Positions 1 through 35,383 of a DNA stretch of 35,383 nucleotides are shown here, in pieces. Below the pieces are notes generated by a model. That model saw only the letters and a list, made by a program, of their open reading frames with translations. It made no database searches and had not been told where the DNA came from. A program made the translations under genes and the position numbers. Source of the DNA: Desulfobulbus propionicus (GTDB lineage Bacteria; Desulfobacterota; Dissulfuribacteria; Dissulfuribacterales; DYOW01); NCBI GenBank assembly GCA_020720325.1, contig DYOW01000017.1, positions 1 through 35,383 of the forward strand, written 5' to 3'. The stretch's first letter is position 1, and each line of letters starts with the position of its first letter.

Positions 1-411
1 CCATTTTGCCAAATAATGACCAACAGTTGATATGGGCATATCAATACCAACTTCTCTTAGTATTAATTGCTTTACTGCTTCTCTTGTCCATAATGCAAAC
101 TTAAAACTTAGTTGTTCCGGGGTTTTATCTATCAAAAATTTGATTATTTTCTGTTCATCTTGTTTTGAAAGTATTGTATTTTGTCCTACTCTTCTTCCTC
201 TTTTTTTAGATTTTAAAGCATTAATACCATTCTTTTTATAATTTGTATAGATTATTGATGTAGTTTGAGGTGATAAACCAACTATTTTTGCTACTTCTTT
301 ATTCTTCATTCCGCTGTTTCTAAGTTTTACAATAATCTTTCTCTTTTCTTCTAAAACTTCCTGTGAGAGATGTCTTGCATCTATTTTTTCTTCTTCTATT
401 AAGTTTTTCAT
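1..411 (-). CDS. IS630-family transposase, N-terminal part (runs off window)
   Basis: The minus strand is open from an ATG at 411 to the window edge, giving 137 residues with no stop. The translation has two helix-turn-helix regions (about residues 35-60, around KNKEVAKIVGLSPQTTS, and again near 105-135, ending ISTVGHYLAKW) and a basic linker (KSKKRGRRVG). This is the layout of the DNA-binding N-terminus of IS630/Tc1-mariner transposases, which move by cut-and-paste into TA dinucleotides. The catalytic DDE domain would lie beyond position 1 and cannot be assessed, so an intact element cannot be told from a remnant. It sits downstream of selD on the same strand with about 200 bases between them. 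The family call is by motif and domain order only. Confidence 0.75.
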   Translation of the reverse strand, partial: MKNLIEEEKIDARHLSQEVLEEKRKIIVKLRNSGMKNKEVAKIVGLSPQTTSIIYTNYKKNGINALKSKKRGRRVGQNTILSKQDEQKIIKFLIDKTPEQLSFKFALWTREAVKQLILREVGIDMPISTVGHYLAKW

Positions 412-451
412 ATATTAATCATAACATATTTATGCCCAAATGTTAAAATAT

Positions 452-486
452 TTTATTGGTGTGGTAATAAAACAACACCAAATAAA
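452..486. repeat. Inverted repeat beside the transposase gene
   Basis: TTTATTGGTGT at 452-462 faces ACACCAAATAAA at 475-486, matching except for one bulged base, with a 12-base spacer. It lies 40-75 bases upstream of the transposase start, so it could belong to the insertion-sequence end or be the terminator/hairpin between selD and the element. It has no clean T-run on either strand. Apart from this, the 412-616 gap shows nothing but AT-rich sequence. Confidence 0.4.
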
Positions 487-616
487 TGCCCACTCACCTA
501 TTTTTCTAAAATTTTAAAAAATTAATGTCTTTTGTCAATAAACTTTTTTACAAACAATAAAGAAAATAACTCAAAATATCTTAAGGATTTATTTCAAACT
601 ACAAGATTTAACTTTC

Positions 617-1648
617 TTATCTTACCCTGATAACCCCGGATGATTGTTCTCCAACATAACCCACCTCATAATGGGGACAATTTCTTTCTTCAAGTTTGTT
701 ATGTAATTCATTCACCTTATCTGCAGAAACAGATATAAGAAGGCCGCCGGATGTCTGGGCATCTGAGAGGCAATCAATAATAAAAGGAGATATATTGCTA
801 TCTATTATTACAGATTCCTTACAATATTTAAGATTTTCAATACTTCCAGCAGGGAGCATCCCCATGTTTATCATATCAATTACAGTAGGCAAAATTGGAA
901 AATCCACAGAGTTAATTATCATATCAACCTTTGAAGCAGAAGCCATTTCCAACGCATGTCCAAGAAATCCAAATCCGGTTATGTCAGTGCAGGCATTAAC
1001 TCCAACATCCTGCATTGCCTCGCAGGCATCTTTATTTAATGTTGTCATCCATCCTATCACATCCTGTTCAGCCTGTTTTGAGATAAACCCTGCCTTAATT
1101 GCAGTGGTTAGGATACCAGTGCCAACAGGTTTTGTAAGAATTAGCCTGTCCCCAGTTTTTGCTCCGGCATTTGTCACAACTTTATCTGGATGGATCACCC
1201 CTGTTATGCTTAAACCATATTTAATCTCAGTATCATCAACGCTGTGACCTCCCACAAGCACAGCGCCTGTCTGATTTATTATCTCAAGGCCTCCAAGAAG
1301 TATGTCCTTTAAAATCTGAGGGTCAAGGCCTTTTTTGGGGAAACAAACAATATTCATAGCAGTGACAGGCTTTCCTCCCATTGCGTAAACATCGCTAAAG
1401 GAATTAACCGCTGTAATCCTGCCAAAATCAAAGGGATCATCCACAATAGGAGTAAAAAAATCAACGGTCTGAATAATCGCAAGCTCATCCGTAAGTCGAA
1501 ACACCCCTGCGTCATCAAAGTTTTCCCTGCCCACAAGCAAATCAGGATGCTTTGTTAATGGTATATCTCTTAAAAGTTCCCCCAGGAACCCCGGAGGCAG
1601 CTTGCTTGCTCAACCAGCTGCTTTTACGCCCTGTGTCAGTTTTATCAT
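617..1648 (-). CDS. selD: Selenophosphate synthetase (selenide, water dikinase) with in-frame UGA = selenocysteine 13
   Basis: SelD makes selenophosphate from selenide and ATP, the selenium donor for selenocysteine tRNA and selenouridine. The part after the UGA (residues 14-343) holds the AIRS/PurM-like ATP-binding fold, including the VGGHSVDD loop. The open stretch seems to begin at a TTG at 1540, but the same frame continues upstream through one TGA (1610-1612) to an ATG at 1648. That N-terminus reads MIKLTQGVKAAG-U-ASKLPPG, which is the SelD start with U13 and K16 in the spacing of the E. coli catalytic pair Cys17/Lys20. The family is known to use either Cys or Sec at this position. Total length is 343 residues, normal for SelD. 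It lies 23 bases downstream of the amphi-Trp gene, so the two are probably co-transcribed. The TTG start would remove the catalytic residue and is rejected. Confidence 0.93.
1579..1597 (-). promoter_or_regulatory. Candidate bacterial SECIS hairpin for the selD UGA
   Basis: In the selD mRNA the stem CCUCC pairs with GGGGG (five pairs, one U-G) around the nine-base loop GGGGUUCCU. The loop begins 18 bases after the UGA. Bacterial SECIS elements sit directly downstream of the UGA with a short stem and G residues early in the apical loop, so position and loop composition fit. An alternative fold (GUUCC with GGAAC around UGGG) is also possible, so the exact structure is uncertain. Confidence 0.55.
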
Positions 1649-1671
1649 TTTTTTATATAAATTCCCACAAA

Positions 1672-2031
1672 TTATTTTTTTTCGGTTGATTCACCTTCTG
1701 AAGGAGGCTCTGATTCAGTAATGGCAGATGAAGATTCAACTGATTCCTCAGCCACGGATTCTTTATCATCCTCTTTTTCTTCCTCAGATTCTTCATCTTC
1801 TTTAGATTTTTCTGATTTTTCCTGCCATTTTATTTCCCATTCAATTTCTCTTTTTATCTGTCCCTTTTTCCTTTCTTCTTCAGACTCAATTTCAAATTCC
1901 ATGTCATCAGGCAAAACAATTTCTTTTTCGCCAAAAACAACAACTCCTCTTTCCAATTCAAGGATTAAATCCTTAAAATAGGCGATAAGTCCGTTTTTAT
2001 CTATTTTTTTCTTCATTCCAATTTTAGACAT
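1672..2031 (-). CDS. Amphi-Trp domain protein with acidic tail
   Basis: A 119-residue protein. Residues about 10-70 contain a segment like the amphi-Trp domain: a helix (IAYFKDLILELERG) followed by alternating hydrophobic/charged strands (VVVFGEKEIVLPDDMEFEIE, then IKREIEWEIKWQ). The rest is low-complexity Glu/Ser/Lys, probably disordered. The molecular function of this domain is not established to my knowledge. The start is supported by GGGAG at 2041-2045, nine bases before the ATG. It is the first gene of a probable two-gene unit with selD and has its own extended -10 upstream. Pairing with selD may hint at a link to selenium metabolism, but that is inference only. Confidence 0.7.
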   Translation of the reverse strand: MSKIGMKKKIDKNGLIAYFKDLILELERGVVVFGEKEIVLPDDMEFEIESEEERKKGQIKREIEWEIKWQEKSEKSKEDEESEEEKEDDKESVAEESVESSSAITESEPPSEGESTEKK

Positions 2032-2071
2032 AATATAATCTCCCTATATATTTAAATACAAAAAATAATTT

Positions 2072-2080
2072 ATTATAACA
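2072..2080 (-). promoter_or_regulatory. Extended -10 promoter for the amphi-Trp/selD unit
   Basis: On the minus strand TG-T-TATAAT (2080 down to 2072) is a perfect extended -10, placed about 40 bases upstream of the ATG at 2031. No convincing -35 lies 17 bases further upstream, as is usual for extended -10 promoters. Confidence 0.5.
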
Positions 2081-2120
2081 TAAAGAACTCAAATTTTATC
2101 ACTATTATTATAAGTTTAAA

Positions 2121-2150
2121 AACAAAAAAGGCAGTTAAAAAACTGCCTTT
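2121..2150 (-). terminator. Rho-independent terminator after the small-protein pair
   Basis: AAAGGCAGTT (2127-2136) and AACTGCCTTT (2141-2150) form a perfect 10-base-pair stem with an AAAA/TTTT loop. Read on the minus strand it is followed by TTTTTTGTTTTT. It lies 33 bases beyond the stop of the 2183-2356 gene and separates that pair from the amphi-Trp/selD unit. Confidence 0.85.
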
Positions 2151-2182
2151 AGGGGAGTTAGCAAGATATAAGGAAGAAATAT

Positions 2183-2356
2183 TTAACCTCTTTCATATGC
2201 GCCTGAAACAACTTCATTTAAGTCAAGACATTTCTTTTTTTCTTCTTCAGTGAGATCTTCTTTCTTTTTGACATTTCCTTTAAGAGCCTCAATTGGACAT
2301 GCATATTCCCGACCTTCTTTGTCGTAAACAAATACTAAATCATCGTAGCCAGCCAT
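2183..2356 (-). CDS. Small conserved-looking protein, 57 aa (paralogue of its neighbour)
   Basis: An open frame of 57 residues with a strong Shine-Dalgarno (AAGGAGG, eight bases before the ATG) and a terminator just downstream, so it is very likely expressed. It shares a clear pattern with the neighbouring 62-residue protein: LV-V-DK-G-EYACP near residues 7-21, KKEDLTE at 31-37, and CxxLxEVxSG at 43-52. The two cysteines (20 and 43) are in the same places in both proteins. No signal peptide or membrane segment is visible. I do not recognise the family and assign no function. The two cysteines could bind a metal or form a disulfide, but nothing beyond their conservation in the pair supports this. 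Confidence 0.8.
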   Translation of the reverse strand: MAGYDDLVFVYDKEGREYACPIEALKGNVKKKEDLTEEEKKKCLDLNEVVSGAYERG

Positions 2357-2383
2357 AGTGATATCCTCCTTTATTTTTAATTA

Positions 2384-2572
2384 TTAACCATCAAGTAACG
2401 GTTGATTATGATGAGAGCCTGATATCACTTCATCCAGTTCAAAACATTTTTTTAATTGCTGTTCTGTTAAATCCTCTTTTTTTATTAACTTTTGCTTAAT
2501 GACATTTAACGGACAAGCATATTCATTGCCATATTTATCATGCACACTTACTAATTTATCACTATCATCCAT
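2384..2572 (-). CDS. Small conserved-looking protein, 62 aa (paralogue of its neighbour)
   Basis: A 62-residue protein with a good ribosome binding site (AAGGGGG shortly before the ATG). It is the first gene of a two-gene tandem, with 27 bases separating it from the 57-residue paralogue. The pair keeps EYACP, the KKEDLTE segment, a second cysteine and an EVISG/EVVSG ending, while the surrounding residues differ freely. This looks like an old duplication under selection rather than a recent copy. It has no recognisable family, signal or membrane helix. Function is unknown. Confidence 0.78.
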   Translation of the reverse strand: MDDSDKLVSVHDKYGNEYACPLNVIKQKLIKKEDLTEQQLKKCFELDEVISGSHHNQPLLDG

Positions 2573-2690
2573 TTAAATACCCCCTTGCATCAAAATTTAT
2601 CTATTACTTTTGCCTATTAAATTAATCACTAAAACAAACTTGTCCATAAAATTTTTAATAATAATTATTAGTTTTAAAAAATAATTTCAC

Positions 2691-2719
2691 TTGATTATCA
2701 GCCATATATTTTATATGAT
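2691..2719 (+). promoter_or_regulatory. Possible sigma-70 promoter for the Maf gene
   Basis: TTGATT (2691-2696), a 17-base spacer and TATGAT (2714-2719) lie 32 bases upstream of the ATG at 2752. The region is very AT-rich, so chance matches are likely. The same 2573-2751 gap must also hold the promoter of the divergent small-protein pair. Confidence 0.4.
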
Positions 2720-2751
2720 AACCTTAAAATTAATAACCTTGGACAAACTTA

Positions 2752-5187
2752 ATGGAAAAAAACAACAGAAATCTTATCCTTGATGCAAACCTTGATGCAT
2801 TAAAAAGAAATTTTCCCCACATCTATCAAAAAGTCCAGAATCATACTCCTTCAGCCATTGGTCAGATTATAAAATCCAAAAACGGACTGCCAAATATTTT
2901 GTTTCACTTTAAAGACGACAAACCAATGATTGCATATAACCCCAATGACCCCCTTATTGACGGAAATCTCTTTTTAAAAAGCATTAACGAAGAGGAGCGC
3001 ATTCTTATTATGTTCATAGGGCTTGGCCTTGGCTATGGACCTTTGCAGGTCATAAAAGAACGTCCCAAACTTGTCAGGCTTGTTATTGTTGAACCCTGGA
3101 TGGATATGTTTATGCATGCAATTCATCTTATTGACCTTACACCTATCTTTAATTCAAAAAGGGTTTTGCTGTATGTGGGAGAATTTGAAGAAGCCCGCTT
3201 TGAAGGGGATCTTCAAAGGACTGCAGCAATATTTTCCACCCGTATCCTTGAATTTCCTTTGGGGCAAAAGGTAAGAAAAGACCTCTATAAAAAGGTCTCA
3301 GACAAGGTTTTTGAGATTGCAAACAAGCTAAATGCCCACGGCTCAACCACGATGAACTGCGGCGGGGAATTTTTTCAAAACCGCTATGACTCCCTTACAC
3401 TTTTAAGACATTCCTACAGTTATGATATATTAAGGGATAGCTTTAAAAACATGCCTGCAATAATGGTTGCCGCAGGCCCGTCCCTTGATGATGACATGGA
3501 ATTATTAAAAACATTAAAAAACAAGGCATTGATTATAACTGCTGATTCTGCCCTGTCACCTCTTTTAAAGGCAGGCATAACACCGGATATTGTCACAACA
3601 CTCGACTTTCAGAAGGTCAATTTTGAAAAATTAACCCCTTTTGTTGACACTGAAAAGGAATGGGAATTTATGCTTGTTTCAATGATAAAAGGTTCATCAT
3701 TGGTTCAAAAAAGATTTCCTGTAAGCCATCTTATACTTGGATTTATGACAGACCTGCCGCATATGTGGATCGCAAAGGAGCTTGGTGTTAAATGCTATGC
3801 GCCTCCTGCCTTTTCAGTTGCCCACGTGTCAATGGGTGTGGCGCTGCTTTCAGGGGCAAATCCCATAATTTTTCTCGGACAGGACCTTGGTTTTACTTCA
3901 ACCGAAGACGACCATGCAACCGGAACTATATTTTCTTCCAGATATCAGGATAGAAAAGATTATATCTCAATAAAAGGGCTTGATGGTGGGGAAATTAAAA
4001 CTGACAGAAGCCTTCTGGGAATAAAGACACTTTTTGAGGATATTATAAAGTCAAACCCCAAAAAAGTTTTTATAAATTCCACGAGCCGGGGGGCATATAT
4101 TGACGGGGCAATGAGATTAAGGCTTGATGAGGTTAAATCTCTTTACTTAAAAGATGAAATTGACATAAAAAAACAGTCCGATCACTTAAAAAATACCTCC
4201 AAAACCTTTGAACCTGCAAGATTAATAAAGGAAATGGAATCAAGAATTGAACTTGCAAGAAGCGGAATAAAAAAAATAAATAAGTTTAATGAATTATATG
4301 ATGAGTTCAAACCTTTATTAAAGAAATTTATGGAAAAAAAGAATAATATACGCTCCCTCGAAGAGCTTGACATCGAACTTAAGACAAAACTTCATAAAAT
4401 AACCACCATAAATATTGAACTTGACAAACTTTATAAGATAAATGAAGCAATAATAGAGCTTAATTTCAAATTTCTTGGTGAAAATGAGGTTCAAAAGATA
4501 TACAGCGATGAAATGAAGATTCAAAAAGGGGTTATATTCTGGCTTGAATCCGAGATTGAAAGATTTAAAAATATCGAAGACGGAAGGAAATTATATTTTC
4601 AAAAATTTATTAAAACAGCCAATAGTGTCAGGGATTTTCTTTTAAAAGAAGGCAATTTAATTGAAAATTACAAAAAAAGCCAGGATGATATGGAAAAATC
4701 AAAGGAATTGTTAATAGAATTATCCTCATTATGCATTGATTATGAAAATCCTGTTATTGCCTTAAATTATCTGAAAAAAATAGATGAAAGCTTTAATTCC
4801 CTTCCTCAGTCGCTCTATCTCAACGGATGTGTGAATGCCCAGCTTCTTAAATTCGATAATGCAAAAAAATGCTGGCTTAATGCCATTAAAGAAAACCCTG
4901 ATTATATAGATCAAATTAATAAATTCGCCATAAAAGAAGCTGAACTATGGACAGAACTTGCCCATAAAAGGCTATCAAATGACAAAATAGTGTCTGTTAT
5001 GGTGAACCGTATCGCATCCCTTATACAGGAGCCTTATTTTACCCAATTACCTCCTGGAACAGTCCAAATATGGGAATTTTATAAGACAAAAAATGAAAAT
5101 GACTTAAAGGAACAACCAGAGGAACTGGAAAAAAAATTAAAAATATGGGAGCCTCTTAAACCTTATCTGGAGAAAAAGACCCCCTGA
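2752..5187 (+). CDS. Maf-type motility-associated glycosyltransferase (DUF115/MptE-like)
   Basis: An 811-residue cytoplasmic protein. Residues about 84-115 contain IMFIGLGLGYG, a nucleotide-binding-like loop. Residues 235-290 carry the DUF115 hallmark (PAIMVAAGPSLD, then ITADSALSPLLKAGITPDI, TTLD), and IIFLGQDLGF follows later. The C-terminal third is helical and charged, with a TPR-like stretch near residues 655-720. Proteins of this architecture (Maf/PseE) transfer nonulosonic acids such as pseudaminic acid to flagellin. No nonulosonate synthesis genes or flagellar genes are in this window, so the acceptor and sugar are unknown. Only a weak ribosome binding site (GGA) precedes the ATG. The stop is seven bases from the convergent aminotransferase gene. 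Confidence 0.82.
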   Translation: MEKNNRNLILDANLDALKRNFPHIYQKVQNHTPSAIGQIIKSKNGLPNILFHFKDDKPMIAYNPNDPLIDGNLFLKSINEEERILIMFIGLGLGYGPLQVIKERPKLVRLVIVEPWMDMFMHAIHLIDLTPIFNSKRVLLYVGEFEEARFEGDLQRTAAIFSTRILEFPLGQKVRKDLYKKVSDKVFEIANKLNAHGSTTMNCGGEFFQNRYDSLTLLRHSYSYDILRDSFKNMPAIMVAAGPSLDDDMELLKTLKNKALIITADSALSPLLKAGITPDIVTTLDFQKVNFEKLTPFVDTEKEWEFMLVSMIKGSSLVQKRFPVSHLILGFMTDLPHMWIAKELGVKCYAPPAFSVAHVSMGVALLSGANPIIFLGQDLGFTSTEDDHATGTIFSSRYQDRKDYISIKGLDGGEIKTDRSLLGIKTLFEDIIKSNPKKVFINSTSRGAYIDGAMRLRLDEVKSLYLKDEIDIKKQSDHLKNTSKTFEPARLIKEMESRIELARSGIKKINKFNELYDEFKPLLKKFMEKKNNIRSLEELDIELKTKLHKITTINIELDKLYKINEAIIELNFKFLGENEVQKIYSDEMKIQKGVIFWLESEIERFKNIEDGRKLYFQKFIKTANSVRDFLLKEGNLIENYKKSQDDMEKSKELLIELSSLCIDYENPVIALNYLKKIDESFNSLPQSLYLNGCVNAQLLKFDNAKKCWLNAIKENPDYIDQINKFAIKEAELWTELAHKRLSNDKIVSVMVNRIASLIQEPYFTQLPPGTVQIWEFYKTKNENDLKEQPEELEKKLKIWEPLKPYLEKKTP

Positions 5188-5194
5188 AAATTTT

Positions 5195-6400
5195 CTATCT
5201 TAATTCTTTGATAGCCTTTTCAAATCTGTCCATGCCAGCCTCAATATTTTTCATGGAAGTTGCATATGAAAAACGAATAAACCTGTCATCCCCGAATGCT
5301 GCTCCTGCAACCACGGCAATATTACCCTTTTCAAGGAGATAATCAGACATAATTAATGAATCTGAAATCTTAAGATTTTCAAAGGATTTCCCAAAATATG
5401 AAGAAACATCAACAAAGGCATAAAAAGCGCCCTGGGGAACAGGGATTTTTAATCCTTCAATGGCATTTAATCTTTTTAGAATATAATCCCTTCTGTTTTT
5501 AAATTCACCGCACATTACAAAAATAAAATCCTTTGGCCCTGTTAACCCTGCAAGCGCTGCCTTTTGAGCAATAGAATTAGGGTTTGAGGTGCTCTGACTC
5601 TGTATCTTGCTGCAAGCCTTAACCACCTGCTCAGGCCCCCCCATAAAACCAATCCTCCAGCCTGTCATTGCGCAGGTCTTTGACACTCCGTTTACCATAA
5701 TAACCCAATCCCTTGATTCAGGCAAAACAGACAAGGGATTTTCAAATCCTTTTCCGTCAAATCTTATGGCGTCATATATGTCGTCAGTTACAATAAAAAT
5801 CTTATTTTCTATGGCAATTTTTGCAATTTCCATTAATTCCTCAGCGCTGTAAACCATTCCGGTGGGATTTGATGGCGAATTAAGGATTATTGCCTTTGTT
5901 CTGTAATTTATAAGGCTTTTTAATTTATCAATATCAAGGGCAAAACCATTCTCCGGCTCTGACGGAAGATATACCGGCATACCCCCGGCAAGCTCCACAA
6001 TAGGCGGATACGATACCCAGTAAGGAACAGGAATAATAACCTCGTCACCGTCATCAACTATTGCCTGAAAAATATTATAAAGACATTGCTTTCCGCCGGT
6101 TGAGACCATCACCTCGGTTGGTTTGTAATCAAGACCTGTGTCTTCCCTGAATTTTTGAATTATTGCCTTTTTAAGTTCAGGTATCCCGTCAACTGCGGTA
6201 TATTTTGTAAATCCATTCCTGATTGCATCATAAGCAGCTTCTTTAATATGCTGCGGGGTGTCAAAATCAGGCTCACCAACGGAAAAATTTATTATATCAA
6301 CGCCCTGGCATTTCAGTAATTTTGCCTTTGCGTCTGTCGCAAGTGTCGGGGATGGCTTAAGATTTTTAACCCTTTGAGATAACTTATAATTTTCTCCCAT
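5195..6400 (-). CDS. aspB: Pyridoxal-phosphate aspartate aminotransferase (class I, AspB type)
   Basis: A 401-residue fold-type I aminotransferase. Visible landmarks are VGEPDFDTP near 41-49, NSPSNPTG at 174-181 with the cofactor-contacting Asn178, the DDIYD segment at 206-210, and the Schiff-base lysine K241 in GVSKTCAMTGWRIGF. FIRFSYA near the C-terminus carries the substrate carboxylate-binding arginine. It converts aspartate and 2-oxoglutarate to oxaloacetate and glutamate; members of this subgroup often also accept prephenate or aromatic substrates, which the sequence alone cannot exclude. It lies 18 bases downstream of truA on the same strand, with CAGAGG 12 bases before the ATG, so it is probably the distal gene of the rplM-rpsI-argC-truA run. 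It ends in TAG. Confidence 0.9.
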   Translation of the reverse strand: MGENYKLSQRVKNLKPSPTLATDAKAKLLKCQGVDIINFSVGEPDFDTPQHIKEAAYDAIRNGFTKYTAVDGIPELKKAIIQKFREDTGLDYKPTEVMVSTGGKQCLYNIFQAIVDDGDEVIIPVPYWVSYPPIVELAGGMPVYLPSEPENGFALDIDKLKSLINYRTKAIILNSPSNPTGMVYSAEELMEIAKIAIENKIFIVTDDIYDAIRFDGKGFENPLSVLPESRDWVIMVNGVSKTCAMTGWRIGFMGGPEQVVKACSKIQSQSTSNPNSIAQKAALAGLTGPKDFIFVMCGEFKNRRDYILKRLNAIEGLKIPVPQGAFYAFVDVSSYFGKSFENLKISDSLIMSDYLLEKGNIAVVAGAAFGDDRFIRFSYATSMKNIEAGMDRFEKAIKELR

Positions 6401-6418
6401 TTTTTTTTATAACCTCTG

Positions 6419-7348
6419 TTAAATAAGTTTTGTTTTGTTGCCTTTAAGTTTTAAGTTATGTATTTCATTTTCTGTTTTTTGAATAAAATCATGCATAAAA
6501 ATTTTATCATAAAAAACTTTAAAAAGAAACAGACCCTGTGGCGGAGCTGTGGGATAACCTGCATTTCTGTCACATCCCTCAATTACCTGCTTTATTTTTT
6601 CCGGCTTAAATCTTCCCAAACCTGCCTGCATAATTAAACCAACTATATTTCTGACCATTTTTCTCAAAAAACCGCTTGCAAATATTATTAAATTAATCTC
6701 CCTTGAATCTTCAGGCAAAGGGAAAAAAAAATCATTTTTTTTTTCAAAAACATTCACATACTGAACATCCCGTATTGATGTCTTTGCAGAACTCCCTGAT
6801 GCCTTAAAAGCTGAAAAATCATGTTTGCCAATGAGATATTTCATAGATGTATTCATGAAGTCTAAATTGAGTTTCCTGTTTATCTCCCAAGCATATCTCC
6901 TGAAAAGAGGAAGCCTCCTCTCTGTCTCAATTATCCTGTAAATATAGCATTTTCCAACACTTTTTCCAATGGAATGAAAATCTACCTCAGCCTCTTCAAT
7001 ATCAATTATGGAAATATCTTCAGGAAGCAGTGAATTTAAGGATTTTTGTATGCCAACCAAGGGAATTTTTGAAGCGGTTAAAAAATTTGCAACCTGAAAA
7101 AAGGCATGAACAGATGCGTCTGTCCTTCCTGATGCCCTGAGAGTTATATCTTCTGAGGTAATTTTTTTTAAGGCAGTTTCAAGGATATGCTGAATTGAAA
7201 TGTCTTGTTTCTGGCGCTGCCAACCGATATATGAAGTCCCGTCATATTGAAGAGTAAGTTTTATATTTCTGTAAGCATCTTGATTAGAATAAAATTTTTT
7301 ATCTATTAAAGAGATATTATCATGTTCAGGGTCATGTTCAAAATCCAT
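6419..7348 (-). CDS. truA: tRNA pseudouridine(38-40) synthase TruA
   Basis: TruA isomerises uridines 38-40 in the tRNA anticodon arm. The fold starts at RNIKLTLQYDGTSYIGWQRQ (27-46), and the catalytic aspartate is D77 in ASGRTDASVHA. The second half keeps DFSAFKASG and the RKMVRNIVGLIMQAG segment. At 309 residues it is longer than the usual 245-270, because of about 27 extra acidic N-terminal residues (MDFEHDPEHD...) and a basic C-terminal tail after FKVFY. No other Met, Val or Leu (TTG) start lies closer to the conserved core and no clear ribosome binding site precedes the ATG, so the N-terminus is uncertain. Confidence 0.9.
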   Translation of the reverse strand: MDFEHDPEHDNISLIDKKFYSNQDAYRNIKLTLQYDGTSYIGWQRQKQDISIQHILETALKKITSEDITLRASGRTDASVHAFFQVANFLTASKIPLVGIQKSLNSLLPEDISIIDIEEAEVDFHSIGKSVGKCYIYRIIETERRLPLFRRYAWEINRKLNLDFMNTSMKYLIGKHDFSAFKASGSSAKTSIRDVQYVNVFEKKNDFFFPLPEDSREINLIIFASGFLRKMVRNIVGLIMQAGLGRFKPEKIKQVIEGCDRNAGYPTAPPQGLFLFKVFYDKIFMHDFIQKTENEIHNLKLKGNKTKLI

Positions 7349-7391
7349 TAATCTACAACTTAAAACTTAACATTTTAATCTTAAAACTGTA

Positions 7392-8420
7392 TCAGGGGTA
7401 TTGGGGAATAATATTTAAGGCGGTTGCCTCGTCAAAGCCTGACATTACATTCATATTCTGGACTGCCTGACCTGATGCTCCTTTAACAAGATTGTCTATA
7501 CAGCTCATTATAATCAATTTTCCGTTTCTTTTATCAATCTTAAATGCAATATCGCAGTAATTGCTGCCTCTCACATGGGAAACATTTGGAAGGATATTAC
7601 CTTTTCTGATTCTTACAAAAGGAGAATCTTTATAATATAAAGCCACAAAAGAAGCTACATCAAAATCTTTTTGTAGAATATTACAATATATTGTTGAAAA
7701 TATACCTCTGTTTAATGGTGTAAGATGAGGGGTAAAATTGATAATCACATCTTTTTTTGAGGCTACTGAGAGTTCCTGTTCAATTTCAGGGGTATGCCTG
7801 TGCTCTCCAACTTTATACGCCATAAATGACTCGTTTGCCTCACAATACAAAGATGTAAGACTTAGCCCCCTTCCTGCGCCGCTCACGCCTGATTTTGAGT
7901 CAACAATGATATTTTCATGGGAAATAATATTATTTTGTAAAAGGGGTATCAGAGGCAATAAAACAGAGGTGGGATAACAACCCGGATTTGCAATTACACT
8001 GGCATTTTTTATGCTGTCCCTGTAAATTTCAGTAAGACCGTAAACAACATCTTTAAGCACATAAGGCGCAGTATGGGGTCCGTACCATGTCTCATATATA
8101 TTTTTATCCCTTAATCTGAAATCTGCGGAAAGATCAATTACTTTAATGCCTTTTTCCAAAAATTTAGGGACAATGTCCATAGCAGTTTTATGGGGCACAC
8201 AGGTAAAGACAAGCTCTGAATCCTTGGAAATATCATCTACAGAAGGGTCAACAAAGCTAAGATTTAACGGGGGAAGGGAAGGAAAAACCTCATTCAATTG
8301 CTTTCCTGCACATTGCCTGGAAGTAACGGATTTAATAGTTACAAAGGGATGATTTAATAAAATTCTAAGGAGTTCAAGTCCTGTATAACCTGAACCCCCT
8401 ATTATTGAAACATTTAACAT
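7392..8420 (-). CDS. argC: N-acetyl-gamma-glutamyl-phosphate reductase
   Basis: ArgC catalyses the NADPH-dependent reduction of N-acetylglutamyl phosphate to the semialdehyde, the third step of arginine synthesis. The 342-residue length is typical. The NADP-binding loop GGSGYTGLELLR is at residues 8-19, the active-site cysteine C148 is in ANPGCYPTS, and KSGVSGAGRG and HRHTPEIEQEL follow. The gene lies 28 bases downstream of rpsI on the same strand. This ribosomal-protein/arginine pairing may place it under the strong rplM promoter. No other arg gene is in the window. Confidence 0.95.
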   Translation of the reverse strand: MLNVSIIGGSGYTGLELLRILLNHPFVTIKSVTSRQCAGKQLNEVFPSLPPLNLSFVDPSVDDISKDSELVFTCVPHKTAMDIVPKFLEKGIKVIDLSADFRLRDKNIYETWYGPHTAPYVLKDVVYGLTEIYRDSIKNASVIANPGCYPTSVLLPLIPLLQNNIISHENIIVDSKSGVSGAGRGLSLTSLYCEANESFMAYKVGEHRHTPEIEQELSVASKKDVIINFTPHLTPLNRGIFSTIYCNILQKDFDVASFVALYYKDSPFVRIRKGNILPNVSHVRGSNYCDIAFKIDKRNGKLIIMSCIDNLVKGASGQAVQNMNVMSGFDEATALNIIPQYP

Positions 8421-8448
8421 TTAGAATAATAAGTAAAAAAAATAAAAA

Positions 8449-8844
8449 TTAACGTTTTGAGTACTGATATCTCTTTCTTGCAGCAGCAAGACCATATTTC
8501 TTTCTTTCTTTCATTCTTGGGTCTCTTGTGAGAAATCCCGCCCTTTTTAAGGCAACTCTGAGCTCAGGGTCAACAATAAGAAGCGCCCTTGAAATACCGT
8601 GTCTTAGCGCCTCTATCTGGGCGTTTCTGCCGCCGCCTGTAAGAGTGGCCCAAACTTCAAATTTACCTTTTGTGTCTGTGACAACAAAGGGTTTTTCAAT
8701 AACATTAATGGAATTTGAATCTTTAAAATATTCCTGAACATTCTTGCCGTTAATATTATAAATATTGTTAGCTCCTTGTTTAATCCAAACCCTTGCCACG
8801 GCAGTTTTTCTTCTGCCTGTTGCATAATAACCGCTGTTTACCAT
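8449..8844 (-). CDS. rpsI: 30S ribosomal protein S9
   Basis: A 131-residue protein with the S9 start (YYATGRRKTAVARVW), the central TGGGRNAQIEALRHGISRAL segment and the invariant basic C-terminus ending KRYQYSKR, whose tail reaches the ribosomal P site. It follows rplM by 20 bases, the universal bacterial order. AGAGG precedes the ATG at a usual distance. Confidence 0.98.
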   Translation of the reverse strand: MVNSGYYATGRRKTAVARVWIKQGANNIYNINGKNVQEYFKDSNSINVIEKPFVVTDTKGKFEVWATLTGGGRNAQIEALRHGISRALLIVDPELRVALKRAGFLTRDPRMKERKKYGLAAARKRYQYSKR

Positions 8845-8864
8845 TATTATATTGCCTCTCTAAA

Positions 8865-9296
8865 TTAATTTAATTGGATTGTTTGAGGTAACTGTGCCTG
8901 ATGCGGATGTGCTGGACCAGCATAAATCTTTAATTTTTTTAGAAGATTTACGCCCATTCTGTTTTTGGGAAGCATCCTTTTAACTGCCTGCTGTATAATA
9001 TATTCAGGTTTTTTCTCAAGCATTGTTCTGGCTGTGAATGTTTTTAAGTGACCAAGATAACCGGTATGCTTGTAATAAAGTTTGTCATCAACCTTATTTC
9101 CGGTTAATTTGATTTTTTCGGCATTTACAACTACAATAAAATCACCTGTATCAAGATGTGGAGTAAAATCCGGTCTGTGTTTGCCCCTTAATCTTGTTGC
9201 AATTAAGGTTGCAAGCCTTCCAAGAACCTGATCCTGTGCATCAATAACAAACCAATTGTCCTGGATTTCATTAACTTTTGGAAGAATTGTCTTCAT
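8865..9296 (-). CDS. rplM: 50S ribosomal protein L13
   Basis: L13 is an early-assembling 50S protein. Landmarks are [16 protein letters not shown] near the N-terminus, the [20 protein letters not shown] segment, [14 protein letters not shown] and [12 protein letters not shown]. The ATG at 9296 is preferred over the adjacent TTG at 9299 because AGGAGT at 9303-9308 is spaced six bases from it. This gives 143 residues, normal for the family. It is the first gene of the rplM-rpsI operon and has a near-perfect promoter upstream. Confidence 0.97.
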
Positions 9297-9329
9297 CAAA
9301 TTACTCCTATAAATTATAAAGAAACAATA

Positions 9330-9357
9330 ATTATAATAGTGTGGAAAATTTTGTCAA
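9330..9357 (-). promoter_or_regulatory. Sigma-70 promoter for rplM-rpsI
   Basis: On the minus strand a consensus TTGACA (9357-9352), a 16-base spacer and a consensus TATAAT (9335-9330) lie 34 bases upstream of the rplM ATG. It is the best promoter match I saw in the window and suits ribosomal protein expression. Confidence 0.85.
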
Positions 9358-9517
9358 GTTTTTTTCTTAATAAAAAATTAAAGTTTAAAATATTAAATAG
9401 CAATCATGATCTTCCACCTATATTGTGCAAACCCAACTTACGTATTATACTAAAAAAACAGCATGGAAAAATTTCTCAAATACCGCTTAGCTTAGACTTC
9501 ACAAAAACAGGGGAAGA

Positions 9518-10081
9518 GTGGGCTTTTTGTGCGGGCTATCAGTATTTCCTGGTTTACTTGTCATTCTTATCTGCTTATTTCTCTTTGACACAGATGACGA
9601 ATGGCAATCCTATCAGAGCGTTATCCCTGAAACAAAAAGCGCCCTGATATTCAATTGGAAAGCAATACATCCCTTTCTATCTGAATATGACAGAACAATT
9701 CAAGTCGTATCAGATGGGCGCAAGTCAAAGGAATACTGGCTTTCAACAAACACCGGCGGAAGACATCATCTGAATCTCTATCTACTGACAATCGAAAACG
9801 AAAACTGGCTAAGGATATTAGATAAATTCTCTAAATGTGTAATCAATCTTAACACACATGAGGGATTAAGTATTGGCAGAAAATCTGGAAAAACATTTGT
9901 TGCGCCTCCGAATAAAATGGAGTATTGGGGATATACAGGGAATCACAATAATCCTGAAAACCTACAGGCATTCTTAGGGGAGATAAAGGGGACATACGAC
10001 CCAAGATTTGATAAACCCGGAAAATATATAGGGGCATTGGATGCAAGAACTGAAAAACTACGTTTCATTCCTGCCGCTTAG
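9518..10081 (+). CDS. Orphan membrane-anchored protein; frame continues past an amber codon to 10177
   Basis: A GTG start at 9518 (or the TTG at 9527, better spaced from GGGGAAG at 9510-9516) opens a 187-residue frame. Residues about 6-27 form a single hydrophobic helix (PGLLVILICLFLF). The rest is soluble and coding-like, with patches such as FNWKAIHPFLSEYDR, TNTGGRHHLNLYLL and MEYWGYTGNHNNPE. I do not recognise the family. The frame stops at TAG (10079-10081), but the next 31 codons in the same frame also look like protein (QPEEHIKTHEEQAVEIDRKF...) and end at TAA (10175-10177). It may therefore be a 219-residue gene with an amber interruption. Upstream, the frame is closed by another TAG at 9488. 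It stands alone, divergent from rplM, so a decaying or horizontally acquired gene is possible. Confidence 0.55.
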   Translation: MGFLCGLSVFPGLLVILICLFLFDTDDEWQSYQSVIPETKSALIFNWKAIHPFLSEYDRTIQVVSDGRKSKEYWLSTNTGGRHHLNLYLLTIENENWLRILDKFSKCVINLNTHEGLSIGRKSGKTFVAPPNKMEYWGYTGNHNNPENLQAFLGEIKGTYDPRFDKPGKYIGALDARTEKLRFIPAA

Positions 10082-10291
10082 CAACCAGAGGAACATATAA
10101 AGACACATGAAGAACAGGCTGTGGAAATAGATAGAAAATTCTCTTTAGATAATGCAGAAGCTGGTGGCAAACACTAAAAGTCAACTATTTGAGCCATTAA
10201 AGGGCTGAAAAGAAGGCATGTTGTATTTTACAAATAACTACTATATATTATTATTAATTTAATATCTAACAAAAAAAACATCAGGCTAACT

Positions 10292-10768
10292 ATGACCACA
10301 TACAAAGAAATAATCTGTCCAAAATGTAACCACAAGACTCAAATTTATAATAATCCCTCCCCCACTGTTGATGTAATTATTGAATATCAGAATAAAATAG
10401 TTCTTATTGAGAGATTAAACGAGCCTTATGGCTATGCAATGCCAGGAGGTTTTGTTGATTATAATGAAACCCTTGAAAATGCCGCAATCAGGGAGGCTAA
10501 GGAAGAAACAGGTCTTGATGTAAAACTTAATTATATCTTAGGTGTATATTCAAACCCGAAACGTGACCCAAGGCAACATACAATAAGCGCTGTATATGTT
10601 TCTGAGGGATTTGGTGAAATTAAGGCAGGTGATGATGCAAAAAATGCTATTCTTTTTGATTATTTAAAAATAAACGATACTGATTTAAGTATTGTTTTTG
10701 ACCACAAAGACATAATAAAAGATTACATAAAGCTAATAAAAGGCTTAAGAACTGCTATTAAGCTTTAA
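10292..10768 (+). CDS. Nudix hydrolase
   Basis: A 158-residue protein with a complete Nudix box from G53 (GFVDYNE, seven residues, then REAKEETGL), so the metal-binding glutamates E68, E71 and E72 are all present. The family hydrolyses nucleoside diphosphates linked to another group. A short N-terminal CPKC pair (residues 9-12) resembles half a zinc ribbon, as seen in some NADH- or ADP-ribose-directed members. The substrate cannot be fixed from the sequence. The last 11 bases overlap the convergent AMMECR1 gene, and the ribosome binding site is weak. Confidence 0.9.
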
Positions 10769-11321
10769 AATCCTTTTCTCCAAAGATATCAGCGCAAAAG
10801 ATTAATATTTTGCAACTTTTGTCCTTCCATGAGCCTGGACTCATTCCAGCCTTTATGCAGGTCTGATCAAGAAACTGATATCTGTCCCATCCGTATTCTG
10901 TGGCAACCTGTGGAAGCAATACCCCTCTGTTACAATCTTTTATCAGATAAATCCCGTGTTTTCCCACACAAATCTCTTCAACATCATTTACCTGAGTTAA
11001 AGGTGTAAGAGCGGATATTTCAATATCAATTCTGTCAAGCTCTCCTTTTGTCAATGGATTGAACCTGGGGTCTGCAAAAGCTGCGTTTACAGCCATTTCA
11101 GAAACAAGTTTATATAAAGGCTCATCTGACACAAAATTTCCTATGCAACCCCTTAAATATCCTTCTATATGAAGCGTGACAAAAGCGCCTCTTTTTTCCT
11201 TAAGGGATTCTTCCATCACTTCAGGAAACTCCAATTTCGGAATTAAACGAAGTTTATATGATATTGTGTCCCTTGCAATCTTAAGAAGGGTCTTTTTGGC
11301 GTCAATACTTAACTCACTCAT
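10758..11321 (-). CDS. AMMECR1-domain protein (AmmeMemoRadiSam system protein A type)
   Basis: A 187-residue protein carrying the AMMECR1 signature LRGCIGNF at residues 56-63 and later [26 protein letters not shown]. In many genomes it sits with a Memo-like protein and a radical SAM enzyme (the AmmeMemoRadiSam set). Neither partner is in this window, so here it is solitary. The biochemical activity of the family is not firmly established. The ATG lies one base past the stop of the upstream UDP-sugar dehydrogenase, so the two are translationally linked. The 3' end overlaps the convergent Nudix gene. Confidence 0.85.
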
Positions 11322-11322
11322 A

Positions 11323-12642
11323 TCAAAGCCTCCAGTATCTTATTGATTCGGAAAGGAAATCCTCTTTGCTGAAAATACTCTTAACATCTATTATCACACC
11401 TTTGCCATCTCTTAAAAGATTTTTTATAAAAACAGCGCCTTTTTGAATGTATTCTGCGTGAGAAACAGCAATTATGATTGCATCATACCGTTCTTTTTCA
11501 GAAAAATTTTTAAGAAATATTATATCATCATAAATATTATACACATCATCAGGATTTGCAAGGGGATCGTGCACACATGGATTAATGCCGTAATCCCGTA
11601 ATTCAAGAATAATATCAAAAATCCTTGAATTTCTTATATCAGTTGAATTTTCTTTAAATGTTAAGCCCATAATAAGAACTTTTGACTTTTCAATATCAAT
11701 TTTTGCCTTAACCATCTCTTTAATGGCATTTTGAGCCACATAAAAACCCATTGAATCATTAATCCTGCGTCCAGCAAGGATTACCTCAGGATGATAACCC
11801 GCAAGCTGGGCGCAATATGTCAGATAATATGGGTCAATGCCAATGCAATGCCCCCCCACAAGTCCGGGCTTAAAGGGGATAAAATTCCATTTTGTGGCCG
11901 CTGTATTAATAACCGACTGTGTGTCAAGTCCAATTTTATTAAATATGATTGAAAGCTCGTTCATAAGGGCAATATTAAGGTCTCTCTGGGTGTTTTCTAT
12001 AACCTTTGCCGCCTCGGCAATCTTTATGCTTTGAGCCCTGTAAATACCTGCGTCTATAACTGCGCCATAATACCTAGCGACAATATCAAGGGTTTCCTCA
12101 TCCTGACCAGCCACAACCTTTACTATTTTTTTTAATGAATGTTCCTTATCTCCAGGATTTATTCTTTCAGGAGAATAACCAACCTTAAAATCAGCGCCGC
12201 ATTTTAACGCTGAAAATCTTTCAATAATACTAACGCAAAAACCCTCTGTAACTCCCGGATACACAGTGGATTCAAAGACAACCACAGAGCCTTTTTTGAG
12301 ATTTTGTCCAATAATCTCAGATGACTTTCTTAGAAAATTAAGGTCAGGGATATTTCCGGGCTTCAGCGGTGTTGGGACAGTGACTATAATAAAATCAGCA
12401 TGTTGCAAAAGAAATGGATTACAGGTAAAAATAAGCTTTGTGGCTTTTTCAAAATCATCATGGGAATATTCCCCTGTTAAGTCGATATTTTTATTGTAAT
12501 TCTCTATTTTTTCCTTGGATATGTCAAAACCAATTGTATTAAACTTCTCTCCAAAAGCAAGGGAAAGGGGCAACCCAACATATCCGAGACCAATTATTGC
12601 CACTGTATTTTGGGTTATATCGGAGTGTGATTTTAAAAACAT
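11323..12642 (-). CDS. UDP-N-acetylhexosamine 6-dehydrogenase (TviB/WbpO type)
   Basis: A 439-residue nucleotide-sugar dehydrogenase that oxidises the C6 hydroxyl of a UDP-HexNAc to a uronic acid using two NAD+. It has the NAD loop IGLGYVGLPLS at 17-27, TVPTPLKPGNIPD at 88-100, FESTVYPGVTEG at 123-134, the catalytic cysteine C266 in GGHCIGIDPYYLTY, and GLTFKENSTDIRNS in the C-terminal domain. YSPERINPGD and IDPYYL fit the UDP-GalNAc/GlcNAc dehydrogenases of Vi antigen and O-antigen synthesis better than UDP-glucose dehydrogenase. No epimerase or glycosyltransferase partner is adjacent. It probably feeds surface polysaccharide synthesis. Confidence 0.88.
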   Translation of the reverse strand: MFLKSHSDITQNTVAIIGLGYVGLPLSLAFGEKFNTIGFDISKEKIENYNKNIDLTGEYSHDDFEKATKLIFTCNPFLLQHADFIIVTVPTPLKPGNIPDLNFLRKSSEIIGQNLKKGSVVVFESTVYPGVTEGFCVSIIERFSALKCGADFKVGYSPERINPGDKEHSLKKIVKVVAGQDEETLDIVARYYGAVIDAGIYRAQSIKIAEAAKVIENTQRDLNIALMNELSIIFNKIGLDTQSVINTAATKWNFIPFKPGLVGGHCIGIDPYYLTYCAQLAGYHPEVILAGRRINDSMGFYVAQNAIKEMVKAKIDIEKSKVLIMGLTFKENSTDIRNSRIFDIILELRDYGINPCVHDPLANPDDVYNIYDDIIFLKNFSEKERYDAIIIAVSHAEYIQKGAVFIKNLLRDGKGVIIDVKSIFSKEDFLSESIRYWRL

Positions 12643-12807
12643 TTTAATTATCTTTCGAATTTATAAATAAATTATATTGTATTAATTAACCACGATATCT
12701 TCAAAAATGCATTAAAAAAATAATTAATTTTATTTAATTTTTTTATAATAAAATTTATAATCATAGATATCATGAAAATATCAAAAGATAATAACAGGGG
12801 ATGTGAT
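12643..12807. promoter_or_regulatory. Divergent intergenic region with -10-like boxes
   Basis: Very AT-rich. A TATAAT lies on the minus strand (12676-12671), 29 bases before the dehydrogenase ATG. Two TATAAT boxes lie on the plus strand (12744-12749 and 12756-12761) before the kinase gene. None has a convincing -35, so exact promoter positions are uncertain. Confidence 0.3.
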
Positions 12808-13827
12808 ATGTTCCATTTTGCTGGTTGCGGCGCCTTGAATTTAGACCATATTTTTGTTGTTGATTCTTTAAATGAGCCTGAATTATCCCAATTTAATCTT
12901 AAACCCGGAGGAGAAATATGGGGAAACAGGAATGATGCCAATAAACTCCTTGAAATACTTAAATCAAAGGGAAAATTATGCTACCATTCAGGCGGGGGTT
13001 CTTCTGCAAATACAATTACCATTCTTGCTTCACTTGGATGGAATTCTGCCTTTATCGGAATTACAGGTGATGACAACGAAGGATTGTCTGTGCTGGAATC
13101 AATGAAAGACGTAAACTGCGAAGGGGTAAAAAAACAGGGAAACACTGCAATTTGCATAATACTTCTCGACAACTCCAGAGACAGGGCTATATTTGTTTCA
13201 CCCCACAACCTTGAAGAAGCTTTTATTACTGAAACTTCAGAAAAAATTATTGAAAACAGCAAATGCATACATTTATCATCATTAGTTTTTGACAGGGGAT
13301 TAAAAAATCAGATAGAATTAATTAATTATTTAAAAAACGACCAGCTTCTATCCTTTGACCCTGGAGAAATTTATGCAAAAAAAGGATTATCGGAGCTTTT
13401 ACCCGTTTTATCAAGGACAAATATTCTTTTTATAACTGAGACTGAAATTAATTTACTTTTGTCTGATAATATTTTAAAAAATAATTTACTTGACAAATTG
13501 AAATATTTGTATAAATTTATCAATAATAATAATTTTTATTATAATATAAATAATGATTTTAAGGAATTAAATTCACCTGTAATAATCTGTAAAAAAGGCG
13601 CAAAAGGCTCTCTTCTTTATAATAATATTAAAACAATAGAATTTCCAGCCTATAAAGCCTCTGATATAGTTGATAATACAGGCGCAGGAGATGCCTTTAA
13701 CGCAGGTTTTCTTGATGGATTAATAAAAGGCAAAAATCTTGAAGATTGTCTTGAAAACGCAACAAAACTTGCTTTTAAATCACTTATGGATTATGGTAGA
13801 AATTGGATTAAGACAAAAATTGCTTAA
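12808..13827 (+). CDS. PfkB-family carbohydrate/nucleoside kinase
   Basis: A ribokinase-fold kinase. Using the ATG at 12808 it has 339 residues; AGGGG at 12796-12800 is seven bases before this ATG, while the earlier ATG at 12772 has no ribosome binding site. The substrate loop SGGGSSANTITILASLGW is at 61-78, and the C-terminal signature DNTGAGDAFNAGFLDG at 289-304 contains the catalytic base D295. A poorly conserved Asn-rich insertion (LYKFINNNNFYYNINNDF) lies before the ATP-binding half. The phosphate acceptor (adenosine, ribose or another sugar) cannot be decided by eye. The next gene starts 22 bases downstream, so the two are probably co-transcribed. Confidence 0.85.
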   Translation: MFHFAGCGALNLDHIFVVDSLNEPELSQFNLKPGGEIWGNRNDANKLLEILKSKGKLCYHSGGGSSANTITILASLGWNSAFIGITGDDNEGLSVLESMKDVNCEGVKKQGNTAICIILLDNSRDRAIFVSPHNLEEAFITETSEKIIENSKCIHLSSLVFDRGLKNQIELINYLKNDQLLSFDPGEIYAKKGLSELLPVLSRTNILFITETEINLLLSDNILKNNLLDKLKYLYKFINNNNFYYNINNDFKELNSPVIICKKGAKGSLLYNNIKTIEFPAYKASDIVDNTGAGDAFNAGFLDGLIKGKNLEDCLENATKLAFKSLMDYGRNWIKTKIA

Positions 13828-13848
13828 AAACTAAAAAACGGAGGAAAA

Positions 13849-14928
13849 ATGCAAAAAAAAATCTTATCAGTCCTGATTGCCCTTGGTCTTAACTGCTGTC
13901 TTGTCTCAGGGGTCATGGCTGCTGAAACAAAAACAGACAAAACTTCGGCAATAAAATCACCTTTAATGGATGAAGCAAAAAAAAATTTTAAGCCAATCCC
14001 TGCAAAGGCGCCTGATTTTAAAAATAATCCCACATCAAAAGATAAAGTTGAGCTGGGAAAATTATTATTTTTTGAACCAAGACTTTCCTCAAGCCAGCTA
14101 ATAAGCTGCCATACCTGCCATAACATCGGTCTTGGAGGCTCAGACACCCAGGAAACATCCACCGGTCACAAATGGCAGAGTGGTCCGAGAAACTCCCCTA
14201 CAGTATATAATTCTGTATTTAATATCGCACAGTTCTGGGACGGAAGGGCGCCTGACCTTAAAGAACAGGCAAAAGGCCCTGTTCAGGCATCCGTTGAAAT
14301 GAACAACACGCCTGAAATGGCTGTTGCAACCCTTAAAAGCATGCCTGAGTATGTTGAGATGTTTAAAAAAGTTTTCCCAAAAGACGCTGACCCTGTTACC
14401 TTTGATAACATGGCAATGGCTATTGAAACCTTTGAAGCCACACTTATTACCCCTGACTCAAAATTTGACAAATTCCTTAACGGCAATGACAAATCTCTAA
14501 ATGATCAGGAAAAAGCAGGGCTTAAAACCTTTATGGATAAAGGATGTGTTACCTGCCACGGCGGAGTGAACATGGGAGGAGACGCATATCATCCTTTCGG
14601 TGTTGTCGCAAAACCAAATGCTGAAATCATGGCAGGCGATATAGGAAGATTTAAGGTTACCCAGGCAAAAGGCGATGAATTTTCGTTTAAAGCGCCAACT
14701 CTTAGAAACATAACCCTCACCGCCCCTTACTTCCATTCTGGAAAGGTCTGGTCTCTTAAAGAATCAGTCGAAATAATGAGTGACGCACAGCTTGGCGCAA
14801 CCTTAAATGAAAAGGAAGTTTCCGATATTGTGGCATTCCTTAATGCTGCAACAGGAAAAATGCCAAAAATAGAACATCCTATTTTTCCTGCAAGCACAGA
14901 TAAAACACCAAAACCAAAGCTTGACTAA
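13849..14928 (+). CDS. Di-heme cytochrome c peroxidase (CcpA/MauG superfamily)
   Basis: A secreted 359-residue protein with a signal peptide at about 1-25 (cleavage after VMA-A). Two c-type heme sites are visible: C87-HTC90-H91 in SCHTCHNIGLGG and C233-VTC236-H237. Spacing, the PRNSPTVYN segment (113-121), FWDGRAPDLKEQAKGP and the late TAPYFHSGKVWSLKE motif match bacterial periplasmic cytochrome c peroxidases, which reduce hydrogen peroxide with electrons from small cytochromes c. It has a strong ribosome binding site (GGAGG) and is closed by a terminator. In an anaerobe this would be an oxygen/peroxide defence enzyme. Confidence 0.93.
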   Translation: MQKKILSVLIALGLNCCLVSGVMAAETKTDKTSAIKSPLMDEAKKNFKPIPAKAPDFKNNPTSKDKVELGKLLFFEPRLSSSQLISCHTCHNIGLGGSDTQETSTGHKWQSGPRNSPTVYNSVFNIAQFWDGRAPDLKEQAKGPVQASVEMNNTPEMAVATLKSMPEYVEMFKKVFPKDADPVTFDNMAMAIETFEATLITPDSKFDKFLNGNDKSLNDQEKAGLKTFMDKGCVTCHGGVNMGGDAYHPFGVVAKPNAEIMAGDIGRFKVTQAKGDEFSFKAPTLRNITLTAPYFHSGKVWSLKESVEIMSDAQLGATLNEKEVSDIVAFLNAATGKMPKIEHPIFPASTDKTPKPKLD

Positions 14929-14965
14929 TCGAACAAATAATATATAAATAGGATATATGCTATAT

Positions 14966-14997
14966 AACCCCTCCCTATTAACGGAGGGGTTTTTTTA
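14966..14997 (+). terminator. Rho-independent terminator after the peroxidase
   Basis: AACCCCTCC (14966-14974) pairs with GGAGGGGTT (14983-14991), giving a nine-pair GC-rich stem with an eight-base loop, followed by a T-run to 14996. Confidence 0.92.
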
Positions 14998-15011
14998 TAA
15001 CATTTTTATTA

Positions 15012-17828
15012 ATGCAGACAAAATATATTGTAGGAATCGATCTCGGAACAACAAATTCTGCTGTTGCCTATGCAAATCTTTATGATATTGCAACCCAGGG
15101 AATAGAGATAAAGAGCTTTGAGATTCCGCAGGTAGTCACATCCGGAAGGGTTGCAAACAGACCCACACTACCTTCTTTTTTATACTTACCAGACGAAAAA
15201 GAGTTTATAGCCGGGGAAATAGCGCTCCCATGGGATAATGACCCTAAATATTGTGTTGGAGCTTTCGCAAGGGATTTTGGCACATTAAACCCTTTAAGGC
15301 TGGTTTCATCCGCAAAAAGCTGGCTATGTCACAGCGGAATTGACAGAGAATCAACGATATTGCCTTTTGGGATTGAAAATCAAGACATTAAAAAAATATC
15401 TCCGGTTGAGGCATCCAAAAATTATCTTCTTCACATTAAAAATGCCTGGAATCATGTCATGGGAAGGGATAATGCCCTTGAAAAACAATATGTTGTGCTC
15501 ACAGTTCCGGCATCTTTCGATGAAGTTGCAAGGGAGCTTACACTAAAGGCGGCAAATGAAGCTGGATTAAAAAACCTCACCCTTATTGAAGAACCTCTTG
15601 CCGCATTTTATTCATGGCTTTCAAACAACGAGTCAAACTGGAATAATTTTATTTGCGAAGGAGACACTGTTCTTGTGTGCGATGTGGGAGGAGGAACCAC
15701 AGACTTTACCCTTATTTCCTGCCATAAAAAAGATGATAAACCCCTTCTTGAAAGAATTGCTGTGGGCGATCATCTGCTTTTGGGCGGAGATAATATTGAT
15801 ATAACCATCACACATCTTGCTGAAAAAGAACTGAATCAGGAGCTTGGTTTTGTGGCATGGCAAAATCTCCTTCACCAGAGCAGACAGGCAAAAGAAAAAA
15901 TTTTCTCTGAAGAAAAAGATGATATAGAATTAAAAGAGGTCTCATTAAGGATACAAAGACCCGGTAAATCCCTTGTGGGCGGCACAACCGTCATTAATCT
16001 TAAAAAAGATGAGATTGTCCCTAAGATAACCGAGGGTTTTTTTCCGGTAATATCATTTGAAGAATGTCTTAAAAAAACGACTGGCACAACAGGCATTAGA
16101 GAGATGGGACTTCCCTTTGAGGACGACCCCTGCATAACAAGACATATTGGAAGCTTTATTGCCAGACACTCGGAAAAACTCCCCGATATTATTCTTTTTA
16201 ACGGAGGCACACTAAAACCTGAAATATTCAGAAAAAGAATTATTGAAAACCTTTCATTATGGAAAAATGGCGAAATCAGCGAGCTTCCATCCAAATCCCT
16301 TGACCTTGCAATTTCATTAGGCGCCGCTTACTACGGTCTTACCAAGCACGGCATTGGTTTAAGGGTAGGAGGCGGTATTGCAAGGAGTTACTATCTTGGT
16401 CTTGACACAGGAGAAGAAACACAAAAATCCATCTGCCTTATACCCCAGGGAACCCTTGAAGGCGAGGAACAGTCCATTAACAGGGATTTTAAGATAAGGA
16501 CAAACAGCCCTGTTAAATTTTCCCTTTACACCTCAACAGTGAGACATAATGACAAGACAGGGGATATTATTGCTGTAAATGAAGATATTTTTAAGCTACC
16601 GCCACTACAAACCTTCTTAAAATACGGTAAATCAACATCGCATAACCTTATAGACGTTAATATAACCGCAAGGCTTACTGAAACCGGCATTATTGAAATA
16701 TTTTGCAACTCCCTTACATTAACCCATAAATGGAAACTCCAGTTCCAGCTAAAACAACAAGAATTAAAACAGTCATCAGGGCCCGAAGGCGTAAGGGTAA
16801 TTCCACATAAAAATGATGACAATGAAAAATTACTAACTGATTCGGATAAAGAAGCCCTTGAAGAGATAAAAAAACATATTGAATTCTGTTTTTCTCCCCA
16901 AAAAGAAGCCCGTATTTCACCAAAAGACCTGCCAAATAAATTAAATGAAATAACCAGCATGCCCAGGGAAAACTGGGGGCTTGGCCTTATAAGGGGCATA
17001 TCAGACCAGCTTTTGATATATAAAGACGGCATGAAACTCTCAAATGAGCATGAAAACAGATGGCTTAATCTCTGCGGGTTTTGTTTAAGACCGGGAATTG
17101 GCGAGCGCCTTGACCCCTGGCGCATAAAAAAGGCATGGACTATCTTTCTTGAAGGACTTAAATATCCAAAAGACAATGAATCAAGAAAACAGTGGTGGAT
17201 ATACTGGAGAAGAATCAGCGCCGGCCTCACATCAGGTCAGCAATCACAAATATTTAACGCTATAAAACCCTTTATTATTTCGGAAAAAACACAAAACAAT
17301 AAACAAAAGACTAAAAAAACAGTATCTCAGACACAGGTAAAGGCAACTTTTGAAGAAAAAAGAGAGATGTGGCTTCTTGCAAGTTTCCTCCAGAAATTAG
17401 ACCCCTCAATTAAGACTGATATTGGAGACGAACTTCTTGATATGATAATAAAAGGCAGACATTTTGCCGGCATTTACTGGGCATTTTCAAGAATTGGCGA
17501 GAGGGTTCCTGTTTATTGCCCTATCGACAAGGTTATTCCATATAAAATTATAAATTTATGGTTAAATGAACTGAAAAAGGCAGAACACATCCCCAAAAAT
17601 CAGCTCTTAAATCTTGCAATTTCCTTTGCAAGGCTGACAGGTGACAGATTCAGGGATTTGCCGCTTTCATCAAGGGAAGACCTGAAGACATGGCTTATAA
17701 GCGCAGGTATTTCAGAAAATGAACTTACCCCTATTTTTGAAATTATTGACCTTAAAAAAACTGAAATAGAATCTGCCTTTGGAGAAGGACTACCTGAGGG
17801 TCTGGTTTTAGAAAGCCCAGAAGAGTAG
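15012..17828 (+). CDS. Hsp70-family protein with C-terminal DUF3731-like region
   Basis: A 938-residue protein. The N-terminal ATPase domain shows the phosphate loop IDLGTTNSAVAYA (9-21), VLTVPASFDEVARE (about 158-171), EEPLAAFYSW and DVGGGTTDFTLIS (about 226-238). It is not the housekeeping DnaK: the substrate-binding half is replaced by a helical region containing QWWIYWRRISAGLTSGQQ, which matches my recollection of DUF3731 in DnaK-related proteins. No dnaJ or grpE is adjacent. Such proteins are poorly characterised and a chaperone role is inferred from the ATPase domain only. It starts 15 bases after the upstream terminator with no clear ribosome binding site, and ends in TAG before a perfect palindrome. 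Confidence 0.85.
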   Translation: MQTKYIVGIDLGTTNSAVAYANLYDIATQGIEIKSFEIPQVVTSGRVANRPTLPSFLYLPDEKEFIAGEIALPWDNDPKYCVGAFARDFGTLNPLRLVSSAKSWLCHSGIDRESTILPFGIENQDIKKISPVEASKNYLLHIKNAWNHVMGRDNALEKQYVVLTVPASFDEVARELTLKAANEAGLKNLTLIEEPLAAFYSWLSNNESNWNNFICEGDTVLVCDVGGGTTDFTLISCHKKDDKPLLERIAVGDHLLLGGDNIDITITHLAEKELNQELGFVAWQNLLHQSRQAKEKIFSEEKDDIELKEVSLRIQRPGKSLVGGTTVINLKKDEIVPKITEGFFPVISFEECLKKTTGTTGIREMGLPFEDDPCITRHIGSFIARHSEKLPDIILFNGGTLKPEIFRKRIIENLSLWKNGEISELPSKSLDLAISLGAAYYGLTKHGIGLRVGGGIARSYYLGLDTGEETQKSICLIPQGTLEGEEQSINRDFKIRTNSPVKFSLYTSTVRHNDKTGDIIAVNEDIFKLPPLQTFLKYGKSTSHNLIDVNITARLTETGIIEIFCNSLTLTHKWKLQFQLKQQELKQSSGPEGVRVIPHKNDDNEKLLTDSDKEALEEIKKHIEFCFSPQKEARISPKDLPNKLNEITSMPRENWGLGLIRGISDQLLIYKDGMKLSNEHENRWLNLCGFCLRPGIGERLDPWRIKKAWTIFLEGLKYPKDNESRKQWWIYWRRISAGLTSGQQSQIFNAIKPFIISEKTQNNKQKTKKTVSQTQVKATFEEKREMWLLASFLQKLDPSIKTDIGDELLDMIIKGRHFAGIYWAFSRIGERVPVYCPIDKVIPYKIINLWLNELKKAEHIPKNQLLNLAISFARLTGDRFRDLPLSSREDLKTWLISAGISENELTPIFEIIDLKKTEIESAFGEGLPEGLVLESPEE

Positions 17829-17846
17829 GAATCCGTTATTTGCAGT

Positions 17847-17874
17847 AAGGAATTCCCATGGGAATTCCTTACAA
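17847..17874. repeat. Perfect 28-base palindrome
   Basis: GTAAGGAATTCCCA (17847-17860) is followed immediately by its exact reverse complement (17861-17874) with no spacer. It begins 18 bases after the Hsp70-like gene. Neither side carries a T-run, so a classical terminator is not supported. A protein-binding site or a hairpin that protects the transcript end is possible. Confidence 0.7.
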
Positions 17875-17923
17875 TAATGAACCTATTATAACGGGTGTTT
17901 TATTATTTTGCAGTATCAACATC

Positions 17924-17947
17924 AGGGACAGGTCGCGATCTGTCCTT
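17924..17947. repeat. Dispersed palindromic repeat, copy 1
   Basis: AGGGACAGGTCGCGATCTGT followed by CCTT is an imperfect inverted repeat centred on TCGCGA. It shares the AGGGACA-AGTCGC/CTGTCC core with the element at 26106-26132. The pair looks like a dispersed REP-type intergenic repeat. The rest of the 17875-18064 gap shows nothing I can interpret. Confidence 0.6.
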
Positions 17948-18064
17948 GCAATTTGGATTACCATCACAAAATTTTTTCTATCAACTTTTTTCTTTACCTT
18001 TTTTTATTTTTTCTTAAAATAAGCTCTAAGTGTGAAAAAAATACAAACATTTTGAGGTGTGTTT

Positions 18065-20596
18065 ATGCAAAAATTTCAGTATAAGACGTGGCGGAACGAA
18101 AATAATTTAATCTACTTAATCCTTAAAAAAATAAAACTTAGCCCTTTAATGCTGATGTTTTTTCCCTATTCATGCGGTATTGCCATTGGCAGATATTTTA
18201 ATTTTCCCCAATTATATATTCTTATTCCCTTTGCTACATGTATTTGCATGATTGCCTTCAATTTTCTATCAAAGCACAGATATGCCAAATATTCTTTATA
18301 TACAGGAATAACTATTTTTTTAATTATTTTCGGATATTCCAATATGCATTTTTATTATCAGCAGCTCTATAAAAAAAACGAAAAACTATATGCCCTTGCC
18401 TCAACTCCGGAATTTAAGACATATCAATTAAAGGGGCAGGTTTTAAAAGCTCCCATACCCGGTGGAAATGGCTGTAAAACCTATATTGCAGTCATGTCAA
18501 GGCTTGACGGAAACAATACAGAAGAAGAGCTTGGTGGTAAAATCAGCGTTTTTATCCAGGGAGTTGACTATAAAGACTTAAAACCAGGCGATATTATAAA
18601 ATTTACCTCTGGTTTAAAGCCGGTAAGAAGCTACAAAACCCCCGCATCCTTTGATTTTGAGATTTGGCGAGCATCTGTTGGCATAATGGTTTCAGGATTT
18701 GTAAAGGAACAGGACAAGCCGGAAATCCTTGAAAATGTCAAGCACAGCAAATACCTTCCCCTGCCCCTTTATCTAAATGAAATAACCCGATGGAATATCT
18801 TAAAGTCCATTGACAGCAAGTTTAGCGAAGAAACAAAGGGAGTCGCAATGGGGTTTCTTATTGGTGAAAAGGGATGGATGTCACGGGAACAGCTTGACGC
18901 CTTTCAGGTCACAGGCACAATGCATTTGCTTGCCATATCAGGGCTTAATATGGGTCTTATGGTGATATTTCTTGGCGGCGCAGTTTATTTTATGCTTGTT
19001 AGATGGCAGTGGCTTGCCGAAAGGTTTATGGTAAGAAAAATTGCTGTGATTATCGCTCTTTTTGGCGGCGTTGTTTATACAAGCCTTGCGGGTTTTACCC
19101 CTTCTGCTGTAAGGGCGATGATAATGATGATTGCCCTTTCCATACCCTTTGTGTTAAATTTATCCCAGACAACCATAAATTCCCTTGCAATAGCAGGATG
19201 GATAATGCTTGTGTTATATCCCGTTGACCTTTTCAGTGTTTCCTTTCAATTATCCTTTCTTGCGGTGTTATTTCTTATAATATTTCTTGGAAGCGGCGTT
19301 GAAAGCATGGAACATAAAAATGACGACGATAAATCCATTAAAGAGGCAATAAAGCAAAATATTATTGATTTGACAAAATCATCCCTTGTATGTTCCTTTG
19401 CGCTTTCTCCCATACTTGCATGGTACTTTCAGAAAATAACACCGTTATCACTCCCCATAAATTTAGTTTCTGTGCCTCTTAGCAACTTTCTTGTTGTCCC
19501 TGAGTTGTTGCTTGGGGCTGTGTTTTTGCCTTTTTCAGAAAAAATCGCAGGCATTATATGGAAATTTCCTGAATTTTTCACAAAAATACTACTTGATATA
19601 ATAATGTATGCCGCAAAATTTCCTTTTGCCTATTTTATGACGGTAAGACCATGTATATATCAGGTGTTTTTTGCATATCTTATAATAATTCTAATGGTTT
19701 ATGTCTATATGGCAAAAAAAAAATTCTGGCTTTCAGTAATAATCGGCTCTCTTCTTGTAAGCCCTATTAATCAGACCTATTATAATCCCTTTGAAAAACC
19801 CGGATTAAAAATATACACCCTTGATGTGGGACAGGGAAACTGCCATGTTTTAAGGCTTCCAGGAAATAAATTAATGGTCATTAATGCAGGTGGCGCACAT
19901 TCAGAGTCATTTGACATAGGGGAAAGGGTTATAGCCCCGTTTATCCGCTCAATCGGTCATAAAAAAATAGATATACTTGCATTCTCAAACCCTGACAAGG
20001 ACAATACCGGCGGTATGTCTGCGCTTGTCACAATGTTTGAGGTAGGAGAAATTTGGAGCAATGGCGAGACATCAAGCAAGGATTATTTCACTGAATTTAT
20101 GGAAATCGCCAGGAAAAAAAATATTCCCCACAAAATAATTAAAAAAGACGATGTAATTTTTATGGATGAAGGGCTGATACTGAAAGTTTTGACTTCCGAA
20201 TCCTGTAAGGAATGTTATAATGAAGCCAGCAGATCCCTTGTTTTTTTTATAAACCACAGGGAAAAAAAGATGTTGTTTTCCGGTGATATTGACAGAAAAA
20301 GGGAACAATACATAACAAAAGAAAATCTTGGAAAAATTCATGTCATCACAGTCCCAAATTTCGGGGCAACGATTTCGAGCTCTGATGAATTTGTTTCATC
20401 TGTCACACCAGATATTGGAGTAATATCTGTGGGATGGAGAAATTTTTATGGCTTTCCCAAGGAAGAAACCTTAAAAAAATATGAAAACGCAAAAACCAGG
20501 ATATTCCGAACTGACTATAACGGAACAATGACAATAAGAATCAATGCGGGTGATTTGTTTTATAAACCTTATCAAGGAAAGGAAGAAAAATTATAA
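18065..20596 (+). CDS. comEC: ComEC/Rec2-type DNA uptake channel with degenerate metallo-beta-lactamase domain
   Basis: ComEC is the inner-membrane channel that carries single-stranded DNA into the cell during transformation. The ATG at 18065 is chosen over the GTG at 18059 because GAGGTG sits just upstream; this gives 843 residues. Domains in order: N-terminal membrane helices with an OB-like extracytoplasmic region (about 1-240), the Competence domain with LLAISGLNMGLMV and multiple helices (about 270-580), and a C-terminal beta-lactamase-like domain from about 580. In the last, DVGQGNC (587-593) and LFSGDID are kept, but the usual SHxDxDHxGG is SNPDKDNTGG (641-650) and the usual LIDAG is VINAG, so metal-binding residues are missing. 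No comEA or other uptake gene is adjacent. Confidence 0.9.
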   Translation: MQKFQYKTWRNENNLIYLILKKIKLSPLMLMFFPYSCGIAIGRYFNFPQLYILIPFATCICMIAFNFLSKHRYAKYSLYTGITIFLIIFGYSNMHFYYQQLYKKNEKLYALASTPEFKTYQLKGQVLKAPIPGGNGCKTYIAVMSRLDGNNTEEELGGKISVFIQGVDYKDLKPGDIIKFTSGLKPVRSYKTPASFDFEIWRASVGIMVSGFVKEQDKPEILENVKHSKYLPLPLYLNEITRWNILKSIDSKFSEETKGVAMGFLIGEKGWMSREQLDAFQVTGTMHLLAISGLNMGLMVIFLGGAVYFMLVRWQWLAERFMVRKIAVIIALFGGVVYTSLAGFTPSAVRAMIMMIALSIPFVLNLSQTTINSLAIAGWIMLVLYPVDLFSVSFQLSFLAVLFLIIFLGSGVESMEHKNDDDKSIKEAIKQNIIDLTKSSLVCSFALSPILAWYFQKITPLSLPINLVSVPLSNFLVVPELLLGAVFLPFSEKIAGIIWKFPEFFTKILLDIIMYAAKFPFAYFMTVRPCIYQVFFAYLIIILMVYVYMAKKKFWLSVIIGSLLVSPINQTYYNPFEKPGLKIYTLDVGQGNCHVLRLPGNKLMVINAGGAHSESFDIGERVIAPFIRSIGHKKIDILAFSNPDKDNTGGMSALVTMFEVGEIWSNGETSSKDYFTEFMEIARKKNIPHKIIKKDDVIFMDEGLILKVLTSESCKECYNEASRSLVFFINHREKKMLFSGDIDRKREQYITKENLGKIHVITVPNFGATISSSDEFVSSVTPDIGVISVGWRNFYGFPKEETLKKYENAKTRIFRTDYNGTMTIRINAGDLFYKPYQGKEEKL

Positions 20597-20689
20597 TAGT
20601 TGGAAAAAAAACTTTTTTCAAAAATGGCTCTATATAAAATATAGTGAATAAATTATGAAAAATGTCTTCAAGCTGTCATATTCTATTCT

Positions 20690-20855
20690 CAGTCCCTTTA
20701 ATCCCCGCCCATCAAGGGAGGGAAGACTTAATTGCTTTCTCTTCCCTGGTGGGAGCATTACCAATGAGTCCCCTCTCCCATCTAAGGAAAGTTTTTCCAA
20801 ACAGTCCCCTCTCCCCTTGTTGGAAAGGGTTAGGGTGAGGGGTATCAACAATATT
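20690..20855. repeat. Cluster of CCCTCTCCC-type intergenic repeat units
   Basis: The 325-base gap 20597-20921 has no gene. Its centre is a mosaic of related units: CCCGCCCATCAAGGGAGG (20705-20722), TTCCCTGGTGGGAG, then GTCCCCTCTCCC twice (about 20769 and 20804), the second running into TTGTTGGAAAGGGTTAGGGTGAGGGG. The units are GC-rich against an AT-rich background and largely self-complementary. They also leave open frames on both strands, which is an effect of composition and not of coding. Confidence 0.65.
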
Positions 20856-20921
20856 ACCCGCTAAAAAATATATAGAACCAAAAATTTTAAAAAAATTATA
20901 TCGCCAAATTATAAATATTAA

Positions 20922-21803
20922 ATGCTAATTCGCTGTAAAAATCATCATGAAACCTTTAAGTTGGCCCAAAAAAAAGCTGGTTTATCGGTTTTTATCAGGA
21001 TATTTCTTGCGCTTTTAAAGGGTATCGCAGGAATCCTGACTAATTCTGCTGGTCTTATAAGTGATGCCTTAAATTCCTGCATGGATATACTTTCAACCAT
21101 CACAGTATATCTTGGCATCTGGATATCCCAGAAAGAGCACCCTGATTTTCCGTATGGGTTATATAAAGCTGAGACCCTTGCGACCCTTGTGGTTTCCCTT
21201 ATAATAATTTCCGCTGCCTTTGGTATAATTTTCACTGCATTTACCGGAAAAATCGGCGGCGACATAGACACATCACTTGCGATAAAAGCCTCTGCCTTAT
21301 CGCTTATCATAACAATATCCTTTGGCATTTATCAGTTAAAAAATGCAAAAAAGGTAAATTCTCCCGCAATTCATGCAGATGCAAAGGACTATCTTGCGGA
21401 TGGTTTTGCATCAGGCATAGTTCTTGTGGGGTTAGTAGGCACATCAATTGGGTTTAATATTGATAAATGGGCAGCGGTTCTTGTCGGCGTTTATATTTTA
21501 TGGTCAGGCTTGACAATACTTATTAAATCCATAAAAGACCTTCTTGATGCCTCCATAGACAAGGAAATGGAAAATGAAATAACAAAACTTGTCAACAACC
21601 ATCCAAACATTAAAAGCATAATGAGATGTATGACAAGGACAAGCGGGGCAAGATACATAGTTGATATTGACGTTGAGCTCTCCATTGATTCCCATCAGGA
21701 GGCTGACATGATAGCAGATGAGATTGAGGAGGAAATAATGAAAAAATTTCCTTTTGTGGCAATTGCAAGGATTAGGACGCATTGTGGAGAAAATAATATA
21801 TAA
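20922..21803 (+). CDS. Cation diffusion facilitator transporter (Mn-type motif N-D/D-D)
   Basis: A 293-residue inner-membrane CDF antiporter exporting a divalent metal in exchange for protons. Six helices occupy about residues 20-205, followed by a cytoplasmic ferredoxin-like domain (KLVNNHPNIKSIMRCMTRTS onward). The transport-site residues are N51 and D55 in helix 2 (SDALNSCMD) and D156 and D160 in helix 5 (AKDYLADGFAS). Zinc-type members normally have H-D/H-D or D-D/H-D; an N-D/D-D set is reported for manganese exporters such as MntE, so Mn2+ is the best guess. HPDFPYG after helix 2 is typical of the family. The next gene starts 33 bases downstream. Confidence 0.85.
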   Translation: MLIRCKNHHETFKLAQKKAGLSVFIRIFLALLKGIAGILTNSAGLISDALNSCMDILSTITVYLGIWISQKEHPDFPYGLYKAETLATLVVSLIIISAAFGIIFTAFTGKIGGDIDTSLAIKASALSLIITISFGIYQLKNAKKVNSPAIHADAKDYLADGFASGIVLVGLVGTSIGFNIDKWAAVLVGVYILWSGLTILIKSIKDLLDASIDKEMENEITKLVNNHPNIKSIMRCMTRTSGARYIVDIDVELSIDSHQEADMIADEIEEEIMKKFPFVAIARIRTHCGENNI

Positions 21804-21836
21804 ATTTAATTTTTTATTCTTTTTGGCGGGGTTATT

Positions 21837-23516
21837 ATGAAAAAAAAACTATTGCTGTTATTTGTTTTTATTATCTTTCCAATTAATTTATTTGCTGTTA
21901 ATGATGACAGGACACAACACGTGGATGTTGCTGTTGAGCCTTTATTAAGCAGAGATTGGGTTTCATATATATCGGACAGCGCTCTTTTTGTAAAACAATA
22001 TAATTCAAAGCCCATTGAAATTGCGGGAAATAAACCCGGAAGCATTATTATTGCCCCGGATATTTATGCTGCCATTGATGATTCTCTTATTGTATCCTAT
22101 ATTGAAAAAACAACTTCAAAAAATAATCTTATCCTTGCAAAGATTGCTTCAAAAAATAAAAAAACCCCTGAATATTTCCAGCTTTCATCAAATTCAACCC
22201 TAATAAATGCGAGGATATATCAGGATAAGGCTCAGGACAAAAATAATCTTGCTGTGCTTGAATCATCAACAAATTCAAGCCAGATAAAACTTCATTATTT
22301 TGACGTAACTACCAATAAAATTGAAACCAAAGATATTAAAGGATTAACAGGGGAGAATATTTTTAACTTAACGCCGGTCTTTACAGATAAATCAGTTTAT
22401 TTTTGTTATTATAAAATAAATAATCAGGGCAAAGATAAATCAGTAGCTATATCTGAATTTGACAAAAACAATTTTAACCTCATAAATGCCATTACCTTTG
22501 ATAATATCGAAGGAACATCTTTTATATATGGATTTACAGTAAAAAACACACCTTTTTTCATATTTAAAAGCTTTGAAAAGGATCAATTCCGATTAAATAT
22601 TGCAAGATTAAAGGATAACAAGTGGCAATATAATAATTTGCAGGAATTTGACGGGCTTGATGTTGCGAGGCTGGATTATCATGTCCAGGATAACGGAAAT
22701 ATTATTATTGTCTTAAGCGCAGAGGATGCAAATAAATTTAAACAGAGAATATTTGCGGTTACCAGTGAAAATTCTGGAGAAACCTTTCAGACACAAAGGA
22801 TAGACAGACGTGAATTTGACAATACCCGCTCATGGCTTCCAGGACTTATTGTGACCGGAAATCATGTCATAACTGTATGGGAAGACATGAGAGACATAAG
22901 AGGTGGAATATATTATAATATTTCAAAAGATATGGGAAAAATCTGGCAAAAAAACGCCTTTTCCTTATCAGAATCAAAATATTATGCAATGAGACCAGCA
23001 ATAAGCCAAAAGAATGATGAAATATTTGTCGCATGGCAGCAATACAAAGATGACACCAAACAAAAAGCAGAGCTGATATTAGCCCGGACAAACCTGAAAG
23101 AACTGGAAAATAATCCCAAAAAAGAACTTATTATTATATCTGATATTCGCAAGAAAAAAAATCTTGTAAATTCTATAAATGAATACTGGAATGCAATGAT
23201 TAATAAAGACTATAATAAGGTTTATCTCATGCATGACCCTTTTTTCAGGGCAAAGATAAGCTCTGAAATATTCACTTCAAAGACAGGTTCCATGGTTTAT
23301 AATAAATTTAAGCTTGAAGAGGTAATTATCCTGGGAAATGAGGCATCTCTTAAGGCAACAATAAATTATGAAGCGCCGGATTTGGATATTTCCGGAAAAG
23401 AGACGTCAATTTCCAAAAAAGATGCTGAAATAGTAGATGTCTGGCTGTATCTTGACGGATTCTGGTATAGAAAATATGTAGATCCTCTGACAGGAGCAAG
23501 CGCTGTCAGTTATTAG
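21837..23516 (+). CDS. Secreted protein with Asp-box (sialidase-like) repeats and NTF2-like tail
   Basis: A 559-residue exported protein with a signal peptide (MKKKLLLLFVFIIFPINLFA) and GCGGGG just before the ATG. Residues about 40-410 look like a beta-propeller: one clear Asp-box (SKDMGKIWQ, about 362-370), a weaker one (SENSGETFQ, about 311-319) and the propeller-like phrase VITVWEDMRDIRGGIYYN. Residues about 440-559 resemble an NTF2-like fold (SINEYWNAMINKDYNKVY ... DVWLYLDGFWYRKY). Catalytic sialidase residues are not evident, so a binding or structural role is as likely as hydrolysis. It ends in TAG and overlaps the convergent deacetylase gene by 11 bases. Confidence 0.65.
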   Translation: MKKKLLLLFVFIIFPINLFAVNDDRTQHVDVAVEPLLSRDWVSYISDSALFVKQYNSKPIEIAGNKPGSIIIAPDIYAAIDDSLIVSYIEKTTSKNNLILAKIASKNKKTPEYFQLSSNSTLINARIYQDKAQDKNNLAVLESSTNSSQIKLHYFDVTTNKIETKDIKGLTGENIFNLTPVFTDKSVYFCYYKINNQGKDKSVAISEFDKNNFNLINAITFDNIEGTSFIYGFTVKNTPFFIFKSFEKDQFRLNIARLKDNKWQYNNLQEFDGLDVARLDYHVQDNGNIIIVLSAEDANKFKQRIFAVTSENSGETFQTQRIDRREFDNTRSWLPGLIVTGNHVITVWEDMRDIRGGIYYNISKDMGKIWQKNAFSLSESKYYAMRPAISQKNDEIFVAWQQYKDDTKQKAELILARTNLKELENNPKKELIIISDIRKKKNLVNSINEYWNAMINKDYNKVYLMHDPFFRAKISSEIFTSKTGSMVYNKFKLEEVIILGNEASLKATINYEAPDLDISGKETSISKKDAEIVDVWLYLDGFWYRKYVDPLTGASAVSY

Positions 23517-24573
23517 AATCACCAAGCAGTCCTGAGGCAAACACAAGATTTGTAATCCTGTCTATATCAGGCAGTTCATGCAGTAATACCTCAATAGTTT
23601 CAGGATAGGGATGACCAATGGCAACTGCCTTTCCTTTTTTTTGAGCAATTTTTACTGCAAGATACAGATTTTTTCTTATTTCTTCTTTGTTTATTGAAGA
23701 ATCAAGAAAAATATCCCTTTTTAGGGCAGGTATTCCCAAATAAATGGCTGTTTCATATGCAACAGAGTCAGGATGGGTAAAGCTGTCAACAAAAAACAAT
23801 CCTTTTTCCCTTACAAATTCTAAAAAAACCTCCATCTGAGCCTTATTTTTAGTAAAAGCTGAACCCATATGATTATTAACGCCTTTTGCATATATAATCT
23901 CTTTTAAGTTATTGTTAAACACATATTCTATTTCCACAGGGGTCATTGAAAGATAAAGCGCTCCATGACCGGGATTGTAATTTTTATCAATTGGCTGCAT
24001 GGGCTGATGAAGCATTATTTCTTTTTTGTTATTTTTTGCATCAAGCATCTCTTCCCGTGTAAATGTGCCATATGGGAGAAAAGCCAGTGTTATTGGAAAA
24101 GCCGTATTTATAATCATTTTTTCAGTATGTCTGTTAAAACCAATGTCATCAATTATAATAGCAAGAAAACCTTTTTTATCTGATTTTTTTTCATTCTCAG
24201 CGAGAATTAAATTATTTTGATTCACAGGAGGATTATTTGTGTTGTCTTTGGGAGTTGAGACAGGTTCTTTTTGATGAGAACTTGCGCTTGCATGATGTTC
24301 TTCGAGTTTATGATGTTCTTTCTGATTCTGAAGCGGTTTATCTTTCTTTTGAGGCGTAACCGATTCAGGAGAAATATATTTTTCTTCGTATATTACAGGC
24401 GGTTTTTTTTTATTTTCTGTATGTTCTTTTTGAGGTGATTTATAAAAAAAACTCAACAATAAAAAGACAAAAGCAATTAAAAATAAAAAGAAAAACGATA
24501 AATAGGTAAAAGGGGTTACGCCGGATTTTTTTTTTCTCTTCCGGGGTATTTTTTTTCTTACCCTTTTACCCAT
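23506..24573 (-). CDS. Divergent polysaccharide deacetylase family protein (YibQ type)
   Basis: A 355-residue membrane-anchored protein. A very basic N-terminus (GKRVRKKIPRKRKKK) is followed by one transmembrane helix (about 22-45), a Lys/His/Pro-rich linker to about 135, and then the YibQ-type NodB-like barrel: FLAIIIDDIGFN, TLAFLPYG, IMLHQPMQP, GVNNHMGSAFT and AIGHPYPETIEVL. The DD pair and the histidines expected for metal binding are visible. The family is predicted to act on periplasmic polysaccharide, but the substrate is unknown. It lies 25 bases downstream of the CtpA gene in the same direction. This family often sits next to the S41 protease and EnvC-like genes, as here. Confidence 0.88.
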   Translation of the reverse strand: MGKRVRKKIPRKRKKKSGVTPFTYLSFFFLFLIAFVFLLLSFFYKSPQKEHTENKKKPPVIYEEKYISPESVTPQKKDKPLQNQKEHHKLEEHHASASSHQKEPVSTPKDNTNNPPVNQNNLILAENEKKSDKKGFLAIIIDDIGFNRHTEKMIINTAFPITLAFLPYGTFTREEMLDAKNNKKEIMLHQPMQPIDKNYNPGHGALYLSMTPVEIEYVFNNNLKEIIYAKGVNNHMGSAFTKNKAQMEVFLEFVREKGLFFVDSFTHPDSVAYETAIYLGIPALKRDIFLDSSINKEEIRKNLYLAVKIAQKKGKAVAIGHPYPETIEVLLHELPDIDRITNLVFASGLLGDSNN

Positions 24574-24598
24574 TTGGTATTATTTAGTTGATTAAGTC

Positions 24599-26008
24599 TT
24601 AATTATTTGACTTAAGGTTACTAAATACCTTCCATGCCTTGAATATTCTTAAAGATTCTTCTATCTGATTGTCTTTTAAGAGATTATCTTTGGTAAAAGT
24701 TGAAGTGGCATTATCATCGCTTTCAAGCTTATCCTTGTCTTTTTTGGCGCTGCTATTATCTGCAGGTTGTTCTTTTTCAGTTTTATTCTGTTTAGTTTCT
24801 TCTTCTGAAGGAATATGACCTTCAAGGTCTTTTTCAAATATAAAAAATCCGTTCTTTTCTTCGATCTTTTTCTCAGGATTCTCTTTTTCTTTTGCCTTAA
24901 AAGGTATAACAATATCAGGGGTTATCCCCTTTGCCTGAATTGATTTTCCGCTTGGGGTGAAATACCTTGCGGTGGTAAGACGAACAGCAGAGCCGTCTTC
25001 AAGGGGAATAATTGTCTGAACAGAACCCTTTCCAAAGGTCTGTGATCCTACAATAACAGCCCTTTTTTGGTCCTGAAGCGCGCCTGCGACGATCTCAGAG
25101 GCGCTGGCGCTTCCTTCGTTAACAATTACAACAATGGGATAGTCATGTTTTGTTTCGTTTGGTTTTGCATTGAATTTCATCTTCTGATTTTCAAGTCTTC
25201 CGTCAGTATAGACAACAAGGCCGTTTTCCAGAAATTCATCAGCAACCGAAACAGACTGGTCTAAAAGTCCCCCTGGATTATTTCTTAAATCAAGGATTAA
25301 CCCTTTAAGCCCGTTGTTTTTTGATTCAAGGGTTATCAAAGCCTTTTGAAAATCACTGGTTGTCTGATCCTGAAAGTTTGTGATTTTAACATAACCGTAT
25401 CCGTCTTCAAGCATTATGGATTTTACGCTTTTTATAGGAATTGTATCCCTTACAAAGGAGACATCCTTAACCTTTGTCCAGCCCTCTCTGAAAATTGTTA
25501 TAGTGACCTTTGTTCCCTTTTTGCCTCTAAGAATCTTTACAGCCTGAATTAAGGTCATATCCTTTGTGGACTTGCCTTCAATTTTAATTATCTTGTCATT
25601 TGGCTTTAAACCTGCCCTAAATGCAGGTGTGCCTTCAATTGGCGATACAACGGTAAGAACACCGTCTTTTGTGGCAATTTCAATTCCAATTCCGCTAAAT
25701 GTGCCTTTGGTCTCCACCTGTAGCTCTTTGTAGTCTTCAGGTTTTAAGAAAGAAGAATGGGGGTCAAGGGAAGTAAGCATCCCTTGTATGGCTCCGTAAA
25801 GAACTTTTTTTGTATCAACTTCTTCGTAATAATGTCTTTGTATCAGATCCAAAACAATTGAAAAAGTTTTTAACTGTTCAAAGGTCGGATTTTCCTTTGC
25901 ATCTGCCATTTTCTGAAAAAAAGTATAGGCAGCAAAAAGAATTGTCAAAATCAAGACCAGAACAAGATATTTATCATTTTTTCTGGGTTTAGCATTGTTA
26001 TTTTTCAT
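24599..26008 (-). CDS. ctpA: S41-family C-terminal processing protease
   Basis: A 469-residue periplasmic serine protease that trims C-termini and regulates envelope and peptidoglycan enzymes. An uncleaved or signal-type helix lies at about 13-31. The PDZ domain covers about 98-175 (GIGIEIATKDGVLTVVSPIE), and the catalytic domain has S302 in EGSASASEI and K327 in TFGKGSVQ, the Ser/Lys dyad with the 25-residue spacing seen in E. coli Prc. The C-terminal 90 residues are low-complexity Lys/Glu, with a short helical end (ESLRIFKAWKVFSNLK). AGGAGA precedes the ATG by six bases. It is followed by the YibQ gene and probably transcribed with it. Confidence 0.93.
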   Translation of the reverse strand: MKNNNAKPRKNDKYLVLVLILTILFAAYTFFQKMADAKENPTFEQLKTFSIVLDLIQRHYYEEVDTKKVLYGAIQGMLTSLDPHSSFLKPEDYKELQVETKGTFSGIGIEIATKDGVLTVVSPIEGTPAFRAGLKPNDKIIKIEGKSTKDMTLIQAVKILRGKKGTKVTITIFREGWTKVKDVSFVRDTIPIKSVKSIMLEDGYGYVKITNFQDQTTSDFQKALITLESKNNGLKGLILDLRNNPGGLLDQSVSVADEFLENGLVVYTDGRLENQKMKFNAKPNETKHDYPIVVIVNEGSASASEIVAGALQDQKRAVIVGSQTFGKGSVQTIIPLEDGSAVRLTTARYFTPSGKSIQAKGITPDIVIPFKAKEKENPEKKIEEKNGFFIFEKDLEGHIPSEEETKQNKTEKEQPADNSSAKKDKDKLESDDNATSTFTKDNLLKDNQIEESLRIFKAWKVFSNLKSNN

Positions 26009-26105
26009 TTCTTGTCTCCTGTGTTGTTCGTGTCATTTAATAAATTAATTATTTTTTTTTGAGAATCAAATATACAATTTTAATAATTAAATTTATTTTT
26101 GTAAA

Positions 26106-26132
26106 GTAGGGACAAGTCGCTACTGTCCCTAC
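26106..26132. repeat. Dispersed palindromic repeat, copy 2
   Basis: GTAGGGACA and TGTCCCTAC are perfect nine-base arms around AGTCGCTAC. The element lies between the EnvC-like gene and ctpA and shares its core with the element at 17924-17947. It may act as a hairpin separating the two transcripts, but no T-run follows on the minus strand. Confidence 0.65.
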
Positions 26133-26149
26133 ATTTATTTCATATTAAT

Positions 26150-27352
26150 TTATTTTACCTTAAAACCTCTTAAATCAAACCATGCTTTTGCATCCAATGG
26201 TTTATTATCTTTTTGAATTTCCACATATACTCCTTCTTTTGCCCATGCCCCGCCCGCAGAAAAACCTATAAGTTCACCTTCAGTTAAAGCCTGTCCCAAC
26301 TGAACAAAAAATTTAGAGGACTGGGCTACTAATATCCTGTAACCGCCGCCGTGATCAATTATTATCAGATTCCCATAACCCGGATGATTGCCAAGATAAT
26401 AAACCTTTCCATCTGTGGAAGACCTGATTTCGGTCCCTGTTATTGCTTCAATAATAATTCCTCTGGAACCTTTCACTGGATTTTTTATCATGATTGCTCC
26501 TGCGACAGGCAGGGATAATTTACCTTTTTTTGCCTCAAAATCAGCGCTGCTTCCTTCAAAAAACACATCGCTTTCCTTAATGGACAATTCAGGCATGCTT
26601 ATTTCAGGCGGTTTAATATCTTTGACTTTATATTTTTTAATTATATCTTCCAACTGGAAGGCAGATTCCTTTAATTCAACAATCATCCTTGAATATTCCT
26701 CACCGGCCTCATCAAGATTTTCCCAGTATTTCTCTTTATCCTCCCTGGATTGTTCAAATGTTTTATATAATTCATTAAGCTCTTTTTGCCTTGATTCCAT
26801 GATATTTTTTTTGTTTTCAAGGTCAATTTTCTTTTTTGCAAGAGCCTGCGCCATTTTTTTAAATTCATTTTTTAGCTGGTTATCATGATCCAGAAGATAT
26901 TTTAAGTAAATATTTCTTGTAAAAAGCTCGGTAAATGTCCTTGACGAAAAAAATAAATTAAAAAGACCAATTGTTTTTAATCCCTGGAACGCCCTTAGTC
27001 TTCCCTCAATATTTATCTTTATATTGTCAAGTTTATCAAGATTTTTATTAAGATCCTGTTGTGTCTGTAAGAAATCAACCTCAACACGGGTAAGCTCAGG
27101 TTTTAATAAATTTATCTCTTCCTGAATGTCATATATTTTTTTCTCAATATCCTCTATCTCAAGGAGAATTTTGTTTTTTTCAGAGCGCACATCTTTTTCT
27201 TTTGCGATCTGCTCTGTAATGGATTTTTTTAATTTTTTTAACTTATATTCTGATTGTCTCACATCAACTTTTTCCGGATTAAAATCTTCTGAAAGCAGAT
27301 AATTGTTATGGAAAAAAATAAAAAGAACGATTAAAAGAAAATTTTTTTTCAT
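26150..27352 (-). CDS. EnvC-like murein hydrolase activator with degenerate LytM domain
   Basis: A 400-residue exported protein: signal peptide 1-20, long coiled coil at about 30-255, and a LytM/M23 domain at about 285-395. In active M23 peptidases the last two metal ligands are an HxH motif; here the TLYAH segment is ILVAQSS and LHFEI is VYVEIQ, so the domain should lack peptidase activity. That is the EnvC pattern: the coiled coil binds FtsX and the dead LytM domain activates septal amidases. The gene start overlaps ftsX by four bases, which strongly supports an FtsEX-EnvC unit. No amidase gene is in the window. Confidence 0.88.
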   Translation of the reverse strand: MKKNFLLIVLFIFFHNNYLLSEDFNPEKVDVRQSEYKLKKLKKSITEQIAKEKDVRSEKNKILLEIEDIEKKIYDIQEEINLLKPELTRVEVDFLQTQQDLNKNLDKLDNIKINIEGRLRAFQGLKTIGLFNLFFSSRTFTELFTRNIYLKYLLDHDNQLKNEFKKMAQALAKKKIDLENKKNIMESRQKELNELYKTFEQSREDKEKYWENLDEAGEEYSRMIVELKESAFQLEDIIKKYKVKDIKPPEISMPELSIKESDVFFEGSSADFEAKKGKLSLPVAGAIMIKNPVKGSRGIIIEAITGTEIRSSTDGKVYYLGNHPGYGNLIIIDHGGGYRILVAQSSKFFVQLGQALTEGELIGFSAGGAWAKEGVYVEIQKDNKPLDAKAWFDLRGFKVK

Positions 27353-28233
27353 AATTCAAGCGATTTTCTTAAAGCAAGGTAAGTGCCTGAGACGCAAAAA
27401 ATAACACTTATAAAAAGAATGGAAAATATCTCGTTAATATTTAAAAAGGCAAGTTTTATATCCATCAAAAGGGGTGATGTATATAAAAACTCTTTAAGTT
27501 TGTTAAAGGCAAAAAAAGCAGTTATGACACCTGTTAATGAGCCTACAAAACCCTGTAAAAAAGCGACAAAGATAAAAGGACTTATAATAAAAAAATTTGT
27601 GGCGCCTATTAATCTCATGATTTCCACTTCTTCCCTCCTGTGATACACAAGGGAGTTAATTGCGTTGGTCACAACAAATGCCGCGGTAAAAAGCAATATC
27701 AGAGCGACAAGATAGACAAAAATCCTTGCATTTTTTGCAAAGATACTAAGTCCCTGTATCCATTCCTGTCCGTAAAGAACCTTGCTCACACCCTTCCATC
27801 CCTCGATTTCCTTTGCAATATCCTGAATACGCTCAAGGTTTTGAATAGCCTGACTAATCTCAATTTCAAAAGAATGAGGTAAAAAATTATGATTCAAACC
27901 TTCAAGCACACCTTTTTCTTCTTTTAAATTTTCTTCAAGTCTCTTATACGCCTCTTCAGGAGAAATATAGGTTACCTTTTTTATATCCTTTATCTTTGAC
28001 ATTTTTTCATAATATTTCGGAACTTCAGTGGGAGATATATCTTTTTCAAGAAAAATCACTATCGCAAGCTCCCTTCCGAATCTGTCAACAAATCTGGTTA
28101 AATTAAGCGAAAGCACATCGTAAAAAACAAGAATAAAAATAAACAGTGAAACAATTGCTGTGGTAATGATTTGAGGAGCAAAATTCCTGTTAATATCTTT
28201 AAATGCCTTTTTTATAATAATATTAAACGTCAT
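27349..28233 (-). CDS. ftsX: Cell division protein FtsX
   Basis: A 294-residue membrane protein with the FtsX layout: a helix at about 20-48, a periplasmic domain (about 50-165, containing [20 protein letters not shown]) and three C-terminal helices in the FtsX/MacB-like domain (AALFT... [22 protein letters not shown], with the coupling helix [11 protein letters not shown]). With FtsE it forms an ABC-type complex that transmits ATP hydrolysis to the periplasmic EnvC-like coiled coil. It overlaps ftsE by four bases at its start and the EnvC-like gene by four at its end, so the three are translationally coupled. Confidence 0.93.
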
Positions 28234-28901
28234 GGTAGTATTTTCCCGTTTTCAAGCGTTATTACCCTTCTGTGGGTGTTTTCAAATAATCTTTCATTAT
28301 GTGTGGCAAATATTATTGTGGCGCCCCATGCATTAAGTTCGTCCATAATTGCAATAATTTCCCTTGTTCTGCCCCAGTCAAGATTGCCTGTTGGTTCATC
28401 AGCAAGGATTATCTGGGGACGAATAACCACTGCCCGCGCTATTGCGACTCTTTGCTGCTCTCCGCCTGACAACTGTTCGGGATATTTATCCAGTTTTGCG
28501 CCAAGACCCACGGCGGAAAGTATCTTTTTTACCCTTTCGCCAGCTTTGTCACCTTCAATGCCTATTACTTCGAGGCTTATAAGGACATTTTCAAATATTG
28601 TTTTTTTGCTTAACAATTTGAAATCCTGAAAAACTATCCCGATTTTTCTTCTTAAAAGGGGTATTTCACCTGATTTCATCTTGGTTATATCAGTTTCTTC
28701 AACGAAAATATTTCCTTTTGTGGGTTTTTCAGCAAGATAGAGAAGCTTTAAAAGGGTGGTTTTACCTGAGCCGCTCTTCCCCACAAGAAAAATAAACTCA
28801 CCCTTTTTTATATCAAGACTCAAGTCTTCAAGGGCAATATTGTCTTTATCAAATTGTTTTGTTACATTCTTAAAACTTATTATTAAAATATCTTGCGACA
28901 T
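28230..28901 (-). CDS. ftsE: Cell division ATP-binding protein FtsE
   Basis: The ATPase of the FtsEX complex. Walker A is GKSGSGKTT (41-49), the signature is [15 protein letters not shown], Walker B is [11 protein letters not shown] and the H-loop is FATHNE. The ATG at 28901 is chosen over the one at 28940 because AAGGA at 28914-28910 is eight bases upstream and the resulting 223 residues match the family. The upstream extension (MFFLYYDFIRIFL) would add an out-of-place hydrophobic segment. Confidence 0.95.
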
Positions 28902-29031
28902 TAAAAAAATCCTTATAAAATCATAATATAAAAAAAACATTTACAAGTAAGCCAAAAAAAAATGTTAAGTAAAAAAAATTTAGTTTTAAGTTTAAGGTAT
29001 CAATAAATATTAAAATTTTATTTTTCTTTAC

Positions 29032-29062
29032 ACTTTAAACTTCTTTAACTTTAAACTTCTTT
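29032..29062. repeat. Short tandem repeat in the ftsE-pilT divergent gap
   Basis: ACTTTAAACTTCTTT occurs at 29032-29046 and again at 29048-29062, a 16-base period. The related inverse AAGTTTAAGG lies at about 28988. These are low-complexity, and their role is unknown. Confidence 0.45.
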
Positions 29063-29071
29063 TTTTAATAC

Positions 29072-29100
29072 TTGTATTATATTTTACGACAAATTATTAT
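29072..29100 (+). promoter_or_regulatory. Possible promoter for the pilT operon
   Basis: TTGTAT (29072-29077), a 17-base spacer and TATTAT (29095-29100) lie 31 bases upstream of the pilT ATG. The AT-rich context lowers confidence. Confidence 0.4.
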
Positions 29101-29131
29101 AAAATAATAATAAAAAAAAACGAGGTAGTGT

Positions 29132-30214
29132 ATGGCAAAAATTGATGCCTTTTTTAAACTGATGCATGAACAGGGAGCTTCCGACCTGCACCTTGTGGCA
29201 GGTTCTCCTCCTATATTACGCATAAGAGGTGACCTCCACAGGGTAAAATTTGATATTCTGACTCACGAAGACCTGAAGGCCATGCTGTATGAAATCACCC
29301 CGGAATATAAAATAAAAATCTTTGAAGAAACAAGTGATGTGGATTTTGGTTACGAAATACCTGGTCTTGCCCGCTACAGATCAAATTTTTTTATGCAGAA
29401 AAACGGTGTCGGAGCAGTTTTCAGGGAAATTCCAAGCAAGATTATGACTGCAGAGCAGCTTGGCTTACCTGAAATAATGACAAAACTTTCCATGCTCCCA
29501 AGGGGACTTGTCCTTGTGACAGGACCTACAGGTTCTGGTAAATCCACTACCCTTGCGGCTATTATCGACTATGCAAATGCCAACAGAAGAGACCATATAA
29601 TTACAGTTGAAGATCCTATAGAATTTGTTCATCAGCATAAAGGCTGTCTTGTAAACCACAGGGAAGTTGGTCTTCATACAAAATCATTTACAGCGGCGCT
29701 CAGAGGCGCGCTTCGTGAAGACCCGGATATTATTCTTGTTGGCGAAATGAGAGACCTTGAAACAATCTCTCTTGCCATAGAAGCTGCTATGACAGGTCAC
29801 TTTGTCCTTGGCACACTTCATACCATAAGCGCCTCAAAAACCGTTGACAGAATTATAGAAATATTTCCGGTAAGCCAGCAGGCACAGGTCAGGTCAACCC
29901 TTGCCGACGCGCTAAGGGCTGTTATTTCCCAGACAATGTTTAAAAGAATTGATATAAAAGGTAGATGCGTTGCCTTTGAAATACTCGTCGCAACCCCTGC
30001 GGTAAGAAACCTGGTCCGCGAAGGAAAAACATATCAGATACCCTCATCTATCCAGACAGGTAAAAAATACGGCATGCAGCCACTTGATGACGCCATAATG
30101 GAACTGCTCCAAAAGGGATGGATTGATGCCAACGAAGCATACAACAAATGCGTTGAAAAGGCTAGATTTAAGGGATATTTAACAGAGGCTCCAGCAGACT
30201 TTACGGAGGTTTAA
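29132..30214 (+). CDS. pilT: Type IV pilus retraction ATPase PilT
   Basis: PilT is the hexameric ATPase that depolymerises the type IV pilus, driving twitching and DNA uptake. At 360 residues it is full length. Early motifs are HEQGASDLHLVAGSPP (12-27). Walker A is GPTGSGKST at 131-139, Walker B is IILVGEMRD and the His box is GTLHT. The diagnostic PilT motif AIRNLIRE is present as AVRNLVREGK. Shine-Dalgarno GAGG precedes the ATG. The PilU-like gene follows one base after the stop. Confidence 0.96.
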   Translation: MAKIDAFFKLMHEQGASDLHLVAGSPPILRIRGDLHRVKFDILTHEDLKAMLYEITPEYKIKIFEETSDVDFGYEIPGLARYRSNFFMQKNGVGAVFREIPSKIMTAEQLGLPEIMTKLSMLPRGLVLVTGPTGSGKSTTLAAIIDYANANRRDHIITVEDPIEFVHQHKGCLVNHREVGLHTKSFTAALRGALREDPDIILVGEMRDLETISLAIEAAMTGHFVLGTLHTISASKTVDRIIEIFPVSQQAQVRSTLADALRAVISQTMFKRIDIKGRCVAFEILVATPAVRNLVREGKTYQIPSSIQTGKKYGMQPLDDAIMELLQKGWIDANEAYNKCVEKARFKGYLTEAPADFTEV

Positions 30215-30215
30215 C

Positions 30216-31385
30216 ATGAGAAAGGCTGATCTTGATAATCTTCTTGAGGAAATACTGCAATCTCAGGCAAGGATTTCAGACATTGTCTTTACAGTCAAAA
30301 AACCCATTCAGGTTATATCAGACGGCAGAATGAAGGATGTTCCCATTAAACTCCAGACAAACTACCTTGTTCCCTACCAGACCGAGGCAATTGCATTTAC
30401 ACTTGTCGGTCAGACCCAAAGGCTTTATACGGACCTTATATCGCATGGTTCGTGCGACCTTGCATACAGTGTTCTAAGCGGTCAGAGATTTCGTGTCAAC
30501 ATATTTTCTCAGAGAGGTTCTTATGCAATTGTTATGCGTCTCCTTTCAAATAAGCTCCCGACAATCAAAAACCTGAACCTCCCAGAAAGTTTTTTCAAAA
30601 TGTCAAGGGAAAAAAACGGCATTATCCTCTTTACAGGGGCAACCGGAACAGGTAAAACAACATCTCTTGCCGCAATACTTGATGATATTAATGAGCATCT
30701 TCATCTTCATTGCATAACACTTGAAGATCCTATAGAATATGTGCATCCCCATAAAAACTGCACATTTAACCAGAGGGAACAGGGAAGAGATTTTGACACC
30801 TTTGCAAACGGCTTAAGGGCGGCGCTTCGTCAGGCTCCGCATGTAATTCTTGTGGGTGAAATAAGAGACAGGGAAACCCTCGAAATCGCCTTAAGCGCCT
30901 CTGAAACAGGTCATCTTGTATTTAGCACCCTTCATACCATGAGCGCCGCGCACACTGTAAACCGTATAATCGGTATGTTCGATAAAGATGAAGAACAGCA
31001 GATAAGGTTCAGGCTCGCGGATGCAATGAGATGGATTGTTGGACAAAGACTGCTCCCCAAAACAGGGGGAGGGCGAGTTGCGATTTTTGATATTATGTTT
31101 AACAATATTGTTATAAAAGACCTTCTTGTTAACGGAGAGGACGAAAATAAAACATTTTATGATATGATTGAGTCAGGTTCTGCCTACGATATGCAAACAT
31201 TTGACCAGCATATTATAAGGCTTTTTGAACAGGACATAATAAACGAAGAAACATCAATTCTTTACAGCAGCAACAGAGCAAGAGTCAGACAGGGCATTGA
31301 TTACATAAAGAGCAAAAAAGGTGAGATTACATCTGATATAAACAAAGACGAACTTGCTGTTGATTTTAACTGGAGAAAATTCTAA
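30216..31385 (+). CDS. PilT/PilU-family retraction ATPase (second copy)
   Basis: A 389-residue PilT paralogue. Walker A is GATGTGKTT (141-149) and Walker B is VILVGEIRDRE. The region corresponding to AIRNLIRE in PilT is NIVIKDLLVNG, so the PilT signature is lost, as in PilU. PilU works with PilT to generate retraction force. GGAGG at 30204-30208 within the end of pilT, seven bases before the ATG, fixes the start. Its ATPase motifs look intact. Confidence 0.9.
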   Translation: MRKADLDNLLEEILQSQARISDIVFTVKKPIQVISDGRMKDVPIKLQTNYLVPYQTEAIAFTLVGQTQRLYTDLISHGSCDLAYSVLSGQRFRVNIFSQRGSYAIVMRLLSNKLPTIKNLNLPESFFKMSREKNGIILFTGATGTGKTTSLAAILDDINEHLHLHCITLEDPIEYVHPHKNCTFNQREQGRDFDTFANGLRAALRQAPHVILVGEIRDRETLEIALSASETGHLVFSTLHTMSAAHTVNRIIGMFDKDEEQQIRFRLADAMRWIVGQRLLPKTGGGRVAIFDIMFNNIVIKDLLVNGEDENKTFYDMIESGSAYDMQTFDQHIIRLFEQDIINEETSILYSSNRARVRQGIDYIKSKKGEITSDINKDELAVDFNWRKF

Positions 31386-31403
31386 TTTTATGAGGTGTAT
31401 GAA

Positions 31404-32075
31404 ATGAAAGTTACCTGCGGAAACTGCGGACAAAGTTATAATATAGACACAACCAAACTGCCGGCCGGGGATAAAATAACAACGCCTTGTCCAAAATGTA
31501 AGGCCTCAATTGTTTTCAGCTCTGATAAAAACATAAAAAAAACATTTATGACCGAGGTTGCAGGGGATGAAGCAGTAAAAGAAGGTCTGTCACATAAAAA
31601 GCTTGATTCTGAGTATTATGAATTTTTTGAATCAGGCAAATTAACCTCCATAATTTACGCAAAAGACCCCTATAATTACGAGGTGCTTAAAAGAAGCCTT
31701 CATTTTATGAAATATGAAATTAGAACCGTGCAGAATAATTATGAATTAATGGAAAGATTAAATTATCATGACTATGACCTGCTTGTGTTAAACCAGAGTT
31801 CCATGGAAGCTGACGAAGAGATTGCAACCATGATATCCACAGTTCACCATCTTTCAAGGGATAAAAGAAGAAAACTATTTGTTTTATATGTGCTTCCCCA
31901 GGGAAATACCTCAAATACATATCTCGCATTTTCCCTTGGTGTAAATATGACAATGTCACCTGAAGAACTGGAAGATTTTGTTGATATCATAACTGCTGCG
32001 CTGCAACTGCAGGATATCACCTACAGACCTTTTACAACTGCCCTTGGCAGATCTTCGGACAATATGCTATATTAA
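31404..32075 (+). CDS. Zinc-ribbon (MJ0042-type) protein with receiver-like domain
   Basis: A 223-residue cytoplasmic protein; the ATG at 31404 is chosen over the GTG at 31395 because GAGGTG at 31392-31397 serves as its ribosome binding site. Residues 5-32 form a CxxC...CxxC zinc ribbon (C5, C8, C29, C32) of the MJ0042 kind. After a linker, residues about 68-200 show the alternating pattern of a CheY-like fold (SIIYAKDPYNYEVLKRSL ... YDLLVLNQSS ... LFVLYVLPQG ... SLGVNMTMSPEELEDFVDIITAAL), but the phosphoacceptor aspartate region reads LVLNQSS, so phosphorylation is doubtful. Its place after the two retraction ATPases suggests a pilus regulator or adaptor. The function is inferred from context only. 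Confidence 0.7.
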   Translation: MKVTCGNCGQSYNIDTTKLPAGDKITTPCPKCKASIVFSSDKNIKKTFMTEVAGDEAVKEGLSHKKLDSEYYEFFESGKLTSIIYAKDPYNYEVLKRSLHFMKYEIRTVQNNYELMERLNYHDYDLLVLNQSSMEADEEIATMISTVHHLSRDKRRKLFVLYVLPQGNTSNTYLAFSLGVNMTMSPEELEDFVDIITAALQLQDITYRPFTTALGRSSDNMLY

Positions 32076-32081
32076 AAAAAA

Positions 32082-34406
32082 TTGACTAATATCGCAAACA
32101 AAGAGCTTATAACAAACATATCAGGTAAAATTGAGCGAATAACCTACAGTTCAAACGAATCCGGTTATGTTGTTTTAAGAATAAGACCCATTAAGGGCGG
32201 AGGGCAATTCACTGCGGTTGGCCACATTCCTGAGCTTATAAACAATGCCCTTCTTGAAGGCGTTGAAATCGAGTTTGAAGGACAGTGGAACCTCACCAAA
32301 TACGGCAGGCAGTTTAATTTCACCCAATATAAATTTCTTGACGGCGATGTGTATTTCTTTCTTTCACGGGTTGTAAAAGGAGTGGGAAAAGAACTCGCAA
32401 AAACCCTCATAAGCAAATACGGCGAAAAAGAAATCATTAACATCCTCGACAAAGAACCCCAAAAGCTCCTGTCTGTCAAGGGAATAAAGACCAAAAGACT
32501 CCAGGTTATCACAAATTCATGGCAAAAACATAAAAGCCTCAAGGAACTTTCCAATTACCTCAACATAAAAACCGGTCAGATCACCTCGAACATGCTTATA
32601 AAAATCTACAATCATTTTGGAGAAAAAGCCATTAATCTTATAAGGGAAAATCCTTATAACCTTTGCGACATAAGGGGGGTTGGCTTTAAAACAGCAGATA
32701 AGATCGCGCTTTCCACAGGTCTTAGAGCAGACTCTCCCCAGAGAATCACAGCGGCAATAAACCATCTTCTCCTTGAAGAGGCTGAAAACGAAGGGCACTG
32801 CTACCAGAATAATGAAGAATTCCTGAAAAAAATAACAGAACTTATGACACATGAGGAAATAAGCCCCAAAAAAGAAGATATTGAAAAAGCCATTGGACAG
32901 ATGTCTGCCCTTGGAAATATTATTTTAGGACAGGATGAAAAACTTGGGCTTTCCAGCTTCTATTACATGGAATCATGGATAAGAAATTTTTTTGAGGAAC
33001 GTTCTTTAATAACAGACAGAAAGACAATAGCAGTTTCGGATGTTGAAAATTTTATATCCCAGTACGAGGAAAGGACAAAATTCGAGCTTTCCCATGAACA
33101 AAAAGAGATAATAATAAAAATCGCAACCGAGGGCAGGATGCTTTTTAGTCTCGCAGGCTATGCAGGAACAGGAAAAACCACTGTATGCCGTGTCATATTA
33201 AACCTTTTGAGCAGATATTACTGTAAAGACAATGATATTGTGTGCTGCGCCTTCACAGGTATGGCATCTTCCAGAATCAGAAAGGCAACAGGCTTTGACG
33301 CATTTACCATCCACAGCCTCTTAAAATATCAGGGAGAGAATAAATTTGAGCATGGCCCGGAAAACCCACTGCCCTACAAGATTGTCGTGCTTGACGAGGC
33401 CTCAATGGTAAATTTACAGATATTTTACAGGCTTGCGCGCTCCTTGCGACCTGACACACTCTTTATTCTTGTGGGAGATCCTGCCCAGCTTCCCCCCATT
33501 GGAGCTGGAAATGTATTTGCTGATGCCCTTGAAAAATCATTGATACCATCAATAAAACTCACAAAAATATACCGGCAGAGCGAAGACAGCGTGCTTACTC
33601 TTTTTGCAAATACCATAAGGGAGGGAATCGTCCCGGAAGGCGTTAATGAATCAAACTGGAAGGATTTCAGGTTTGAAAATGTGGAGCCCCATAACCTTAT
33701 TATCGCAAAAAATAAATGTTCAGAAAAGGAATTAAAACTCCTCAGGGAAGAAAACAATATGGCAATCCTTAACAGAATCCGGGGGCTTGCCCAATATTAC
33801 AAAGATAAACTGGAACACCCAATCTGGGATTTTCAGGTTCTTACACCAATGAGAATGGGTCAGCTCGGAACTGAAAACCTGAATCTTGTCCTGCAAAACA
33901 TATTAAATCCCCTGCCAAAAACAAGCCTGAAAAAACACGGTTTGGAGATACGGGAAGGTGACAAGGTTGTGCATCTTCAAAATAAAGATATGCCCTGCAT
34001 GGACTGGGAGGAATACCTGCAAAGTGGCAAAAATTTTTCAGGCAAGGAATTTAAGCGAATATTTAACGGAAGCGTGGGTTTAATAACAAAAATTGACACA
34101 GAAGAAGACATGTTTTATGTTGTATATCCAGAAAGGATTGTTATTGCCTATCATGCCGATTATATAGGAGATATAATAGAACATGCCTTTTCCTTGACTG
34201 TCCATAAGGCGCAGGGCAGCCAGTACAGGGTTGTGGTTATTCCCCTTACAAATTCACATTTTATAATGCTCAATAACAAATGGTTCTATACAGCGATCAC
34301 AAGGGCTGAACAAAAGGTATATCTTATTGGTCAGAAATACGCCTTAAAAAGGGCATGCACCAACATTGAAAGCGCTGAAAGAAAGACGTGGCTTAAGGGT
34401 TTTTAA
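32082..34406 (+). CDS. recD2: RecD2-type ATP-dependent DNA helicase
   Basis: A 774-residue superfamily 1B helicase (5'-3') of the RecD2 type, found without RecBC and linked to DNA repair and replication-fork maintenance. An N-terminal OB-like region (GKIERITYSSNESGYVVLRI) is followed by helix-hairpin-helix segments (GVGKELAKTLISKYG and DIRGVGFKTADKIAL). The motor has Walker A GYAGTGKTT at 359-367, motif II VLDEASM, GDPAQLPPIGAGN, YRQSED and the late SLTVHKAQGSQ and TAITRAEQKVYLIG. The start is a TTG six bases after the zinc-ribbon gene, with no clear ribosome binding site, so translation may be coupled. No recB or recC is in the window. Confidence 0.93.
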   Translation: MTNIANKELITNISGKIERITYSSNESGYVVLRIRPIKGGGQFTAVGHIPELINNALLEGVEIEFEGQWNLTKYGRQFNFTQYKFLDGDVYFFLSRVVKGVGKELAKTLISKYGEKEIINILDKEPQKLLSVKGIKTKRLQVITNSWQKHKSLKELSNYLNIKTGQITSNMLIKIYNHFGEKAINLIRENPYNLCDIRGVGFKTADKIALSTGLRADSPQRITAAINHLLLEEAENEGHCYQNNEEFLKKITELMTHEEISPKKEDIEKAIGQMSALGNIILGQDEKLGLSSFYYMESWIRNFFEERSLITDRKTIAVSDVENFISQYEERTKFELSHEQKEIIIKIATEGRMLFSLAGYAGTGKTTVCRVILNLLSRYYCKDNDIVCCAFTGMASSRIRKATGFDAFTIHSLLKYQGENKFEHGPENPLPYKIVVLDEASMVNLQIFYRLARSLRPDTLFILVGDPAQLPPIGAGNVFADALEKSLIPSIKLTKIYRQSEDSVLTLFANTIREGIVPEGVNESNWKDFRFENVEPHNLIIAKNKCSEKELKLLREENNMAILNRIRGLAQYYKDKLEHPIWDFQVLTPMRMGQLGTENLNLVLQNILNPLPKTSLKKHGLEIREGDKVVHLQNKDMPCMDWEEYLQSGKNFSGKEFKRIFNGSVGLITKIDTEEDMFYVVYPERIVIAYHADYIGDIIEHAFSLTVHKAQGSQYRVVVIPLTNSHFIMLNNKWFYTAITRAEQKVYLIGQKYALKRACTNIESAERKTWLKGF

Positions 34407-34414
34407 AAATTTAG

Positions 34415-35191
34415 TTAGTGCGGTAATAATAAAAAGGCATCCGTTACTGTATGATTAAGCGTCACTGTGAGATTGCTTCCATCCCAATTTGCTTGTGGAG
34501 TAAGGGACACCGGAGCTGTCTCCGTTGAATATTGCCAGGCGCTCACTTCGCCAACAGCGGAAATATCACAGGGATTTAATTGCAAGGTAAGCGTTTCAAT
34601 AAAAAAAGGTGAAAAAGACGTTTTTTCGTCAGGCGGCAGAAATGCAACAAGTATCCTGATAAGTTTTCCATCTGCCCCGCGACAAAACATTATGCTGGCA
34701 TCCACCCCGGAAAAAGCATTAACAAGAATATGTGACAAATACTGGTTTGAGAGCAGTTCCCCAAGGAGATTAACCGCTTCATCTCCCTTTCCACCAGGTT
34801 CATTCTGATCTGTGCTCCACCAAATCTAGCGTGTTTGCCATGCCGTCAAATTGTGACTGGCAGCCCACTGGATAAATCGAAAGGAGCGGTTAAGCACACT
34901 GACTGGTCCTGTGCCTTTATTTCCGTGCTCTTCGGTAATCCAGATGGATTCAACTTTGCCTGACGCAAGATACTCATTATAGATTTCTTCTAAAACTGCA
35001 ATATCTCCCACTGGATAATGAATGGTAAGGATATCCACCAGCTCCCACACGGTCTTTCCGGCAAGACTTCCCGCGTATGAGCCTGTCAGGGTATAATTCA
35101 TTGTGTCGCGCATGTTCTGACGCTGGGTGGGATTGGCAATGCTCGGAAAACTGCCTGAAAGAAAGTAAAAATGATAGTTTGCCTTGCACAT
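34415..35191 (-). CDS. Glycosidase-like protein interrupted by one in-frame amber codon
   Basis: From an ATG at 35191 with a strong ribosome binding site (AAGGAGG) the frame runs 121 residues to TAG at 34828-34826, then continues without a shift for 136 more codons to TAA at 34415-34417, giving 258 positions with the amber at 122. Both halves look like one protein. The first half resembles the end of a TIM-barrel glycosidase (WELVDILTIHYPVGD, then VESIWITEEHG with a candidate catalytic Glu, and SVLNRSFRFIQWA). The second continues with EAVNLLGELLSNQ and beta-rich segments. No upstream barrel half exists in the AT-rich 35192-35383 stretch, so the gene is short for such an enzyme. GC content is visibly higher than its neighbours, suggesting transfer. 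A recent nonsense mutation is the simplest explanation; amber readthrough is the alternative. Confidence 0.6.
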
Positions 35192-35383
35192 TATCCTTGC
35201 CTCCTTGTAATAAGATACTTAAAACAAAATTTTAATTATTAGCTGTTTATATTAAATATTATTTTTATTTTTCATTTTTTCAAATAAAAAACTGCAAAAA
35301 ATCACAAACAAAAGAAAATACACGCACGCAATGGAAAAAAAAATTGAATTAATTTTAAAAAAAGATATAATAATTTTTAAAAA

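Follow-up and report, generated by a model that had tools for sequence, protein, structure and literature searches.

The locus at the contig end

The window that we analysed, i.e., the whole 35,383-nucleotide stretch of Desulfobulbus propionicus DNA, carries near its right-hand end what appears to be a gene remnant on the minus strand (34415–35191), which converges on the helicase gene recD2 (32082–34406, plus strand) and ends 8 bp from it. The remnant frame runs from an ATG at 35191 to a TAA at 34415 and comprises 121 open codons, an amber codon at codon 122 (TAG, 34828–34826) and a further 136 open codons. The first-pass annotation had described two open stretches sharing one frame and split by this TAG; its coordinates were correct and the strand was left unstated. 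The frame is open to a greater extent than expected by chance: it has two stops in all, the TAG and the terminal TAA, whereas in 5000 base shuffles of the 777-base stretch the mean number of in-frame stops was 14.3 and only one shuffle had two or fewer.

The GC content of the remnant (45.3%) is higher than that of all 26 window genes measured (31.3–43.3%), which were hand-picked from the window with the ORFs at 1–411 and 9339–10081 left out, and the earlier remark that its composition is unlike that of its neighbours is borne out. The codon usage scores of its two halves are 0.13 and 0.20 bits per codon, compared with 0.24–0.66 in the same 26 genes. Both halves retain a coding-frame signal, and the TAG is the sole interruption of the frame; the remnant is therefore young or still used, a consideration that counts against its being a pseudogene.

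Between the ATG and an upstream TAA the frame continues for nine codons (VSYYKEARI; 35192–35218, minus strand), which may be the codons of the original gene that survive closest to the breakpoint, as by eye and without a score they resemble YYEMYRKTAQTLK in the helix before strand 5 of L051, one of the glycoside hydrolases considered below. The nine codons include AAGGAGG (35200–35206), located 8 bases before the ATG. This is a good spacing for ribosome binding, so the intact ribosome binding site noted previously holds good for motif and spacing, with the reservation that the same bases also read as in-frame codons.

At the start codon there is a sharp break in composition, GC per 100 bp falling from 0.46 to 0.15, and the DNA beyond (35219–35383) is AT-rich (~15–18% GC). 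The final 55 bases of the window (35329–35383) are identical to positions 1–55 of a second contig of the same genome (C40; L074). This exact overlap of contig ends is probably a k-mer overlap left by the assembly and would allow the two contigs to be placed in order; we treat the C54–C40 join as an exact end overlap rather than as proven adjacency. On C40, more AT-rich DNA leads to an unrelated gene (DUF3108), which points away from the remnant; across the overlap, the 283 bp from the ATG to this gene have a GC content of 15.5% and stop-free runs of at most 60 codons (at most 43 on the remnant strand). An empty site beside recD2 was not seen in relatives, as the C40 genes were not downstream of recD2 in the 11 loci viewed (25 relatives have a recD2 match).

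The assembly consists of 204 contigs, and the remnant lies within the final 969 bp of one of them and differs in composition from the rest, as would be expected if the TAG or the whole fragment were an assembly or sequencing artefact, produced by a wrong base or a chimeric junction. However, the frame ends immediately beside the end of recD2, the contig end runs into C40 through AT-rich DNA, and a base error would leave unexplained the missing front half of the gene described below. An artefact is therefore unlikely.

Several other features of the window are recorded here in their own right. The selD gene (617–1648, minus strand) has an in-frame TGA at 1612–1610, upstream of the TTG start of the listed ORF, and if this TGA is read as selenocysteine a complete SelD (TIGR00476) results, so that SelD is probably a selenoprotein in its own right. 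The RNA downstream of the TGA shows no better fold than shuffled sequences do. The start of an IS630-type transposase lies at 1–411 on the minus strand, cut by the contig end (58.8 bits, under the curated cut-off of 100), and an Hsp70-like protein with a C-terminal DUF3731 domain is encoded at 15012–17828.

Similarity to GH39/PslG-like glycoside hydrolases

The remnant ORF has no match in Pfam, NCBIfam or PHROGs, with the comparison of the ORF and its halves to Pfam extended to limits of E = 1 and 10. Its residues 43–143 match a 466-aa plasmid protein of Halomontanus rarus, encoded beside a GH97 gene (pairwise BLASTP, E = 6e-8). This protein was picked from a plasmid protein search in which its one record had an E value of 0.6, and alone it proves little. 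Because it had been chosen out of a large search, we tested eight more glycoside hydrolases, which were found via the Halomontanus protein and its relatives, the window sequence not being the sole query. Three of the eight align collinearly with the remnant at this same place: a 416-aa protein encoded in a glycosyltransferase cluster on an E. coli plasmid (E = 2e-7; 0 of 2000 shuffles scored as high), a second Halomontanus protein (E = 2e-7; 0 of 2000 shuffled queries) and one from a viral contig (E = 5e-4; 1 of 2000 shuffled queries). Overall, four of the nine glycoside hydrolases compared match at this place (pairwise E values of 6e-8 to 5e-4), and five (L051 and L079–L082) have no match to the remnant.

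The connection of the ORF to the GH39 family profile is indirect, through two relatives that themselves fall below the cut-off: the E values against PF01229 (GH39) are 0.0026 for the first Halomontanus protein and 0.00012 for the one from the E. coli plasmid. L051 is the only one of three proteins scanned that is above the Pfam GH39 cut-off, yet it does not match the remnant. In searches of the PDB, the first Halomontanus protein found PslG (E = 3e-4), and a longer family profile matched a beta-xylosidase (E = 7e-5) and PslG (E = 0.006) in alignments that span the part absent from the remnant; a profile restricted to the C-terminal part matched no glycosidase there.

Based on these alignments, we read the remnant as the later half of a GH39/PslG-like barrel (strands 5–8) together with the C-terminal part. 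The local alignments reach residues 43–149 at most, and the placement of the first 42 residues and of the C-terminal part depends on weak alignment; a beta-strand-rich C-terminus is seen only in a low-confidence single-sequence structure model (mean pLDDT 43.4). Like GH39/PslG-like enzymes (clan GH-A), the remnant has, in the same order, HY in strand 6, the Wx(T/S)E nucleophile motif in strand 7 and W in strand 8. It differs from them in lacking the first strands of the barrel, which bear the NEP acid/base motif, in a loop after strand 8 that by eye is ~17 residues shorter than that of P0002, and in the interruption of strand 8 by a stop codon.

The two catalytic glutamates of these enzymes have different fates in the remnant. 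The nucleophile glutamate of strand 7 has a counterpart: WITEE (residues 84–88) aligns with WNTEE and WQSEL of relatives, and codons 87 and 88, the Glu-Glu of IWITEEHG (34928–34933, minus strand), place codon 87 at the GH39-like nucleophile motif, as judged from the alignments and from the available text of two papers on characterized enzymes (PMC7242879; PMC11912335). In those portions of text, the acid/base and nucleophile residues are Glu162 and Glu279 in a GH39 beta-xylosidase, 117 residues apart (PMC7242879), and Glu165 and Glu276 in PslG, 111 residues apart (PMC11912335). In two of the matching relatives, NEP and the nucleophile are separated by 118 and 94 residues. With the nucleophile motif at residue 87 and a spacing of 94–118, the acid/base site of strand 4 should therefore fall before the start codon, i.e., before residue 1, insofar as the spacing in the cited text applies. 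Consistent with this, each of the four matching relatives has its NEP motif N-terminal to the aligned segment, and no NEP half adjoins the remnant. The front half was not found elsewhere in the genome with the Halomontanus protein, a weak search in that the same query also missed the known remnant, or with the family profile, which in that region rests on two sequences. The locus had been described as an otherwise open gene with no other visible damage; this description needs to be revised, as the frame represents the 3′ portion of a longer gene and lacks the front half. Compared with full-length homologues the remnant is truncated, and a stop codon interrupts it as well, the combination by which a pseudogene is recognized.

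A real short protein of 121 residues, translated from 35191 with its own ribosome binding site and co-opted to a new use, would suit the spacing of the AAGGAGG and the 121 open codons that follow the ATG. However, the AAGGAGG also belongs to the reading frame, and a part-barrel devoid of the acid/base residue would not be expected to act as a glycoside hydrolase; we give this explanation little credence.

Remnant residues 116–168 (34679–34844, minus strand) are also similar to an asparagine synthase encoded in the same genome (L007, 424–2364, minus strand; 37% over 59 columns). In pairwise comparison this similarity reaches 39.7 bits (E = 7e-8), a score attained by none of 2000 shuffles and as good as that of the best glycosidase match, while in genome searches the same protein, which matches Pfam Asn_synthase, had an E value of 9e-5. 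The alignment spans the TAG, with Gln in that column. The match would favour the view that the glycosidase similarity is misleading and that the frame represents a different family or a chimera, for example one with an asparagine synthase in its middle. Against this, none of six other asparagine synthases that are 45–47% identical to the matched one (six of the 341 plasmid records with a match) matched the remnant at that place, all having E > 0.1, whereas three of the eight further glycoside hydrolases were collinear with it. A different family or a chimera is thus improbable, and we take the asparagine synthase match to be due to chance because none of the six others matched there, yet it stays unexplained.

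Reading of the amber codon

The TAG lies in the predicted eighth barrel strand. Homologues do not end naturally at this point: all four collinear relatives run on through it, and comparison with them, as had been proposed, places Lys in the column of the TAG in each. Relatives so distant would not fix the residue that once stood there in the remnant gene.

Genes that use pyrrolysine or depend on an amber suppressor share with the remnant a single in-frame TAG, but differ in that the machinery for decoding it was not found in this genome. No CTA anticodon was present among 36 tRNA matches (E ≤ 0.001), all of which were read by ARAGORN; this set is incomplete (no Ile-GAT or Ala-TGC was seen), and an unusual tRNA could escape it, as ARAGORN was run at the tRNA-model hits. 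The genome is 97.55% complete. All matches of the genome to the PylS and PylB profiles were below the curated cut-offs. Some match to these profiles was obtained in 13 of 14 control genomes and the cut-off was passed in one; below-cut-off matches occurred in 12 of the 14 for each profile. The set that marks a pyrrolysine-using genome (PylS, PylB and a CUA tRNA) was accordingly not found, and the earlier idea that pylS and an amber suppressor tRNA might be present gained no support. In addition, RF1 scored above its cut-off and has an intact frame of 359 residues, and TAG terminates three of the 26 window genes examined, with 12–20 open codons after each.

A suppressed amber or pyrrolysine codon, by which a 258-residue protein would be made, is suggested by the single TAG in an otherwise open frame. 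Such a protein would, however, be without its acid/base half, and together with the absence of a CTA anticodon among the tRNA matches, the below-cut-off PylS and PylB, the intact RF1 and the use of TAG as a terminator, this makes decoding very improbable. The same defect in the product argues against simple readthrough. Hence, among the three options offered by the first-pass annotation (nonsense mutation, suppressed amber and readthrough), the nonsense mutation is the one that fits. If the amber were decoded, there would be stop-codon reading in a genome in which no known machinery for it was found, and the evidence does not support this.

Origin and status of the remnant

Protein searches detected no relatives of the remnant in the 59 nearest other genomes, in 394 others sampled across the phylum or in 45 others of the class (sets that overlap). 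Close homologues were likewise not found in genome_contigs (two scans), in viral_contigs (four scans with the remnant), in phages, or in plasmids searched by DNA. Based on this absence of matches in the other genomes searched, along with its composition, the remnant is probably of horizontal origin.

We consider it highly probable that the remnant is a pseudogene, derived from the 3′ portion of a probably acquired GH39/PslG-like gene and carrying one ordinary nonsense codon. In the proposed order of events, a gene for a GH39/PslG-like glycoside hydrolase would have been acquired by horizontal transfer, its 5′ half, with the first barrel strands and the acid/base glutamate, would have been lost at a putative breakpoint near 35216, and the remnant would have come to carry the TAG at 34828–34826. 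Its function is presumed to have been lost. A further scenario, in which the part-barrel is expressed and retained to bind sugars without catalysis, while low-level reading of the amber gives two product lengths, strikes us as far-fetched.

Bacterial pseudogenes left by horizontal transfer are of a known kind. The remnant resembles them in being truncated, in its foreign composition, in the lack of matches in relatives and in its nonsense codon, and nothing distinctive sets it apart. The locus serves mainly as a warning: its amber codon, set in an open frame, suggested possible recoding, and it is the full-length relatives that indicate that the front half of the gene was already gone.
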